Assembly (NCBI GenBank): GCA_003856375.1
Contig: CP034120.1
Coordinates: forward strand, 4,521,501-4,585,500
Direction: 5' to 3'
Origin: Glaciecola amylolytica
Lineage (GTDB): Bacteria > Bacteroidota > Bacteroidia > Flavobacteriales_D > Crocinitomicaceae
DNA: 64,000 nucleotides
Shown: positions 1-64,000 of the stretch, one piece after another
How positions within the stretch are numbered: the stretch's first letter is position 1
Layout of the letters: each line of letters begins with the position of its first letter
The notes under the pieces: model-generated
Databases searched by the model: none
Seen by the model: the letters and a program-made list of their open reading frames with translations, nothing else
Told to the model about the DNA's origin: nothing
Program-made: the position numbers and the translations under genes

Positions 1-572
1 ACATTGCCAATAAATCATACAAAGCATTGAAGGATTCAACGGAATTGTGGGTGAATTTCAAAACGGATTACAAGCCTGTTCTGGATTCGGCAATTTCTCA
101 GGGGAATATCCCTTTTGCAGCAAATGTTACCCGAAAATATGCCAGCTTGATCTTCAAAAAAGGACTTGCTGCTTTGGATACGTTGTCTGCAGACCAGAAA
201 AAATTCATGGCACCATTGCCTTTTCCTTTTGATTCGACATTGACTCAGTATGTGGAGTTGATCAATATGGGGAAAGAAATGCATGCTTCCGGAATCAATT
301 TTGCGTATGCGCAGGCAATCAAGGATGCTACGATGGGATATTCCATTGTGCAGCAGTTGAAAAAGGCTCAGATGGTTTACTTCTTAAACGGTGCTTTCCA
401 TTCCGATTTCCATCAGGGAATTATGTGGTATGTGCAGCAATATGCTCCGGGAACAAAGGTAGGAACGATCACAACGGTTTCTCAGAAAGATGTACGCAAA
501 CTTGAAAAAGAGCATTTGAACCGTGCAGATTTCATCATTGTGGTGAATGAGACGATGACGACAACGCATTGA
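1..572 (+). CDS. ChaN-like (haem-uptake/Tiki superfamily) protein, 5' truncated by window edge
   Basis: The reading frame is open from base 3 to the stop at 570-572, so the true start lies upstream of the window; the TTG near base 27 is not a credible start. The visible C-terminal part (about 189 residues) resembles ChaN-family proteins: an alpha-helical stretch followed by a strand-turn motif NGAFHSDFHQGIMWYV near the C-terminus, where the family carries a conserved Gly-x-x-His segment. In other bacteria ChaN is a surface lipoprotein linked to haem/iron uptake; the lipobox, if any, is outside the window. The family is assigned from the C-terminal pattern only. The gene is convergent with the HTH gene downstream, and a 13-bp inverted-repeat arm (571-583) overlaps its stop codon. 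Confidence 0.6.
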   Translation, partial: IANKSYKALKDSTELWVNFKTDYKPVLDSAISQGNIPFAANVTRKYASLIFKKGLAALDTLSADQKKFMAPLPFPFDSTLTQYVELINMGKEMHASGINFAYAQAIKDATMGYSIVQQLKKAQMVYFLNGAFHSDFHQGIMWYVQQYAPGTKVGTITTVSQKDVRKLEKEHLNRADFIIVVNETMTTTH

Positions 573-732
573 TAATTACGAATAATTATCTGTTGGGTTT
601 TGTTCAGTGATTTTGGTTGTTCATTCGCTTGGAAACCCTTATGAACACTGGTCAATACGCAATATCGCGAATATGTAGCGGGAGAGGTCGAAATAAGTCC
701 GAATTTGTTTTGTTAAGTAATTCGTAATTATC
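571..732. repeat. Segment bounded by a 13-bp perfect inverted repeat
   Basis: GATAATTACGAAT at 571-583 is the exact reverse complement of ATTCGTAATTATC at 720-732. The segment fills the space between two convergent genes and contains one copy of the 24-bp dispersed repeat (651-675). The right arm is absent from the otherwise similar sequence in front of the second HTH gene (around 1340-1352), so it is an insertion or a loss relative to that copy. It could act as a long-range terminator hairpin or be a small palindromic repeat; no coding capacity was seen. Confidence 0.55.
651..675 (+). repeat. Dispersed repeat copy 1 (CAATACGCAATATCGCGAA core)
   Basis: This shares the core CAATACGCAATATCGCGAA with 1290-1314 on the same strand and with 38136-38161 on the opposite strand. 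Against the third copy 23 of 24 positions match. It is intergenic at all three places, each downstream of a gene's 3' end or between tandem genes. The core contains the palindrome TCGCGA. Confidence 0.7.
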
Positions 733-735
733 GTT

Positions 736-1068
736 CTATTTCTTCGAATTTACCTTCTTCAACAACTCGTTGTAATCCTCCAGCAATTTGAGATACTTGT
801 TCTTCCAGTACTCTTTTGTTTGGTTGTTGTACGGATTTTCCGGATCTTCGAAAGAAGTCGGGTTGATAACGTTCAATTCCTTAATCTCTGCGGAAAAGTC
901 ATGATGAATGATCTTTCCGATCTTTAAGATCGTTTCGATATCAATCTGAGGATTATCAAACATGAGATACATCCATCTTCTGCTCTTGCCCAATTTCTTG
1001 GCAATAATAGTAATCGGAAATCCGCTTTGTCTGATTGCTTGTTCTACAATTTCACCACGATGCTGCAT
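736..1068 (-). CDS. Small helix-turn-helix protein, paralogue 1
   Basis: A 110-residue protein. Residues ~1-65 look like an XRE/lambda-repressor-type helix-turn-helix: helix 'EIVEQAIRQSGF', turn, then 'IAKKLGKSRRWMYLMF', where the recognition helix would be. The remaining ~45 residues are polar and end in a helix rich in Lys, Leu and Glu that could be a coiled coil or dimerisation element. It is probably a DNA-binding regulator of unknown target. It is a near-duplicate of 1353-1685 (same length, roughly three quarters identical by eye, strongest in the N-terminal half). The upstream minus-strand sequence has GATTTTTG immediately before the start, one mismatch from TAnnTTTG, which would give a very short leader. 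Function beyond DNA binding cannot be read from the sequence. Confidence 0.75.
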   Translation of the reverse strand: MQHRGEIVEQAIRQSGFPITIIAKKLGKSRRWMYLMFDNPQIDIETILKIGKIIHHDFSAEIKELNVINPTSFEDPENPYNNQTKEYWKNKYLKLLEDYNELLKKVNSKK

Positions 1069-1289
1069 GAAAACAAAAATCTTCCCTCAGATGAGTAATA
1101 TTTTTACCGTTAATTACACAGATAAGAGAATGAATTGTTTCGGATGTTCGATTTTTTAAGTGTGAATAATTCCGGTCAGATGTGGGAAAACCTTCTTAAT
1201 TGCGAATGCTTTTTGTTGAGGTCTGTTTGGTGGGAGAATTTTGTACTGATTTTGGCTGTTAATTCAATCGGAAACCCTTATGAACACTG

Positions 1290-1314
1290 GCCAATACGCA
1301 ATATCGCGAACTTG
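1290..1314 (+). repeat. Dispersed repeat copy 2 (CAATACGCAATATCGCGAA core)
   Basis: This is the second copy of the repeat, lying within the duplicated flank between the two HTH genes. The preceding 30 bases (GGAAACCCTTATGAACACTG) also match copy 1, because here the repeat is part of the larger tandem duplication. The third copy at 38 kb shares only the core, so the core is mobile or constrained on its own. Confidence 0.7.
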
Positions 1315-1352
1315 TGACAGGAAAAATTTGAAATAATCCCAAATTTGTTTTT

Positions 1353-1685
1353 CTATTTCTTCGAACTGACCTTCTTCAATAACTCATTATAATCCTCCAG
1401 CAATTTCAGATACTTATTTTTCCAGTATTCTTTTGTTTGCCCGTTGTACAGATCTTCAGGATCTGAAAATGAGTTTGAACGATTGTGATTCAATTCTTTG
1501 ATGTCCTCAGAAAAATCATGGTGGATGATTGTGCCGATAGCCAGAACCGTATCAATATCGATTTGAGGATTATCAAACATCAGATACATCCATCTCCTGC
1601 TTTTGCGCAATCTTTTTGCGACAATAGTAATCGAAAAACCACTTTGCCTGATCGCCTGTTCCACAATTTCGCCACGGTGCTGCAT
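1353..1685 (-). CDS. Small helix-turn-helix protein, paralogue 2
   Basis: A 110-residue paralogue of 736-1068. I use the internal ATG (protein start MQHRGE) rather than the upstream in-frame ATG at 1736, because homology with paralogue 1 begins exactly there and both genes are then 333 bases long. It has the same helix-turn-helix core ('IAKRLRKSRRWMYLMF') and the same Lys-rich C-terminal helix. Differences cluster in the linker around residues 65-85 and in two residues of the putative second helix (KKLG versus RLRK), which could change the DNA target. The pair with flanking DNA (about 601-1110 and 1240-1735) is a tandem duplication of roughly 0.6 kb. Confidence 0.75.
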   Translation of the reverse strand: MQHRGEIVEQAIRQSGFSITIVAKRLRKSRRWMYLMFDNPQIDIDTVLAIGTIIHHDFSEDIKELNHNRSNSFSDPEDLYNGQTKEYWKNKYLKLLEDYNELLKKVSSKK

Positions 1686-1994
1686 AGAAACAAATTTCTT
1701 CGCTTTACTGGGTAGTATTGTTACCATTAAATACACATAAAGGAGTATTATTTGCTATAATTGTTTGTTTTGTATTGGTTTTGTTGACTTTTTTTGTTCG
1801 ATCATATGCGGGAAATGGAATCAAACCAACGAACTAATTACTCTTTCGTACATTCAGCCATAATTACTTTGATGAATTTAAAAGTGCTGTTTTTACTGGA
1901 TATTTGAAGCTTATATGTTCTGTATGAAATCTGCTGATCGATTTTGCCCTGTATTGGGTTTTAATGTTTTTTTAGCGTTTAGGAGAATTTTTTT

Positions 1995-2016
1995 TCACAT
2001 GAATGCGCATATGTGA
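1995..2016. promoter_or_regulatory. Operator-like inverted repeat upstream of the peptide cluster promoter
   Basis: TCACAT and ATGTGA form 6-bp arms around a 10-base spacer. The element ends 10 bases before the -7-like TACATTTG, where a -33 element would be expected; no TTTG is present there. This position suits an activator or repressor of the RiPP operon. The neighbouring HTH paralogues are possible but unproven candidates. Confidence 0.35.
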
Positions 2017-2026
2017 GAATTGTTTT

Positions 2027-2034
2027 TACATTTG
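2027..2034 (+). promoter_or_regulatory. Bacteroidota -7 element (TACATTTG) for the RiPP operon
   Basis: TACATTTG matches TAnnTTTG exactly. Transcription would begin near 2041, giving a leader of about 325 bases before the precursor ATG at 2368. No clear -33 TTTG is visible at the usual distance. Confidence 0.45.
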
Positions 2035-2055
2035 TATTCAATACTACGACAGAAC

Positions 2056-2322
2056 AAACCGGAAAACAGGTGTAGACCAGGTTTTCAATCTGTAAACATT
2101 GTTTTCGCGGTTTTGTATAAAAAATGTTGATGCTTACCAGAAAGCATCAATCCACTCAATCCTTGCTGATAAAGAGCAAGGCAAAGATTCACTGAAATAA
2201 TTTCAGCGAAATACATAAAGAAAATGGAAGTGCCGGTAACACTTCCTTGCATGTTCAGCTGTTTACCGGCTTCTGACGTGCAAAAGCTTTGCAATTAGCA
2301 GTGTTGCCGAAAATGCTATTGC
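2056..2322 (+). promoter_or_regulatory. Candidate structured leader RNA or ncRNA with at least seven stems
   Basis: Complementary segments read by eye: 2056-2067 with 2101-2113 (AAACCGGAAAAC, one bulge); 2127-2135 with 2142-2150 (TTGATGCTT/AAGCATCAA); 2161-2167 with 2175-2181 (CCTTGCT/AGCAAGG); 2192-2197 with 2201-2206; 2226-2232 with 2240-2246 (GGAAGTG/CACTTCC); 2280-2284 with 2288-2292; 2291-2300 with 2314-2322. The loop of the fifth hairpin (CCGGTAA, 2233-2239) is complementary to TTACCGG at 2263-2269, so a pseudoknot or an alternative pairing is possible. The region lies between the putative promoter and the precursor ATG. No match to a riboswitch, RNase P, tmRNA or SRP RNA signature was recognised. 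Confidence 0.5.
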
Positions 2323-2367
2323 GAAGATGAGGAAACAGAGTAGGCGCAACAACTAATTTTTTTGCTT

Positions 2368-2577
2368 ATGGCAACTAAAAACATAGAGTCATTAAAATCT
2401 AAAAAGTTTGACTCAAAAAACATGGTAAGAGTATTCGGTGGTGATACTACATACGGACCTGCACGTCTAACACGTTATGACGGGCGAGGCGGACAGGATG
2501 GAGATACTGCTGCAACAACTTACAATCCGGCAGGTACACCTCCGGGAACTCAAGGAACTGATTATATCGGAAGCTAA
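2368..2577 (+). CDS. Grasp-with-spasm RiPP precursor peptide
   Basis: A 69-residue peptide. I choose ATG 2368 over the in-frame TTG 2362 because it is an ATG and gives a normal leader. Residues 1-25 form a Lys-rich leader ending MVRVFGG, a double-glycine site suited to the C39 protease domain encoded at 6547. The 44-residue core that follows is rich in Gly, Thr and Asp: nine Thr, one terminal Ser and five Asp (26, 38, 44, 46, 65), with no Lys or Glu. Hydroxyl donors and acidic acceptors are what ATP-grasp ligases join into omega-ester rings. A 'TTY' motif occurs at 27-29 and 50-52. A second Gly-Gly at 41-42 is a less likely cut site. The gene is followed by a hairpin and by the rest of the cluster on the same strand. 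Confidence 0.8.
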   Translation: MATKNIESLKSKKFDSKNMVRVFGGDTTYGPARLTRYDGRGGQDGDTAATTYNPAGTPPGTQGTDYIGS

Positions 2578-2593
2578 TTCAGTTTGTTTATTG

Positions 2594-2625
2594 AATCCTC
2601 TGCTTTGACTATAAGGCAGAGGATT
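2594..2625 (+). terminator. Hairpin after the precursor gene, likely attenuator or processing site
   Basis: AATCCTCTGC (2594-2603) pairs perfectly with GCAGAGGATT (2616-2625). Only three T residues follow, so it would be a weak terminator. Placed between the precursor and the maturation genes, it could give excess precursor transcript over enzyme transcript. Confidence 0.55.
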
Positions 2626-2648
2626 TCCCAACATTTAAAATCCCGGAA

Positions 2649-3548
2649 ATGAAAAATGCACTGTTCCTGTTTTGCTTCTTAATTGGTTTTGATGCTTCGG
2701 CTCAAATCAATCACATTGACTACAAAGCCGATTGTGACCCGGCTTATCGTTTTGCCCTCGATAGCTTGAATTACCCGAAATGTTTCAAACAATTATCCAA
2801 AGTAAAGAAGAAATACGGCAAGCTCTATTGTGAAGAATACATTTTAATGGCGCACTGCTATAAACAAATGGGGAAGGACACGAAAAGTGCGAAATTTCTT
2901 AGAAAAGCGTGGTCAAACTATTCATTTGACTTTGTGTGCCTGAATCAGATTACTCAAATCAATTTAGCCAAAATAAACGAAGGTTTTTCCAAAAAACAGC
3001 AAAAACTGGTTCAGCAGGGCTATGACAATTTTGCAAACCTAAAACGAAGCAATACGGATTCGTTGATGGCTGTTCTACAAACAATGACCGACAGGGATCA
3101 GGTGCCGCGTATGAAGTTTTATACGGATTCCATCATTGATACCCTTGCTGTGAATCGGGAGATTATTCAGATCGATTCACTCAATCTGGTCGAATTCCGC
3201 AACATCATTTACACACTGGGTTATCCCGGAGAGTGGATCTTGCCCGGAAATGTTTCGATGGTTTTTGTTTTGTTGGTTCATTCCTCATACAATCAGGCGT
3301 TCTTCGATGAAATGAAACCTGTTTTCCTGCAGGAAGTAATCGCAGGACGTATGCCGCCGAGTCATTATGCCTTGTGGCTCGATCGTCATTATTCCATGGT
3401 TTGGTTGCCGCAACCTTATGGCATGTTGGCTGTTCCGGGGAAAACGGATTTCTCAGAAGAGCAGATCCGGGAAATTATAGCGAATCGTTTACAAATCGGA
3501 TTGATCAAGAATTGTCCGATCCCAACTAAACTATTGATGTTCGAATGA
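2649..3548 (+). CDS. Secreted DUF6624-type protein within the RiPP operon
   Basis: A 299-residue protein with an N-terminal signal peptide (MKNALFLFCFLIGFDASA). The C-terminal half fits the DUF6624 pattern: a 'DRDQVPR' segment near residue 150, 'LGYPGEW' near 200, a helical 'VHSSYNQ' region, and 'PSHYALWLDRH' followed by 'PQPYGML'. Residues ~50-100 look like a helical tetratrico-type pair. DUF6624 has no established function. The last four bases overlap the start of the ATP-grasp gene (ATGA), so translational coupling to peptide maturation is likely. A role in immunity, product binding or envelope handling is inference only. Signal peptide and length argue against it being a modifying enzyme acting in the cytoplasm. 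Confidence 0.7.
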   Translation: MKNALFLFCFLIGFDASAQINHIDYKADCDPAYRFALDSLNYPKCFKQLSKVKKKYGKLYCEEYILMAHCYKQMGKDTKSAKFLRKAWSNYSFDFVCLNQITQINLAKINEGFSKKQQKLVQQGYDNFANLKRSNTDSLMAVLQTMTDRDQVPRMKFYTDSIIDTLAVNREIIQIDSLNLVEFRNIIYTLGYPGEWILPGNVSMVFVLLVHSSYNQAFFDEMKPVFLQEVIAGRMPPSHYALWLDRHYSMVWLPQPYGMLAVPGKTDFSEEQIREIIANRLQIGLIKNCPIPTKLLMFE

Positions 3549-4519
3549 TTCTGGTTTTTACTGAGCGAACCGATTTGAATTCAAGGACCGTTCTTTCGTA
3601 TTTGAACTACTATGATGAACCCTTTGAAGTGTTTTTGGAAGATGATTCCATTGAACTGGAATATACGATTGAACCAAATGAGTTTGATTATCGCGTATAT
3701 AAGAACAATCAATTTCTGTGTCATTCGGCGGAAATAAAATCCGTTTGGTATCGAAGAACGGATATTCAGGTTTGTCGATTCGGGACAGGAACGTTTTCTC
3801 AGGAAGGTCTTGAAAATTACTCCCGGGAACACATCAAAGCCAGAACCGAACAAATCCGGCGCTGTTTTCACAACAAGAAATGTCTGGGGAAATTCGGATT
3901 CGGGAATTACAACAAAATTGAATTCCTTGAAATCTGTACTTCACTGAAGATTGAGATTCCGAAAACGCTCATTACAAAGTCGAAACAAAGCTTATTTGAA
4001 TTTTGGAAGAGTTGTAAGAAAGAGATCATTACGAAATCGCTTGCTTTTCCCTTTGAATGCACCAATTACAATGAATCAGGAGAAATTGAAAGCTATCAAT
4101 TGGGCTATACTCTTCCGGTTGGATCTGCTGAATTAGATTCACTTCCTGAATTTTTTGATCTGAGCATTTTTCAGGAAAAACTCGATAAACAGTTCGAAAT
4201 CCGGACAATTTATCTGGATGGAAAAACCTATTCTCAGGCCATTTTTTCACAAAGCCGCGAGGAAGCAGTGTTGGATTATCGTCAGGGTTATGATTCGGGA
4301 ATGAGAATGTGCAATTATACTTTGCCGCCATTTGTGGAAGAACAGGTGCGAAAACTCATGACAAAACTGGATTTGAACTTCGGATCTCTGGACATTGTGC
4401 TTACAAAAGACAAACGATATGTATTTCTGGAAGTGAATCCCAATGGACAATACGGTGCAGTTTCGCTGTCAACAAACTCAAACATCGATTACGAAGTCGC
4501 AAAATTTTTAATGAACTGA
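3545..4519 (+). CDS. gwsG: Grasp-with-spasm ATP-grasp peptide maturase
   Basis: A 324-residue ATP-grasp ligase of the MvdC/MvdD (graspetide) type. The N-terminal domain contains the 'SVWYRR' signature (near residues 66-71) typical of these peptide ligases. The C-terminal ATP-grasp end is clear: 'LNFGSLDIVL' followed by 'FLEVNPNGQYG', giving the Asp, Glu and Asn expected to bind Mg-ATP. Family members phosphorylate Asp/Glu side chains of a precursor and join them to Thr/Ser or Lys. Here the partner would be the peptide at 2368, and its Lys-free core predicts esters. The start ATG overlaps the stop of the DUF6624 gene. The pairing with a SPASM protein downstream identifies the grasp-with-spasm subtype. 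Confidence 0.88.
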   Translation: MILVFTERTDLNSRTVLSYLNYYDEPFEVFLEDDSIELEYTIEPNEFDYRVYKNNQFLCHSAEIKSVWYRRTDIQVCRFGTGTFSQEGLENYSREHIKARTEQIRRCFHNKKCLGKFGFGNYNKIEFLEICTSLKIEIPKTLITKSKQSLFEFWKSCKKEIITKSLAFPFECTNYNESGEIESYQLGYTLPVGSAELDSLPEFFDLSIFQEKLDKQFEIRTIYLDGKTYSQAIFSQSREEAVLDYRQGYDSGMRMCNYTLPPFVEEQVRKLMTKLDLNFGSLDIVLTKDKRYVFLEVNPNGQYGAVSLSTNSNIDYEVAKFLMN

Positions 4520-4525
4520 CGAAGC

Positions 4526-4717
4526 ATGGAAGGGATCGAAACAGCGGATGCGATTTTATCACAAGTCTACCCGAAAGCACATTTTGAAATAAAAGATCAG
4601 GCGAAAGAATCAAGAGCCCGGATTGATATTAAAAAGCTTAAGATGGATCGGTTGGAACAGGTCTTTGTGCCCGCATCGCCGATTTCATTAATGATTAATC
4701 ATACTGAGAAATTATGA
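4526..4717 (+). CDS. Unassigned 63-residue protein between gwsG and gwsS
   Basis: A short gene 6 bases after the gwsG stop, whose stop overlaps the gwsS start (ATGA at 4714-4717). The tight packing on both sides supports a real gene. The product is mostly charged and helical in the middle (Lys/Arg/Asp-rich, 'KESRARIDIKKLKMDRLEQ') with a more hydrophobic tail ('FVPASPISLMI'). It has no signal peptide, membrane segment, Cys pair or double-glycine leader, so it is not an obvious second precursor. It could be a small adaptor or recognition element for the maturases. I do not recognise its family. Confidence 0.6.
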   Translation: MEGIETADAILSQVYPKAHFEIKDQAKESRARIDIKKLKMDRLEQVFVPASPISLMINHTEKL

Positions 4718-5799
4718 TACAAAGTAAACATACATCCGTGTTGAAATTATATCCGAATGTGATTCCCGTAAAAGGTTATAACCGTTCTCTGCTCGTTGAT
4801 TTACAAAAGGGGAAACCTTACTTTGTTCCAAACGACCTGGTTGATTATCTGGAACAAATTCCAGAAACCGAAGTGGATGAGTATGAAACCTTTGTTACTG
4901 AAAACGATCTGGGAATAGTGATTAATCAGGAACTTGGGGCATGTCTGGCTCCGCTTGAACTAACTTATCATCCCGATTCAAAAATCAACAATGCCATTTT
5001 GGAACTGGATGAAAATTCTTCCTGGAATATTGCATCTGTTTTTAGTCAATTGGATGAACTCGGGACGCAATTTCTGGAGGTAAGATTTCTTGATGACACA
5101 GCCTTGTTGAAGAACCTGCATACGATTCAGGAATGTGTCCGCGAAACTACGATCGAATCTGTTCAGATCCTGATTCCGTTTCATGAGAATCTGAAACATT
5201 TTCTGGATTCACAGCTGAGTGAGCGCTTTTTCCGTTTGAGTACCATTGTGGTTTACAATGCACCAAAAGGATTTGAATTGAAAACGAATTCCTGCAACCT
5301 GATATTTACGCGTCAGAAATCTGTTTCTCACGAAAATTGCGGGAATATCTCAATGGATTCTTTTACGGTGAATACTCAGACTTATGTGCGAAATCAGAAT
5401 TACAACAGTTGTTTGGCCCACAAAATCAGTGTCGATAAAGATGGATTGATCCGTAATTGTCCGTCATTGGAACCACCATATGGATATGTGGATTCAACGC
5501 GCTTGCGGGATCTTGTTGCCCGAAAGGAATTTCGGAGCAAATGGAAGCTCACCAAAGACAAGTTACTTGTCTGTTCGGTCTGTGAATTCAGATGGATTTG
5601 TAACGACTGCAGAGCTTTTACACTGGATGATCTCGAGAACGGGAAACCTTCAAAATGTAAGTACAATCCCTTTATCAGTTTGTGGGCGGATGACGACAAC
5701 TATTTATCGGAAAAGGAATGCGGGATCAGCTTTCATGGCGGTGAAATCCGGATTGATGAAGAAAAACTGAACCAAATAAACGAAAAGATATGGGGTTGA
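4714..5799 (+). CDS. gwsS: Grasp-with-spasm SPASM-domain peptide maturase (no radical SAM core)
   Basis: A 361-residue protein. The C-terminal third carries a seven-cysteine SPASM pattern: C233, then 'DGLIRNC' (C249, the Gly-x4-Cys element), C287-x2-C290-x5-C296-x2-C299 and C315. The last pair is spaced x2 rather than the usual x3. The N-terminal two thirds has no Cys-x3-Cys-x2-Cys, so the radical SAM cluster is missing while the auxiliary-cluster domain remains. That combination defines the SPASM partner of grasp-with-spasm systems. It may bind iron-sulphur clusters, recognise the leader or scaffold the ligase; its biochemical role is not established. It overlaps the upstream small gene by four bases and the OmpA-like gene by ten. 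Confidence 0.87.
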   Translation: MIQSKHTSVLKLYPNVIPVKGYNRSLLVDLQKGKPYFVPNDLVDYLEQIPETEVDEYETFVTENDLGIVINQELGACLAPLELTYHPDSKINNAILELDENSSWNIASVFSQLDELGTQFLEVRFLDDTALLKNLHTIQECVRETTIESVQILIPFHENLKHFLDSQLSERFFRLSTIVVYNAPKGFELKTNSCNLIFTRQKSVSHENCGNISMDSFTVNTQTYVRNQNYNSCLAHKISVDKDGLIRNCPSLEPPYGYVDSTRLRDLVARKEFRSKWKLTKDKLLVCSVCEFRWICNDCRAFTLDDLENGKPSKCKYNPFISLWADDDNYLSEKECGISFHGGEIRIDEEKLNQINEKIWG

Positions 5800-6536
5800 A
5801 TTCGTTTTTCGCACTGCTGATCGGATGTCTGTTTCCGCTTGGAGAAGTATTTTCTCAGGATTTGGTTGAGATCAGGTTGATTGACTCAATTTCGGTTTCG
5901 TTTGATTCCGGAAGTGCTGTGATCAAAAATCCTTCTAAAGTGATCAGCAGGATAAATCAAACGACACTAAGTCATGGGAAGATTCACCTGATTGCTTATA
6001 CCGATACGGTTGGGAGTTATTCATACAATAAAAGTCTGGCATCAAAACGATTGCTTGCCGTTTCGAAACTGATTGATTCAACGAGTATCAGAAACCTGAT
6101 GATGGATAGTACAAATCAGAACGAAAAACGAACCAAAACCAGTCTTGGTGATGATTCATTCCGAAGAGTTGATATCCTTATTTACAGTGTGGAGCCGAAG
6201 ATCAAGCTTGGGACTCCGGTGAATCTCAGAATCAACTTCAATCCTGAAACGACCAACTTCATTCCGGGTTCATTGGAAAATGTGAAAGCGCTTCAAATAC
6301 TCATGGAAATGGATACCACTCTTCAAATTAAACTGAATGGTTATGTGTGTTGTCGACCGGATTTGATTTTATCACTGCATCGCGCTGAAAAGGTGAAATC
6401 ATATCTGATTGATCATGGCATTGCTGCGAACCGGATTTCGTGTTACGGCTATTCAAATACCAGAGCCTTAGTACCTGAAACTTCTGAAGAGAATAAAAAA
6501 ATGAACAGACGTGTAGAAGTTGTTTTCATAAAGTAA
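5790..6536 (+). CDS. OmpA-family protein with two OmpA-like domains, in RiPP operon
   Basis: A 248-residue protein with a signal peptide (MGLNSFFALLIGCLFPLGEVFS). The C-terminal domain (~140-248) is a recognisable OmpA peptidoglycan-binding fold ending in 'NRRVEVVFIK', with 'LSLHRAEKVKSYLI' and 'RISCYGYSN' in the expected order. The first half (~30-135) looks like a second, degenerate copy ('FDSGSAVIKN', 'AYTDTVGS', 'NKSLASKRLLAVSKLI', 'RRVDILIYS'). The start ATG lies inside the end of gwsS, so it belongs to the operon. A role in anchoring the export complex to the cell wall or protecting the producer is inference. Confidence 0.75.
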   Translation: MGLNSFFALLIGCLFPLGEVFSQDLVEIRLIDSISVSFDSGSAVIKNPSKVISRINQTTLSHGKIHLIAYTDTVGSYSYNKSLASKRLLAVSKLIDSTSIRNLMMDSTNQNEKRTKTSLGDDSFRRVDILIYSVEPKIKLGTPVNLRINFNPETTNFIPGSLENVKALQILMEMDTTLQIKLNGYVCCRPDLILSLHRAEKVKSYLIDHGIAANRISCYGYSNTRALVPETSEENKKMNRRVEVVFIK

Positions 6537-6546
6537 GCTTCGTTTC

Positions 6547-8760
6547 ATGAAAAAGTTTCCCTTTTACAAACAACCTGATACAAAGGATTGCGGCCCGACC
6601 TGTCTGAAGATGATTGCAAAATCGTATGGAAGACTCGTTGAAATCAGTGATCTGAGAAGGTGGTCAGATACCAACAGATCCGGAAGCAGTTTGGATGGAA
6701 TTTGCAATGCCGCCGAAAAGATCGGTTTCCGGACTTTATGCGTGAAAATTTCCTTGAATGATTTGATGGCAGAAGCACCGCTTCCGTGTATTTGTTACTG
6801 GAACGAAAAACACTTCATCGTTGTTTACAAGATCGACAAGAAATGCGTTTACGTGGCGGATCCGGCTTATGGATTATTGAAGTATTCCAAACGTGAGTTT
6901 TTGGATAACTGGATTGGGAAAGAAGCCGAAGAAATGAGTTCGGACGGGATTTGCCTCTTGCTGGAAGAGACACCTCAATTGCTGGAAGAAGATGAAAATG
7001 AGGTGCCTAAAACCGGACTTTCGTTCTTGTTCAGATATTTGAAGCCGTATCGTAAATTGTTGTTTCAAATAGGAATGGGATTGCTCGCGGCCAGTATTTT
7101 GCAATTGATTTTTCCGTTCCTGACCCAAAGTGTTGTTGATATCGGGATTCAAAACAAAGACATTCACTTTCTGTATTTGGTGTTAATCGGTCAGCTCTTT
7201 GTTTTTCTGGGTAGGAGTGTGATTGAGATTATTCGAAGCTGGTTGTTGCTGTATCTGAGTTCCCGGATTAATATTGCTTTGGTATCCGACTTTCTGATCA
7301 AACTGATGGGGCTCCCGATTTCGTTTTTTGATGTAAAACTGACCGGTGATATCATGCTTCGGATCGGAGATCATGAACGAATAGAACAGCTGCTCACGAA
7401 TCAATCATTGAATGTGTTGTTCTCCGTATTCAATTTTATCGTTTTCGGCGCTGTGCTTGCTTTTTACAACGTTCCTGTTTTCCTGATCTTTTTAACGGGA
7501 ACGATTCTGTATTTCGGATGGGTCAGCTATTTCATGAAAAAACGCCGCGATCTGGATCACAAACGCTTTTCACACATGAGTACCGATCAGGGAAAGATGA
7601 TGGAATTGATCATGGGAATGCAGGAAATCAAATTGCACAATGCAGAACGGAAAAAGCGCTGGAGTTGGGAAATGGTTCAGATTCGTTTGTATAAACTGCG
7701 GATTCAGGGTTTGCGTCTGGAGCAAATTCAGAGCAATGGTGCTTCGATTATAAACGAGCTGAAAAATATTCTGATCAGTTTTTTTACAGCCAAATTGGTC
7801 ATTAACGGAGAATTGACTTTGGGAATGATGCTTTCCGTTTCATACATTATCGGACAGTTGAATGCCCCGGTTTCGCAGTTTTTGAGCTTTGTGTATTCCT
7901 TGCAGGATGCCCGGATTGCTTTGGAGCGTTTGGCTGAAATTCACAAGCGGGAGGATGAAGAACCCAAAGATTCGGGCCGGCTCACAGATCTGCCGGATAA
8001 ACATTCGATCCGTTTGGAAAAGGTCAGTTTCAGATATCCGGGAACACCTGATCCGGTTTTGAAAAACATTCATTTGATGATTCCCGCAAATAAAGTAACG
8101 GCAATAGTGGGAGCGAGCGGCAGTGGAAAAACAACATTCATGAAACTGCTGCTTCGCTTCTATGAACCGGAATCCGGGAAAGTGTTTTTGGGAGACACGA
8201 ATCTGAACTCATTTACACAGCATGTATGGCGCGAACACTGTGGTTCGGTGATGCAGGAAGGATTTATTTTCAACGATACGATTGCAAACAATATTGCGGT
8301 CAGTGATGATTTTGTGGACAGATCCAAATTGAAAAAGGCGGTTGAAGTTGCCAATATCAAAGAGTTTATTGAAGAATTGCCTTTGAGCTACAATACAAAG
8401 ATCGGCGCCGACGGAATGGGAATCAGTGGAGGTCAGAAACAACGCTTGCTGATTGCCCGCGCGGTCTACAAGAATCCGGATTTCCTGTTTTTTGATGAAG
8501 CCACCAGCGCATTGGATGCGAATAACGAACGCATTATTATGGAAAATCTGGAAGTGTTTTTCAAAGGCCGAACGGTGGTGGTTATTGCGCATCGGCTAAG
8601 CACGGTTAAACATGCCGATCAGATTGTGGTGATGGACAAAGGTGAAGTGATTGAGATTGGAACGCATGTCGGCTTGCTTGAACAAAAAGGAAGCTATTAC
8701 AACTTAGTCAAAAATCAATTGGAACTTGAAAAAGTGACCCGCGAAAATTCGAATCAGTGA
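6547..8760 (+). CDS. Peptidase-containing ABC transporter (C39 double-glycine type)
   Basis: A 737-residue exporter with three parts. Residues 1-~135 are a C39 cysteine protease: 'DCGPTC' with catalytic C15, 'NEKHF' with H89 and 'ADPAYG' with D105. Residues ~155-460 hold the membrane domain with about six hydrophobic segments. Residues ~490-737 are the nucleotide-binding domain: Walker A 'GASGSGKTT' (~522), signature 'SGGQKQR' (~628) and Walker B 'FLFFDEATS' (~650). All catalytic residues are present. It should cleave the precursor after its Gly-Gly and export the mature product. It lies 10 bases after the OmpA-like gene and two bases before the HlyD gene. Confidence 0.92.
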   Translation: MKKFPFYKQPDTKDCGPTCLKMIAKSYGRLVEISDLRRWSDTNRSGSSLDGICNAAEKIGFRTLCVKISLNDLMAEAPLPCICYWNEKHFIVVYKIDKKCVYVADPAYGLLKYSKREFLDNWIGKEAEEMSSDGICLLLEETPQLLEEDENEVPKTGLSFLFRYLKPYRKLLFQIGMGLLAASILQLIFPFLTQSVVDIGIQNKDIHFLYLVLIGQLFVFLGRSVIEIIRSWLLLYLSSRINIALVSDFLIKLMGLPISFFDVKLTGDIMLRIGDHERIEQLLTNQSLNVLFSVFNFIVFGAVLAFYNVPVFLIFLTGTILYFGWVSYFMKKRRDLDHKRFSHMSTDQGKMMELIMGMQEIKLHNAERKKRWSWEMVQIRLYKLRIQGLRLEQIQSNGASIINELKNILISFFTAKLVINGELTLGMMLSVSYIIGQLNAPVSQFLSFVYSLQDARIALERLAEIHKREDEEPKDSGRLTDLPDKHSIRLEKVSFRYPGTPDPVLKNIHLMIPANKVTAIVGASGSGKTTFMKLLLRFYEPESGKVFLGDTNLNSFTQHVWREHCGSVMQEGFIFNDTIANNIAVSDDFVDRSKLKKAVEVANIKEFIEELPLSYNTKIGADGMGISGGQKQRLLIARAVYKNPDFLFFDEATSALDANNERIIMENLEVFFKGRTVVVIAHRLSTVKHADQIVVMDKGEVIEIGTHVGLLEQKGSYYNLVKNQLELEKVTRENSNQ

Positions 8761-8761
8761 T

Positions 8762-10051
8762 ATGGAACGGAAAGACGAAATAGGAATTGAGTTGAAAAGC
8801 GAAGCGATGAATGCCTTGCTTTCAAGTCCGCCATCCTGGATTGTTAAATCCGGAAGCAGTTTGTTTTTCGTGGTTTTAATATTGGTTGTTTTCCTTTCCT
8901 GGTTCATTCAATATCCTGATGAAATCACCGGAGAGGTAGTTGTTACAAGTTCCAAAGCACCGATTGAACTTTCCAATCAAAGCTACATTCAATTGAAATC
9001 ACTGAATGTTGTCGAAAATCAAGAGGTGAAATCCGGAGATGTGATTGCCCAGTTTGATCTTCATGCGAGAACGGAAGACATCCTGAAAGCAAATGTTTAT
9101 CTGGAAAAACTGGCAGCGTTTGAAGGGAAATTCCGGAATCAGATTCCTGTATTCGATGCTTCTTTGCAATTGGGGACTTTTCAGGAAGAATGGACGACTC
9201 TTCTTGCGAAAGTAAATGAATGGAATAGCAAACACTCGGAAAATATCAGCCAGGAGGAATCTGCATCCATTCGTCGTGAAATTGCATTTCGTGAACAGTT
9301 GCAAACCATTTCGGCTCACAGAATCAAGCTGTCGGAAGGAGAATATGAATTGATCCGGGAGCAATTGGCGGGCAGTGAGCGTCTGGCGGATCAAAACGCT
9401 ATTTCCGGACAAACTCTCACGCAGGATAAACGTTTGCATACGCAAGCTTTGCAGTCGGTTCAGGCACAAAAAGAACAAGTTTTACAGAATCTGATTACGC
9501 TGAATACTTTGCGCAAAGAACTTTTGGTTCTGGAACATGATGAACGTTTGAAGGAAGCTCAGAAATCGTTGGAAATCCAAATCGGTATCAGCGCACTTAA
9601 AAACGGTTTTCAAACCCGGGAGCAGCATGCTGTTTGGATTGCTCCTTGTTCCGGTAGGATTTTGTTCAATAATGTGCTGCAGGTAAATCAGTTTTACAAA
9701 GCTCAGGAAGCTTCGATTGTAATTGTTCCGAATGGAAGCGGTTATACGGCTTTGGCTGTGATAAGCGGCAACGGAGCAGGAAAAGTAAAAGCCGGACAGA
9801 AAACGTTTGTGGAACTGACGGATTTCCCGAAAACAGAATTCGGAATGTTGGAAGGAAACGTACAATCCATTACGCAGGTGGATAAAGAAGGGAAATACGA
9901 GGTGAAAATTTCTTTGCCGGATCACTTAAAAACGACCTACAACAAACAGATTCCGTTCAAAGTTCAATTGAAAGGAAAGGTGAAAATCATTACAAAAAAC
10001 AAACGCTTACTGGAACGTTTTTTCGAAAAACTAAGAGGTTTACTCGGATGA
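8762..10051 (+). CDS. HlyD-family periplasmic adaptor
   Basis: A 429-residue membrane fusion protein: a short cytoplasmic N-terminus, one membrane segment (~residues 35-57, 'SLFFVVLILVVFLSWFI'), a first biotinyl-lipoyl half ('VVENQEVKSGDVIAQFD'), a long helical hairpin (~90-290) and the second lipoyl/beta-barrel part ('VWIAPCSGRILF', then 'VKAGQKTFVELTDFP'). It bridges the C39 ABC transporter and the TolC-like channel. The start is two bases after the transporter stop, and the end overlaps the channel gene by four bases. It fits the Bacteroidota HlyD type that accompanies peptidase-containing transporters. Confidence 0.9.
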   Translation: MERKDEIGIELKSEAMNALLSSPPSWIVKSGSSLFFVVLILVVFLSWFIQYPDEITGEVVVTSSKAPIELSNQSYIQLKSLNVVENQEVKSGDVIAQFDLHARTEDILKANVYLEKLAAFEGKFRNQIPVFDASLQLGTFQEEWTTLLAKVNEWNSKHSENISQEESASIRREIAFREQLQTISAHRIKLSEGEYELIREQLAGSERLADQNAISGQTLTQDKRLHTQALQSVQAQKEQVLQNLITLNTLRKELLVLEHDERLKEAQKSLEIQIGISALKNGFQTREQHAVWIAPCSGRILFNNVLQVNQFYKAQEASIVIVPNGSGYTALAVISGNGAGKVKAGQKTFVELTDFPKTEFGMLEGNVQSITQVDKEGKYEVKISLPDHLKTTYNKQIPFKVQLKGKVKIITKNKRLLERFFEKLRGLLG

Positions 10052-11322
10052 AACGGTTTGTTTGCATACTATCGCTTGGGTGTTGTTTCGCAGTTTTTTC
10101 TCAGGAAACGATTACACTTCAAACTTGTCTGGACAGAGCGGGAAATAACACCTTGCAAACAAATTCAGAATCTGCTTTCCTGCATACTTCACGTATCGAA
10201 AAAGAATTTCATTGGTGGAGTTTGCTTCCGTATCTGAGTGCAAATACGGGATTCAATACTTCTTTTGGACGGAGACTGGATCCGTTTACAAATACCTTTG
10301 CAACAAGTACCGTAAACTCTCAGTCTTTTGGGTTGAATTCCGGAATGCTCCTGTTCAATGGTTTTGACTATTTCCATAAGCGCAAGAAGTTGCTTGCCTC
10401 CGTGCGGAGAGATGAAATCAATTTTGATTCCAGGCAAAATGAGTTGAAAATTCAGGTCATTGAAAGGTATGTCACATTGTGCAAATTGTCAGCTCAAATG
10501 ACTCTGGCGACTTTGAGAATCGAGAAATACGAAGAACTTCAATCGCTTCAGCGTTTGTTGATCCTGGAAGGGAAAATCAATGCGGTTGATACTCTCAAAA
10601 GCCGGAATTCACTGCTTCAGGAACGGGTTTTGAAATCAGATTTGACCCATGAATGGAGATTGAATCTCGTTGAGCTGAATTTTCGAATAGGTTTTCCATT
10701 AGTGACCGAGCATCTTTTTGACGCTTCTTCCATCTCTGCAATTACGGATCGACCCCAATTTGCTGAGAAGTTCAGACTGGAAAGTCTTGAAACGGAAATC
10801 GAAATAGCGGAGAATGAATTGAAATCCGACCGGGCAAAAATGCTGCCGAGCATTGCTTTAAACGGGTTAGTTGGAACGGGATTCTCAACCAACAATAAGG
10901 ATTACACGCTTGCAGGAACTCCGACGAAAAGATACGGCGATCAGCTCAATCAAAACCTGTATGAAGCAATCGGGTTCTATCTAAGTATCCCGATCTTCAG
11001 TCGTGGGGAATGGCTCAAAACAAAGAAGTTGAACGATGTTAAACAAACGGAACTCGACCGGCAGCGGCAATTGACGGAATTGGAGCTTGAAAAACAAAGA
11101 ACCATCCGGATACAAAAGCTTCTCGATAACAAAGCCCGTCAGACCATGGTCAAACAAACAACAGAGAATCTTCAGATAACTTATCAGAAAAGTTTATTGC
11201 TCTACGAAGAAGGAAGAGTAGGCTATACGGAACTTGAAACTGCCTTGATGGAATGGCAGATGAAAGTGGTGGAATGGGAAGCGTTGAAATTGGATTATGA
11301 ATGGTTGAATCTGGTAGATTGA
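10048..11322 (+). CDS. TolC-family outer membrane channel protein
   Basis: A 424-residue protein with a signal peptide (MKRFVCILSLGCCFAVFS) and the alternating long-helix/beta pattern of outer membrane efflux proteins. Two related halves can be seen, each with an amphipathic strand region (for example 'NTGFNTSFGRRLDPFTNTF' in the first and 'GLVGTGFSTNNKD' in the second) and long charged helices. It completes the tripartite export route of the cluster and is its last gene; a strong bidirectional terminator follows. The ATGA overlap with the HlyD gene indicates co-translation. Confidence 0.88.
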   Translation: MKRFVCILSLGCCFAVFSQETITLQTCLDRAGNNTLQTNSESAFLHTSRIEKEFHWWSLLPYLSANTGFNTSFGRRLDPFTNTFATSTVNSQSFGLNSGMLLFNGFDYFHKRKKLLASVRRDEINFDSRQNELKIQVIERYVTLCKLSAQMTLATLRIEKYEELQSLQRLLILEGKINAVDTLKSRNSLLQERVLKSDLTHEWRLNLVELNFRIGFPLVTEHLFDASSISAITDRPQFAEKFRLESLETEIEIAENELKSDRAKMLPSIALNGLVGTGFSTNNKDYTLAGTPTKRYGDQLNQNLYEAIGFYLSIPIFSRGEWLKTKKLNDVKQTELDRQRQLTELELEKQRTIRIQKLLDNKARQTMVKQTTENLQITYQKSLLLYEEGRVGYTELETALMEWQMKVVEWEALKLDYEWLNLVD

Positions 11323-11327
11323 GGTTG

Positions 11328-11370
11328 AAAACAAGTAGGGGCGAAAGTTTTCCGCCCCTACTTGTTTTTT
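11328..11370. terminator. Bidirectional terminator closing the RiPP operon
   Basis: AAAACAAGTAGGGGCG (11328-11343) pairs perfectly with 11353-11368 around a 9-base loop, with T-runs outwards on both strands. It lies between the convergent TolC-like and AsmA-like genes. Its core (GGGGCGAAAGTTTTCCGCCCC) belongs to the same family as terminators at 36112 and 46678. Confidence 0.9.
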
Positions 11371-11390
11371 TATAATAAGATCAATCGAAT

Positions 11391-14303
11391 TTACTTCACG
11401 GCATCTGCTTTTTCACGAGCCTTGTTCATGATATTGTCGGCCTTGGTTTGCGCTTCCTGTTCCACTTTGGTTGCGCTGTTCTCAGCTTTCTTCTTCATTT
11501 CCTTACAAGCTACTTCGGCTGCTTTTTTCTTCAGCGGATTACCTCCTGCTGCGTCCATACCGTCGGCACATTGCTTGTCAGCTTCCGCTCGGATCTGATC
11601 ACCTGCTTTTTTCGCTTCAGCTTTCAGCTTGTCGGCCTCTTTCTGTGCGTTGGCAATGATTTCGTCCTTTTTCTTGTTAAGATCTTCTTTTACCTCTTTT
11701 ACTTTGTTGTCGATGACAGTTTTAACAGAATCCTTCGCCTTGTTGATCAGCTCTTTTCCTTGTTCCTTCAAGTTGTCTTTCAGGTTTCCGGTTGCTTTCA
11801 GAATCGCATCCTTAAAGTCGGTTTTGATCACAGGTTTCATGACTGTTCCTCCAACCAAAGCATTTACCGGAATAATGTCCGGAATACTTCCCAGGTTCAG
11901 TTTCGGAGCCAATCCGTTCACTTTTGCCAATCCTTGTTCCGCCGTTTTGAGAATTCCGGCCGGGATCATGGCTTTCGGGATCTGCATCGTCATTTTGTAA
12001 TCGATATCCTGCGTAAATGCAGTTGAACCCATGACTTCCGTGTCAATACCACTCAATTTGATCTTCAACGGCTTTTTCATCGTCACTTTTCCGTCTGCAA
12101 AGCTGAAGAAAGCTTTCACATCTTTGAATGTCTGATTTGCCAGTTTGTCCATGTTCAAAGATTCTCCCAGTTTTTTCAATGGTTCGAATCCGCTTACGGT
12201 CACCAGATTGGTAAACAGATCTCCGTCACCGGTCAGGGAATTGTAAACAGGTTCCAACGCTTTGGTCAAATCACCTTTCAGGTTTAAGGTCGAACTGAAT
12301 TTCCCTTTCGCATATTTCGCTACCGGAGCCAGTTTCTCAATCGTTAAGAAGTGAGAAGTAATTTCCTGAATATCGATTTCTTTCAGATTGTATCCCAAAT
12401 CAATAGCCGGTTTATTGTGGTCTTTCGAGCTGTAGCTTCCTCTCAAACCAACGGTTCCTCCCATAGTACTCATGGTTAATCCGTTCAGAGAAGCTACTTC
12501 TTCTTTCATATTCACATTTCCTTTGATGTTGTTTACATCAATTCCGTTGTAATGCAATTTCTGAATGCTCGTATTCAGGTCGAAATCTACATTTTCAGGA
12601 ATCAGAAGTGGTTCCGCATTCGGATCAACAGGTGCTGGTTCCGCAGACGGAGCAGCGCTCGCCGTAGAAGAACTTGCCGAAACTCCCATGATCTGATCCA
12701 AATCCAGGTTATTACTGTTGAAATTGAAAGCACCTTTCAATAATTGGTCTTCTTTGTTGTTTCCGAATAAATAGCCCAGATAGTTGTCAATTTTTCCGTT
12801 TACGGCAAAATCGGATTTACCCATCGTTGCGTTCATCTTTTCCAACGAAAGGTTTTGAGGACTGAAGCGGAAAGTCAGGTCTTTTACATTCACATCTTCG
12901 TTCAGATCTTTCGATTTGTATAGGAAATCAAACAATTCGATCACACCCAATGCGTTGAATTTCTCGTATTGTTCTTTCTCGATAGAACTCATGCGTCCGT
13001 TCAAAGACACATCTGCATTCAGTTTTCCTTTGTAGGATTCTCCTTCAGCCAATGGCATGACTTTTCCAAGAGTTGCCAGGTTTATCTTTGCCTTTAATTT
13101 GGAATCGATCAAAGGATCCGTTATCGGATTTCTCAGTTTCAGATTCGCATCAATCAGGTTTCCAACAAACTCTGAGTGGAATTTTGTGACATCGATAGTC
13201 ATTTTATCCAGATTGGACCCGCCTTCGAATTTGGAACCCGCATCAACCGTAATGTTATTGATAGAACCAGGAAGATCAGGATATTTGATGGAAGCTCTCT
13301 GAACATTCAATCCGAAATCCCATCCCGGAAGATTTTTGTCGTCCATACGGCCTTTTACTTCACCGTTCAGTTTCAAATCTCCTTTGGCAATCATGCTTTC
13401 GTAACCGCTTTGGTAGAAACTTGGAACCAATGACAGCAAATCCTTGAAGCTGATTTGTTTCGTATTCAGTTTCAGATCAATTTGGTCGTGGTCTTTCAGC
13501 ATTTGGTAAAAACCGTCCAAAGACATGTTGAAGTTGTTCAATGCAAAGCTGTTTTCTTTCAAGGTGAATTTTGAATCATCCTCTTTGAATTCCATTAGCA
13601 GGTTCACATCCGCGTTTGTTTTTACTTTCGACAGGTAGCTCAAACCTTCCATTTCGAAAGTCAATTCCTCCATCTGAGTACTTGTTGCGAAATCAATGAT
13701 ATCAGCAGTCAAATCTCCTTCTCCTGTATGATTCAGATTTTTGATATTGGTATACATGTCAGAAGCCTGATCGTCATAAACCAATTGAATATTCTTCAGG
13801 GAGTATTCTTTCAGCGACAATTTAAACTTGGAAGGTCCTTGATCTTCTACCGGTTTTTCGTCGGTCGGAATCACGATATCGTAGTTGGCTTTTCCTTCCG
13901 GATCCACACGTATATCGAACTTTGCGTCGGAAATGTGGACTTCGTCAATTTCGATTTCATCTCCACCAATTACATCCCATAAACCTACATGTGCCTCAAT
14001 AGTTTTGACACTTGCCAACTCTACGCCCTTAAATTCCGTTCTACCTGTTACCTTAGTGTCATATAATTGGATGGTGACATTTGGAAAGGTAGACAGGAAG
14101 GTTAAATCAAAGTCTTTGATGGTCACATCCGCTTTCAAAGATTTGCTTACTTCCTTCAATACCAATTCCTTGACTTCATCCTTGAAAATGACTGGAATTA
14201 AAATGATTGCAATGAGTAAGAATAAGAGGGTATACCCCGTCCACTTGAAAAGTCTGCGGATGAAACTTTTCTTCTTTTTCGGCAATTTTTCTTTTTTCGA
14301 CAT
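11391..14303 (-). CDS. AsmA-family envelope protein with Lys/Ala coiled-coil tail
   Basis: A 970-residue protein. A basic cytoplasmic N-terminus precedes one membrane segment (~20-40, 'WTGYTLLFLLIAIILIPVIF'). The AsmA-type N-terminal repeat follows ('LVLKEVSKSLKADVTIKDFDLTF') and then a long beta-rich region up to about residue 830 with the conserved AsmA C-terminal portion ('KMTMQIPKAMIP' and beyond). AsmA-like proteins are thought to form lipid-carrying grooves across the periplasm. The last ~130 residues are different: a Lys/Ala/Glu-rich helical tail with two Cys, likely a coiled coil. A low-complexity linker of Ser/Ala/Pro occurs near residues 545-565. It is divergent from the beta-barrel gene and single in its transcription unit. 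Confidence 0.85.
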   Translation of the reverse strand: MSKKEKLPKKKKSFIRRLFKWTGYTLLFLLIAIILIPVIFKDEVKELVLKEVSKSLKADVTIKDFDLTFLSTFPNVTIQLYDTKVTGRTEFKGVELASVKTIEAHVGLWDVIGGDEIEIDEVHISDAKFDIRVDPEGKANYDIVIPTDEKPVEDQGPSKFKLSLKEYSLKNIQLVYDDQASDMYTNIKNLNHTGEGDLTADIIDFATSTQMEELTFEMEGLSYLSKVKTNADVNLLMEFKEDDSKFTLKENSFALNNFNMSLDGFYQMLKDHDQIDLKLNTKQISFKDLLSLVPSFYQSGYESMIAKGDLKLNGEVKGRMDDKNLPGWDFGLNVQRASIKYPDLPGSINNITVDAGSKFEGGSNLDKMTIDVTKFHSEFVGNLIDANLKLRNPITDPLIDSKLKAKINLATLGKVMPLAEGESYKGKLNADVSLNGRMSSIEKEQYEKFNALGVIELFDFLYKSKDLNEDVNVKDLTFRFSPQNLSLEKMNATMGKSDFAVNGKIDNYLGYLFGNNKEDQLLKGAFNFNSNNLDLDQIMGVSASSSTASAAPSAEPAPVDPNAEPLLIPENVDFDLNTSIQKLHYNGIDVNNIKGNVNMKEEVASLNGLTMSTMGGTVGLRGSYSSKDHNKPAIDLGYNLKEIDIQEITSHFLTIEKLAPVAKYAKGKFSSTLNLKGDLTKALEPVYNSLTGDGDLFTNLVTVSGFEPLKKLGESLNMDKLANQTFKDVKAFFSFADGKVTMKKPLKIKLSGIDTEVMGSTAFTQDIDYKMTMQIPKAMIPAGILKTAEQGLAKVNGLAPKLNLGSIPDIIPVNALVGGTVMKPVIKTDFKDAILKATGNLKDNLKEQGKELINKAKDSVKTVIDNKVKEVKEDLNKKKDEIIANAQKEADKLKAEAKKAGDQIRAEADKQCADGMDAAGGNPLKKKAAEVACKEMKKKAENSATKVEQEAQTKADNIMNKAREKADAVK

Positions 14304-14346
14304 TGATAGGTAATTTAAGTATAACCAATTTTTTAACCAAAGAATG

Positions 14347-14354
14347 TATCTTTA
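14347..14354 (+). promoter_or_regulatory. Possible -7 element (TATCTTTA)
   Basis: TATCTTTA differs from TAnnTTTG at one base and lies 24 bases before the ATG of the beta-barrel gene, within a short divergent intergenic region. No clear -33 element is visible. Confidence 0.35.
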
Positions 14355-14378
14355 CATTCTTACGAAAATAAGCTTTTC

Positions 14379-15224
14379 ATGAAACAATTAACAGTCCTGA
14401 CATTATTAATTTGTAGTCCATTTGTGAATATCGCACAAATTTCCACAGGAAAAGTAAAAGACTCTAACAAAAAGGCCGAAACGAAGAAGGATGAAAAAGA
14501 TTCGGACGGAAAATATGATCCTGATAAAGGGTTGTTGGATTTTACAGTCTTCCTGGGGGCGGGCTACAGTTTCGGTTCTCACAAAATTGAACCGAATGGT
14601 GATCTGTTCGGAAAACCTATCGGAACCCGTGCAGATGAAAAGATGGTTAATCGCTGGACTTACCAGGGTGGTATCCGCAATAGAATTAACCGTTTTCTGT
14701 CTATTGAAGCTGGTTTGTCGTATGACCGCTACGGAGAATCATACTCGTATAAATCTACAATACCGGGAAATGACAGTGCTTATAGCTATAATCGTAAATA
14801 TAACATGCTGGCTATCCCTGTTCAGTTGTATTTCACTTATGGAAAGCGGGTGCAGTTTCTTGCCGGAGCCGGAATTCAGCCTTTTATTCCCTTGAGTTTG
14901 AAATCAAAAATTACGTATAAGGATTTTAAAGGAAATGAAACCACTTCGGAGCCAAGAACAGTTGAAGGGTTCAATTCTGCGGGTTTCAGTGTGTTGTTTT
15001 CTGCAGGTGTTCAATACCGTTTCTCGAAATATGCTTCAGTGTATTTTATCCCGGCATATTCAATTGGGCTGACCAATATTTTCGGAAAACAGGAACCGCA
15101 TAGACAATGGTTCAATGCCTTGAATTTGCGCTTTGGTATGGCAATCCATTTCCCTGAAATGAACAAGGAAAAGAAAGTGAAACCGGTAAAGGCACCAAAA
15201 GAGAAGAAAAAGTTTAACTGGTAA
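14379..15224 (+). CDS. Outer membrane beta-barrel (porin-like) protein
   Basis: A 281-residue protein with a signal peptide (cut after about 'NIAQ', residue 20), a charged linker rich in Lys and Asp (~25-50), then alternating amphipathic strands typical of an 8-10 stranded barrel ('FTVFLGAGYSFGSHKI', 'LSIEAGLSYDRYGESYSY', 'FSVLFSAGVQYRFS'). It ends in an unusual Lys/Pro-rich tail ('KVKPVKAPKEKKKFNW') after the last strand, so it lacks the usual terminal aromatic of a barrel. It belongs to the 'outer membrane beta-barrel' group common in Bacteroidota; no substrate can be inferred. Confidence 0.75.
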   Translation: MKQLTVLTLLICSPFVNIAQISTGKVKDSNKKAETKKDEKDSDGKYDPDKGLLDFTVFLGAGYSFGSHKIEPNGDLFGKPIGTRADEKMVNRWTYQGGIRNRINRFLSIEAGLSYDRYGESYSYKSTIPGNDSAYSYNRKYNMLAIPVQLYFTYGKRVQFLAGAGIQPFIPLSLKSKITYKDFKGNETTSEPRTVEGFNSAGFSVLFSAGVQYRFSKYASVYFIPAYSIGLTNIFGKQEPHRQWFNALNLRFGMAIHFPEMNKEKKVKPVKAPKEKKKFNW

Positions 15225-15244
15225 TATTTAATTGAAAGATGTTG

Positions 15245-15272
15245 AAGGGTGTTCGAAAGGATGCCCTTTTTT
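15245..15272 (+). terminator. Terminator after the beta-barrel gene
   Basis: AAGGGT and ATGCCCTT form a short stem around GTTCGAAAGG, followed by six T residues. It begins 20 bases after the stop codon. Confidence 0.65.
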
Positions 15273-15353
15273 GTTTCCTCCCCCTTTTATCCCCTCCAAA
15301 GGGGAAACGTTCGATTCTGTTTTTAATCAAACTTATTCTAAGTATAGATCAAC

Positions 15354-15381
15354 AAAAAAGAGAACGCATTGCATTCTCTTT
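15354..15381 (-). terminator. Terminator for the DUF4956/VTC pair
   Basis: On the minus strand AAAGAGAA (15374-15381) pairs with TTCTCTTT (15357-15364), and a T-run (15354-15359 complement) continues from the stem. It lies 24 bases beyond the DUF4956 stop codon. Confidence 0.7.
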
Positions 15382-15404
15382 CACTATATTTTTATGTTCT
15401 GAGT

Positions 15405-16070
15405 CTATTCCGAATCACTTGGTCCGGCACCCGTTCCGAATGACTGAATATCTCCGTCATAAAATATCATGATTTGAGCAACATCTCTCAGAAAATCAAT
15501 TTTCCCGATTTCAATGCGGTTGATTTTCAATCCGGTTCTTTTCTGAACGTCTTCCAACATTTCGTCGTATTTCTCCGGCTGAATCAAATCAATGCGGTCG
15601 TAAATGATAATCTTTCTGGTTTCGTGTTTTAATAACCACAAGTATTCCAAACCGGCAGTAAGCAGGATCAAACATCCGTTCATCAAGCCCATTTCGGCCA
15701 GAGAGATCTTGTTTGAAGCCAAAGCGTTGATCACCGAAAGACCAATTACCAGAAATAAATAGGTCATTTCCTTGATTTCGATTCCTTCGGTCCGGTAACG
15801 GAGAATTCCGAAAATGGCAAATAAGCCGAGCCCCATTCCGGTATCAATATCCAGTTTTTTCAACCCGAAACACAGGAAGAATGTAATCATCCCGATCAGG
15901 AAGTAAGTAAAGAGATAATCTTTTCTTCTGGCCTTGGTGTAATACATGAAACGGATCAAAATAACCAAAACCACAAGGTTGATGGTCATTCTGAAAAGAA
16001 GGGCATATAAGTCTTCGTTGAAAAAGGAGATTCCGAAAAGTTTAAAATCCGGCTGATGGGAGAGAAGCAT
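15405..16070 (-). CDS. DUF4956 membrane protein
   Basis: A 221-residue protein with four to five hydrophobic segments in its first 135 residues ('LLFRMTINLVVLVILIRFMYY', 'LFTYFLIGMITFFLCFGL', 'GMGLGLFAIFGILRYR', 'MTYLFLVIGLSVINALA', 'LMNGCLILLTAGLEYL') and a soluble C-terminal domain of ~85 residues. The 'GLFAIFGILRYRTE' stretch is the family hallmark. Its start lies 29 bases inside the upstream VTC gene, so the two are translationally coupled. DUF4956 next to a VTC-like gene is a recurrent bacterial arrangement; the membrane protein may anchor or gate the synthase, which is inference. Confidence 0.85.
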   Translation of the reverse strand: MLLSHQPDFKLFGISFFNEDLYALLFRMTINLVVLVILIRFMYYTKARRKDYLFTYFLIGMITFFLCFGLKKLDIDTGMGLGLFAIFGILRYRTEGIEIKEMTYLFLVIGLSVINALASNKISLAEMGLMNGCLILLTAGLEYLWLLKHETRKIIIYDRIDLIQPEKYDEMLEDVQKRTGLKINRIEIGKIDFLRDVAQIMIFYDGDIQSFGTGAGPSDSE

Positions 16071-16842
16071 GAGATGAATTGTTTATTAGTTTTTGTATCA
16101 GTAGTTGTTTTTCTTTGAATCGGTTCGATTTCAATTTGTTTTCAGCATACAAATCAATCATTCCGAAACAAAATTTGGATATGCGAAACGGGCGGATTAG
16201 TTCTCGTTTCATTAATTGATAGAACGGAGAATTTCTATCAAGTTTGGGTTGTTTCAATTCTGCAATAACAATCGACGACAATGTTTGTTTCTTGCAATTC
16301 GGGGCATCTAAAGTTCCGTTGGTAATTTCAAAATCAATGGTCAGTCGTTCCTCACTGTGCTTATTGACGAGTGTGATGCGGCGATAACTGTTGATCATTA
16401 CAGGTTGCAAGTCCATCTGTTTCCGAAGACGATCCCACAAAAAAGAACGTTGATCATCTGAAAAATCGGAAGTAAAACCATCAATATTGATTCGGTTTTT
16501 ATCTGTTCTGCCTTTAATTCGCTCCTTTACTTCGAGGTAAGAAACATTGCTGTCGACATAAGTTCGTATCCGGACTTTGAACCGATTTGGAATGGCTTTG
16601 TGATGATCCTGAAAGAAAGAATATTCGGAATTGTCGAAATACTGACTGGTATAATCGAAGATCACTTTCCCGTCGATGTTCAAAACATCATAATAGGGAA
16701 GCATTTTTTCCAGGTAATGGGCCAGATTCTCAATAGGGAAAGCAAATTTTTCATCTACCCGGTTCATAAGAGGGGCACGGGAAAGTTCATCCAGTGAAAT
16801 CCCATGATATGAATGTAGTAAATGTGTTAGTTTTCCCTTCAT
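16042..16842 (-). CDS. VTC-domain protein, polyphosphate polymerase-like
   Basis: A 266-residue protein of the VTC/CYTH-like tunnel fold. Features expected of the family are visible: 'MNRVDEKFAF' near the N-terminus, basic strand 'FKVRIRTYVDS', the 'YLEVKERIKGRTDKNRI' strand and 'IVIAELKQPK' near the C-terminus, giving the Arg/Lys/Glu that line the tunnel. In yeast Vtc4 this domain makes polyphosphate from ATP. Whether the bacterial DUF4956-linked members do so is unproven. No membrane segment of its own is seen. The TATATTTG promoter element only 9 bases upstream of the ATG implies a very short leader. Confidence 0.85.
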   Translation of the reverse strand: MKGKLTHLLHSYHGISLDELSRAPLMNRVDEKFAFPIENLAHYLEKMLPYYDVLNIDGKVIFDYTSQYFDNSEYSFFQDHHKAIPNRFKVRIRTYVDSNVSYLEVKERIKGRTDKNRINIDGFTSDFSDDQRSFLWDRLRKQMDLQPVMINSYRRITLVNKHSEERLTIDFEITNGTLDAPNCKKQTLSSIVIAELKQPKLDRNSPFYQLMKRELIRPFRISKFCFGMIDLYAENKLKSNRFKEKQLLIQKLINNSSHASLPSAGF

Positions 16843-16850
16843 GTTAAATT

Positions 16851-16858
16851 CAAATATA
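16851..16858 (-). promoter_or_regulatory. -7 element (TATATTTG on the minus strand) for the VTC gene
   Basis: CAAATATA on the plus strand reads TATATTTG towards the VTC gene. It is 8 bases from the ATG, so the transcript would be leaderless or nearly so. Confidence 0.5.
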
Positions 16859-16907
16859 GTTAATATTACATATGACGTTATTTTCGACGTAAAGTTTGTT
16901 CAAATTA

Positions 16908-16965
16908 ATTGAAAAGAAGGGACTTAAATATGGCAGAGCGAAGTCATATTTGAACTTTTCAATTC
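16908..16965. repeat. Inverted repeat of the AATTGAAAA/TTTTCAATT family, copy 1
   Basis: AATTGAAAAG (16908-16917) pairs with CTTTTCAATT (16956-16965), and within it AAATATG (16928-16934) pairs with CATATTT (16946-16952). It lies between divergent VTC and purT promoters. The inner GAGCGAAGTC also appears in the terminator at 42296. Confidence 0.55.
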
Positions 16966-16984
16966 TTCATTTTCCATTTTCAAT

Positions 16985-16992
16985 TACTTTTG
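16985..16992 (+). promoter_or_regulatory. -7 element (TACTTTTG) for purT, leaderless type
   Basis: An exact TAnnTTTG match ending 4 bases before the ATG at 16997. Transcription would begin at or within the start codon, implying a leaderless mRNA. Confidence 0.5.
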
Positions 16993-16996
16993 TGCC

Positions 16997-18163
16997 ATGC
17001 AAAAGAAAATATTACTTCTGGGTTCCGGCGAACTTGGAAAAGAACTGGTAATTGCCCTTCAAAGATTAGGTCAGACCGTCATTGCGGTTGATAGTTATGA
17101 AAATGCTCCTGCCATGCAGGTTGCAGATGGGTACGAAGTCATCAATATGCTGGATGCTGTTTCTTTGGACGCTGTGGTTGCAAAACATCGTCCGGATTTG
17201 ATTGTTCCGGAAATTGAAGCGATTCGGACGGAGCGTTTCTATGAATACGAAAACATGGGAATTCAGGTAATTCCTTCTGCAAAAGCAGCTAATTTCACGA
17301 TGAACCGCAAGGCGATCAGAGATTTGGCGGCGAAAGATCTGGGAGTAAAAACTGCAAATTACCGCTACGCAAAAACAGCGGAAGAATTCGAAGAGGCAGT
17401 ATTGGCGATCGGAATTCCGTGTGTTACAAAACCATTGATGTCCAGCTCCGGAAAAGGTCAGTCGGTTATTCGCTCAAAAGAAGAAATTTCGAAAGCGTGG
17501 ACCTATGCAATCGAAGGTTCCCGCGGTGATTTGAAAGAAGTAATTGTCGAAGAATTTATTCCGTTTGATTATGAGATCACACTTTTAACAGTAACACAAA
17601 ATAACGGTGAAACCTTGTTCTGTGCTCCGATCGGTCATCGTCAGGAACGTGGAGATTATCAGGAAAGCTGGCAGCCAATGCCGATGAATCCGGAACATTT
17701 GAAAGAAGCTCAGGAAATGGCGGCAAAGGTCACCAAAGCACTGGGAGGTTCCGGTTTGTGGGGTGTTGAATTCTTTATTACGAAAGACGGAGCATATTTC
17801 TCTGAACTTTCACCGCGTCCGCATGATACGGGAATGGTAACGCTTGCAGGAACACAGAATTTCAGTGAATTCGAATTGCATGCACGTGCTATTTTAGGTT
17901 TGCCAATTCCATCGATTGTTTCCTTGAAGAAAGGTGCAAGTGCTGTTGTTTTGGCAGATCGCGAATCAGATCATGCACCTACTTTTTCTGGTTTGGAGGA
18001 AGTATTGCAAATAGAAGGTTCTGATGTTCGCATTTTTGGAAAACCAACCACCAGACCATATCGGAGAATGGCAGTTGTGCTTTATTCCGGAGATCAGGAA
18101 GTAGCGCAAATTACCGATAAAGCAAAAGAATTGGCGGCAAAAATCTCGATTAATTACCGCTAA
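16997..18163 (+). CDS. purT: Formate-dependent phosphoribosylglycinamide formyltransferase
   Basis: A 388-residue ATP-grasp enzyme that makes formyl-GAR from GAR, formate and ATP in purine synthesis. Length and motifs are those of PurT: N-terminal '[20 protein letters not shown]', '[13 protein letters not shown]' in the ATP-binding loop (~145-160), '[17 protein letters not shown]', and the metal-binding '[13 protein letters not shown]' then '[16 protein letters not shown]'. The enzyme is cytoplasmic. A flavoprotein gene starts two bases after its stop, so the two are probably cotranscribed although no functional link is known. Confidence 0.95.
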
Positions 18164-18164
18164 T

Positions 18165-19328
18165 TTGAAACGTATACTCATTATTGGTGGCGGGCCAGCA
18201 GGATTGATGGCTGCCACTCAATTGTTGAAAAGCGATTGTGAAATTCTCATCCTGGATCAGAAGGCAAGTGTGGGAAGGAAGTTTTTGGTGGCAGGTGATG
18301 GCGGATTCAATCTGACACATTCTCAAAGTAAGACCGAACTGCTTGAAAAATACGATTCCGAATGGATCAAACAAGCCATAAAGCAGTTCTCCAATAAGGA
18401 TTTCATCAAATTCTTAAAGCAAATAGGAATTGAAACGAAAGTGGGTTCTTCCGGAAAGATTTTCCCTTTGGATGAGATCAAGCCGATTCAGGTTTTGAAT
18501 GCCTGGAAGCAGTTTCTGGAGCCGAAAGTGCAATTTGTCCTGAATACCCGGTTTCTAAACTTCGATCAAAAACACATTGAGATTGAACGGGAAGGAAAAA
18601 CCGAGAAATTGGATTTCGATTACCTTGTTTTGGCTTTGGGTGGAAAATCATGGCCGGTAACAGGTTCTGACGGAGCCTGGGTTTCAATTTTCGAGGAAAA
18701 AGGAATTGAAATGGTTCCTTTTCAGGCGAGCAATTCCGGATTGGTTTTATACGAAAACTGGTTGGGAGATCTGGAAGGCAAAATTTTGAAAAATATTCAA
18801 ACTTCATGCGGTAATCAAACGTGTGCGGGAGATTTGGTTTGTACCAGCTATGGTTTGGAAGGAAAGCCGGCTTATGCAATCAATGGCGCTTTGCGAAAAA
18901 TGGAGAAACCGGTCTTTAAAATTGATCTGAAACCTCAAATGACGAGTGGAAAGGTTTTCGAAATCTTGAAAAAGGCAAAAAACCCTTCTCAGGGATTGAA
19001 AGAACTCAAATTGGGAGAAGTAGCCATTTTCTGGATCAAGAATTTTGTTTCCAAAGAGCGGTTTTTAAATCCGAAAGAACTGGCTAAAGCAATCAAAGAA
19101 TTCCCGGTTGGAATCAAGGGTTTCAGACCCATTGATGAAGTGATTTCCTGTTCTGGTGGTGTTTCCGATTCTGAATTATCGGAATTTGGTGAATTGAACA
19201 AGTTTCCGAATGTATTTGTTGCCGGAGAAATGATCGATTGGGATGCTCCAACAGGTGGATATCTGATTCAAGGATGCGTTTCGAGTGGATTTGTTGCGGG
19301 AAAAGCGATTTCGAAAATGATTAATTAG
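18165..19328 (+). CDS. BaiN/TIGR03862-type FAD flavoprotein
   Basis: A 387-residue flavoprotein of the BaiN/HI0933 family, TIGR03862-like subgroup. The N-terminal 'ILIIGGGPAGLMAA' is the FAD Rossmann motif. 'VGRKFLVAGDGGFNLTHS' (~37-54) and the C-terminal 'NVFVAGEMIDWDAPTGGYLIQGC' are family signatures. The start is a TTG two bases after the purT stop: the protein begins directly at the conserved 'KRILIIGGG', so no upstream ATG is needed. It is predicted to be an NAD(P)/FAD oxidoreductase with unknown substrate. Confidence 0.88.
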   Translation: MKRILIIGGGPAGLMAATQLLKSDCEILILDQKASVGRKFLVAGDGGFNLTHSQSKTELLEKYDSEWIKQAIKQFSNKDFIKFLKQIGIETKVGSSGKIFPLDEIKPIQVLNAWKQFLEPKVQFVLNTRFLNFDQKHIEIEREGKTEKLDFDYLVLALGGKSWPVTGSDGAWVSIFEEKGIEMVPFQASNSGLVLYENWLGDLEGKILKNIQTSCGNQTCAGDLVCTSYGLEGKPAYAINGALRKMEKPVFKIDLKPQMTSGKVFEILKKAKNPSQGLKELKLGEVAIFWIKNFVSKERFLNPKELAKAIKEFPVGIKGFRPIDEVISCSGGVSDSELSEFGELNKFPNVFVAGEMIDWDAPTGGYLIQGCVSSGFVAGKAISKMIN

Positions 19329-19336
19329 CAATGAAG

Positions 19337-19376
19337 TCATTATCAGGGAGTGCAGATTTTTACTTCCTGATAATGA
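19337..19376 (+). terminator. Hairpin after the flavoprotein gene
   Basis: TCATTATCAGG (19337-19347) and CCTGATAATGA (19366-19376) pair perfectly over 11 bp. No T-run follows, so this is a weak terminator or an RNA-stability hairpin. Confidence 0.5.
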
Positions 19377-19503
19377 GTAATTTAAGATATTGATAATTGA
19401 TTTTTCTCAATAACTACCTGAAAGACCTCTATTGAAATAACTCACAATTCCCCGACGCCTGCCGAAACATAATTCGTGATTCGGGCATTCGTAACTCGCA
19501 ATT

Positions 19504-19884
19504 CTACTGATCTATCCGCGGTAAATTGATTTTTTCCTTCACCACAAAACAAGTAGGGAATTGCTGTGTGGAAGAGGCTTTCACCTTTTCAGCTTCCAAT
19601 TGTGTGCGGAAATCGCCGACTTTCAAAAAATAATGAGGAGCAACAAACTCCACATATGTATCAACTTTTGGAAACATGGCTGCAAATCTGGATCTGGCAT
19701 CATCAATCTGACTTTTACTCGTGTCAAAAGTTAACTGAAGACGGTAACCACTGATTTCAGGAGTTGCTGCCTGACCCTGAGCTTTCACCAATTCATCAAT
19801 TCTGCTGTCTTTTACAATAGTTACCTGAGTGTTTCCGGAGAAAGAAACAAGAACAAGAGAAACAACCAAAATCACATTTTTCAT
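19504..19884 (-). CDS. Small exported SPOR-domain protein
   Basis: A 126-residue protein with a signal peptide (MKNVILVVSLVLVSFSGNTQ). The mature part contains one SPOR fold: 'GYRLQLTFDTSKSQIDDARSRF', 'YVEFVAPHYFLKVGDF', 'RTQLEAEKVKA', 'CFVVKEKINLP'. SPOR domains bind denuded peptidoglycan at division sites. In Bacteroidota such short single-SPOR proteins are common. A TAACTTTG element lies 18 bases upstream of the ATG. Confidence 0.8.
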   Translation of the reverse strand: MKNVILVVSLVLVSFSGNTQVTIVKDSRIDELVKAQGQAATPEISGYRLQLTFDTSKSQIDDARSRFAAMFPKVDTYVEFVAPHYFLKVGDFRTQLEAEKVKASSTQQFPTCFVVKEKINLPRIDQ

Positions 19885-19901
19885 ATCAAAAAGCTTTGTG
19901 C

Positions 19902-19909
19902 AAAGTTAG
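19902..19909 (-). promoter_or_regulatory. -7 element (TAACTTTG on minus strand) for the SPOR gene
   Basis: CAAAGTTA on the plus strand is an exact TAnnTTTG match in the gene's direction. Confidence 0.45.
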
Positions 19910-20094
19910 TTTATTTTTTGAAGTGACTCATTCTGTCTGAATGTCCTGCATTCATTCAAAAAAATCGTGCCAAAAAAAGCTCAAATACTCCCTGTTTTCA
20001 GGTGTAAGTTGAAGCAAATTAGGGTATTGTTAACAAATGTGAAAGAATAAAGTTATTTAGAATCATTTTAAATTAAAAAATCAGGGGCAGAAAT

Positions 20095-20112
20095 TGTCAC
20101 AAAACTGTCACA
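20095..20112 (+). promoter_or_regulatory. Direct repeat TGTCACA, possible activator site
   Basis: TGTCACA occurs at 20095-20101 and 20106-20112, i.e. one helical turn apart (11 bp), and ends 17 bases before the act -7 element. This is a plausible site for a dimeric regulator of respiration; no regulator can be named. Confidence 0.35.
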
Positions 20113-20129
20113 GAATGGGCTTATTCTTC

Positions 20130-20137
20130 TAAATTTG
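20130..20137 (+). promoter_or_regulatory. -7 element (TAAATTTG) for the act-cox operon
   Basis: An exact TAnnTTTG match giving a leader of about 60 bases before actA. No good -33 TTTG is present, consistent with dependence on an activator. Confidence 0.5.
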
Positions 20138-20206
20138 CCATCGTTAATTGCTGTGTTAACATAGTGTTGACAACTTATTGTAGGAACAAAAATATCTAAT
20201 AATCAG

Positions 20207-21544
20207 ATGTTTAGAAGTATAAAACAATGGTGTATCGGTGCGCTTTCAACGCTTTTTGTTGTTGGAGCATTTGATAGTTTCGCTCAGGTTGATGGCGGAG
20301 CATTATTTAAGGCGAAGTGCGCTACATGCCACTCCCCACACAAAGATGGTACAGGACCTAAACTGTTTCAAGTTCGTGAAAAATGGGCTTCAGGCGGTGC
20401 AAAGGATGGTTCTATCTATGAGTGGGTAGCTAACTTTAATGCTGCTGCTGCTGCTGATCCGTATGCAGCGAAAGTAATGGCTACCAAGCCTACGAACATG
20501 AATGTCTTCCCGGAATTAGCCGGAAAACAGAAGGACATTGATGCGATTTTTGATTATATCGATGCTCAACCGGATCCGGCAACTGCGAAAGCAGAAGGTG
20601 CTGCAGAAGGTGGTGCTTCGGCAAGCGGAGAAATAGAAGAAGACGGATTGTCTTGGGTGTGGATTCTGATGGGTGTGGTTTTCGTTGTGATTATCATGGC
20701 TGTTGGAGGTGTTCGCCGCCAATTGAGAAATGCTACAAGAGAGCAGGACGGTCAATCAGTAAATGAAGATTTGTCATTCGGACAAGAGTTCAAAGCGTGG
20801 GCTTGGAAATACAAGCGTTACGTTGGTCTTGGAGGATTGGTGATTACACTTTCATTGATTGTATCCTTATTCCTTTCTCTATACTCAATTGGAGTATTGG
20901 AAGACTATCAGCCGTCTCAGCCAATTGAATTCCCTCACGATATTCACGCCGGTAAAAACGGAATTGACTGTAAATATTGTCACAACTCCGCAATCGATGG
21001 AAAAACAGCAGGAATTCCTACAGTAAACGTGTGTATGAACTGTCACAAGCAGATCAACGGTAACGATGCTGAGCAACAAGAGAAAATCGCTAAGATTTAC
21101 GAAGCTGCAGGATGGGATCCGGTGAAACAAGTTTATACAGGTAAAACAAAAGAGATTATCTGGAATAAAGTTCACGTATTGCCTGATCACGTTTACTTCA
21201 ACCACCAACAACACGTTGTTGCAGGTCAGGTAGATTGTAAGCAGTGTCATGGTGATATGACGAAGATGAACCAGACTGCAAAAGTTCAACCGGTTGCAGA
21301 ATTGAACAAGATCGAAGGAAACGTTCAGTTGACAAAAGCAACTTTGACAATGGGATGGTGTATCGAGTGTCACGCTGAGAAAGAAATCTCTTCTGGATCA
21401 TTGGATACAAAAGGAAGCAATTATTACAACGAAATACATAACCGTTTGTTGAAAGACAAAAAAATGTACAATAAGTTCCTTGAGGATAAGAAAATAACGG
21501 TTAAAGAATTAGGTGGTTGGGAGTGTGCTAAATGTCACTATTAA
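20207..21544 (+). CDS. actA: Alternative Complex III subunit A, hexahaem cytochrome c
   Basis: A 445-residue membrane-attached multihaem cytochrome. After a signal-like segment there is a monohaem cytochrome domain (C38-A-T-C41-H42), a membrane segment (~149-170), a second one (~205-230), then five more CxxCH sites at about 255, 276, 344, 385 and 440. That makes six haems: the ActA pentahaem core fused to an N-terminal cytochrome c, as in other Bacteroidota. It accepts electrons from ActB and passes them to ActE or the oxidase. It is the first gene of the operon. Confidence 0.93.
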   Translation: MFRSIKQWCIGALSTLFVVGAFDSFAQVDGGALFKAKCATCHSPHKDGTGPKLFQVREKWASGGAKDGSIYEWVANFNAAAAADPYAAKVMATKPTNMNVFPELAGKQKDIDAIFDYIDAQPDPATAKAEGAAEGGASASGEIEEDGLSWVWILMGVVFVVIIMAVGGVRRQLRNATREQDGQSVNEDLSFGQEFKAWAWKYKRYVGLGGLVITLSLIVSLFLSLYSIGVLEDYQPSQPIEFPHDIHAGKNGIDCKYCHNSAIDGKTAGIPTVNVCMNCHKQINGNDAEQQEKIAKIYEAAGWDPVKQVYTGKTKEIIWNKVHVLPDHVYFNHQQHVVAGQVDCKQCHGDMTKMNQTAKVQPVAELNKIEGNVQLTKATLTMGWCIECHAEKEISSGSLDTKGSNYYNEIHNRLLKDKKMYNKFLEDKKITVKELGGWECAKCHY

Positions 21545-21571
21545 TCAAACTCGAACAGTAGAACAAAGATT

Positions 21572-24500
21572 ATGGCTATGTCAAAAAAATATTGGAAAGG
21601 TCTTGATGAATTGCATGAAACACCTGCGTTCGTTGAGTCAAGAGATCGTGAATTCTCACCGTCTGTTTCTGTTGACGAATTCTTAGGTGATGATCAACTT
21701 GCTGAAACATCTACGGCACGTCGTGACTTCTTGAAATTCTTAGGATTCAGTGTTGCAGCTGCTACAGTTGCGGCATGTGAGGCTCCGGTTACAAAAGCTA
21801 TTCCTTATGTTGTGAAACCTGAGAACGTAACTCCGGGTGTTGCAACATGGTATGCTTCCACTTATTACGATGGAAACGCATACGCAAGTATCGTTGTTAA
21901 AACACGTGAAGGTCGACCAATTTATATTAAAGGAAACCGTGATTTCGGATTTACACAAGGAGCTTTAACTCCTCAAATCGTTTCATCGGTACTTTCTTTA
22001 TACGATAATGCACGTTTGAAGACTGCTCAATCAAAAGGGAAAGATATTTCCTGGGAGAAATTGGACGGTGCGGTAAAAGCTTCTTTGGCTGATATCAAAA
22101 AATCAAACGGAAAGGTTGCATTCGTAGCAAATTCAGTTATTTCACCATCCATGCAAGGTGCAATTGTAGATTTGTCTACAAGTATCTTCGGTGAAGTGAA
22201 AGATGCAAACGGAATGTTAACTGTTCACCCGAACTTTAACTTTATCCAATACGACGCAATTTCTTACAGCGGAATGCGTGAAGCGAATCTGGAGTCTTTC
22301 GGAATGAGAGCCATTCCTGATTACGATTTCCTGCAAGCTAAAACGATTGTAAGTATTGGTGCTGATTTCTTAAGTACCTGGTTACTTGGAAATGCATTCT
22401 CTGCAGATTACGGAAAACGCCGTGAGCCGGATGGAGAATGGATGAGCAAACACTTCCAATTTGAATCCACAATGTCTATCACTGGTTCAAACGCAGATTA
22501 CCGCGGAATGATCAAGCCAAGTGAGCAGGCAAACGTACTTTCTTACATTCTTGGGAAATTCGGAGTAAACACAGGAGTTTCTTCTGCGTTACCGAAAGAA
22601 GCGCAGGCAGTAGCTGATTCAGCTGTGAAAGCATTGAAAGCTTCAAAAGGAATGTCAGTAGTTGTTTCAGGTTCCAATAACAAAGCTATTCAGATTCTGA
22701 CGAATAAATTGAACAGCGTATTGGGAGCTTACGGAAAAACAATTCTTTTCGAGAAGCAATTGCAAATGTTCCAGTCGGAAGATGCAAAAATGCAGAAATT
22801 CGTTTCTGATGTTGTTGCAGGAAAAGGACCGGACGCAGTATTCTTCTTAGGAACAAACCCTGCTTACAACTTGCCGAACGGTAAAGAGTTTGCAGCAGCA
22901 CTTGAAAAAGTAAAATTGAGCGTTTCCCTATCTTCTTACGGAGATGAAACAGCTTCAAAATGTTCATACATTGCTCCTGATCACCATGCTTTAGAGTCAT
23001 GGATGGATTTCAATCCGAAAGCAGGACATTATTCAATCGCACAACCTACCATCCGTCCGTTATTTGATACGGCACCAGCAATGGAATCTCTATTGGTTTG
23101 GGCAGGTTCTAAAAACCGTGGAGGAAAAGACTCACGTGTAGCGTACGAATACATTTCGAAAAACTGGGAGATCTACGGATTCCCTTACCAAACAAAATAT
23201 TCAGACTTCAATACATACTTTGAAATGGCTATTCACAATAGCTGTAACGAAGATATGGTAATGCCGGCTGCAGCACTTCCTGTTTTCAACGATGCTTCAT
23301 TGAGCAAAGTTGCAGGTAAATTGCCGAAAGCAGGTTCTTTAGAAGTAGTATTGTACCAAAAAGCAGGAATCGGAAACGGAGACATGGCTGGTAACCCATG
23401 GTTGCAAGAAATGCCGGATCCGATTACGAAAGTAACCTGGGACAACTACATTACAATGTCTCCTGAGACAATGAAGAAAGACGGTTATGCTGTTACTTTC
23501 GATCAGGAAAACGGATTGAACCTTGCAACTGTGAAAGTTGGAAATGAATCAATCACTCTTCCTGTTTATCCATCACCGGGTCAGGCTGCAGGTACTATCG
23601 GTATCGCATTGGGTTACGGTCGTGGAGAAGGTAATGAGGAAATCGGTAACGCAGCTTTCGTAACAAAAGAATACGGAGGTTTCGCAACAGATGAAAAAGG
23701 AAACCGTGTAACAGTTGGTAAAAACGCATTCCGCTTCCTTACATGGGAAAATGGAACATACCAAAACAATGTGGTAGGTTCTTTAACAGCAGAATTGGCA
23801 AAAGGAAAATACCCGATTGCAGCAACGCAAATTCACCATACGGTAATGTCCCGTAACTCTATCGTTAGAGAAACGACTTTGGAGATTTACCAAAATGAAG
23901 AAGAAGGAACTTACAATCACAAACACGTATTGCATACACATGAAGGCGAAGTTCCGATTTCGGAATTCGATTTATGGGATGCACATCCGGTAGAGAACAT
24001 CGGTCACCGTTGGGGAATGACTATCGACTTGAACCAATGTTTCGGTTGTGGTGTTTGTATCATCGCTTGTCAGGCAGAGAATAACATTCCTGTAGTTGGT
24101 AAGGATGAAGTTCGCAGAGGTCGTGAAATGCACTGGTTGCGTATCGACCGTTACTTCGCATCAAGCGAAGAAGCAGCAGTAGGAACACGTAAAGATCCAG
24201 TTTTAGGACATTTGGATTACGTAGAATCTGAAATCCCTACTGCAAACCCGGCTGTAGTTCACATGCCGATGATGTGTCAGCAGTGTAACCACGCTCCGTG
24301 TGAAACGGTTTGTCCGGTTGCTGCAACAACACACTCCAATGAAGGATTAAACCAAATGACATATAACCGTTGTATCGGTACACGTTACTGTGCTAACAAC
24401 TGTCCTTACAAGGTTCGTCGTTTCAACTGGTTTAACTACCCGTCATACAAGAAATTTACTGAAATCAACCCTGCACAAGACGATTTAGGTCGTATGGTAT

Positions 24501-24886
24501 TGAATCCGGATGTAACGGTTCGTACTCGTGGTGTAATGGAAAAATGTTCATTCTGTGTTCAGAAGATCCAATCAGTGAAATTGGAAGCTAAAGTTCAAAA
24601 CAGAACTGTTCAGGATAGTGACTTCGAATCTGCTTGTTCAGATGCTTGTCCTGCCGGAGCAATCGTATTCGGTGACTGGAATGATGTAAACTCTAAGATT
24701 CGCAAAGTTTCAGGAGGAAAACGTTCTTACCAGGCATTGGAAGAAGTAGGAGTGAAACCAAATGTTTGGTACCAGGTGAAAGTTCGTAACAACGAAAACA
24801 CTGAGCTGGACAGATTGGCGGCAGAAGCTCATCATGGTGGACATGGAGCTCATGCTGAAAAACATGAAAGTAAGTCAAATCATTAA
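21572..24886 (+). CDS. actB: Alternative Complex III subunit B, molybdopterin-like plus ferredoxin
   Basis: A 1104-residue fusion. A twin-arginine signal ('STARRDFLKFLGFSVAAA', ~residues 47-64) followed by 'ACEAP' suggests Tat export with possible lipidation. The central ~700 residues resemble a molybdopterin oxidoreductase without an obvious N-terminal cluster. The C-terminal part has four cysteine groups for 4Fe-4S/3Fe-4S clusters: 'CFGCGVCIIAC' (~823), 'CQQCNHAPCETVCPV' (~902), 'CIGTRYCANNCPY' and 'CSFCVQK'. The protein ends in a His-rich tail ('HHGGHGAHAEKH'). It receives electrons from quinol oxidation at ActC/F and hands them to the ActA haems. Confidence 0.93.
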   Translation: MAMSKKYWKGLDELHETPAFVESRDREFSPSVSVDEFLGDDQLAETSTARRDFLKFLGFSVAAATVAACEAPVTKAIPYVVKPENVTPGVATWYASTYYDGNAYASIVVKTREGRPIYIKGNRDFGFTQGALTPQIVSSVLSLYDNARLKTAQSKGKDISWEKLDGAVKASLADIKKSNGKVAFVANSVISPSMQGAIVDLSTSIFGEVKDANGMLTVHPNFNFIQYDAISYSGMREANLESFGMRAIPDYDFLQAKTIVSIGADFLSTWLLGNAFSADYGKRREPDGEWMSKHFQFESTMSITGSNADYRGMIKPSEQANVLSYILGKFGVNTGVSSALPKEAQAVADSAVKALKASKGMSVVVSGSNNKAIQILTNKLNSVLGAYGKTILFEKQLQMFQSEDAKMQKFVSDVVAGKGPDAVFFLGTNPAYNLPNGKEFAAALEKVKLSVSLSSYGDETASKCSYIAPDHHALESWMDFNPKAGHYSIAQPTIRPLFDTAPAMESLLVWAGSKNRGGKDSRVAYEYISKNWEIYGFPYQTKYSDFNTYFEMAIHNSCNEDMVMPAAALPVFNDASLSKVAGKLPKAGSLEVVLYQKAGIGNGDMAGNPWLQEMPDPITKVTWDNYITMSPETMKKDGYAVTFDQENGLNLATVKVGNESITLPVYPSPGQAAGTIGIALGYGRGEGNEEIGNAAFVTKEYGGFATDEKGNRVTVGKNAFRFLTWENGTYQNNVVGSLTAELAKGKYPIAATQIHHTVMSRNSIVRETTLEIYQNEEEGTYNHKHVLHTHEGEVPISEFDLWDAHPVENIGHRWGMTIDLNQCFGCGVCIIACQAENNIPVVGKDEVRRGREMHWLRIDRYFASSEEAAVGTRKDPVLGHLDYVESEIPTANPAVVHMPMMCQQCNHAPCETVCPVAATTHSNEGLNQMTYNRCIGTRYCANNCPYKVRRFNWFNYPSYKKFTEINPAQDDLGRMVLNPDVTVRTRGVMEKCSFCVQKIQSVKLEAKVQNRTVQDSDFESACSDACPAGAIVFGDWNDVNSKIRKVSGGKRSYQALEEVGVKPNVWYQVKVRNNENTELDRLAAEAHHGGHGAHAEKHESKSNH

Positions 24887-24905
24887 TTGCTAAAAATAAA
24901 GTCTA

Positions 24906-26354
24906 ATGCATAAGGAAGCTGCAATTCGTGAACCCCTCATATTAGGTCACAAGACGTATCACGAGATTACCGAGGACGTATGTAAACCGATTGAGGATAA
25001 AGCACCGCGCATGTGGTACATTTTATTCGGTATCGCTTTAATTATCGGATTATACGGAGTAGGATGTATCTTTTACTTGTTAGGAACAGGTATTGGAGTT
25101 TGGGGATTAAACAAGACCGTTGGTTGGGCTTGGGATATTACCAACTTCGTTTGGTGGGTAGGTATCGGTCACGCCGGAACCCTGATCTCAGCAGTATTGT
25201 TATTGTTCCGTCAAAAATGGAGAATGGCGATCAACCGTTCAGCAGAAGCGATGACCATCTTCGCGGTATTCATGGCTGGTTTGTTCCCGTTAATTCACAT
25301 GGGTCGTTTATGGGTAGGTTACTGGACTCTTCCTTTGCCAAACCACTTCGGTTCTTTGTGGGTAAACTTTAACTCACCGTTGCTATGGGACGTATTCGCG
25401 ATCTCAACGTATCTTTCCGTATCATTAGTATTCTGGTACATCGGTTTGATTCCTGACTTCGCAACGATTCGTGACCGTGTGAAAAAACCGATTCCAAAGA
25501 AAATGTACTCGATCCTTTCTTTCGGATGGTCTGGCCGCGCGAAGCACTGGAATCGTTTCGAATTGGTTTCATTGGTACTTGCAGGTGTTGCTACACCGTT
25601 GGTATTCTCGGTTCACTCGATTGTATCCTTTGACTTTGCTACATCGGTTATTCCTGGATGGCATACAACAATCTTCCCTCCTTACTTCGTAGCAGGAGCC
25701 GTTTTCTCCGGGTTCGCCATGGTACAGACGCTTCTACTTGTAATGCGTAAGGCAATGAAGTTGGAAGCTTACATCCACACAAGACACGTTGAGTACATGA
25801 ACATCGTAATCATGGTTACAGGTTCCATCGTAGGTACTGCGTATATCACTGAGTTATTTATCTCCTGGTATTCAGGTGTGGAATATGAAGCATATGCATT
25901 CTTCAACCGTGCAGCAGGACCATACTGGTGGGCATACTGGTCAATGATGACTTGTAACGTGGTATCTCCACAGTTGATGTGGTTCAAAAAATTGCGCAGA
26001 AGCTTATTGTTTACATTCATCATTTCGATCGTTGTAAACATCGGTATGTGGTTCGAGCGTTACGTAATTATCGTAACATCTATTCACAGAGATTACTTGC
26101 CATCTTCATGGTCTATGCACTACCCAAGTCATATCGACTTAGGTGTATATGTCGGAACGATCGGTTTATTCTTCGTATTCTTCTTATTGTTTGCTCGTTT
26201 CTTCCCGGTATTGGCATTGAACGAATTGAAAACAATCTTGAAGTCTTCAGGTGAATCTTACAAGAACGACACCGCTCCGGTTCACCCTTATTTTGCAAAA
26301 AACGGTCATGGTAGCCACGGACACGATGACCACGATAATACTCACAATCATTAA
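24906..26354 (+). CDS. actC: Alternative Complex III subunit C, NrfD-like quinol-binding protein
   Basis: A 482-residue polytopic membrane protein of the NrfD/PsrC family with about ten hydrophobic segments. The 'GIGHAGTLISAVLLLFRQKWR' segment and 'HMGRLWVGYW' are recognisable. It forms the quinol-oxidation site of Alternative Complex III. The C-terminus is unusually His/Asp-rich ('GHGSHGHDDHDNTHNH'). It starts 20 bases after actB and ends 10 bases before actD. Confidence 0.93.
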   Translation: MHKEAAIREPLILGHKTYHEITEDVCKPIEDKAPRMWYILFGIALIIGLYGVGCIFYLLGTGIGVWGLNKTVGWAWDITNFVWWVGIGHAGTLISAVLLLFRQKWRMAINRSAEAMTIFAVFMAGLFPLIHMGRLWVGYWTLPLPNHFGSLWVNFNSPLLWDVFAISTYLSVSLVFWYIGLIPDFATIRDRVKKPIPKKMYSILSFGWSGRAKHWNRFELVSLVLAGVATPLVFSVHSIVSFDFATSVIPGWHTTIFPPYFVAGAVFSGFAMVQTLLLVMRKAMKLEAYIHTRHVEYMNIVIMVTGSIVGTAYITELFISWYSGVEYEAYAFFNRAAGPYWWAYWSMMTCNVVSPQLMWFKKLRRSLLFTFIISIVVNIGMWFERYVIIVTSIHRDYLPSSWSMHYPSHIDLGVYVGTIGLFFVFFLLFARFFPVLALNELKTILKSSGESYKNDTAPVHPYFAKNGHGSHGHDDHDNTHNH

Positions 26355-26363
26355 TAGAGAAAC

Positions 26364-26900
26364 ATGGCAGAGAAAGTAATTTATGCAATGTATGACGACG
26401 ACGATGTGCTAAAAGATGGCGCAAAGAAGTTAGTCGCTAAAGGAGTTAAAGTAGCTGACGTGTTTTCTCCGTTTCCGATTCACGGAATTGATCCGATTAT
26501 CGGTGTGAAACAAACGCGTTTGGGAATCATGGCATTCTTGTATGGTTTGACGGGTACTGCGTTGGCAACTTTGGGAATGAACTATTTCATGATTCATGAC
26601 TGGCCGATGAACATCGGTGGTAAGCCGAACGACAGTTATTTGGACAACGTATTGGCTTTCATTCCGATTACATTTGAGTTCACGGTATTGTGTGCTGCTC
26701 ACGGAATGGCAATTACTTATTTACTATTGAATAAGACTTTGCCAGGAATGCCGGCAACAAACCCGGATCCTCGTACAACTGATGATAAATTCGTAATGGA
26801 ATTGCGTTTGTCTCAAAACGGTCAATTCTCAGAAACAGAATTGTTATCCATGTTGAATGAAACTGGAGTGATAGAAGTAGATCAAAAAGATATTCATTAA
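26364..26900 (+). CDS. actD: Alternative Complex III subunit D (DUF3341)
   Basis: A 178-residue protein with a soluble N-terminal region ('YAMYDDDDVLKDGAKKLVAKGV') and two membrane helices ('LGIMAFLYGLTGTALATLGM' and 'FIPITFEFTVLCAAHGMAI'), which is the DUF3341 layout. It is a structural subunit without cofactors. Its position between actC and actE is the conserved order. Confidence 0.93.
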   Translation: MAEKVIYAMYDDDDVLKDGAKKLVAKGVKVADVFSPFPIHGIDPIIGVKQTRLGIMAFLYGLTGTALATLGMNYFMIHDWPMNIGGKPNDSYLDNVLAFIPITFEFTVLCAAHGMAITYLLLNKTLPGMPATNPDPRTTDDKFVMELRLSQNGQFSETELLSMLNETGVIEVDQKDIH

Positions 26901-26945
26901 TTAACTGTAGATAGTAAGTCTTACAGAGCTTAAAGACCAATACAG

Positions 26946-27692
26946 ATGAAAGTAAAATTCAAGGCATTTGCACAGTTTTCATTAGTAGCGTTGCTAGCTG
27001 CAGCGTGTACTTCTGATCCTGATAGTGCAGGTTTAGAATACATGCCTGATATGTATCGTTCTCCTGCGATTGAACCATATGTTGATTATGGTGAAGTTCG
27101 TGGTCAGATAAATGACGAGTTGAAAATGCGTCGTTCCGCTATGGTTCCTCCGCGTTATGCAATTCCTTATGCGGGTACAGATTCGGCAACTGTTCATACA
27201 TTGCTTCCATATCACCGTTTACCGGGGAGATTGTTTAGAGAATCACATGGTTTGTATCAGTATGACGTGTCTCCGAACGAAGATGCGGATTACGAATACA
27301 ATCTTGCTGGTGCAGATGTGAATCCTCTTAAGTTAACTTCAAAAGAAGTGGCTGATAAGATTTTCGCAGATGGAAAGGCTTTGTATCAAATCAACTGTAA
27401 TCACTGTCACGGTGAAAAGGGAGACGGAAACGGACCAATGGTTGTTTCCGGAGCTTATACAGGAGCAGCTGTATTGACGAGTTTGGCAATTCCTGAAGGA
27501 AAAATGTTCTACTCTATTTACTACGGTAAAGGTATGATGGGAGCTCACGCATCTTTATTGAACAAAAAAGAGATTTGGACATTGGTTCATTACGTAAGAA
27601 GATTCCAGGATTCAAAATACGGAACTTTTGACGCAAACGGACTTCCGGCTTGGGGAGCAACAGCTTCTGCAGCTTCAGATACAATAAAGTAA
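26946..27692 (+). CDS. actE: Alternative Complex III subunit E, monohaem cytochrome c lipoprotein
   Basis: A 248-residue protein with a lipoprotein signal (lipobox 'LAAAC', lipidated C21). One haem site 'CNHCH' lies near residue 150, with 'KMFYSIYYGKGMMGAHA' providing the likely axial Met downstream. It passes electrons from ActA to the oxidase. The mature N-terminus ('YMPDMYRSPAIEPY') matches the conserved segment of Bacteroidota ActE proteins. Confidence 0.92.
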   Translation: MKVKFKAFAQFSLVALLAAACTSDPDSAGLEYMPDMYRSPAIEPYVDYGEVRGQINDELKMRRSAMVPPRYAIPYAGTDSATVHTLLPYHRLPGRLFRESHGLYQYDVSPNEDADYEYNLAGADVNPLKLTSKEVADKIFADGKALYQINCNHCHGEKGDGNGPMVVSGAYTGAAVLTSLAIPEGKMFYSIYYGKGMMGAHASLLNKKEIWTLVHYVRRFQDSKYGTFDANGLPAWGATASAASDTIK

Positions 27693-27717
27693 TTACTAAG
27701 ATAGAAAACGAAAAGAA

Positions 27718-28914
27718 ATGGAATTCAAAATTTCATCAAAAGCAAAATCCCTAACGGTAGTCCTGATGTTGTTGGGAGTTATCGGCATCTGTTTAGGTGT
27801 TTGGATCGAATTTAGTTGCCATGGAGGTGAGCACTTTCAACAACGTTTTTTAGGAAACTTGTTGGTAGATAGTTTCTTCTTTTTCGCAATTGGTTTAGGA
27901 GCATTATACTTTTTGGCTTTGCAGTATGCAACTGAAACAGGTTGGTATGCTTCCGTAAAACGAATCATTGAAGGAGTAGCAGGTTTTTTACCTTACGGTA
28001 TCGCATTGATGTTGGTAACGCTATTGACGCTTTCTTTGACGAAAGGTGGAGGAATTTATGTGTGGATGGATAATGCACACGTAGAACACGACCCGATCTT
28101 AGTGAAAAAATCAGCTTATTTGAACCAATGGTTTTTCTGGATCAGAACATTGGCTTACATGGCGGTTTACTTCATTTTCTGGAGAGGTTTCAAAATGCGT
28201 TCATTGGAAGAAGATAGAGTAGGTGGAACAGCGATTCACTTCACAAACTATAAAAAAGGAGCATTGTTCCTGGTATTCTTCGCGGTATTCTCCTCAACTT
28301 CTGCTTGGGACTGGATCATGTCAATCGACGCGCATTGGTTCTCAACATTGTTCGGATGGTACGTATTCGCAGGAATGTGGTGTTCTACAATGGTTGTTTT
28401 GGTAACATTGACATTGTATTTGAAAAAGCAAGGTTACTTGAGCAAAGTAAATGAAAACCACATCCACGATTTAGGAAAATGGACTTTCGCAACTTCATTC
28501 TTATGGTCTTACTTGTGGTTCTCTCAATTCATGTTGATTTGGTACGCAAACATTCCGGAAGAGGTAACATACCACTTGACGCGAATTGAAGATTTCAAAT
28601 TATTGTACTTCGGTATGTTCTTTATCAACTTCGCATTCCCGATGTTGTTATTGATGTCTCGTGACGCTAAACGTCATGCCGGTGTTTTGACAGCAGTTGG
28701 AGTAATCATTTTCGCAGGTCACTGGGTTGATGCTTACCTGATGGTAATGGGAGGTTCAATGGGTAAAAATGCATACATCGGAGCATTGGAAATCGGTATG
28801 GCTTTATTGTTCTTAGGATTCTTCATCAGAATTATTCTTACGAACCTGACTAAAGCACCATTGATGCCGGTAAATCACCCGTTCCTTGACGAAAGTATTC
28901 ACCACGAAATTTAA
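27718..28914 (+). CDS. actF: Alternative Complex III subunit F
   Basis: A 398-residue protein with about ten membrane segments, related to ActC/NrfD but without cofactor motifs. Trp/His-rich loops such as 'SSTSAWDWIMSIDAHWFSTLFGWY' are typical of ActF. It forms the second membrane half of the complex. Neither a quinone site nor a proton path can be read with certainty. It is followed 33 bases later by coxB in the same direction. Confidence 0.92.
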   Translation: MEFKISSKAKSLTVVLMLLGVIGICLGVWIEFSCHGGEHFQQRFLGNLLVDSFFFFAIGLGALYFLALQYATETGWYASVKRIIEGVAGFLPYGIALMLVTLLTLSLTKGGGIYVWMDNAHVEHDPILVKKSAYLNQWFFWIRTLAYMAVYFIFWRGFKMRSLEEDRVGGTAIHFTNYKKGALFLVFFAVFSSTSAWDWIMSIDAHWFSTLFGWYVFAGMWCSTMVVLVTLTLYLKKQGYLSKVNENHIHDLGKWTFATSFLWSYLWFSQFMLIWYANIPEEVTYHLTRIEDFKLLYFGMFFINFAFPMLLLMSRDAKRHAGVLTAVGVIIFAGHWVDAYLMVMGGSMGKNAYIGALEIGMALLFLGFFIRIILTNLTKAPLMPVNHPFLDESIHHEI

Positions 28915-28947
28915 TAAGGCACTTGTTGTTACGATAAAATAAAAAAC

Positions 28948-30228
28948 ATGACAAAGCTAATCGTATTAATAGTTATCATTTTAGGAGTAATTGCAATCGC
29001 ACAGTTGGTGCGTATGTATGAGCTTTCTTCTAAATTAAGAAATCGTCGTGAGGAGGATATTCCAAACCGCGATAACCGTTTGAATGCAACCTTATTGTTG
29101 GTGTTTATGTTTGCGTTTTTCGCATCTGTAATCTACTTATTCGTTGAGTATGGATTTACAGGTCGTGGAGAAGCTGCATCTGTTCACGGTGCTTCAACTG
29201 ACTGGTTGTTGAACCTGAACTTATGGATCATTACGGCGGTATTCTTTTTAACAAATGCCTTGTTGTTCGGATTCGCGTTCAAATATGTTCGTAAGCCAGG
29301 AGTAAAAGCATATTGGTTCCCGCACGATAACCGTTTGGAGTTGATGTGGACAGTAGTTCCGGCTATCGTTCTTGCAATCATCATCATCCTTGGTTTGAAA
29401 TCATGGAATGAGCAAACGGATGACGCGTCCAAAGAAGCTATCCGAATCGAGTTGTTCTCAAAGCAATTTGACTGGACAGTTCGCATGGGTGGAGACGACA
29501 ACACATTAGGTTATTTTGATTACAAATTGACCAATGAGAATAACCCGTTGGCTTTATTGACTACGAAAACAATTCAGGATGCAATCGACAGTATGGAAAA
29601 CAGTTCAACTGGAATCCATGCTTTAGAAATGAAATTGAACGATCCGAAATTGATGTTTGCTCCGGAAGACCATGCTTTGATGGTGAAGGATCTGGGAGCG
29701 AAAGAACGTTTGGTTCGTATGTTGTACCAATTGAAAGCTCGTCACAACAGTGCTTTGGATGCACGTGCTTTGGATGATATCGTTTTCAACGCGAGTGATA
29801 CTTTGTACTTATGTAAAGATCAGGATTACGAATTCAACTTCCGTTCGAAAGATGTAATTCACTCTGCATATTTCCCTCACTTCCGTGCTCAAATGAATAC
29901 GGTTCCGGGACAAACAACACGATTCAAGTTTACACCTACAATCACGACTACCGAAATGCGCGGTAAGATGAACAATCCAAAGTTCAACTACGTATTGATG
30001 TGTAACAAGATCTGTGGTTCTTCCCATTACAAAATGAAGTTAATGGTTGTGGTATTGGATAAACCGGCTTATAAGAAATGGTATGCAAGAGTTTCCAAAT
30101 TGGATCCGAAAGCAGCTGATCTGTGTAAGACATTCAAAAATGTTTATCCGGTTGGAAAACCGAAAGCAGCAGCTCCGGCTGACTCAACGGGGGTAGCAGC
30201 AGATACAATTCCAGCTCCAGTATTATAA
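28948..30228 (+). CDS. coxB: Cytochrome c oxidase subunit II
   Basis: A 426-residue protein. The C-terminal cupredoxin domain has the CuA site: C352-x3-C356-x3-H360-x2-M363 ('CNKICGSSHYKM'), with a further His in 'DVIHSAYFPHF' (~310). The N-terminus has about four hydrophobic segments rather than the usual two. Between the first cupredoxin strand ('FDWTVRMGGDDNTLGYFDY') and 'DYEFNFRSKD' lies a ~90-residue charged, helical insertion. The C-terminus is Ala/Pro-rich. No haem c motif is fused. It receives electrons from ActA/ActE. Confidence 0.93.
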   Translation: MTKLIVLIVIILGVIAIAQLVRMYELSSKLRNRREEDIPNRDNRLNATLLLVFMFAFFASVIYLFVEYGFTGRGEAASVHGASTDWLLNLNLWIITAVFFLTNALLFGFAFKYVRKPGVKAYWFPHDNRLELMWTVVPAIVLAIIIILGLKSWNEQTDDASKEAIRIELFSKQFDWTVRMGGDDNTLGYFDYKLTNENNPLALLTTKTIQDAIDSMENSSTGIHALEMKLNDPKLMFAPEDHALMVKDLGAKERLVRMLYQLKARHNSALDARALDDIVFNASDTLYLCKDQDYEFNFRSKDVIHSAYFPHFRAQMNTVPGQTTRFKFTPTITTTEMRGKMNNPKFNYVLMCNKICGSSHYKMKLMVVVLDKPAYKKWYARVSKLDPKAADLCKTFKNVYPVGKPKAAAPADSTGVAADTIPAPVL

Positions 30229-30266
30229 TTAGTTAATTAAGTAAAAACAGCATAATAAATAAAATC

Positions 30267-32075
30267 ATGGCAGCTCACGAAGCACACGCACATCACGACG
30301 CTCATGGACATCATCACCATGAAGAAGGTTTTATTTCTAAATATATTTTTAGTCAGGACCATAAAATGATTGGAAAGCAGTTCCTTATGACTGCTGTATT
30401 CATGGGAGTGGTGGCAATGTTATTGTCTATCTTATTCCGTATTCAATTGGCTTGGCCTGGTGAACCTTCTGACTTCTTGTCATTTTTCTTGGGTGAAACC
30501 TGGGCTCCGGGAGGAGTAATGAAAGAGAGTATGTATTTAGGATTGGTGACAATTCACGGTACGATCATGGTATTCTTCCTTTTGACAGGTGGATTATCGG
30601 GAACTTTCTCAAACTTGCTTATTCCGTTGCAAATTGGTGCGCGTGATATGGCTTCCGGTTTGTTGAACATGTTGTCATACTGGATGTTCCTTGCTTCGTC
30701 ATTGATCATGTTGTTCTCTTTGTTCATTGAAACAGGACCAGCATCTTCAGGATGGACAGTTTATCCTCCATTATCTGCGTTGCCACAGGCTATCGAAGGT
30801 TCCGGATTGGGAATGACATTGTGGTTGATCTCTATGAGTATCTTCATCGCATCGTCTTTGTTGGGTTCATTGAACTACATCGTTACAATCTTTAACTTGC
30901 GTACAAAAGGGATGAAGATGACACGTATGCCATTAACAATTTGGGCGTTCTTCATTACTGCAATCTTAGGGGTTTTATCTTTCCCGGTATTATTGTCTGC
31001 TGCATTGTTGTTGATGATGGACCGTTTGGCTGGAACATCTTTCTACCTTTCTGATATCATCGTAGGATCTGAAATGTTGGAAAATCACGGTGGTTCTCCA
31101 TTGTTGTATCAGCATTTATTCTGGTTCTTGGGTCACCCGGAGGTATACATCGTATTATTGCCGGCGCTTGGTCTGACCTCTGAAGTCATTTCGACCAACT
31201 CACGTAAACCGATCTTCGGTTACCGTGCGATGATTGGTTCTATCCTTGCGATTGGTTTCTTATCGTTCATCGTTTGGGGTCACCACATGTTCGTTACAGG
31301 TATGAACCCGTTCATCGGTTCGGTATTCGTATTTACAACCTTGTTGATTGCGATTCCTTCGGCTGTAAAAGTATTTAACTACATCACAACAATCTGGAGA
31401 GGATCTAACATCTACACTCCTGCAATGTTGTTCTCAATCGGATTGGTTTCTACGTTCATTACAGGTGGTGTAACAGGTATTATCCTTGCGGATTCAGCTT
31501 TGGATATCGCGGTTCACGATACGTATTTCGTTGTTGCCCATTTCCACATTGTAATGGGTATGTCAGCGGTATTCGGAATGTTTGCCGGAGTTTACCACTG
31601 GTTCCCGAAAATGTTCGGACGTATGTTGAACACACGTTTAGGATACGCTCACTTCTGGGTAACAATCGTTGGATCTTACGGAGTATTCTTCCCAATGCAC
31701 TTTGTTGGATTGGCAGGAGCACCAAGACGTTATTATGATTACTCAGTTATCGGAGAATACGATTCACCGACACATGATATGATTATGGACTTGAACGTGA
31801 TCATCACCATTTTTGCGATCATCGCAGCATTTGGACAGTTGATTTTCTTGTTCAACTTCTTCTACAGTATTTATCGTGGTCCTAAAGCGGTTCAAAACCC
31901 TTGGAAATCGAATACATTGGAATGGACAACACCAGTTGAACATGTTCACGGAAACTGGCCTGGTGCTATTCCTGAAGTTCACCGTTGGCCTTATGATTAC
32001 TCTAAGCCAGGTGCTGAAGAGGACTTCATTCCGCAAACTGTTCCTTTGGGACCAGGAGAAGAAGGAGATCATTAA
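30267..32075 (+). CDS. coxA: Cytochrome c oxidase subunit I
   Basis: A 602-residue haem-copper oxidase subunit with all catalytic signatures: 'HGTIMVFFLL' (low-spin haem His), 'WFLGHPEVYIVLLPALG' (CuB His and the cross-linked Tyr), 'WGHHMFVTGM' (CuB His pair) and 'HDTYFVVAHFHIVMG' (haem a3 and a ligands). The N-terminus is strikingly His-rich (ten His in the first 20 residues). Subunits III and IV are not encoded next to it. It is the last gene of the operon and is followed by a strong terminator. Confidence 0.95.
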   Translation: MAAHEAHAHHDAHGHHHHEEGFISKYIFSQDHKMIGKQFLMTAVFMGVVAMLLSILFRIQLAWPGEPSDFLSFFLGETWAPGGVMKESMYLGLVTIHGTIMVFFLLTGGLSGTFSNLLIPLQIGARDMASGLLNMLSYWMFLASSLIMLFSLFIETGPASSGWTVYPPLSALPQAIEGSGLGMTLWLISMSIFIASSLLGSLNYIVTIFNLRTKGMKMTRMPLTIWAFFITAILGVLSFPVLLSAALLLMMDRLAGTSFYLSDIIVGSEMLENHGGSPLLYQHLFWFLGHPEVYIVLLPALGLTSEVISTNSRKPIFGYRAMIGSILAIGFLSFIVWGHHMFVTGMNPFIGSVFVFTTLLIAIPSAVKVFNYITTIWRGSNIYTPAMLFSIGLVSTFITGGVTGIILADSALDIAVHDTYFVVAHFHIVMGMSAVFGMFAGVYHWFPKMFGRMLNTRLGYAHFWVTIVGSYGVFFPMHFVGLAGAPRRYYDYSVIGEYDSPTHDMIMDLNVIITIFAIIAAFGQLIFLFNFFYSIYRGPKAVQNPWKSNTLEWTTPVEHVHGNWPGAIPEVHRWPYDYSKPGAEEDFIPQTVPLGPGEEGDH

Positions 32076-32092
32076 TAAGATATATTTTATAG

Positions 32093-32136
32093 AAAAGCCT
32101 CGATTCCGTATTTACGGGATCGAGGCTTTTTCTTTT
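32093..32136 (+). terminator. Strong terminator of the act-cox operon
   Basis: AAAAGCCTCGAT (32093-32104) pairs with ATCGAGGCTTTT (32119-32130), extended by CCGTA/TACGG inside, followed by TCTTTT. Confidence 0.9.
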
Positions 32137-32304
32137 GGGGCCTGAGGTCAGTAAGTGTTTTATGGATGCTCGTACAAGGGCTAAATTTGTCTTAGCCAAC
32201 CGAAGCTGTATTTTTTCAGGAGAACTCCTCTTTGAAACCATAAAGCGTTGTCCTGAGTTAAGGATATGGAATCGATAATGAAAAGTGATGGGGCACGAAT
32301 TCTA

Positions 32305-32340
32305 TATAAAAAAGTAGTCCCGGCATTTGCCGGGACTACT
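32305..32340 (-). terminator. Terminator of the C10 protease unit
   Basis: AGTAGTCCCGGC (32313-32324) and GCCGGGACTACT (32329-32340) pair perfectly around a 4-base loop. On the minus strand the stem is followed by six T residues. Confidence 0.9.
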
Positions 32341-32383
32341 AACTGTTTCAATAACTAATATTGGTTGAATTTGAGGATAGAAA

Positions 32384-33859
32384 CTAATCCTCCGGACCAT
32401 TGCAATTTTCGATTAAGACATGCAGTTTACCACCTAATTGAACTTCCATACCCGGAAGCAGCTCTACAGTATTTCCTCCAATCATGAATGATTCAGCCCC
32501 ATTGCTTACGATTACAGAATTACCTGTCCCTGAAACTGTCAAATCGATCAAGGCTTGTTCGTCATGAACCGTTCCATTGGCATATGTAACTCCCGGAACC
32601 TGGTAGTACGCTGGATAATTGCAAAGAGGTCTCACATTTGTGGCGCAGTTTTGACTGTTGGGATAACTGGTTCCTAAATAATTACCTGAAGCATCTGCTG
32701 AGAAGATGTAGAAGAATCCATCTCCGTTTCCTCCCAAACCTACCGAAGCGTAGAAGTAATTATCGCATTCGAAGCCAGTATAAAGGAAGAAATGTCCTCC
32801 GCCATTGTTGAATCCTGCGCACAAAACGGGTCTCTCATTCATGAGGGAACTGCGAATAGCTGCTTTAAATACAGAAGGATTGGATGATTGCACATAATCG
32901 GTGGCTTGATTCCAGGTGTATCCGAAATGATCCACTAAATCATTAGCCCAGTTGGAGGTGTTTCCGGAAGTTCCTGGACTGTACCAATTCATTCTGCATG
33001 CAACTCCCAGATTCCAGTTCAAGTGACCGATTTCATTTAACTCATTTCCACAGATTGGGTATAAAGGATCCCAGGAGTATTGGTCATTTGGGAGCCCATC
33101 TGCAGGACCTTGTTCATTGACTTTATAGGGCATTAAATCGTAATCAAAAGCCTGAGTCGAAAAATTGGAAGTATTGGTTTGACCGATGGCGTATCCTATT
33201 TGCATGGTATGAGAACCAGTTCCCGTACCAACGAAAGGATGCCTGTAAAACCGACATATTTGACTTAAACCTGTTGGTACGCAATTCCCTCCTATTTCAG
33301 CAGTTGAAGGATTCGGAGTGATTTGTTGGTGCAATGATGTGGCACAATTATAAATAGGATCCCATCCTGCCCATCTGGATGTTTGATAATGTTCCAATAA
33401 GGAAGGATATAAAGTACTTTGTCCGGGACATGAGATCGTTGCGGATTGAAGTAGATTATTCCACTGCGAAGTAGCTCCTTCCATCGTATTCCCGACACTT
33501 TTGTGAATTGCAATCGCTTTATCATACGATTCGATAAAGTACAGAGAGCCGTCTTTAAGTAATTCCTTGTCATTTGAATATTGGGAATTATAGGCCAAAA
33601 CCGGAATAACAAGCTTTGTAGACGGAACAATTGCGAATCCTCCTTCATTGAACTGAATGACATACAGGTTAATTTGTTCTCCTGTAAATACATCCAGATT
33701 ATCATATGAACGAGCTTCATCAACTGTGCGGGTAAATCCTTTTGCTGACATCCACTTAATTGCAGCTTCTTTCGCTGTGGTATAAGATACTGTGTTCTGT
33801 GCATGAAGCATGGATGAGATAAGGAACATTACTGCCCCTAAAATGAAATGACGTTTCAT
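32384..33859 (-). CDS. Secreted C10 (streptopain-like) cysteine protease
   Basis: A protein of 491 residues when started at the ATG at 33859 (MKRHFILGAVMFLISS signal peptide); the upstream ATG at 33883 would spoil the signal peptide. Residues ~20-150 form an inhibitory propeptide. The peptidase domain has catalytic Cys near 193 in 'GGNCVPTGLSQICRFYRHP' and His near 356 in 'NNGGGHFFLYTGF', with 'GLGGNGDGFFYIF' after it. These are the C10 signatures, though 'GNCVPT' replaces the common 'GCVATA'. No T9SS sorting domain is evident at the end ('LHVLIENCNGPED'). The gene follows the S74/T9SS gene by 7 bases, so they are cotranscribed. Confidence 0.82.
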   Translation of the reverse strand: MKRHFILGAVMFLISSMLHAQNTVSYTTAKEAAIKWMSAKGFTRTVDEARSYDNLDVFTGEQINLYVIQFNEGGFAIVPSTKLVIPVLAYNSQYSNDKELLKDGSLYFIESYDKAIAIHKSVGNTMEGATSQWNNLLQSATISCPGQSTLYPSLLEHYQTSRWAGWDPIYNCATSLHQQITPNPSTAEIGGNCVPTGLSQICRFYRHPFVGTGTGSHTMQIGYAIGQTNTSNFSTQAFDYDLMPYKVNEQGPADGLPNDQYSWDPLYPICGNELNEIGHLNWNLGVACRMNWYSPGTSGNTSNWANDLVDHFGYTWNQATDYVQSSNPSVFKAAIRSSLMNERPVLCAGFNNGGGHFFLYTGFECDNYFYASVGLGGNGDGFFYIFSADASGNYLGTSYPNSQNCATNVRPLCNYPAYYQVPGVTYANGTVHDEQALIDLTVSGTGNSVIVSNGAESFMIGGNTVELLPGMEVQLGGKLHVLIENCNGPED

Positions 33860-33866
33860 GAGAAGA

Positions 33867-34892
33867 TTATTTTGAAATGACAAATTGACGAGAAGTCAAA
33901 ACCGTTCCTTCTGAAACTAAGGAATAAAGGTAAATACCCGATTTCAGTTGTTCGGATGAAATTTCTACCTTTTTCTGCATGCCTGCTTCCAGTGAAATGG
34001 CAATGATTTTCTCTCCCTGAAGGGTTGTAACATACAGTTCTGCTTTTCTATATTTTTCAGGAAGATCGTATTCGATGACCGTGCGGGTATTAAACGGATT
34101 CGGATAGTTTTGTCCCAGACGCACTTCTTCTACATTGGGGCTGCTTCCATTTACCTGTTGTTCGCTGATTTCTCTCAAACGATTACTCAATTCCTCGATC
34201 TTTGCCTGCTGTTCTTGAATGGCGTTAACAAGCAATGCCGTTAGTGTGTGGTACTCCAAAGCTTTGTAGCCTAGTGATGTTTCTTTCACAACTTCCGGGA
34301 GTACTTTTTCGACTTCCTGAGCAATAAACCCAATCTGTGGTCCTTTCGGTAACCCTTCTGTCAGTGAAATGGATTGATCTCCACTTTTTACAACAACATT
34401 TTCTGCCCAGGTATATTGAACACCTCTTAAACGCATGACTTTCTCCAGACTTCCTTCCAGGGGAACAATATTCGTTTTTAAACGCCCGTCGGAGAAGTAT
34501 CCACCGCCGGCAAGCGCAGAATAACCCGAAACATTCAAACCTCCTGCAATCAGCACATGACGAGCTGAAGTTGCATTGGAAAATCCCGGGTAAAGAATCA
34601 ATTCGTCTACTCCATTGTCAACAATCGTGTGATTGATACCCGTTAGATTATTGCGGGTGAATCGAAGTTGAGCTCCCCAGCCAGTATTGGCATTATTGAG
34701 ATTCATGATGTCAATACTGGATTTGAGACTTGCTGTACCGTTGATGGAAAGCTTGGTACTGGTGTAAGGAAAAGGAGAGTTCCCTCCACCGATGGTTGTA
34801 CTACCGTCAGATAATACTTTTAATTGTGCCTGAGCATTAAATAATGCCATGCAAGATACTGAAAGCAGTATCGCTCTTTTTACTTTTTTCAT
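33867..34892 (-). CDS. S74-chaperone protein with T9SS type A sorting domain
   Basis: A 341-residue protein with a signal peptide (MKKVKRAILLSVSCMALFNAQA). Residues ~20-130 form a repeat-free head domain rich in Gly/Ser/Asn. A peptidase S74/tail-fibre chaperone segment follows: 'GYFSDGRLKTNIVPL' (~130), 'RGVQYTW' and 'QIGFIAQEVEKVLPEVV' (~190-206), then a coiled coil ('NAIQEQQAKIEELSNRL'). The last ~85 residues are a T9SS type A domain ('LGQNYPNPFNTRTVIEY', 'SGIYLYSLV'). S74 domains usually self-cleave after trimerising a fibre. It is probably a surface adhesin or fibre, coexpressed with the protease downstream. Confidence 0.85.
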   Translation of the reverse strand: MKKVKRAILLSVSCMALFNAQAQLKVLSDGSTTIGGGNSPFPYTSTKLSINGTASLKSSIDIMNLNNANTGWGAQLRFTRNNLTGINHTIVDNGVDELILYPGFSNATSARHVLIAGGLNVSGYSALAGGGYFSDGRLKTNIVPLEGSLEKVMRLRGVQYTWAENVVVKSGDQSISLTEGLPKGPQIGFIAQEVEKVLPEVVKETSLGYKALEYHTLTALLVNAIQEQQAKIEELSNRLREISEQQVNGSSPNVEEVRLGQNYPNPFNTRTVIEYDLPEKYRKAELYVTTLQGEKIIAISLEAGMQKKVEISSEQLKSGIYLYSLVSEGTVLTSRQFVISK

Positions 34893-35024
34893 TTCAGTGA
34901 ATTTGTGATTAATAATGAAACGAATATTGGAAAATGAACCTACAATTCAATCAGAGTTTTCAGTAACAGTATGATTTGGTTCATTAACGGATCGTTTTGT
35001 GTTGCCCGGACCTGGAGATTCCTT

Positions 35025-35057
35025 TTTGAAAGAATCCTTTAATTCTTTTTATCTTTA
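35025..35057 (+). promoter_or_regulatory. Promoter of ruvB (TTTG, 21-base spacer, TATCTTTA)
   Basis: TTTG at 35025-35028 and TATCTTTA at 35050-35057 fit the Bacteroidota -33/-7 arrangement. The start would be about 10 bases before the TTG start codon of ruvB. Confidence 0.55.
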
Positions 35058-35074
35058 CGCAAAAGCATCACGTT

Positions 35075-36097
35075 TTGGAGGACGAATCATTTGACTATAG
35101 ATCCGAAGTATCTAATCCTGAAAAGGAATATGATAAAGTATTGCGCCCGAAATTATTGAATGATTTTGCCGGGCAACCACAGGTTGTTGAAAATCTGGAG
35201 ATCTTTGTCCAGGCAGCGGTTCAGCGCAATGAGCCCTTGGATCACGTTTTGCTTCACGGTCCCCCGGGGCTCGGTAAGACGACGCTTGCCAATATCATAG
35301 CAAATGAATTGAATGTTGGATTTAAAGTGACGAGCGGCCCTGTTTTGGATAAACCGGGAGATCTTGCCGGACTTTTGACCAACCTGAGTAGAGGAGATGT
35401 GTTGTTTATCGACGAGATTCATCGTTTGAGTCCGGTTGTGGAAGAATATCTCTACTCCGCGATGGAAGATTACTGCATCGATATTTTAATTGATTCAGGA
35501 GCGAATGCGCGTACAGTTCAGATCAGTTTGAATCCGTTTACCCTGATTGGTGCTACCACGCGTTCCGGATTGCTTACAGCTCCTCTGAGAGCACGATTTG
35601 GAATCAATTCCAGGTTGGAATATTACAACATTGAAACCCTGGCTTCAATCATCGAACGCTCTGCGGAGTTATTGGATATTCCGATTCAGGAACAAGCATC
35701 GTATGAAATTTCGCGCCGAAGCAGGGGAACTCCACGAATTGCAAATTCCATTTTGAGAAGAGTTCGTGATTTTGCCCAGGTGAAAGGCGATGGAACAATT
35801 ACGCTTGCGATTACACAGCATGCTTTGGATGCTTTGAATGTAGATAAGTACGGATTAGACGAAATGGACAACCGTATTCTGAAAGCAATCATCGATAAGT
35901 TTAAAGGCGGTCCGGTTGGTCTGACAACCATTGCTACGGCAATCGGGGAAAACGCAGGTACTTTGGAAGAAGTGTACGAACCGTTCTTAATTCAGGAAGG
36001 ATTTTTGATGAGAACTCCGAGAGGTAGAAAAGCAACCGAGAAAGCATTCAAACATCTGGGTTTTGATATGGGGTGGCAGCAAGGAGGATTATTCTAG
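35075..36097 (+). CDS. ruvB: Holliday junction branch migration helicase RuvB
   Basis: A 340-residue AAA+ motor that, with RuvA, drives branch migration. Walker A '[14 protein letters not shown]' (~58-71), Walker B '[10 protein letters not shown]' (~110), sensor '[18 protein letters not shown]' (~160-177) and the C-terminal winged helix ('[23 protein letters not shown]', '[11 protein letters not shown]') are intact. I accept a TTG start at 35075: there is no in-frame ATG before the conserved '[12 protein letters not shown]', and the promoter ends just upstream. It is convergent with the next gene across a shared terminator. Confidence 0.95.
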
Positions 36098-36111
36098 ATT
36101 GATATAAAATT

Positions 36112-36148
36112 AAAAAGTAAGGGCGGAAATTTTCCGCCCTTACTTTTT
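36112..36148. terminator. Bidirectional terminator between ruvB and the next gene
   Basis: AAAAAGTAAGGGCGGAAA (36112-36129) pairs with its exact complement 36131-36148. The stop codon of the minus-strand gene (36147-36149) overlaps the right arm. It shares the GGGCGGAAATTTTCCGCCC core with the terminators at 11328 and 46678. Confidence 0.9.
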
Positions 36149-36935
36149 ATAAATACTGATTAGCTACCAGCCATTTTACAATTCGTTCCAACACCAATTG
36201 ATTGCGGTCAATAGAAGACGCACTGAATGTCACATTGTCTGATGAACCCATTGGCACTACGCGTTTCAAATTGTCTTTCATGGTTTGCATCTCACAATTT
36301 TTAGCATTGTTACCTCCTGTAAATGTTGCTTTAGCAATTGTTACTCCGGAAGGCAGTTTGAATTCATACGTATCATTACCGGTGCTTTTAACACTAATAT
36401 CCTTGAAACTTCCGATAGTTTTTGAATCTTGCTCGATGTTCTTATCTTCTTTTAAGTTGATCGGCCAGCTTTTGTTTCGACCCACCAATGTGTAATCCAT
36501 CGCAATTTTTGGCGCTTTTCCTTTTTTAGCGATGAATTCCTGTACTTTTTGATCGTCTAATTTTCCGTCGGCAAAAATTCCGCTTTTCCCTAAAAGCTTG
36601 GCAAAGGACTTTTCAGCTCCCATTTTGGATACGGTGAAAATCCCGATTTGATTAGCCGTCAGAAAAGTAATGCGGTAAAAATGATCCATGTTGTTATTGG
36701 GATCTTGTTCGAATTCGCCTGCGTATGCCGCGATAATCAATTTTTCTCCGTCCATTGAACTGACTTCAAAAGTACTGGTAAGCCCCATGTTTTCGGTGTC
36801 TTTGATCTTGGTGATTTTTGCTACTTCAACACCATCGATAGTTAAAAGCCCTTCCACATAAGTGTATTCAGATTTCTGAGCCAATAGAGAAAATGCACCG
36901 AATAATGGAAGCATCATTAAAAATAGTTTTTTCAT
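36147..36935 (-). CDS. Exported protein of unknown function
   Basis: A 262-residue protein with a signal peptide (MKKLFLMMLPLFGAFSLLAQ). The mature part begins with beta-rich sequence ('YTYVEGLLTIDGVEVAKITKI', 'GLTSTFEVSSMDGEKLIIAAYAG'), then a helical stretch ('KSFAKLLGKSGIFADGKLDDQKVQEFIAKKG'), then another beta region and a C-terminal helix. No sorting domain, lipobox or catalytic motif was recognised. It is probably periplasmic or outer-envelope; no family was assigned. Confidence 0.75.
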   Translation of the reverse strand: MKKLFLMMLPLFGAFSLLAQKSEYTYVEGLLTIDGVEVAKITKIKDTENMGLTSTFEVSSMDGEKLIIAAYAGEFEQDPNNNMDHFYRITFLTANQIGIFTVSKMGAEKSFAKLLGKSGIFADGKLDDQKVQEFIAKKGKAPKIAMDYTLVGRNKSWPINLKEDKNIEQDSKTIGSFKDISVKSTGNDTYEFKLPSGVTIAKATFTGGNNAKNCEMQTMKDNLKRVVPMGSSDNVTFSASSIDRNQLVLERIVKWLVANQYL

Positions 36936-36986
36936 ATGTAATTTTTTTGTTTGGGATAATTACACTTAATCAGGTAAAGTGTTCAA

Positions 36987-37014
36987 CAAAGATACAGAAA
37001 CAATTTATTGTCAA
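36987..37014 (-). promoter_or_regulatory. Promoter (TTG, 17-base spacer, TATCTTTG on minus strand)
   Basis: CAAAGATA (36987-36994) and CAA (37012-37014) on the plus strand give a TTG/TATCTTTG pair facing the exported-protein gene, 51 bases from its ATG. Confidence 0.5.
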
Positions 37015-37157
37015 CGACTTAAATAGTTAACGGGAACATCGGGATAAATGGATACAGTCAGGAGATATCGGACGCTGCTATTTTTAAAACTCAATCGGTA
37101 TGACTAATTTTATACTGTATTCGATAGGAATACCAACAAGAGGATTTGTTTTAAGAC

Positions 37158-38096
37158 ATGCAGAAGGACCAAATCAAACAACTGATTCGTACAAAAGCTG
37201 AGAGTATCGGTTTTCTGTCTGTTGGGTTTTCCAAAGCAGATTTTCTTGCTTCCGAAGAACCGCGGTTGGTCAATTGGCTGAAAGCAGAGAAGCAAGGGAA
37301 AATGTCCTATATGGAAAATCACTTTGACTTGCGCTTAGATCCCCGGAAGTTGGTTCCCGGCGCTAAAACAGTCATTTCATTAGCATACAATTATTTCCCG
37401 GATTCCGTTCAGCGGAAAGATACCTTTCAAATCTCCAAATACGCATACGGAAAGGATTATCACGAGGTAGTGAAAGCGAAACTCAGATCCCTTGTTTCAG
37501 AACTTCAAAGTGAAATCGGAGATATTGAAGGAAGGGTTTTTGTGGACAGTGCTCCGATCCTCGAAAAAACCTGGGCCGAAAAAAGCGGAGTTGGCTGGTT
37601 GGGAAAGAACGGAAACCTGATTCAGCCAAAAGCAGGCTCTTTTTTCTTCCTTGCAGAAATCATTTGTGATCTGGATCTGGAACCCGACGGACCGATTAAG
37701 GATTATTGCGGTTCTTGTACGCGTTGTATCGACGCTTGTCCTACGGATGCGATTGAAGCTCCTTATATTGTCAACGGATCGAAATGTATTTCGTATGCAA
37801 CCATTGAGTTGAGAGATGCCGATTTGCCGGAATTGTTTCGTGGGAACATGAACAATTGGGTTTACGGTTGCGATATCTGTCAGGATGTATGTCCATGGAA
37901 TCGCTTTTCAAAACCGCACAATGAAACGGAATTTCTGGCAAAGGATGAAATCCTGTCTTTTTCCAAAGCAGATTGGCTGGATCTGGATGAATTGACCTTT
38001 CAAGCTGTTTTCAAAGGAAGCGCGGTGAAACGAACGAAGTTTTCGGGATTGAAACGAAACATTGTTTTTGTAGACCAGTGGAAAGACTTGTCTTAA
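37158..38096 (+). CDS. queG: Epoxyqueuosine reductase
   Basis: A 312-residue cobalamin- and iron-sulphur-dependent enzyme that reduces epoxyqueuosine to queuosine in tRNA. Two ferredoxin-type cluster motifs are visible: 'CGSCTRCIDACPTDAI' (from ~184) and 'CDICQDVCPWN' (from ~238). The cobalamin-binding region ('YAYGKDYHEVV', 'FVDSAPILEKTWAEKSGVGWLGKNGNLI') is intact. Length agrees with QueG proteins without the C-terminal HEAT repeats. It is a single gene with a dispersed repeat just downstream. Confidence 0.94.
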   Translation: MQKDQIKQLIRTKAESIGFLSVGFSKADFLASEEPRLVNWLKAEKQGKMSYMENHFDLRLDPRKLVPGAKTVISLAYNYFPDSVQRKDTFQISKYAYGKDYHEVVKAKLRSLVSELQSEIGDIEGRVFVDSAPILEKTWAEKSGVGWLGKNGNLIQPKAGSFFFLAEIICDLDLEPDGPIKDYCGSCTRCIDACPTDAIEAPYIVNGSKCISYATIELRDADLPELFRGNMNNWVYGCDICQDVCPWNRFSKPHNETEFLAKDEILSFSKADWLDLDELTFQAVFKGSAVKRTKFSGLKRNIVFVDQWKDLS

Positions 38097-38135
38097 AAAT
38101 GACTCAAAATATCCCGAAATCGACTGGATTGGTTG

Positions 38136-38161
38136 CATATTCGCGATATTGCGTATTGGCC
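38136..38161 (-). repeat. Dispersed repeat copy 3, inverted relative to copies 1 and 2
   Basis: The minus strand reads GGCCAATACGCAATATCGCG and continues AATATG, matching copies 1 and 2 at 22-23 positions. It lies 40 bases downstream of queG, 37 kb from the other copies. Confidence 0.7.
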
Positions 38162-38305
38162 TTACTGTTACTGAGTTTTCGGCGGTTTTTTTAACCGGAA
38201 TTTTGCTCATAAAGTGCCATAAATTCAATCGTTTCCTTCGATTACACATTCCTTTTTTGGAATTCAAATAATTTGGCTAAATTCCTCCTGCTAAAACGTA
38301 CTATT

Positions 38306-39919
38306 ATGATTCCTGAAGAAAACGTACAGGAGCCTATTTCATTGAGTTTAACTCCCTATACCGGAGTTTGGACAAAAGCTGAAGCAGCGCATTTATTGAG
38401 AAGAACCATGTTTGGTCCGACTTTAAATCAGATTACGCAAGCTGTAAGCAATGGAATGAACGCAACTGTGGCTCAATTGCTGACTTTACCAAGTGTTTCA
38501 CCTCCGCTGGCATTTCACGCCGATGAAGCGGTAACAACAGTCGGTTCAACCTGGGTAAATGATGTGTACCCGGCAAGTAATCCCGGACCAACAAACAATG
38601 CACGGCTTTATTCTCTCGGGGCTTGGTTCTTACAACGAATCAATCAGCCGCATGTGAGTATTCAGGAAAAAATGTGCTTGTTCTGGGGGAATCACTTTGG
38701 TGTGGACGGAACCAATGAAGCAAAAGCTGTTTACGGAATGCACGAAAAGTATCGCCTGAATTGTTTGGGAAATTTCAAGCAATTGGTGAAAGATATGACG
38801 ATCGATCCGATGATGCTGCTTTTTTTGAACGGAGCTACAAACAACCTGTATTCGCCCAATGAAAATTATGCCCGTGAATTGCTGGAGTTGTTCACTGTCG
38901 GAAAAGGGCCGCAGGTTGGTGCCGGTGATTATTCCAATTACACGGAAGCCGATGTTGCTGCAGGTGCGAAAATTCTGACAGGATGGACAGTTATGGATCT
39001 TTATAGTTCTACTGCGTCACAGCCATCCAATGTGTTTTATCCAATATTGCACGACATATCCAGCAAAACGCTAAGCTCTTATTTCGGGTCGACAGTCATT
39101 CCTGATGCCGGAAACATGGAGTACAGTAATTATATTGATGTGATCTTCAATCAGCCGGATATGGCAAAATACCTGTGCCGTAAGATCTATCGCTGGTTTG
39201 TAAATTACGATTTGACTCCAAGTGTGGAAAGCACAGTGATTGCTGATATGGCCACAACGCTGACTTCGAATAATTTTGAAGTACTTCCGGTGATTGATCA
39301 GCTATTGAAGAGTCAGCATTTCTACGATATTTCACTTCGCGGTGCGATCATTAAGAACCCGCTGGAAATATTGTTTTCCATGTTGAATGCTTCCGGTTCG
39401 GTGCCAAATTATGCCGTTCAGGTGAATTATGAAATTTACCTGAATTTGTATTATTTCTCTCAGGTTATGGGAATGGAATACCTGCGTGCACCAAGTGTTG
39501 GAGGTTGGACAGCTTATTATCAAACTCCCGCTTTCACCCGTTTATGGGCAAATTCGAGCTTATTGAAATTGCGTTTCGATTTGGGAGCCTTGATGACGGT
39601 AGCGAACGGAGTGGTTGTAGGAGGAAACGGATTCAAGCTGAATGCATTGAATTTTCTGAACAACCTGAGTTTACCTTCAAGTGCCCCACAAGTGATTGAT
39701 GATATTCTGACGGTTTTCACCTGCAAAGGAGTTTCACTGATCGAAAAAACAGTTCTGAAATCTATTCTGACTAACGGGCAACCGGATTTTGAGTGGACGA
39801 TTCAATACAATGATTATATCGCTGATCCCGGAAACACAACAGTCAGTACACCCGTCAGACAACGCGTCGAATTAGTATTATACAGATTATTTCAGTTGCC
39901 GGAATTCCAGGTAATGTAA
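38306..39919 (+). CDS. DUF1800 family protein
   Basis: A 537-residue protein when started at ATG 38306 (MIPEENVQEP); an upstream in-frame TTG at 38273 is less likely. DUF1800 features: 'AAHLLRRTMFGPT' near the N-terminus, 'KMCLFWGNHFGV' (~125), 'NENYARELLELFTVG' (~195-210), 'DVAAGAKILTGWTV' and the C-terminal region 'VELVLYRLFQLPEFQ'. No signal peptide is evident, which is odd because its DUF1501 partner is exported. These pairs are widespread in Bacteroidota and Planctomycetes with no settled function. Confidence 0.88.
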   Translation: MIPEENVQEPISLSLTPYTGVWTKAEAAHLLRRTMFGPTLNQITQAVSNGMNATVAQLLTLPSVSPPLAFHADEAVTTVGSTWVNDVYPASNPGPTNNARLYSLGAWFLQRINQPHVSIQEKMCLFWGNHFGVDGTNEAKAVYGMHEKYRLNCLGNFKQLVKDMTIDPMMLLFLNGATNNLYSPNENYARELLELFTVGKGPQVGAGDYSNYTEADVAAGAKILTGWTVMDLYSSTASQPSNVFYPILHDISSKTLSSYFGSTVIPDAGNMEYSNYIDVIFNQPDMAKYLCRKIYRWFVNYDLTPSVESTVIADMATTLTSNNFEVLPVIDQLLKSQHFYDISLRGAIIKNPLEILFSMLNASGSVPNYAVQVNYEIYLNLYYFSQVMGMEYLRAPSVGGWTAYYQTPAFTRLWANSSLLKLRFDLGALMTVANGVVVGGNGFKLNALNFLNNLSLPSSAPQVIDDILTVFTCKGVSLIEKTVLKSILTNGQPDFEWTIQYNDYIADPGNTTVSTPVRQRVELVLYRLFQLPEFQVM

Positions 39920-39940
39920 GTGTAGACCAAATCAGAAATT

Positions 39941-41494
39941 ATGAAAAGAAGAAATTTTGTACAGTCGGTTGCACTTTCATCCATTGGAGCACCACTGATT
40001 TTAAAGAACTTTAGATTCGGAGCGGTTACGGAAGATTTGTTTAAGACTTCACGTGCTGCTGAAGACCGTGTTTTAGTCATTATTCGCCTGAATGGAGGAA
40101 ATGACGGTTTGAATACGTTGATTCCTTTGGATCAATATGCAAATCTGACGATTCAGCGTTCGAATGTATTGATTCCACAAAACCAATTGTTAACGATCAC
40201 GCCAACGAATGCATTGCATCCGTCTATGTCGGGAATGAAAAACATGTTCACCGACGGAAAACTGTCAATCATTCAGAATGTCGGGTATCCGGAACAAAAC
40301 AGATCTCATTTCCGGTCGATGGACATCTGGACTTCCGGAATGCTGGATCCGAATGCAACCCGTGGCTGGTTGGGAAGATATCTGGACGAAGAGTTTCCGA
40401 ATTTCCCGGATGCATATCCGAATACGCAAAACCCGGATCCGTTTGCAATCAGCATGGGATACGAAGTATCGGCGACTTGCCAGGGATTGGCAGCGAATTT
40501 TTCCGCAGCGATCAACAATCCGTTCGACAGTTATAATCTGGTTGAAACCGGACAAGTGAATGACGGAACCTATTATGGTTCGCACATGGAATATTTGTCG
40601 ACTTTGATTACTCAGGCAAATGCATACGGAGCTCAGGTAAATGCGGCAGCGAATGCAGGAAATACATTGTCGACCATGTACGATCCGAACGATGATGTGT
40701 CGAAAAACATGAAATACATCGCTCAAATGATTTCGGGCGGATTGAAAACGAAGATTTACATTGTCAACGTCAATGGTTTCGATACACACGATGCTCAGGT
40801 TATTTCGGGTGCTCCCACAACCGGTGCTCATGCAAATCTGCTTTCCCGCATTTCCAAAGCGGTAGCGGCATTTCAGGATGATTTGAATTTATTGGGACTG
40901 GAAAGCCGGGTTGCCGGAATGACCTTCTCCGAATTCGGACGGCAAATTGCCTCTAATTCAAGTGATGGAACGGATCATGGTGATGCTGCTCCTTTGTTTT
41001 TATTCGGAACATGCATCAGCTCGGGCATTATCGGTCCAAATCCGGTGATTTCCGATACGATTGTGGATCAGGCAGGAATTCCGATGCAAATTGATTTCAG
41101 AGATGTTTACGCGTCGATTCTGAAAGATTGGTTTGAAGCAGATCCGACAGATATTCAGGGAATGTTTGAGCAAACGATCAACTTTATCCCGGTTTTGGAT
41201 TCATGCAACTTAGGTTTGAATGAAAACAAAGAAAACCGCGATATCTCAATCTTCCCGAATCCGTGCGCGGATCAGACAACACTGAAGTTTAAATGCGCAA
41301 GCGAACGCGTTACGATACGGGTTTATGATTTGGCGGGAACCCTGGCTGTTGAAGTCTGTTCAAAAGAATTCCAGCCCGGAGAGCATCTCGTTCCGGTTTC
41401 CCTTGATGGATTACCGTCCGGAAACTACATTGTGACGGTGCATAAGAATTCAGGAACCTTCAGCAAGAAACTCATGAGACTGAAGAATATTTAA
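39941..41494 (+). CDS. DUF1501 family protein with T9SS sorting domain
   Basis: A 517-residue protein 21 bases after the DUF1800 gene. The N-terminus is twin-arginine-like ('MKRRNFVQSVALSSIGAPLIL'). The DUF1501 domain (sulfatase/alkaline phosphatase-like fold) shows 'VLVIIRLNGGNDGLNTLIP' (~46-64), 'GFDTHDAQ' (~272) and 'MTFSEFGRQIASNSSDGTDHGDAAPLFLFG' spread over 326-355. The final ~85 residues are a T9SS type A domain ('ISIFPNPCADQTTLKF', 'LPSGNYIVTVH'). The product is expected at the cell surface or secreted. The Tat-like signal combined with a T9SS CTD would require folded export before T9SS, which merits notice. Confidence 0.88.
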   Translation: MKRRNFVQSVALSSIGAPLILKNFRFGAVTEDLFKTSRAAEDRVLVIIRLNGGNDGLNTLIPLDQYANLTIQRSNVLIPQNQLLTITPTNALHPSMSGMKNMFTDGKLSIIQNVGYPEQNRSHFRSMDIWTSGMLDPNATRGWLGRYLDEEFPNFPDAYPNTQNPDPFAISMGYEVSATCQGLAANFSAAINNPFDSYNLVETGQVNDGTYYGSHMEYLSTLITQANAYGAQVNAAANAGNTLSTMYDPNDDVSKNMKYIAQMISGGLKTKIYIVNVNGFDTHDAQVISGAPTTGAHANLLSRISKAVAAFQDDLNLLGLESRVAGMTFSEFGRQIASNSSDGTDHGDAAPLFLFGTCISSGIIGPNPVISDTIVDQAGIPMQIDFRDVYASILKDWFEADPTDIQGMFEQTINFIPVLDSCNLGLNENKENRDISIFPNPCADQTTLKFKCASERVTIRVYDLAGTLAVEVCSKEFQPGEHLVPVSLDGLPSGNYIVTVHKNSGTFSKKLMRLKNI

Positions 41495-41533
41495 AAAGAA
41501 AACCCCGGACATTTCTGTTCGGGGTTTTCTTTT
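41494..41533 (+). terminator. Terminator after the DUF1501 gene
   Basis: AAAAGAAAACCCCG (41494-41507) pairs with CGGGGTTTTCTTTT (41520-41533). The left arm begins in the stop codon. The T-rich end and convergent neighbour suggest bidirectional use. Confidence 0.85.
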
Positions 41534-41550
41534 GTATGTTTCGGGGATTT

Positions 41551-42204
41551 TTACATTCCCATATTTTTAAGCTCTTCTTCTGTCATCACTGTGTATCCTT
41601 CCGGAATTTTCAAACTGAAGATACTCTTGTCAACACTTCCCTGGAATTTTGTAGCAACGAAATGAATTGTCATCCCGTTCTTTTCTGTAGAAAACTCCAA
41701 AGGAGCACCTTCGATTCCTTTAGCTCCGAATTGCTGCTGACCTTGCAAAGATGTTTTCAAATCTTTTGCTACCCACATAATGGTTTCACCACCTTCTGAA
41801 TCGCGGATGATTGTTTTGGTACACTTGAATCCGATAATTTCTTTGGTTTCAGTAGTTACTTCAATTTTAGGAGCTGCTGTGTTTTCTTCTGTTTTAGATT
41901 CGGAAATTTTCTTCAACTCGGTTGCCATTTTGCTTCCCATCATTTCCATCAACATCAATCCTTTGTCAGCTTTAATGTCAACGATTGTATTCATTTTCAT
42001 GAAAGTCCCCATAACCATGTCTACTTTTGATTTTCCGGGCATGAAATACAACTCAAGAGTTGAACCCTGCATCATTGGAAGTGCCATCGCCATATCAGGA
42101 TTGTCACTTGAAAAGTCCATGGAATAGGAAATTTGTCCTTTGGTCTGTGCTACGGACGTTCCGACAGTAGCAAGAAATAAAATTGATAATAGTATTTGTT
42201 TCAT
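41551..42204 (-). CDS. Exported DUF4412 protein
   Basis: A 217-residue protein with a signal peptide (MKQILLSILFLATVGTSVAQ). The mature part shows the DUF4412 sequence: 'GQISYSMDF', a Met-rich stretch ('MAMALPMMQGSTLELYFMPGKSKVDMVMGTFMKM'-like, residues ~38-72), 'KEIIGFKCTKTII' and 'KSIFSLKIPEGYTVM' at the end. The fold resembles the LolA/outer-membrane lipoprotein-sorting type. Function unknown. Confidence 0.82.
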   Translation of the reverse strand: MKQILLSILFLATVGTSVAQTKGQISYSMDFSSDNPDMAMALPMMQGSTLELYFMPGKSKVDMVMGTFMKMNTIVDIKADKGLMLMEMMGSKMATELKKISESKTEENTAAPKIEVTTETKEIIGFKCTKTIIRDSEGGETIMWVAKDLKTSLQGQQQFGAKGIEGAPLEFSTEKNGMTIHFVATKFQGSVDKSIFSLKIPEGYTVMTEEELKNMGM

Positions 42205-42295
42205 GTGTTTCTTTTTTTTACAAAAATGGCATAAATCTTTCGACTTATGCCACCGTTTATGTATTTCGTAATTTTTAGTTTACAAATGAAAAATT

Positions 42296-42333
42296 TAAAA
42301 AGGTGACTGAGCGAAGTCGAAGGCACTCTTTTT
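42296..42333 (-). terminator. Terminator of rseP containing the GACT-GAGCGA-AGTC element
   Basis: The A-run at 42296-42300 and T-run at 42328-42333 flank GTG...CAC and an inner GACT(42305)...AGTC(42318) stem with loop GAGCGA. The GAGCGAAGTC core also occurs in the inverted repeat at 16908-16965, so it is a recurring genomic element used here as a terminator. Confidence 0.6.
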
Positions 42334-42343
42334 TAATTTTTTT

Positions 42344-43681
42344 CTATCCCATTATCGCTCCTATCAGGTCTTTTCCGTTGGCGTAAAGGATCAAACCAAG
42401 CAGCAGGAAGAACCCGACGTATTGCGCATATTCCATGAATTTCTGTCCCGGAGCACGACCTGTAATCATTTCATAAAGCAGGAACATGACGTGTCCTCCG
42501 TCCAATGCCGGAATAGGAAGTAAATTCATAATTGCCAGCATCATCGAAAGGAATGCAGTCAAAGTCCAGAAAGCTTGCCAGTTCCATGTTGCAGGAAACA
42601 ATTTCCCGATTGAACCGACACCACCGATTGATTCTGCTCCTTTTTTGGAGAAGACATATTTGAATTGAGCGACGTTCATATACATCGTACGAAGTCCTTT
42701 TCCGAATCCGGAAGTCAATGCTGCTCCAAGAGAATAATTCTGAGTGTACACAGCGCTGGTATCAGAGCTTACGCTTAACTTCTTAAAGTTAACACCCATT
42801 TTTCCGTCCATCCCGATGTAAGCTTCTTTCTCGATTTCTTTTCCGTCACGCAAAATAGTCACATGAACCTTCTTTCCTTTGTTGTGGTAAAGTTCCGATT
42901 GAAATTGATCATAGAATTGAATTTCCTGATCGTTGATTTTAACGAATTTGTCACCTTTTTTCAAACCGATTCTGGAAGCAGGTGTTTTCGCTGCAACACT
43001 ATCAACTTTGGAAAGGAAAAATCTGAAATCGAAAGCACCTTTTTCCGCTCCGTTTTCCCACATCATATTCCCGATATCTTCAGGAAGTACAATCGTTTCA
43101 ACTTTACCACCCGGATGTTGTACCTTGAAGTGACGCTTGTTGAAAATGAGAATTTCTCCGCCAAGCTGTTGAAGTGCATCTAGTTTTTGTCCGTCAACAG
43201 TCAATACTTTATCTCCTTGCTGAAAACCAAACTGCTCCATGTACGGATGAATCGCCATCCCGTTCACCATTTTGCTCTGGTCAATTTTTTCCTCACCCCA
43301 AACAAACAAAACCATGATGTAGATCACAAAACAAACAAGAACGTTTACGATAATTCCACCAAGCATGATAATCAAACGCTGCCACGCCGGTTTGGATCTG
43401 AATTCCCATGGTTGCGGTGGCTGTGCTAATTGTTCTTTGTCCATAGACTCGTCTACCATTCCGGCAATTTTCACATAACCACCAAGCGGAATCCATCCCA
43501 ATCCCCATTCCGTTTCACCGATTTTTTTCTTGAAAACAGAGAAATACGGGTTAAAGAACAAGTAAAACTTTTCCACTTTTGTATTGAACCATTTTGCAGG
43601 TAAATAATGCCCGAACTCGTGTAAGACAATCAAAAGGGAAAGAGATAAAATCAGCTGAGCTGCGCGAACCCAAAAATCCAT
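42344..43681 (-). CDS. rseP: Site-2 intramembrane metalloprotease RseP
   Basis: A 445-residue protein with the zinc motif 'HEFGH' at 21-25 in the first membrane helix and 'LLPIPALDGGHVMFLL' in the C-terminal helix. About four membrane segments are present, with two PDZ-like regions between them ('FQQGDKVLTVDGQKLDALQQLGG' and 'SRIGLKKGDKFVKINDQEI'). It cuts membrane-bound anti-sigma factors or signal-peptide remnants. It is transcribed alone from a TATATTTG element and ends in a hairpin terminator. Confidence 0.94.
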   Translation of the reverse strand: MDFWVRAAQLILSLSLLIVLHEFGHYLPAKWFNTKVEKFYLFFNPYFSVFKKKIGETEWGLGWIPLGGYVKIAGMVDESMDKEQLAQPPQPWEFRSKPAWQRLIIMLGGIIVNVLVCFVIYIMVLFVWGEEKIDQSKMVNGMAIHPYMEQFGFQQGDKVLTVDGQKLDALQQLGGEILIFNKRHFKVQHPGGKVETIVLPEDIGNMMWENGAEKGAFDFRFFLSKVDSVAAKTPASRIGLKKGDKFVKINDQEIQFYDQFQSELYHNKGKKVHVTILRDGKEIEKEAYIGMDGKMGVNFKKLSVSSDTSAVYTQNYSLGAALTSGFGKGLRTMYMNVAQFKYVFSKKGAESIGGVGSIGKLFPATWNWQAFWTLTAFLSMMLAIMNLLPIPALDGGHVMFLLYEMITGRAPGQKFMEYAQYVGFFLLLGLILYANGKDLIGAIMG

Positions 43682-43701
43682 AGTTTTTATTTAAAGTGGG
43701 A

Positions 43702-43709
43702 CAAATATA
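43702..43709 (-). promoter_or_regulatory. -7 element (TATATTTG on minus strand) for rseP
   Basis: CAAATATA on the plus strand reads TATATTTG towards rseP, 20 bases before its ATG. Confidence 0.5.
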
Positions 43710-43828
43710 AGAAAAAGCGGAAGCTTTTGAAGACTGGATTACAACAAGCGTCAGTGCGAAAGTAATCTGGGAAAAGACATTAGTCAGATGCCTCATTAAT
43801 AGCTGATCACTAATGCCTGTTGCCAGAT

Positions 43829-44188
43829 CTAAGGTTGTACATCTTTGGTAGAATAACCATGATGCTCAAAGTATTCCAAAATGGCTTCTTTCATGAAGGC
43901 TTGCTGCTCCAACTCATCCAGCGGAGGGAGCTCTTTCACGAATTCGAAATGAGGCCAGTTGTCCGCATCTCTTCCTTTGAATTCATAATATCCGTATGGT
44001 TCCAATAAGGTGCAGATTGCAATATGCATCAAATCGGTTTTCTCGTGTTTTTTAAAAATTTTATATCCTATTCCTAATTCCTCTACACCAATGAGGAAAA
44101 GCATAGCTTGTAAATCAATACCGGGACCAAAAGTCGGTTCCAATTGCTTCGCTAAATTCTGATAGCGTAATTCCAATGCGTAATCCAT
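43829..44188 (-). CDS. Conserved-looking small protein of unknown function
   Basis: A 119-residue cytoplasmic protein without signal or membrane segments. It is mostly helical ('ALELRYQNLAKQLEPTFG', 'LQAMLFLIGVEELGIGYKIF', 'EKTDLMHIAICTLLEPYGYYEF', 'DELEQQAFMKEAILEYFEHHGY'). Codon use and composition match the neighbouring genes and the ATG is well placed, so it is likely real. No family is recognised. It is followed on the minus strand by a long imperfect hairpin. Confidence 0.7.
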   Translation of the reverse strand: MDYALELRYQNLAKQLEPTFGPGIDLQAMLFLIGVEELGIGYKIFKKHEKTDLMHIAICTLLEPYGYYEFKGRDADNWPHFEFVKELPPLDELEQQAFMKEAILEYFEHHGYSTKDVQP

Positions 44189-44224
44189 GCCCTAAAATTA
44201 CTTATTTACTGTGAATGGACATTA

Positions 44225-44299
44225 GGATATTAAGACATTAGGATATCAGGGCTACTTTAAAAGCCTTGAGATCCTAAAATCCTGTAGTCTTAAATATCC
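44225..44299 (-). repeat. Long imperfect hairpin between two minus-strand genes
   Basis: GGATATTAAGAC (44225-44236) pairs with GTCTTAAATATCC (44287-44299), continued inward by AGGAT/ATCCT and ATCAGGGCT with AGCCTTGAGAT. The sequence 'ACATTAGGATATTAAGACATTAGGATAT' type is also internally repetitive (ATTAGGATAT at 44221-44230 and 44237-44246). It may serve as terminator or be a REP-like element. Confidence 0.55.
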
Positions 44300-44308
44300 A
44301 AAAAATGT

Positions 44309-45733
44309 CTAATGGATGTATCCCGCTTGTCCTTTTTGAATCCGGTCGAAAATCCAGTCGTAACTGTAGACCATGTGTGAATGAACGAAATGTTTGTTGG
44401 GCCAGCTTTGAGGAGCAAACACTCTTCCTACACAAGCAGATTTCAATGAATCTATTCCAAAAACGGCAGTTTGAGGAGCCACGCCGTCCTGACAGCTGAG
44501 TGGATCTGCATTTGTTTGCCCCAGATTGGAACCATATTGCCACGCTTCTTCAAAGAGATTCCAGTCCAAACCTTTGTAACCTGCATTTTCGGGAGCAAGC
44601 AGATAGATTTTCCCGAGAACGACCTGATCTCTGATCGTTTCGATCAAACCCAAGGTGTAAGCGTAGCCCATGCTGTGACACACAAAATCAATCGTGTCTT
44701 TGACCAGATAGCTTTTAGGAGTATTCTGAATCTGATTCAGAAATGCCTTTCCCGCGATAACTCCTTTTTGGTAGCGGTAATCAAACCCTTCAGGATTACA
44801 TTTCTGATTTAAGCGGGAATACTTTTTTGCTGCTTTTCCGGATGCATTCGTATTCACAGAGCGGATGTAGCTCCAGCCGAATTTCAGTTTGGAATAATGA
44901 TTCGAGGTACTTACCGGAAAACTGGCATCCAGATAAAAACTGGTATCTGGATGCAGACGCTGAATGAAGCGGTCATCGATCTTAAACCAGTAATTCGTCC
45001 GGTCGTTCAAATAAACTTCATTCCGGCTTTCCTGCTTGTCGAATTTCGGTCCGCGGTATCCGTTGACAAAAACCAGATAGCGTTTTGCTTTCGGACGTTG
45101 ATTCTGGATCAGCTGCAGACTTAATTCTTCGCCCTTAAACGCAAGCAAATGCTGATAGACCGGTTTTGCCTTCTCTGCGTTTTCAGCATTGAAATAAGAA
45201 TAAACCCGGTACGTGTTGTGCGAAACAGGTATGGACGGGTAGTTTCCGAAATGAATTTCCGATCCGGCATACTTGAATTGCAGGATTCCGGATGGCCGGG
45301 CATCAAAATTCAATACAAGCGACATCGGATAGCTCGACCATTGTCCTTTTCGTTTGATGTAAACAACCGTCTGAGGTTTTTCCGGGTACGAGATTCTGAA
45401 AAAGAAATGATGATGTTGTTTTCGTTTCTTGAAAGTGAGTTTCTTTTGTTTGTAGCTTCTCCCGATCAATTCCACTTCTCTCATGAATACCGAATCACTG
45501 AGTGTGCATTTTTCGGAAGATTTTGCCGGGTCGATCAGAATAATCCGGTTTAGACTGAAAGGAGTGTGAATTCCGGATGGAGAAATACTTCCGTCTTCAT
45601 TTTCTTCCCAGAAATAATAGTAAACCAAGCTGGTTTTTGTTTGGAAATCAGGTCGGCGAAATGTCAGATTCTGACCAGTTGCAGAACAAAGGGTCAAGCT
45701 AAAGGCAATAAAAATTAGCATTCTGAGCTTCAT
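44309..45733 (-). CDS. Exported alpha/beta-hydrolase-like protein
   Basis: A 474-residue protein with a signal peptide (MKLRMLIFIAFSLTLCSATG). The first ~200 residues are beta-rich with many Arg/Lys/Tyr. The second half has a hydrolase-like core: 'KRYLVFVNGYRGP' (~218-230; a strand and oxyanion loop), and 'DTIDFVCHSMGYAYTLGLIE' (~348-366), a nucleophile elbow of the Gly-x-Ser-x-Gly type with Cys replacing the first Gly. 'KIYLLAPENAGYKG' follows as the acid-bearing strand, and 'NKHFVHSHMVYSYDW' near the end could supply the His. It is possibly a lipase or esterase; the substrate is unknown. Confidence 0.68.
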   Translation of the reverse strand: MKLRMLIFIAFSLTLCSATGQNLTFRRPDFQTKTSLVYYYFWEENEDGSISPSGIHTPFSLNRIILIDPAKSSEKCTLSDSVFMREVELIGRSYKQKKLTFKKRKQHHHFFFRISYPEKPQTVVYIKRKGQWSSYPMSLVLNFDARPSGILQFKYAGSEIHFGNYPSIPVSHNTYRVYSYFNAENAEKAKPVYQHLLAFKGEELSLQLIQNQRPKAKRYLVFVNGYRGPKFDKQESRNEVYLNDRTNYWFKIDDRFIQRLHPDTSFYLDASFPVSTSNHYSKLKFGWSYIRSVNTNASGKAAKKYSRLNQKCNPEGFDYRYQKGVIAGKAFLNQIQNTPKSYLVKDTIDFVCHSMGYAYTLGLIETIRDQVVLGKIYLLAPENAGYKGLDWNLFEEAWQYGSNLGQTNADPLSCQDGVAPQTAVFGIDSLKSACVGRVFAPQSWPNKHFVHSHMVYSYDWIFDRIQKGQAGYIH

Positions 45734-45764
45734 TTTGTAAATATATTAACTTTTGATAAGTCAA

Positions 45765-45906
45765 AATTGAAAATGAGAAGTTAAAAGAAGTCAAGATTAT
45801 TAGCGACAAGAGTCAAGAAAAATTAGTAGGAAAACAATTTTTGATCTGGGCTGTGTGTGTCTTGTCCCTTGGCTCACATCAATTTTTCCATTCTCCATTT
45901 TCAATT
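45765..45906. repeat. Inverted repeat of the AATTGAAAA/TTTTCAATT family, copy 2
   Basis: AATTGAAAATG (45765-45775) and CATTTTCAATT (45896-45906) are perfect complements, extended inward by AGAA/TTCTC. About 120 bases without a reading frame lie between them. The size suggests a MITE-like element, but no target-site duplication is evident. Confidence 0.5.
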
Positions 45907-45920
45907 AAACTTACTTTGAT

Positions 45921-45928
45921 TATTTTTG
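45921..45928 (+). promoter_or_regulatory. -7 element (TATTTTTG) for yebC
   Basis: An exact TAnnTTTG match 22 bases before the ATG, directly after an inverted-repeat arm. Confidence 0.5.
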
Positions 45929-45950
45929 CGCCAATCTAAATAAGAAAGAA

Positions 45951-46661
45951 ATGGGAAGAGCATTTGAATATCGTAGAGCAGCAAAAGAAAAGCGATGGGG
46001 CAAAATGTCTAAATTGTTTCCAAAACTGGGTAAAGCCATTACAATGGCAGCAAAGGAAGGCGGACAAGATCCGACGACGAATGCCAAGTTGAGGACTGCT
46101 ATTCAAAATGCGAAGGCCGAGAATATGCCGAAAGATAATATCGAAGCGGCAATTAAACGTGCAGCCCAAAAAGATGTTGCAGCATTTACACAAGTTGACT
46201 ACGAAGGAAAAGGACCGCACGGAGTGTTGGTTTATGTGGAATGTGCAACGGACAATCCAACGCGTACGGTAGCAAACGTGAAATCATATTTCAATAAAGC
46301 TGGCGGCGGAGTCGTGCCGAATGGTTCTTTGGAATTCATGTTCGACCGAAAGTCAGTTTTTCAATTGGTGAAAACGGATGGAATGGATCCGGAAGAATTG
46401 GAACTGGAGTTGATCGATGCAGGTTGTGAGGAAATTGAAGTAACAGACGAGCACGTTTTTGTTTATGGAGATTACACCGCTTTCGGAACACTTGGTTCAG
46501 CTTTGGAAGAACGCGGAATTGAAATTCTTAAATCAAACCTGGAGCGTTTCCCAACAACACCGGTTGAATTTACGGAAGCACAATTGGTTGACATTGAAAA
46601 AATGCTTGATAAATTCGACGACGACGACGATGTACAGCAAGTTTTTACCAATATGGGGTAA
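45951..46661 (+). CDS. yebC: YebC/PmpR-family protein
   Basis: A 236-residue protein with the family N-terminus ('[21 protein letters not shown]', a variant of the usual 'GHSKWANIKHRK'), '[18 protein letters not shown]', '[19 protein letters not shown]' and the middle-domain '[19 protein letters not shown]'. It was described as a transcriptional regulator; recent work in other bacteria links the family to ribosome pausing on proline stretches. It is cytoplasmic and monocistronic, with a strong terminator following. Confidence 0.92.
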
Positions 46662-46677
46662 TGATAAAATATATTTT

Positions 46678-46719
46678 AAAACAGATAGGGCGAAAAATTT
46701 TTCGCCCTATCTGTTTTTA
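46678..46719 (+). terminator. Terminator after yebC
   Basis: A perfect 40-base palindrome (46678-46697 with 46698-46717) with core GGGCGAAAAATTTTTCGCCC followed by T residues. It is the third member of the shared terminator family (also 11328 and 36112). Confidence 0.9.
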
Positions 46720-46746
46720 TCAAAACGGATTTACCAATTTTGAGAC

Positions 46747-47403
46747 ATGAATTTTCTGGATATTTTGATTCTGATACCAATTCTCTACGGAGCGTATAAA
46801 GGATTTAAGCACGGCTTCGTCATTGAGTTGTTTACATTATTAGCCATTTTGGTGGGGATTTATGTTGGAATTCACTTCTCAGACTTTACGGCAAATTGGA
46901 TCAAAACAACCTTTAACTGGAATTCGGAATACCTGCCCGTTGTTGCATTCACGCTGACTTTTTTGGGAGTCGGGGCCATGATCTATTTCGGTGGTAAAAT
47001 GATCGAAAAAATGATTCAGGTCGTTCAATTGTCTCCATTGAATAAATTTCTGGGAGTGTTGTTTGCTACGATCAAATCACTTTACATCGTGAGTGTTTTA
47101 TTGGTTTTAATCGAATCTTACGATGAAAAAAGCAACTTCTTCCCACAAAAAACAAAAGCGAATTCATTGCTTTACGAACCTGTGAAAGACCTTTCAACAA
47201 AAACAGTTCCGGCACTTGGGTCAAGTACCATTTTCCTGAAAAATGCTCTTCACAACGAAACAGACAGCACCGGACTCTCAGTTGATCAGGTGTTGAGAGC
47301 AAAGGAAATAGCTGATAGCCTGGGGATTGATGCTGATGATGCGAAACAAATTTTGGAGATCCATCAAAAGTATGGCGACAAGGATTCGGCAGTAAAACCT
47401 TAA
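46747..47403 (+). CDS. CvpA-family membrane protein
   Basis: A 218-residue protein with four membrane segments in its first ~130 residues ('LDILILIPILYGAYKGFKHGF', 'LFTLLAILVGIYVGIHF', 'LPVVAFTLTFLGVGAMIYFGG', 'FLGVLFATIKSLYIVSVLLVLI') and a soluble C-terminal tail. The N-terminal 'D...YGAYKGFKHGFV' is the CvpA signature. CvpA is required for colicin V production in E. coli and for envelope stress resistance elsewhere; the molecular role is unclear. Confidence 0.88.
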   Translation: MNFLDILILIPILYGAYKGFKHGFVIELFTLLAILVGIYVGIHFSDFTANWIKTTFNWNSEYLPVVAFTLTFLGVGAMIYFGGKMIEKMIQVVQLSPLNKFLGVLFATIKSLYIVSVLLVLIESYDEKSNFFPQKTKANSLLYEPVKDLSTKTVPALGSSTIFLKNALHNETDSTGLSVDQVLRAKEIADSLGIDADDAKQILEIHQKYGDKDSAVKP

Positions 47404-47576
47404 AAATGGGGTTTGCAGGAGGAAATCATGTTATCTGCATCCCTTGCTGCTACAGGATAAATAGATACATTTCTATCCGTCTTTTGGATGAACTGTGATC
47501 CAGACGACTAAAATCTGAAAACAATCACAGAATCTGTTTTTTAGCATAATCCGTCATCTAATTACCGGATTTGGAA

Positions 47577-47605
47577 TTGATTTGATAAACAAAACAATAT
47601 ATTTG
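47577..47605 (+). promoter_or_regulatory. Promoter of sprE (TTG, 18-base spacer, TATATTTG)
   Basis: TTG at 47577-47579 and TATATTTG at 47598-47605 fit the Bacteroidota pattern; the ATG follows 50 bases later. Confidence 0.5.
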
Positions 47606-47654
47606 CCTTTTGTAAGTTAATCTTTAATCACATCGGCGCAGATTTTTCATTCAA

Positions 47655-50327
47655 ATGAAGAAATTACATTTTTGGATTTATTTAGGAATTCTTTCCATCA
47701 TATGGGCTTGTTCTACTGAAAAGAATACCCTGCTTAGCAGGTCATATCACGGTACAACAGCACATTATAACGGCTACTTCAATGCAAATGATTTGCTTGA
47801 CGGTGCTATGAAAACATTTCGTGAAAATCAAAAAGAAGATTTTTATACGGTTCTTCCTGTTCAGCAATTGCCGAGCGAAGAGGAAGTAAAGAATATGTAT
47901 TCCCCTATTGATACGGCTATTGCTAAATGTACGAAGGTTATCCAGAGACATGCTATGCCTTCGATGGAGAAGCCGGCAGCTAAAAAGGAAGAGCACAATC
48001 GTTGGATCGATGAGAACTGGATTACAATCGGAGTAGCGAATTATTACCGCCGCGATTATGATCTGGCATTCAAGAATTTCGAATACACCAAGAAGTTTTT
48101 CTCTACCGATAAATCAGCTTACGTTGCTGAAATGTGGATGGCAAGAACCTATATGGAACAAGGCAAGTTCACAGAGGCAAACTTTGCGATCGCCAATTTA
48201 GAGAAGGCTCAGGAAGAGATGGAAAACAGCGGGAAGAAAGAGTCGAAGGATTCCAAATCATCCAAGTCGAAATCCAAAAAGAAAAAAAGCAAAAAGAAAT
48301 CCAAGGAAAAGGAAATGGCTCCTTTCCCGAAAAAACTGCGTTACGATGTGGCCATTACACGTGCCGTTTTCTGTGAAAAACGAAAAGATGCAGAAGGAGA
48401 GATCAAAGCGCTGACAAAAGCATTGGAATTCGCAAAGAAATCAAAAGACAAAGCACGGATCAATTTCATTTTGGGTCAGTTGTATGAAAATGCGGGTGAT
48501 CGTGTGAAAGCAGCATATCACTATAATCGCGTGGCGAAATACAATGCCGGATATGAAATGAGCTTCAATGCAAATTTGAAGAATGCATTAAATGCCGGAG
48601 GAGAAAAAGTGCGTAAGAATTTGAAGAAAATGCTTCGCGACACGAAAAATGCGGAGTTTAAGGATCAGATTTACTTTACGCTTGCCCGAATGGATCAATT
48701 GGAATCCAATGAAGAAGGAGCAAAGGCAAATTATACCCGTTCAGCATTTTATTCCACTTCGAATAACCGTCAAAAAGGAATGGCCTACGAGAAGCTTGGA
48801 GATATGAGTTTTTCAAAGAAAGATTATCTGGGTGCTCAAAAATATTACGACAGCTGCGCGAAAGTGATTCCGGAAACGTATCCGAATTACGAAGCGATTC
48901 AGAATAAAGCGTCCAAACTTCAAAGTCTGGTAACTGCGATTGAAACGGCTCAATACGAAGACAGTGTTCAGCGCGTCGCAAAATTATCTCCTTCAGAACA
49001 GCTTGAATTTGCAGAAGGAGTCATTAAAAAACTGAAGAAAGAAGAAGAAGAGCGTCAGCGCCAGGATGCGATCAGATTGGCGGCGCTTCAGGAGATTCAG
49101 AACAAGAAATCTACTTCCGGTGGTGGTGGAAATAAATTCTACTGGAACAACGACAAGGCGAAAACAGAAGGATTTGAAGAGTTTAGAAAACAATGGGGTC
49201 AACGTGAAAATGAAGATGACTGGAGAAGATCCGAAAAGGTTGTTTTTGCAAGTTTCACAGATGGGTCCGACACAAGTTCAACAACAAAAGCGACGTCTAA
49301 AAATAACGGTGGAAGCTTGTTGGATTCTTTGACTCCTGAAATGTTGGTTGCTAAACTTCCCTTGTCTGATTCGGCTTTGCAGGCATCGCGTTCCAGAATG
49401 ATGAATGCTTATTTCGACGCCGGAGGGATTTACAACGAACAATTGAATGAAACGCCTCTTGCGGAGAAACAATACCGCACGATGTTGGAGAAGGATTTTG
49501 AAAGCGATATGAAGCTTATGGCAGCATATCAGATTTATAAACTGCACAATCCGGATGATCCGATTGCAGTTGAACAGAAAGATTACATTTTGATCAATTA
49601 TCCGACCTCCGATTATGCGGGTTATTTGAGAGATCCGGACTACTTTATAAAGAAAAAGGAACGCGAAAAGTTAACGCAGGAAGCATACCTGACGGATTTG
49701 GACCGCTACGAAAGAGGTTTGTATTATCCGGTAATTATGAAAGCCAATACGGTTCTTGCAGAAGAAAAAGAGAATCCGTACCGAAGCAAATATATTTTAC
49801 TGAAAGCGATGGCTCAGGCAAAAATGTATGAAGACAAAAAGACCATTTTGCCGACTTTGGATACCTTAATTGCGCTTTATCCGAAAACTCCCGAGGCTGC
49901 CAAAGCAATGGAGATGAAGAAGATCATTCTGAACGGATATTCCAAAAATGAACCGGTTGATTTCACGAACAAGAGCATTTACACTTATACGGAAAATGAA
50001 CCGATGTTTGTGCTTGTTTTCCTGACGGAGAAAATAAACAATGTAGTCGCTAAAACGCGCGTTGTGGACTTCAACAAAGAGTATTACAGCAAACAAAAGC
50101 TGACCATTACATCAAAAGTTCTGAAGGAAGACAATGTAATCCTGATCAAGCAATTCAAGGATGAGATTGAAGCGGCATCCTATGTTTCGTTCTATAAACG
50201 AACAAGAAACCATTTGCTTGATATGCAAAAAATGAAAATTTTATTTATTTCCGAGAAAAATTTGCTTACCTTATTTGATACTGGTAAACTGGATGAGTAC
50301 CAGTTGTTCTTTGACGAGAACTATTGA
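47655..50327 (+). CDS. sprE: Type IX secretion/gliding lipoprotein SprE (PorW)
   Basis: An 890-residue lipoprotein (signal 'MKKLHFWIYLGILSIIWAC', lipidated C19). The mature N-terminus 'STEKNTLLSRSYHGTTAHYNGYFNANDL' segment is the conserved SprE/PorW start. Tetratricopeptide repeats cover residues ~115-440 and again ~590-720. A highly basic Ser/Lys tract (~195-220, 'SKSSKSKSKKKKSKKKS') interrupts the first repeat block. The C-terminal ~150 residues are a small alpha/beta region. SprE links the T9SS motor to the secretion machinery, so this gene serves the T9SS cargo proteins in this window. Confidence 0.88.
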   Translation: MKKLHFWIYLGILSIIWACSTEKNTLLSRSYHGTTAHYNGYFNANDLLDGAMKTFRENQKEDFYTVLPVQQLPSEEEVKNMYSPIDTAIAKCTKVIQRHAMPSMEKPAAKKEEHNRWIDENWITIGVANYYRRDYDLAFKNFEYTKKFFSTDKSAYVAEMWMARTYMEQGKFTEANFAIANLEKAQEEMENSGKKESKDSKSSKSKSKKKKSKKKSKEKEMAPFPKKLRYDVAITRAVFCEKRKDAEGEIKALTKALEFAKKSKDKARINFILGQLYENAGDRVKAAYHYNRVAKYNAGYEMSFNANLKNALNAGGEKVRKNLKKMLRDTKNAEFKDQIYFTLARMDQLESNEEGAKANYTRSAFYSTSNNRQKGMAYEKLGDMSFSKKDYLGAQKYYDSCAKVIPETYPNYEAIQNKASKLQSLVTAIETAQYEDSVQRVAKLSPSEQLEFAEGVIKKLKKEEEERQRQDAIRLAALQEIQNKKSTSGGGGNKFYWNNDKAKTEGFEEFRKQWGQRENEDDWRRSEKVVFASFTDGSDTSSTTKATSKNNGGSLLDSLTPEMLVAKLPLSDSALQASRSRMMNAYFDAGGIYNEQLNETPLAEKQYRTMLEKDFESDMKLMAAYQIYKLHNPDDPIAVEQKDYILINYPTSDYAGYLRDPDYFIKKKEREKLTQEAYLTDLDRYERGLYYPVIMKANTVLAEEKENPYRSKYILLKAMAQAKMYEDKKTILPTLDTLIALYPKTPEAAKAMEMKKIILNGYSKNEPVDFTNKSIYTYTENEPMFVLVFLTEKINNVVAKTRVVDFNKEYYSKQKLTITSKVLKEDNVILIKQFKDEIEAASYVSFYKRTRNHLLDMQKMKILFISEKNLLTLFDTGKLDEYQLFFDENY

Positions 50328-50343
50328 ATCAAATAAGTGTGTC

Positions 50344-50577
50344 ATGGAAGAAAAACCAAGAAAGCAGATTAAGAATTACGTCCGGTTCAGTGGTGCAGCT
50401 CTTCAGATGGGAGCAATCATCACCGGAGCAGCTCTTTTAGGAGTTTGGTTGGATGGAAAGTACAATCCCGGAGGAAACATGTACACGTTGATTTGCACCT
50501 TGACAGGTGTTGTAGTGGCGATGTACCTCATTATTCGGGAAGTAATCAATATGTCAAAAGAAAAAGAAGATGAATAA
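50344..50577 (+). CDS. AtpZ/AtpI-like small membrane protein
   Basis: A 77-residue protein when started at ATG 50344 (MEEKPRKQIKNY); the longer frame from 50275 lies inside sprE. Two membrane helices ('SGAALQMGAIITGAALLGVWLDG' and 'MYTLICTLTGVVVAMYLII') with a Gly/Asp loop match AtpZ/AtpI proteins, which assist c-ring assembly or ion supply for ATP synthase. It overlaps the next gene by 8 bases. Confidence 0.82.
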   Translation: MEEKPRKQIKNYVRFSGAALQMGAIITGAALLGVWLDGKYNPGGNMYTLICTLTGVVVAMYLIIREVINMSKEKEDE

Positions 50578-50938
50578 ACGAGTTGGAGTCTTTTCGAGTT
50601 TAACGGTTATTGCCCTGATTTATTTAGTATTGGTTGGTTTGAAATGGGAGTGGGTTATTCCCAAAAACCATCTTACTGGAATCATCGGTTTGTTAGGGAT
50701 TTTCTTTTCGAGTACGGCGATTATGCTTTCCGGAAAAAATGCAACAGCAGAATCCCAGGCTCAACGCTTCATTTTAGGAACAGCAATTCAGATGATTCTT
50801 GTACTGTTTTTTGTGCTGATCGTGAAATACGTTTGGAAAGATTCATTCAGAGAATTCGTTTGGTATTTCATGAGTTTCTTTATTGCCATGTTGTTCACTC
50901 AGGCACTTTGGATGCTGTTAAAGGTCCGAAAGAGCTAA
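50570..50938 (+). CDS. Four-helix membrane protein, AtpI-like position
   Basis: A 122-residue protein with four hydrophobic segments and few charged residues. Its start overlaps the end of the AtpZ-like gene by 8 bases and it precedes atpB by 380 bases, the place where Bacteroidota carry an ATP synthase gene I-type protein. Sequence alone ('GKNATAESQAQRFILGTAIQMILVLFF') gives only a weak family link. It possibly helps F0 assembly. Confidence 0.7.
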   Translation: MNKRVGVFSSLTVIALIYLVLVGLKWEWVIPKNHLTGIIGLLGIFFSSTAIMLSGKNATAESQAQRFILGTAIQMILVLFFVLIVKYVWKDSFREFVWYFMSFFIAMLFTQALWMLLKVRKS

Positions 50939-51316
50939 TTACGTTTTGAGCTGTCTGCAGATTACGATAGTTTCGCAGATTTTTAATACCCTGTTTCATG
51001 GCGCTTCAGGTTTCTGTTTCATCATCTGCCTGACAGTCACGGTTGTAAAAGACAGCTAAGGAATCAGATTAACAAGAACAGTTTGCCTAAGATTTAATCT
51101 GTACCTTTTGCATCTTCAGCAGAAGATATTTTACAGATGTCCATTCGTCACTTGCCCCAAAACCAAGCCCCTGAAAATCATTTTTTTTCAATGAGTTAAA
51201 TTTCTTTACCATGAATGCGGTAAAAACATATTTGTTTGCAATTTTTTCTTGGTGTTTCTGAAAGATTCACTACCTTTGCGCCAAAATTTAGGGTTTCATC
51301 TAAATAATAATAAGCG
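50939..51316. other. Intergenic region before atpB
   Basis: 378 bases without a gene. They contain a TTACC...GGTAA hairpin near 51207-51227 and the atp operon promoter (51249-51278). No leader peptide or riboswitch was recognised. Confidence 0.55.
51249..51278 (+). promoter_or_regulatory. Promoter of the atpBEFHAG operon (TTG, 19-base spacer, TACCTTTG)
   Basis: TTG at 51249-51251 and an exact TAnnTTTG at 51271-51278. The start would be near 51285, about 32 bases before atpB. The two AtpI-like genes upstream are therefore probably a separate unit. Confidence 0.6.
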
Positions 51317-52665
<1,349 letters not shown>

Positions 52666-52674
52666 TTAAAAAGA

Positions 52675-52710
52675 GCTTGTTGCAACGGTTGGTTGTGACA
52701 AGCCTTTTTT
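52675..52710 (+). terminator. Hairpin and T-run between atpE and atpF
   Basis: GCTTGTTGCAAC (52675-52686) pairs with GTTGTGACAAGC (52692-52703) apart from two central positions, then six T residues. It would act as a partial terminator or processing site inside the operon, enriching the atpB-atpE part. Confidence 0.65.
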
Positions 52711-52742
52711 ACAACAAATTGAAAAATTAAAATTGATATAAG

Positions 52743-53237
52743 ATGGGTTTAATTACACCGGATTTAGGATTACTTTTTTGGACGGGCTTAGTGTTCGTTT
52801 TGTTGCTTGTTATTTTAACTAAGTTCATTTGGAAACCGATTTTGGCTTCTGTAAATGCACGTGAGCAAAAAATTTCTGATGCTTTGGAATTGGCAGAGAA
52901 AACAAAAGCTGAAATGCATGCTTTGCAGGCTCAAAACGAAAACTTGTTGAAAGAAGCAAGAGCTGAACGTGATGCAATCGTGAAAGATGCAAAAGAAACA
53001 GCTGTGAAAATGGTAGAGGATGCTAAAAATGCTGCGAAAACAGAAGCAAACAAAATCGTTGAATCTGCTCGTGCAACAATCAATACTGAGAAAACAGCTG
53101 CAATTGCTGAATTGAAAACACAAGTTGCTGCAATTTCATTGGAGATCGCTGAGAAAATCATTCGTGGAGAACTTTCTTCCGATGAGAAGCAAAAAGCGTT
53201 GGCAGAGAAAATGGCAGGTGATATTAACTTGAACTAA
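52743..53237 (+). CDS. atpF: ATP synthase F0 subunit b
   Basis: A 164-residue protein with one N-terminal membrane segment ('GLLFWTGLVFVLLLVILTKFIW') followed by a continuous charged Ala/Lys/Glu-rich helix that forms the peripheral stalk. 'WKPILASVNAREQKISDAL' is typical of subunit b. Confidence 0.94.
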   Translation: MGLITPDLGLLFWTGLVFVLLLVILTKFIWKPILASVNAREQKISDALELAEKTKAEMHALQAQNENLLKEARAERDAIVKDAKETAVKMVEDAKNAAKTEANKIVESARATINTEKTAAIAELKTQVAAISLEIAEKIIRGELSSDEKQKALAEKMAGDINLN

Positions 53238-53246
53238 TCGATAGAA

Positions 53247-53780
53247 ATGAAGATTTCAAAATCAGCTTCCCGTTACGCACAAGCTTTGTTGGATCTTGCG
53301 ATCGAACAAAACAAAGTGGATGCTATCGCGGCAGATATGAAATACATGGCAACGGTATGTGCTGAAAATCGTGATCTGGAGCTAATGCTTGAGAGCCCGA
53401 TTGTGAAAGCAGATCAAAAGTTGAATGTATTAAATGCAGTATTTGACCAATTCGACAAAGTAACAAACCTATTCGTTGAGTTGATTGTAAAGAATGGTCG
53501 TGAAGGATATTTGTCTCAGATAGCAAGTTCTTTTGATGTACTTTTGAAAGCACATCAGGGAATTGTTCCGGTGACATTGATCAGCGCTCAAAAATTGGAT
53601 GATAAAGTCAAAAAAGAAATCCTTTCGAAAGTTCAGGCTTCCACAACAGGAACTGTTGAATTGACTGAGAAAATTGATGCAGATTTGATTGGAGGGTTTA
53701 TCGTTCGTATGGGTGACAACCAGATTGATGCTTCAGTAGCATCACAAATTAATAAATTGAAACAACGTTTAACAAGGTAG
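53247..53780 (+). CDS. atpH: ATP synthase F1 subunit delta
   Basis: A 177-residue protein beginning 'SKSASRYAQALLDLAIEQNKVD' and ending 'DADLIGGFIVRMGDNQIDASVASQINKLKQRL', the OSCP/delta signatures. It joins F1 to the subunit b stalk. It starts 10 bases after atpF. Confidence 0.94.
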   Translation: MKISKSASRYAQALLDLAIEQNKVDAIAADMKYMATVCAENRDLELMLESPIVKADQKLNVLNAVFDQFDKVTNLFVELIVKNGREGYLSQIASSFDVLLKAHQGIVPVTLISAQKLDDKVKKEILSKVQASTTGTVELTEKIDADLIGGFIVRMGDNQIDASVASQINKLKQRLTR

Positions 53781-53813
53781 TAAGAGGGTAACTCTACATA
53801 AAAAAAGGAAAAC

Positions 53814-55388
53814 ATGGCAGATGTTAAACCAGCAGAAGTTTCTGCGATTTTAAGAGAGCAATTAGCAGGGTTTCGTTCAGAAGCTGAATTGCAAGAAGTA
53901 GGTACAGTTTTACAAATCGGTGACGGTATCGCTCGCGTTTACGGATTGAAAGGAGTTCAATACGGTGAATTGGTTGAGTTCGAAGGAGCTCTTCAAGGAA
54001 TTGCGTTGAACCTGGAAGAAGATAACGTAGGGGTTGTATTGTTGGGTCGCTCTTCTGGAGTAAAAGAAGGTGACACTGTAAAACGCTTGAATCGTATTGC
54101 TTCTGTTAACGTTGGTGAAGGAATGGTTGGTCGTGTTGTGGATACTATCGGTAACCCAATCGACGGAAAAGGTCCTATCGCAGGTCAATTGTATGAAATG
54201 CCGATCGAGCGTAAAGCTCCGGGAGTTATCTTCCGTCAACCGGTAACTGAACCTCTTCAAACAGGTATCAAAGCGATTGATGCAATGATTCCGATTGGTC
54301 GTGGACAACGTGAGTTAATCATCGGTGACCGCCAAACAGGAAAAACAACTGTTGCAATCGATGCAATTATTAATCAAAAAGAATTTTACGACCGTGGAGA
54401 ACCTGTTTTCTGTATCTATGTAGCAATAGGACAAAAAGGGTCAACGGTTGCAGGAATAGTTAAAAAATTAGAAGATGCAGGTGCAATGGCTTACACGGTA
54501 ATCGTTGCTGCAAATGCTTCTGATCCGGCTCCAATGCAGTTCTATGCTCCAATGACTGGTGCTGCAATCGGTGAGTTCTTCCGTGATTCAGGACGTCCTG
54601 CATTGATCGTATTTGATGATTTATCAAAGCAAGCGGTAGCTTACCGTGAGGTATCTTTGTTATTGCGTCGTCCTCCGGGCCGTGAGGCTTACCCAGGTGA
54701 CGTATTCTACCTTCACTCCCGTTTGTTGGAGCGTGCTGCGAAAATCATCGCTGATGACAATATCGCACAACAAATGAATGACCTTCCTGAGTCTATCAAA
54801 GGATTGGTGAAAGGTGGTGGTTCATTAACAGCTCTTCCGATTATCGAAACACAGGCAGGTGACGTTTCCGCGTATATCCCTACAAACGTAATTTCGATTA
54901 CGGATGGTCAGATCTTCCTGGAAGGTGACTTGTTCAACGCAGGTATCCGTCCGGCGATTAACGTAGGTATCTCTGTATCTCGTGTAGGAGGTAACGCGCA
55001 AATCAAATCCATGAAAAAAGTAGCAGGTACTTTGAAATTGGATCAGGCTCAATACCGTGAATTGGAAGCGTTCGCTAAGTTTGGTTCAGACTTGGATGCA
55101 GCTACAAAATCAGTATTGGACAAAGGTGCTCGTAACTTAGAGATCTTGAAACAACGTGAAGGAGATCCATACCCGGTAGAAAAGCAAATTGCTATCATCT
55201 ACGTTGGTACAAAAGGATTGATGCAAAACGTTCCGGTAAACAAAGTAAAAGAATTCGAAAAAGAATATTTGGATTTCTTGGAAGCGAAACATTCAGATGT
55301 TTTGGTTCGTTTGAAAGCTGGAAAATACGAAGATGCTGATACAGATCTTTTAGGAAAAGTTGCGAAAGAGATCGCTTCAAAATATTAA
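53814..55388 (+). CDS. atpA: ATP synthase F1 subunit alpha
   Basis: A 524-residue protein. The nucleotide-binding P-loop 'GDRQTGKTT' lies near residue 171, with '[20 protein letters not shown]', '[29 protein letters not shown]' spread over ~262-290 and '[11 protein letters not shown]' all in place. It is of normal length and forms the non-catalytic hexamer positions with subunit beta, which is not encoded here. Confidence 0.96.
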
Positions 55389-55400
55389 TTGAAAATTGAA

Positions 55401-55453
55401 AATTGAGAATGTAAAAGGGGGATTCAGGTCTTATCAATTTTACATTTTCAATT
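55401..55453 (+). repeat. Inverted repeat in the atpA-atpG spacer (family copy 3)
   Basis: AATTGAGAATGTAAAA (55401-55416) pairs with TTTTACATTTTCAATT (55438-55453) with one G-T pair. The ends are of the AATTGAAAA/TTTTCAATT type seen at 16908 and 45765. It makes the atpA-atpG gap 78 bases, the largest between genes of this operon apart from the atpE-atpF spacer of similar size. No T-run follows. Confidence 0.55.
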
Positions 55454-55466
55454 CTAAATTAAAGAT

Positions 55467-56342
55467 ATGCCGAATTTAAAGGAAATACGAAATCGAATTA
55501 CTTCAGTAGGATCTACCATGCAGATTACTTCTGCAATGAAGATGGTTTCTGCTGCAAAGTTGAAGCGTGCGCAGGATGCAATTACTCAAATGCGTCCGTA
55601 TGCTGAAAAATTGCAAGAGATTTTAGGTAATTTGACTGCTTCGTTGGATATTTCAGAAAATGCATTGGCTGCTTCTCGTCCGGTTGAAAACGTATTGATT
55701 ATCGCAATTACATCTAATCGTGGATTGTGTGGTGGTTTCAATAACAACATCATCAAACGCGTCAATCTGGCAATCAACGAAGAGTATTCAAACTCCAATG
55801 TGAGTTTGTTATGTCTTGGTAAAAAAGCAAAAGATGCATTCAAGCGTTCTGATATGTATTTCAATACTACCGGAACTGGAATTGCTGAAGATATCTTTGC
55901 AGATCTATCATTCGGAAATGTTTCTGTAATTGCTGAATTTGCAATGAAGGCATTTTTGGAGAAGAAGTTTGATAAAGTAGTTGTAGTTTACAATTCATTT
56001 ATCAATGCAGCTTCTCAGGAAGTGAAAGAAGAACAGTTACTGCCGATTGTTCCTACAGCTCAGGCGAATGATAAGCAAGCAGGAGATTACATCTTCGAAC
56101 CTTCGAAAGAAGAGATCGTGGAAGAATTGATCCCGAAATCATTGAAAATCCAGTTGTTTAAAGCATTATTGGATTCAAATGCATCTGAACACGGAGCACG
56201 TATGACTGCAATGCACAAAGCAACGGATAACGCGAAAGAATTACAACGCAATTTGAAGTTGAGCTATAACAAAGCACGTCAGGCTGCCATTACAAACGAA
56301 ATCCTTGAGATCGTTGGTGGTGCGGAAGCATTGAACGGATAA
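55467..56342 (+). CDS. atpG: ATP synthase F1 subunit gamma
   Basis: A 291-residue protein with the coiled-coil ends typical of gamma: 'MPNLKEIRNRITSVGSTMQITSAMKMVSAAKLKRAQ'-type N-terminus (residues 1-36) and C-terminal 'SYNKARQAAITNEILEIVGGAEAL'. 'TSNRGLCGGFN' (~80-90) is a family signature. It is the last gene of the operon; atpD and atpC must lie elsewhere. Confidence 0.95.
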   Translation: MPNLKEIRNRITSVGSTMQITSAMKMVSAAKLKRAQDAITQMRPYAEKLQEILGNLTASLDISENALAASRPVENVLIIAITSNRGLCGGFNNNIIKRVNLAINEEYSNSNVSLLCLGKKAKDAFKRSDMYFNTTGTGIAEDIFADLSFGNVSVIAEFAMKAFLEKKFDKVVVVYNSFINAASQEVKEEQLLPIVPTAQANDKQAGDYIFEPSKEEIVEELIPKSLKIQLFKALLDSNASEHGARMTAMHKATDNAKELQRNLKLSYNKARQAAITNEILEIVGGAEALNG

Positions 56343-56366
56343 TTCAATTGAAATTAAAATAAGCGA

Positions 56367-56395
56367 AGGCTTCCAGGAAACTGGAAGCCTTTTTT
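56367..56395 (+). terminator. Terminator of the atp operon
   Basis: AGGCTTCCAG (56367-56376), GAAA loop, CTGGAAGCCT (56381-56390), then T5. A textbook intrinsic terminator. Confidence 0.93.
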
Positions 56396-56451
56396 CATGC
56401 CTTGAAAATGAGTTGATTATACTATTTGATTCGTTTGTGCGTTATAGCTTC

Positions 56452-57192
56452 ATGAAACGACTACTTTTTATTACTGCCATTATCAGCTCCTTAAGCGGAT
56501 TTTCTCAGGAAAAGGGAGCTCAGTGTGAATCCAAATGCAACTTGACATATCATCACGGAACTAAAACGGATTTGTTTCAAATCAGAGGCTTTTACTTTGA
56601 CCTTTTTGAATGTACGGAAGCTTTTGAACAGAGCACTACTGACCCAAAGCTCTACGAAGTTTCGATCAATCCGGGAGATTCTCTCATTTACAATACAGAC
56701 TTCATTTTCGAAGTGTGCCCGGGAGTTATCGGAGCAGATGATCTGGATTCAGTGCTTTTGGTTCTTGAAGGCGATCTGGTTTCGTTGACGCAACACTGGA
56801 GTGTCACTTCATATCACGGAGATCATTTTTGGCAGAAAGGAATCGTTAAATCCGCTGGGTTGTTCCGTTTCAGAGATGATTATCACAATGCTGAAAACAC
56901 CTACTTTGTGCGTGTCACGATGAAAGAATTGTCGAATCCCGAAATTCCAATTCCGGATGATTCCGATGAAATAATCCTTTCTCTGTTAAATGAAAACACC
57001 CTTTCTGTCAAATCAAATGATGAATCCGCTGTTCTGGATCTGAATCTTTATTCCCTTTCCGGACAATTGATTTATCACACGATGGTTGAAGGTGGGAATA
57101 CAATTGATGTCTCAACGCTTTCTAAAGGCTACTTCATTGCCTGTGTGACAGATCAGAACGGGGTCGAAAAGAGCTTGAAATTTGTAAGATAG
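56452..57192 (+). CDS. T9SS cargo protein of unknown function
   Basis: A 246-residue protein when started at ATG 56452, which begins a signal peptide (MKRLLFITAIISSLSGFSQ); the frame is open back to 56413 but that start would bury the signal. The middle (~20-165) is beta-rich with four Cys in the first half and no recognised domain. The last ~75 residues resemble a T9SS type A sorting domain ('VLDLNLYSLSGQLIYHTM', 'LSKGYFIACVTDQNG', 'KSLKFVR'). Confidence 0.75.
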   Translation: MKRLLFITAIISSLSGFSQEKGAQCESKCNLTYHHGTKTDLFQIRGFYFDLFECTEAFEQSTTDPKLYEVSINPGDSLIYNTDFIFEVCPGVIGADDLDSVLLVLEGDLVSLTQHWSVTSYHGDHFWQKGIVKSAGLFRFRDDYHNAENTYFVRVTMKELSNPEIPIPDDSDEIILSLLNENTLSVKSNDESAVLDLNLYSLSGQLIYHTMVEGGNTIDVSTLSKGYFIACVTDQNGVEKSLKFVR

Positions 57193-57554
57193 TGTTTGAA
57201 ATAATCATCACAAAAAGACTTCTAAATCAAATATTCCAGAATAATTTTCCCGGATTCCGAAAGATGAATTTAAAAAAAGGACTTGATTCTTTAAATGATT
57301 ATTCTGACGAAATTAACAGTGTTCAGCACTTATTCCCTATGGTGTTTGAGTACTTTTTTCCGGATGAAAAAATACAGGCTTAAGTGTCAAAATATCCTAA
57401 AATCTGTTTGGAATATTGCAGGATATATACATTTACTCCGTGAATGTCACGTTCGCGATACAGCCCACCGGAATACCGCCACTTCCCTCAAGCTTCCTAT
57501 CGGAATTGAATGTTCGTCCGCAGCGGCGGATGTACGGTGCTGAAGTGAATCATC

Positions 57555-57776
57555 TTAGAAGAAATAGGTCAAAGGCAGTTTGACCAAACGTTTTTTTGTT
57601 CGTTCAGGAACAACGATTCGTTCTGTCAACCTGCCGCCAACGGCGCTCCCAAGTCGGGATCCGGTATTGATTGCATAAGCTTTTGATACGAGTTTACGTG
57701 CAATGAAAAAACTGGGTCCGACTGGGAGTTTTGAAATTGTTTCTTCTAAATTTGAGAGCGGCAAGTAGCGTGCCAA
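57555..57776 (-). CDS. Doubtful 73-residue protein
   Basis: An ATG-initiated frame whose product is basic and protein-like in composition ('KLPVGPSFFIARKLVSKAY', 'GSRLGSAVGGRLTERIVV', 'TKKRLVKLPLTYFF'). No signal, membrane segment or known domain is visible. It overlaps hairpins and the promoter of the flotillin gene on the other strand. It could be a real small gene, a remnant, or chance coding in a conserved non-coding element. Confidence 0.25.
   Translation of the reverse strand: MARYLPLSNLEETISKLPVGPSFFIARKLVSKAYAINTGSRLGSAVGGRLTERIVVPERTKKRLVKLPLTYFF
57567..57597 (+). terminator. Possible terminator hairpin
   Basis: GGTCAAA (57567-57573) and TTTGACC (57579-57585) pair around GGCAG; a seven-T run begins 6 bases later, a little far for a standard intrinsic terminator. 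Confidence 0.4.
57747..57754 (+). promoter_or_regulatory. -7 element (TAAATTTG) for the flotillin-like gene
   Basis: An exact TAnnTTTG match 47 bases before the ATG at 57802. No well-spaced -33 was seen. Confidence 0.45.
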
Positions 57777-57801
57777 ACTTTAAATTAAACAATATAAACT
57801 T

Positions 57802-59769
57802 ATGAAAGAAATGTTACTTAGTTATTGGTGGATCGGATTAATCGTAATCTGTTTAGTCCTCTACAAATTCATTCTGAGATTCTTGTTCGGAATGGTCATC
57901 GTTCCCGAAGACAGAATCGGATTAGTGACAAAAAAGTTTGTCCTTTTTGGCGAACACAAAGAACTTCCGGACGGACGCATTGTTGCAACAAACGGAGAAG
58001 CCGGATTTCAGGCAAAAACCCTTGCTCCAGGATTGTATTTCGGAATGTGGGTGTGGCAGTACGAAATCACCATGGAACAGTTTACCGTTATTCCTGAAGG
58101 AAAGATTGGTTTGGTTTTGTCGAAAGATGGAGCTGAAATTCCAACCGGAAATATTCTCGGAAGAAAAGTCGAATGCGACAACTTTCAGGATGCAAATATG
58201 TTCTTGATGAACAACGGTCAGCGAGGTCGCCAAACGAACTACATTACCGCAGGTTCTTACCGGATCAATACGATGCTTTTTCAGGTTTCGATAACTGAGA
58301 TGGTGCGTATTCGCGAAAGCATGGTTGGGATTGTTACAACGTTGGACGGTATGCCGATCGAACACGGAGAAATTGCAGGAAAGGCTGTCGGCGGACACAA
58401 CAATTTCCAGGATTTCGATAACTTTTTGCAAAACGGTGGAAATCGCGGTTTGCAGCCAACGGTTATTTTGGCGGGATCTTACAACTTAAATCCATGGGCT
58501 TTGCAAGTGGAAGAAACTCCGATGACTGAAATTCCGATCGGGTATGTTGGAGTGGTGATCTCTTACATCGGTCAGGATGGAAAAGATTTAACAGGAACGG
58601 ATTTCAAACACGGGAATATCGTGGAGAAAGGAAGTAAGGGAGTTTGGTCGGAGCCTTTTGGTCCGGGGAAATATCCGGTGAACAAGTACACGATGAAGGT
58701 GGAATTGGTTCCTACGACGAATCTGGTATTGAACTGGGCACAGGCGCGCAGTGAATCGCACAATCTGGATAAAAACCTGTCTACGATTACGGTTCGCTCG
58801 AAAGATGGTTTCCCGTTCAATCTGGACGTTTCACAGATCATTCACGTACCTACAAACGAAGCTCCGAAGGTTATTGCGCGTTTCGGGAACATGGTCAACC
58901 TGGTAACACAGGTTCTGGAGCCAACCATTGGTAACTATTTCCGGAACTCGGCACAGGACAGCGATGTGATTGCTTTCTTGTCGACACGTAAGGAAAGACA
59001 GGAATCTGCAAAGGAACACATCAAGAAGGTGTTGGATGAATACAACGTGAACGCGGTTGATACCTTAATCGGAGATATCGTTCCACCGGAATCTTTGATG
59101 AAGACGCTGACGGATCGTAAAATTGCGGAAGAGCAAAAGGTGACTTATGAAACCCAGAAACAAGCACAGGAAACGCGCCAGGGGATGGAAAAAGAAACCG
59201 CGATTGCAGATATGCAAAAAGACATCGTAAAAGCACAACAAAGTGTGGAAATTGCAGAACGTACTGCAAATGCAACGGTAAAAAAAGCAGAAGGAGATGC
59301 ATCCGGAGTGAAATTGGCAGTCGGAGCGGAGGCGGAAGCTACCAAGATGCGTGCATTGGCAGAAGCAGAATCTACACGTGCCCGCGCCAAAGCAGATTCG
59401 GAAGCCGTGAAATTGAAAGCAGATGCAGAAGCTGAACGCATTTCAAAAACCGGTTCTGCGGAAGCGAGTAAGATTTTAGCAATCGGTAAATCTACGGCCG
59501 AAGCTTATGAATTGGCAGTGAAAGCGCTGGGTGGTGAAAACTTTACACGTTACAAAATCACCGAAGAGCTTTCTAAAGGAAATATCAAATTAATTCCTGA
59601 TGTTCTGATCGGCGGAAACGGACAACAAGGAGGAACGGCAATGGATGGTCTTTTAGGATTAAAACTCATGGAAATGATGGATCCGGAAAAGAAAACCGAA
59701 ACCGTTCAAAAGATAACAAAGCCTGACGTAAAACCTAAATCATCGGGCTCTTCGGGTAAAACCGAATAG
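57802..59769 (+). CDS. Flotillin/SPFH-domain membrane protein with repeated N-terminal modules
   Basis: A 655-residue protein with one N-terminal membrane helix (~8-33). Four related ~60-70 residue beta modules follow (about 32-90, 97-163, 169-236 and 243-300), each starting with a 'P..(I/V)G(L/I/V)V' strand and ending near an 'AG(S/L)Y' turn such as 'ITAGSYRINTMLFQV' and 'ILAGSYNLNPWALQV'. The SPFH core (~310-430) comes next, then a long Ala/Glu/Lys coiled coil (~430-560) and a Gly-rich, Lys/Ser tail. It is likely a membrane-domain scaffold of the flotillin/YqiK group. No NfeD partner gene is adjacent. Transcribed alone, ended by a hairpin terminator. Confidence 0.85.
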   Translation: MKEMLLSYWWIGLIVICLVLYKFILRFLFGMVIVPEDRIGLVTKKFVLFGEHKELPDGRIVATNGEAGFQAKTLAPGLYFGMWVWQYEITMEQFTVIPEGKIGLVLSKDGAEIPTGNILGRKVECDNFQDANMFLMNNGQRGRQTNYITAGSYRINTMLFQVSITEMVRIRESMVGIVTTLDGMPIEHGEIAGKAVGGHNNFQDFDNFLQNGGNRGLQPTVILAGSYNLNPWALQVEETPMTEIPIGYVGVVISYIGQDGKDLTGTDFKHGNIVEKGSKGVWSEPFGPGKYPVNKYTMKVELVPTTNLVLNWAQARSESHNLDKNLSTITVRSKDGFPFNLDVSQIIHVPTNEAPKVIARFGNMVNLVTQVLEPTIGNYFRNSAQDSDVIAFLSTRKERQESAKEHIKKVLDEYNVNAVDTLIGDIVPPESLMKTLTDRKIAEEQKVTYETQKQAQETRQGMEKETAIADMQKDIVKAQQSVEIAERTANATVKKAEGDASGVKLAVGAEAEATKMRALAEAESTRARAKADSEAVKLKADAEAERISKTGSAEASKILAIGKSTAEAYELAVKALGGENFTRYKITEELSKGNIKLIPDVLIGGNGQQGGTAMDGLLGLKLMEMMDPEKKTETVQKITKPDVKPKSSGSSGKTE

Positions 59770-59772
59770 AAG

Positions 59773-59823
59773 AAAGGAGCTCGTCTCCCGGTAATTTTAT
59801 ATCGGGATGACGACTCCTTTTTA
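59773..59823 (+). terminator. Terminator after the flotillin-like gene
   Basis: AAAGGAG (59773-59779) with CTCCTTT (59814-59820), continued inward by TCGTC/GACGA and CCCG/CGGG with small bulges, then T residues. Confidence 0.75.
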
Positions 59824-60052
59824 CTTTGTATGTAATGCGAGCGTTACGTAGAAATTGATTCTCTTCACAGAGATAGGCGGATTCATTAAATATTTATCAA
59901 AATGAAGTGATCGGAAACTGAAATTTAACGCGATTTAATAGCTGGTTCAAATTTGCTTAGTGCAAGTTTAATATGGCGGGTAACTGATTTAATATTGACC
60001 CTACTAAAACGATAAAGTACCTTGTTTTCTTTGCAACAAAATTTTTGCATTC

Positions 60053-63000
60053 ATGAGAACTTGTTTTTTATCACTCTTGTTATTCTGTCATTTCGCTATC
60101 GGGCAAACAACCCTGTTTAACTACAATGCGAGTTGGAAATATCTGGATAACGGAAGTAATCAGGGAACGGCATGGACAGCTGCAGGTTTTGACGACAGCG
60201 CCTGGGCTTCCGGAAATGGTCAGCTTGGTTACGGTGACGGAGATGAATCAACAGTTGTAAGCTACGGTCCTTCAAGTACGAATAAATACCTCACGACTTA
60301 TTTCAGAAAATCGGTTGTAATCGCAAACATCAATGATTTTGCGCAGATTCAGCTAAACTGTAAACGGGACGACGGAATCGTTGTTTACGTCAACGGATCG
60401 GAAGTATGGAGAAACAATATGCCTTCCGGAACCGTTTTGTACAATACAACGGCATCAGGCGACGCATCCGATGACGGAAATGGAATTCAGACAAGTACGC
60501 TGGATGCTGCAACAGCAGGTTTCGTAACAGGAACCAATGTCATTGCAGTAGAAGTTCACCAACGAAACAATACCAGCAGTGATTTATCATTCGATATGGA
60601 AATGATAGGTCTGGAAGCTCCGTCGCAAACACAGGTTGTTGCACTTGGGGCTTCGTGGAAATATAAAGATGACGGATCCAATCAGGGAACTTCGTGGATT
60701 GCAGCAGGTTTTAACGATGCTTCCTGGGCTTCCGGAAATGCAGAATTTGGCTACGGAGATTCTGATGAAGCAACACTCATCAATGCTTGTGGAACTGTAA
60801 CTCAAAATCCTTCATGTACCAACAAATATCCGACAAGCTATTTTAGAAAATCAGTTTCGATTTCAAACATCAATCTGTATCAATCCTTCTTGTTTAAAGT
60901 CAGAAGGGATGACGGAGCAGTTGTTTATGTGAATGGGACTGAAATCTGGAGAAATAATATGCCCGCAGGAACAATTGCTTACAATACGTTTGCAAGTGCT
61001 GCGTGCTCGGATGACGGAGCTGATTTGAATGCATTCACTCTTTCTGTTCCGGCTTCTTTCTTCGTTTCGGGATCTAATACCATTGCCGTTGAAATCCATC
61101 AGAATAGCGGTTCAAGCAGCGACTTGAGTTTCGATATGGAAATTCTTGCCTTGGCTCCGGTTCCGGGTGGAGCATCTTTGGAAAGAGGTCCTTACATTCA
61201 ATCATTGACAGAAAACTCCGTCATTTTACATTGGAAAACAGATGTGACGGTTGATACCAAAGTTCAATATGGAACAAGTGCAGCTGCCCTGACGCAGGAA
61301 GTTGCTCTTCCAGCCTCAACTACGGATCATATCGTAACGCTTTCCGGTTTAACCCCGAATACCAAATACTTTTATGCGATAGGAACTTCCGTCGGAGTGA
61401 TTCAGGGCGATACGAATAATTACTTTATCACAGCTCCGCTTAACGGATCGGAAGGAAAATATACTTTTTGGGTAAGTGGCGATTGCGGTACAAATACAAC
61501 ACATCAGCGAAATGTTCGCGACCGTTACCTGGAATACATGGACGGAAAATCAGCGAATGGCTGGTTGTTGCTGGGAGATAACGCTTATAACAGTGGAACG
61601 GAGCAGGAATATTCTTCTAATTTCTTCGATATCTACGAATCCAACTTAATGCGTAATACACCTCTTTGGCCTGCGCCAGGAAATCACGATTATGCCAATA
61701 GCGGTTCCCGTCAGAATGACCATGCAGTTCCTTACTTTGATATTTTTGATTTGCCGGGCAACGGTGAAGCAGGAGGTGTACCTTCGGGAACGGAAGCATT
61801 TTATTCATACGATTACGGAAACATTCACTTTCTTGCTCTGGATTCCTATGGAAAGGAAGACAACACGACACGTTTGTACGATACCCTTGGAGCACAGGTT
61901 CAGTGGATCAAAGCAGATCTGGCAGCAAATAACAAACCGTGGGTTGTTGCGTATTGGCATCATGCACCGTATACCAAAGGATCACATAATTCCGATACGG
62001 AGGGCGAATTAATCAGCATCCGCCAGAATTTTATCCGGATTTTGGAGCGTGAAGGAGTCGATTTAATTCTTTGCGGACACAGCCACGACTACGAACGGTC
62101 AAAACTGATGCACGGACATTACGGAAATGAATCTTCTTTTAATCCTGCTGTACATAATTTGAGTCAAAGTTCCGGAAAGTACGACGGATCTGTGAATTCA
62201 TGTACCTATGTCAAAGATTCAACGAATCATACGTTGGAAGGAACGGTGTATGTTTTGAGTGGTGCTTCCGGAAAATTGGGAGGAACCCAGGCCGGTTATC
62301 CGCATGATGCATTGCCTTTTGCAAATTCTAACGATGGAGGATCGCTCTTGTTGGAGTTTGAAGCCAATCGACTGGATGTGAAATGGCTGTGTGCAGACGG
62401 AGTGATCCGCGATAATTTTACGATCATCAAAAATGCAAATAAGCGCGATACACTGACGCTGAATTACGGTGATTCCGCAACGCTTTCAGCTTCGTGGGTC
62501 GGTGAATACAACTGGTCTTCAAATGGTTCAACGAACCGCTCAAACGAAGTTTCTCCTGAGCAATCCGGTTTTGAAGTGGTTACGGATCAATACCAATGTG
62601 TGTCCGATTCAGTGTATATCAACGTGATTTTACCGACAAGCACTTTAAACACCCCGACGACAGTGAATTATTGTGTGGGTGAAGAGCTTCAGCTTGATTT
62701 TTCATTGAACGGATATTTCAGACCCTCCAATCTGTTCATTCTTGAGTTGAGTGATGCAAACGGGACTTTCGGAACACCGGTTCAATTGGATACGATTTCC
62801 GGAAATCAAGCAGGAAGTTTTCAGGCAATGCTGCCGGATAATTTACCAAATGGTTCGTACAGCTTGAGAATTGTCAGCAGCTATCCGAATACAGTCGGTC
62901 CGGTTCTTTCGGGACTTCAAATTCACGAAATGCCGCTTGTCAGTATTTCCGGATTAAATGCGAGCTACGTTGAAAATGAACCGAACGTTCCATTGACGGG

Positions 63001-63982
63001 AACACCATTCGGAGGAACTTTTTCAGGTCCGGGAGTAAATGCGTTGGTTTTCAGCCCGGTTGCAGCCGGAGTGGGAGCACATGAAATTGTTTATACTTAT
63101 TCGGATGCAAATGCGTGTTCGAGCGCCGATACAACACTTGTTACCGTCTTGCCGATTCCTCCGGGAGTTCAGATTCCTGCATTGACAACCAGCGCATACT
63201 GTGTCGGTGATGAAATTCAGGTGACATACCTTACTCAGGGAACATTTGACCCGGCGAATGAATTTGAATTGCAGTTAAGTGATGCTGCGGGATCTTTTTC
63301 AAATCCTTTGATTTTGGAAACACAAACAGGAACGGGTTCCGGAACGTTTCATTCAATCGTTCCGATGAGTTTGCCAACCGGAGCTGGTTATTTATTGCGC
63401 ATCGCGGCATCCAATCCGTCTTTGATGACACAATTGGCTGATCCGGTTCAGATTTTTGCATTGCCAGTGGTAAGTTTCACCGGTTTGAATGCAAATTACA
63501 TTGAAAATGATCCGGGAGCGTCATTGCTTGGAAATCCTTCTGGTGGAACTTTTAGCGGAACGGGAGTCTCCGGGTCTGTCTTTGATCCGTTTGCTGCCGG
63601 AGTTGGCGGGCCGTATGCAATCGTTTACGAGTTTACGGACGCAAATGGCTGTTCTTCCAGTGACACGATGTACACTTCCGTTTCTGCAGATCAAACAAGT
63701 TCTTTGGTGGAGTCGGTAAATGGAGTGGATTTAAAAATATACCCAAATCCGGCGAAAGAAAAAATGCTGATTCGTTTGGAATCAAATCGGGATTTTTCGC
63801 TGGAAGCAGAGGTTTTAAGCTTGTTGGGAATCGCAGAATCTGTTGTTCATCCGACACAATTGTCTCAGGGGATTCACGAATTTGAACTGAATGCCCGGGA
63901 ACTGAACCTGAGTAAAGGAGTTTATTACCTGAGATTACAGGTGAATGGTGTTGAAAAACAATGGAAGATCTGCTTCCATTAA
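60053..63982 (+). CDS. T9SS-exported multidomain metallophosphoesterase (purple acid phosphatase-like)
   Basis: A 1309-residue protein with a signal peptide (MRTCFLSLLLFCHFAIG). Two tandem ~175-residue beta modules (~20-190 and ~195-370) repeat 'SWKY.D.GSNQGT.W', 'FRKSV', 'VYVNG.E.WRNNMP' and 'SDLSFDMEM'. A fibronectin III-like purple acid phosphatase N-domain (~380-460) precedes the calcineurin-like domain (~470-790) with metal ligands in 'SGDCG', 'LLGDNAY', 'GNHDY', 'WHHAPYTKGSH' and 'CGHSHDYERS'. Then come two ~180-residue repeats (~865-1040, ~1045-1225) with 'YCVG(E/D)E(L/I)Q' and 'GGTFSG.GV', and a T9SS type A domain ('LKIYPNPAKEKMLIRL'). It is a secreted or surface phosphatase; actual substrate unknown. 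Confidence 0.87.
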   Translation: MRTCFLSLLLFCHFAIGQTTLFNYNASWKYLDNGSNQGTAWTAAGFDDSAWASGNGQLGYGDGDESTVVSYGPSSTNKYLTTYFRKSVVIANINDFAQIQLNCKRDDGIVVYVNGSEVWRNNMPSGTVLYNTTASGDASDDGNGIQTSTLDAATAGFVTGTNVIAVEVHQRNNTSSDLSFDMEMIGLEAPSQTQVVALGASWKYKDDGSNQGTSWIAAGFNDASWASGNAEFGYGDSDEATLINACGTVTQNPSCTNKYPTSYFRKSVSISNINLYQSFLFKVRRDDGAVVYVNGTEIWRNNMPAGTIAYNTFASAACSDDGADLNAFTLSVPASFFVSGSNTIAVEIHQNSGSSSDLSFDMEILALAPVPGGASLERGPYIQSLTENSVILHWKTDVTVDTKVQYGTSAAALTQEVALPASTTDHIVTLSGLTPNTKYFYAIGTSVGVIQGDTNNYFITAPLNGSEGKYTFWVSGDCGTNTTHQRNVRDRYLEYMDGKSANGWLLLGDNAYNSGTEQEYSSNFFDIYESNLMRNTPLWPAPGNHDYANSGSRQNDHAVPYFDIFDLPGNGEAGGVPSGTEAFYSYDYGNIHFLALDSYGKEDNTTRLYDTLGAQVQWIKADLAANNKPWVVAYWHHAPYTKGSHNSDTEGELISIRQNFIRILEREGVDLILCGHSHDYERSKLMHGHYGNESSFNPAVHNLSQSSGKYDGSVNSCTYVKDSTNHTLEGTVYVLSGASGKLGGTQAGYPHDALPFANSNDGGSLLLEFEANRLDVKWLCADGVIRDNFTIIKNANKRDTLTLNYGDSATLSASWVGEYNWSSNGSTNRSNEVSPEQSGFEVVTDQYQCVSDSVYINVILPTSTLNTPTTVNYCVGEELQLDFSLNGYFRPSNLFILELSDANGTFGTPVQLDTISGNQAGSFQAMLPDNLPNGSYSLRIVSSYPNTVGPVLSGLQIHEMPLVSISGLNASYVENEPNVPLTGTPFGGTFSGPGVNALVFSPVAAGVGAHEIVYTYSDANACSSADTTLVTVLPIPPGVQIPALTTSAYCVGDEIQVTYLTQGTFDPANEFELQLSDAAGSFSNPLILETQTGTGSGTFHSIVPMSLPTGAGYLLRIAASNPSLMTQLADPVQIFALPVVSFTGLNANYIENDPGASLLGNPSGGTFSGTGVSGSVFDPFAAGVGGPYAIVYEFTDANGCSSSDTMYTSVSADQTSSLVESVNGVDLKIYPNPAKEKMLIRLESNRDFSLEAEVLSLLGIAESVVHPTQLSQGIHEFELNARELNLSKGVYYLRLQVNGVEKQWKICFH

Positions 63983-64000
63983 GATCATGATTCAAATTGC

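Follow-up and report, generated by a model that had tools for sequence, protein, structure and literature searches.

The grasp-with-spasm loci belong to a known type of graspetide system that has been little studied. Such loci, in which a secreted companion is encoded and a gene for a small protein precedes the SPASM gene, were included in a 2022 survey, and the accessible part of its text presents 'cluster 23' and a small 'LPL' protein encoded upstream of the SPASM gene as known companions (PMC8939145). According to the accessible part of another study, four graspetide groups often contain DUF6624 (PMC13097080). Cluster 23 appears to correspond to DUF6624, and 'branch 5' of the former source and the SPASM-associated 'group 14' of the latter appear to be the same set. 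No product of the SPASM group was found in the graspetide literature, as far as it was available, and a word search in the accessible text of a survey of Bacteroidales RiPPs (PMC10352776) returned no mention of graspetides. Literature searches retrieved one paper for DUF6624, and none for the term 'grasp-with-spasm', for graspetide together with riboswitch, or for DUF805b RNA and DUF805 as an RNA motif. The DUF805b RNA was reportedly described by Weinberg and colleagues in 2017.

Gene content and conservation of the operon

In the window, which is the whole 64,000-nt stretch of DNA that was analysed, nine genes, all on the + strand, extend from position 2368 to 11322 and are followed by a strong terminator (Table 1), and they form a real operon, which very probably belongs to a Fluviicola genome. 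The first-pass annotation had described these genes as a grasp-with-spasm cluster that is complete and includes dedicated export genes, lying on one strand with ATGA overlaps or gaps of a few bases, and ending in a single terminator. The gene calls placed all of them on the + strand, the gene set and family matches support the assignment, and the terminator is a 17-bp hairpin (−27.7 kcal/mol, z −6.3), which escaped a simple scan because its loop of 9 exceeds the limit of that scan. The genes with starts at 3545, 4714 and 10048 each overlap the preceding gene by ATGA, and the remaining junctions are gaps of 1–10 nt or one 10-nt overlap, except for a gap of 71 nt 3′ of the precursor gene, which does not fit the description.

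Table 1. Features of the operon and of its leader RNA in the window
Feature	Position	Strand	Details
RNA hairpin P1	2226..2246	+	95.2% of cells paired; double changes in all 7 pairs, 41 matches
P1 loop CCGGTAA, 5′ half of kissing interaction	2233-2239	+	pairs with P2 loop 2263-2269
RNA hairpin P2	2247..2283	+	loop TTACCGG 2263-2269
Enlarged DUF805b-like pseudoknot	2287..2345	+	P3 stem 2287-2300 with 2314-2326; GCC 2306-2308 pairs with GGC 2343-2345
Precursor peptide, 69 aa	2368..2577	+	Gly-Gly at residues 24-25; 25-aa leader, 44-aa core
Secreted diverged DUF6624-like protein	2649..3548	+	N-terminal TPR-like helices
ATP-grasp graspetide synthetase, GwsG type	3545..4519	+	TIGR04192 E 6e-59
63-aa protein at the LPL family position	4526..4717	+	C-terminal PIS motif
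SPASM protein, GwsS type	4714..5799	+	TIGR04193 233 bits
Secreted tandem OmpA-like protein	5790..6536	+	PF00691, two stretches
C39 peptidase-ABC exporter	6547..8760	+	PF03412 (Peptidase_C39, E 5e-33), PF00664, PF00005
HlyD-type adaptor	8762..10051	+	TIGR01843 E 1e-22, under its cutoff
TolC-type outer-membrane channel (OEP)	10048..11322	+	PF02321 E 2e-22
Intrinsic terminator hairpin and T run	11327..11372	+	17-bp hairpin 11327-11369

The SPASM protein matched TIGR04193 with 233.4 bits, above the cutoff of 175, and its relatives are common, with at least 564 confirmed in one scan. The ATP-grasp protein scored 199.9 bits against TIGR04192, below the cutoff of 230; this was by far its best family (the runner-up reached 119.5 bits), and by its sequence the protein is a diverged relative of TIGR04192. 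The Gly-Gly precursor, the core of which contains Thr/Ser and Asp/Glu, adjoins both the ATP-grasp and the SPASM genes, and it matched no precursor model of NCBIfam or Pfam.

The combination with three additional genes had been proposed to be undescribed, which was not supported; two of the three resemble known companions in the accessible texts of PMC8939145 and PMC13097080. The comparison of neighborhoods that had been suggested at the same time found these genes in related clusters: seven sister loci share the module type, and all seven have the DUF6624-like gene and, in the same place, a gene for 63–66 aa (three recognized by BLAST, four by place and size), and six have the OmpA-like gene. 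Gene order and content are kept across the sister loci, and in one of them (L045) the C39-ABC gene is broken into two frames. Among 80 named SPASM loci, 43 contain a DUF6624-type protein and seven match the OmpA-like profile, four of these being of the Fluviicola type. A contig search with the single window protein as a query detected no relative.

The DUF6624 label stood as a distant similarity (profile–profile probability 96–98%), with no Pfam match at E ≤ 1 for the window protein. Two of 11 homologues match Pfam DUF6624 (PF20329), against which a 72% identical orthologue scored 21.8 bits, below the cutoff of 27; the structure model has a pLDDT of 78, and its fold had no PDB match at E ≤ 0.001. 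The 63-aa protein, whose gene lies directly upstream of the SPASM gene and runs over its start, contains no LPL motif, and inspection by eye showed that its C-terminal PIS recurs in several small proteins that are encoded in related loci and bear PL in the N-terminal region. The tandem OmpA-like protein probably binds peptidoglycan, as predicted from its sequence; the word OmpA was absent in a word search of the main texts of PMC8939145 and PMC13097080, as far as these were accessible.

The predicted product and the probable role of the SPASM protein

The alignment of seven homologous precursors showed that T35, D46, T51 and D65 are invariant, residue 28 is either T or S, and D38 is kept in six. 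The window core contains neither Cys nor Lys, and therefore only esters are possible, of which two are predicted from the two invariant Asp residues (−36.02 Da). The ATP-grasp enzyme would form side-chain esters from Thr/Ser to Asp in the core, and with esters at D46 and D65 an [M+H]+ of about 4457.03 would be expected for residues 26–69, while D38 could provide a third ester. Leader cleavage and inner-membrane export are the roles predicted for the C39-ABC protein from its domains; its C39 domain would cleave after Gly25, and the ABC–HlyD–TolC machine would carry the peptide out. The DUF6624-like and OmpA-like proteins would be periplasmic and could, as a guess, serve in self-protection or last processing.

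The claim that the SPASM protein lacks a radical SAM core was borne out, as the CxxxCxxC motif is present in none of 22 homologues, the window protein included, and therefore no SAM cleavage is expected. Radical-SAM thioether chemistry was also considered for the window product and was held unlikely for a core without Cys and a protein without this motif. The AlphaFold2 model of the SPASM protein (pLDDT 89) matched the structures of PqqE (Z 13.2), CteB (11.9) and TigE (10.8), and it consists of an N-terminal domain located where some maturases have their leader-binding domain, a barrel without the radical-SAM cysteines, and a SPASM domain in which the cysteines are present. A search of the SPASM profile against PDB sequences returned nothing below E 0.1. 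The model suggests that the protein probably has the fold of a radical-SAM peptide maturase without its radical-SAM cysteines and is a leader-binding partner, the latter being a reading taken from fold and position only. In such a mechanism this former maturase, with its radical core lost, would bind the Gly-Gly leader as a recognition partner, and the 63-aa protein could be accessory to it.

On the other hand, each of the seven SPASM cluster cysteines, and likewise C209, is conserved in 19 or more of the 22 aligned homologues, which could suggest a redox activity by which the protein itself introduces a further modification, such as a thioether, by means of its iron–sulphur clusters. Such a role would agree with the single Cys found in each of four of the seven aligned precursors, and with the carbon or thioether bonds suggested for branch 5 in the accessible text of PMC8939145. 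We consider it improbable, since CxxxCxxC is missing in all 22 sequences, the window core has no Cys, and three paralogues, of which two belong to loci whose exporter is intact, have lost several SPASM cysteines. The score of the ATP-grasp protein under its family cutoff could also reflect a decaying cluster in which no modified peptide is made; this is hardly credible, because all frames are open, orthologues of the ATP-grasp protein are 77–79% identical in three other genomes, and the core positions of the precursor are conserved. We favor an ester-forming synthetase assisted by a leader-binding SPASM protein.

The grouping found in the tree of the ATP-grasp protein was rejected by the exporter tree (lnL difference 123, AU p 6.2e-41). 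As judged from these trees, the peptide module and the exporter differ in their histories, and recombination would have exchanged the module, from the precursor to the SPASM gene, relative to the exporter. Such a mosaic, in which modules and exporters are combined anew, suggests a route to chemical diversity in these systems. The different histories, the SPASM pseudo-enzyme fold and an RNA leader had all been missed in the earlier reading of the sequence.

A structured leader RNA upstream of the precursor gene

The region upstream of the precursor gene folds more stably than expected (z −5.0 for 2036–2367), and the sequence comparison identifies positions 2226–2345, the 3′ end of which lies 22 nt 5′ of the start codon, as a structured RNA that had not been recognized before in this form. 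Over 41 matches of the RNA model, the kissing helix between the P1 and P2 loops is paired in 98.8% of cells with compensatory changes, even though it lies outside the structure encoded in the model. The P2 stem itself is weak (48.4% of cells paired in its lower and 72.0% in its upper part), P3 is paired in 73.2% and 91.4% of cells, and the pseudoknot in 98.0%, with ACC/GGT in place of GCC/GGC in relatives. The kissing pair occurs in eight forms with seven different six-base cores; two of its A-U pairs are the same in all sequences, and one further pair forms in three sequences only. The kissing pair reads CCTGTAA/TTACAGG in locus L133, contains one G-U in L131, one G-U and one mismatch in L129, and in the second match of L130 it is unpaired at two positions. 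The covariation score was 0.372 versus 0.163 in shuffles, with none of 500 shuffles as high, and slid structures scored at most 0.116. P3 is rich in G-U pairs, which fit the + strand. Three terminator-like sites on the − strand were found at 2127–2246, P1 included, and their regional frequency was not above that in shuffles. No −33 promoter element was recognized by eye upstream of the leader, and a sigma-70 scan returned fewer sites than in shuffles. The structured RNA at 2226–2345 was absent from the first-pass annotation.

Among the 41 matches in the loci examined, 11 of which belonged to the training set of the model, a crude test placed 29 directly 5′ of a short Gly-Gly gene, and 12 precede other genes or nothing recognized; with E < 1e-6, the proportion 5′ of such a gene was 27 of 28. 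The composite RNA was found in eight of the 13 loci examined from 14 SPASM matches in the genus. A loosened core pattern matched 17 of the 80 named SPASM loci (four of the Fluviicola type), in each case before a Gly-Gly precursor and on the strand of the SPASM gene; 20 Markov copies of this DNA gave one match in total, and the reversed pattern none. In the named loci beyond the four Fluviicola-type ones the R1 model matched only at E ≥ 0.079. No composite RNA was detected outside the family of the window, very probably Crocinitomicaceae, by the R2 model over 395 Bacteroidota genomes, where it reached at most 39.5 bits, the window's own genome aside, and a search for perfect stems found no kissing loops in 12 of those matches. 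The context of the far matches and of plain DUF805b copies was surveyed in 42 loci, a good part of which had no match to the pattern and were left unclassified. The element contains the GCCGAAAA loop and AGAGTAGGC with the loop-to-tail pairing. Plain copies of the pseudoknot element reach Rfam RF02914 and the window copy does not; a plain DUF805b RNA was rejected as a description of the leader, as window positions 1500–12000 gave no RF02914 match at E ≤ 1 (gathering cutoff 35.6 bits), and the orthologous element of L041 scored 12.9 bits.

It is likely that this grasp-with-spasm graspetide operon is under the control of the structured 5′ leader RNA, which probably determines the timing of peptide production. 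The near-invariance of the core GCCGAAAA..AGAGTAGGC, its nearly fixed distance to the start codon and the exchange of modules beside it could instead be explained if the element worked as DNA, as a protein-binding or recombination site. P1, P3, the kissing loops and the pseudoknot all show compensatory changes; these, together with the G-U pairs, the consistent strand of the element relative to the SPASM gene (17 of 17), and the match of plain copies to a cis-regulatory RNA family make this very unlikely. The leader could also act without any ligand or regulator, only stabilizing or insulating the 5′ end and thus affecting RNA half-life; stable stacked hairpins near the 5′ end can protect transcripts, and we know of no ligand for DUF805b. 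We regard this as unlikely, because a stabilizer could do without a conserved loop–loop contact and without a pseudoknot that is nearly invariant and placed 22 nt ahead of the start codon. In the preferred regulatory reading, the transcript would begin upstream of the P1/P2 kissing-hairpin module joined to the pseudoknot, and the forming or opening of the pseudoknot would set the level of precursor translation. A wider proposal is possible but doubtful, namely that the leader is a new composite RNA class sensing a metabolite, the operon's own peptide or a protein, and that DUF805b-type RNAs control secreted antagonistic peptides and proteins, graspetides included, across Bacteroidota. Through the RNA leader an orphan Rfam family becomes connected with peptide natural products, and the leader could offer a handle on switching on such clusters, a step that often stands in the way of identifying what they produce.

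Comparison with known systems

The locus could serve as a clean test case, with an ester-only core, two invariant acceptors and a partner that resembles a dead radical enzyme. It shares with the grasp-with-spasm systems (TIGR04192/TIGR04193; branch 5 of PMC8939145 and group 14 of PMC13097080, in their accessible parts) a Gly-Gly precursor, an ATP-grasp enzyme, a small protein, a SPASM protein, a C39 exporter and a DUF6624-type secreted companion. It differs from them in the ATP-grasp score under the cutoff, the 63-aa protein without an LPL motif, the OmpA-like gene, the Cys-free core and the structured RNA leader, a feature unmentioned for such systems in the accessible texts of both sources. 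The radical-SAM SPASM RiPP maturases PqqE, CteB, SuiB and TigE resemble the window SPASM protein in the predicted barrel and SPASM fold, and CteB and TigE also in the predicted fold of the N-terminal part, but the window protein has no CxxxCxxC. As in the partner-dependent graspetides (rosaritide, MirB/MirC), the synthetase gene lies beside a conserved companion; their partner is a PpiC-type protein according to the accessible text of PMC13097080, while partner dependence in the window is putative. The cis-regulatory DUF805b RNA (RF02914) has in common with the leader the GCCGAAAA loop, the downstream AGAGTAGGC, the 3-bp loop-to-tail pairing and the position about 20–22 nt 5′ of the start codon, whereas the window RNA is distinguished by a longer P3 of 13 bp with a bulge, a longer linker and the added P1/P2 kissing-hairpin module.

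Structure and covariation of the leader RNA

The 5′ untranslated stretch of the graspetide operon folds much better than its shuffles (z −5.0), and alignment of the upstream DNA of six loci revealed a conserved block with differing flanks. A pattern search with the 3′ part of this block, GCCGAAAA..AGAGTAGGC, found four copies in the genome containing the window, two of them at graspetide precursors, and 54 copies in 30 of 149 genomes, its own included; the reversed pattern had zero copies across the 149 genomes. The simple copies correspond to the Rfam family DUF805b (RF02914), with 11 matches above the gathering score in 9 of the 20 loci searched. The copies in the window and its sister loci fall below recognition by RF02914; they have a longer stem and two hairpins before it.

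The loops of these hairpins, P1 and P2, are complementary in the window (CCGGTAA/TTACCGG), and the kissing pairs elsewhere are CGGTAA/TTACCG, CTGTAA/TTACAG, CCAGTAA/TTACTGG, CGGCAA/TTGCCG, CTGCAA/TTGCAG, CTACAA/TTGTAG and CTGGAA/TTCCAG. A covariance model of the composite RNA (R1), built from 11 sequences, had matches in 23 of 299 genomes, its own included, all 23 in the window's family. In the 41 matches from the loci collected, on which the structure figures were computed, the kissing helix, which is not in the model's structure, was paired in 98.8% of cells and the pseudoknot in 98.0%; the values for P1 (95.2%), P3 (73.2% and 91.4%) and the lower and upper parts of P2 (48.4% and 72.0%) come from an alignment biased towards the model for P1–P3. 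Covariation over the whole structure was 0.372, versus 0.163 when shuffled (0 of 500 as high) and at most 0.116 when slid. As the 41 sequences are related, and several come from the same genome as others, the counts are not independent events, and the variety of kissing forms is the better argument. Three terminator-like sites on the minus strand overlap the leader RNA, so its hairpins may have a second role on that strand.

Genes preceded by the RNA

By a crude test, 29 of the 41 R1 matches lie directly 5′ of a short Gly-Gly-leader gene, while the remaining 12, some of them P1/P2 alone, come before genes for secreted proteins or for a conserved lipoprotein, or have nothing recognised after them. 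A loosened core pattern, picked after the variants were known, occurred 17 times in 80 named SPASM loci, always before a Gly-Gly precursor (four Fluviicola-type, that is, like the window's), and was not found in the other 63. Its hosts include Kordia, Winogradskyella, Tenacibaculum, Chitinophaga, Sphingobacterium, Geofilum and other Bacteroidota, and in three loci ACC/GGT replaces GCC/GGC. Markov copies of the same DNA gave one match in 20 sets.

DUF805b itself was present in 92 of 296 Bacteroidota genomes, before Gly-Gly peptides, Sec-type proteins and others; the DUF805b-type element is therefore a general Bacteroidota device, common to some graspetide loci. Current evidence confines the composite form to a single family. 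The function of the Rfam family looks tractable via its targets. The window's own genome holds eight plain DUF805b matches, six over the cutoff; these (L084–L091) and copies in L053, L067, L237, L266 and other loci were seen upstream of genes for unnamed proteins, secreted ones among them. In another genus (g17) the kissing-hairpin module also stands before a conserved lipoprotein, some 250 aa long; elsewhere the module, lacking the pseudoknot, has no gene found just 3′ and is perhaps a stand-alone RNA.

Coordinates of features in the window and in the loci compared
Feature	Locus	Position	Strand
Tandem small genes upstream of operon	window	736-1068	−
Tandem small genes upstream of operon	window	1353-1736	−
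Second grasp-with-spasm cluster, same genome (G000:C1 about 915.7-924.1 kb)	L031	5692-14084	
P1/P2 module alone	L031	3963-4095	
P1/P2 module alone	L135	4240-4337	
P1/P2 module alone	L139	3555-3657	
Kissing-hairpin module before lipoprotein gene	L136	3767-3906	
Kissing-hairpin module before lipoprotein gene	L137	742-881	
Kissing-hairpin module before lipoprotein gene	L138	753-892	
Cysteine-poor SPASM paralogue (second SPASM gene)	L036	11218-12315	
Cysteine-poor SPASM paralogue	L048	8357-9484	
Cysteine-poor SPASM paralogue	L049	8811-9917	
OmpA-like gene immediately 3′ of SPASM gene	L206	4154-5347	

Operon layout, modules and the SPASM protein

The genome is a single contig of 4.6 Mb, and the window is close to its end. 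The first-pass annotation described nine tightly spaced genes on one strand closed by a single terminator. The spacing mostly holds (ATGA overlaps or gaps of 1–10 nt), except that the precursor ends 71 nt before the next gene, and the terminator is borne out as a 17-bp hairpin. In profile searches the SPASM protein exceeded the TIGR04193 cutoff; TIGR04192 was clearly the best family for the ATP-grasp protein, yet under its cutoff (200 of 230 bits). The exporter genes matched C39-ABC, HlyD (under its cutoff) and OEP, and the OmpA family matched two stretches of the OmpA-like protein. By eye, the tandem small genes upstream are closely alike, perhaps DNA-binding, both with MQHRGEIVEQAIRQSGF and with repeated flanking DNA.

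TIGR04193 matches were found in 23 of 149 genomes, its own included, and exceeded the cutoff in 14. The window's module type is common to seven loci, three close (ATP-grasp 77–79% identical) and four paralogous (41–44%); in L045, one of the latter, the C39-ABC gene is broken into two frames. The proposed check on the three extra genes came out in favor of conservation, with the DUF6624-like gene in 7/7 sister loci, the small gene before SPASM in 7/7 and the OmpA-like gene in 6/7. Among named SPASM loci, a DUF6624-type protein occurred in 43 of 80, 49 of 77 had a small PIS-like-motif gene behind the one for ATP-grasp (loose test), and the OmpA-like profile matched in 7 of 80 (four Fluviicola-type). 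Another of the seven, the OmpA-like gene immediately 3′ of SPASM in L206, is from the genome of an uncultured member of the Bacteroidetes that does not carry the title Fluviicola. The second grasp-with-spasm cluster of the window's genome has the composite RNA and is without the OmpA-like gene.

Mean identity across 14 loci was 68% for C39-ABC, 41% for HlyD, 33% for ATP-grasp and 31% for SPASM. The window's ATP-grasp clusters with L041, L043 and L044, and its C39-ABC with L033 and L032; forcing the window and the former three together in the exporter tree was 123 log units worse (AU p 6.2e-41), in quick trees and for a group defined by ATP-grasp identities with exporter identities already seen. 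Relatives carry several modules in series ahead of one exporter, and in L036, L037, L048 and L122 5′ remnants of the C39 gene, 64–94% identical to an intact copy, lie between tandem modules. We infer that modules have been exchanged or accreted by recombination. Some SPASM 3′ ends were also seen between the tandem modules of these loci.

The CxxxCxxC motif was absent from all 22 aligned SPASM-protein homologues, while the SPASM pattern is kept (C233-x10-G244-x4-C249, C287-x2-C290-x5-C296-x2-C299, C315), each cysteine being present in at least 19 of 22 and four in all. The AlphaFold2 model (pLDDT 89) is similar to radical-SAM SPASM maturases, with matches to PqqE (Z 13.2, rmsd 4.4, 201 residues), SuiB (Z 12.1), CteB (Z 11.9, 269 residues, model 15–319) and TigE (Z 10.8, 281 residues, model 6–329), versus Z of at most 7.0 for proteins outside the radical-SAM superfamily. 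In such maturases the leader-binding domain sits at the N-terminal stretch corresponding to the part aligned with CteB and TigE. We read the protein as a maturase that has given up SAM chemistry while retaining recognition and its clusters. The paralogues of L036, L048 and L049, which miss further SPASM cysteines, can be read as more decayed partners.

Predicted product and known graspetides

In the alignment, T35, D46, T51 and D65 are common to seven precursors; position 28 is T or S, and six of the seven have D38. Neither Lys nor Cys occurs in the window's 44-aa core (monoisotopic 4492.04), which excludes amide rings and thioethers for that core. Two esters are predicted because two acceptors are invariant, or three if D38 is used, and the operon offers a sharp, testable product prediction.

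Within the parts of the main texts covered, no product from the SPASM group was found in the graspetide literature. In the portions covered, one paper counts characterised members in nine, then eleven, of 24 graspetide groups, its own including groups 8, 19, 7 and 2 (PMC9576775, 2022), and another terms group 14 SPASM-associated and itself characterises members of groups 21 and 15 (PMC13097080, 2026). The same portions of the latter give DUF6624 as a graspetide companion, and the sections covered of a 2022 survey describe a "cluster 23" companion and an LPL small protein for this branch (PMC8939145); cluster 23 is probably DUF6624. The enzymes of the operon are of an already known kind, and its novelty is in regulation.
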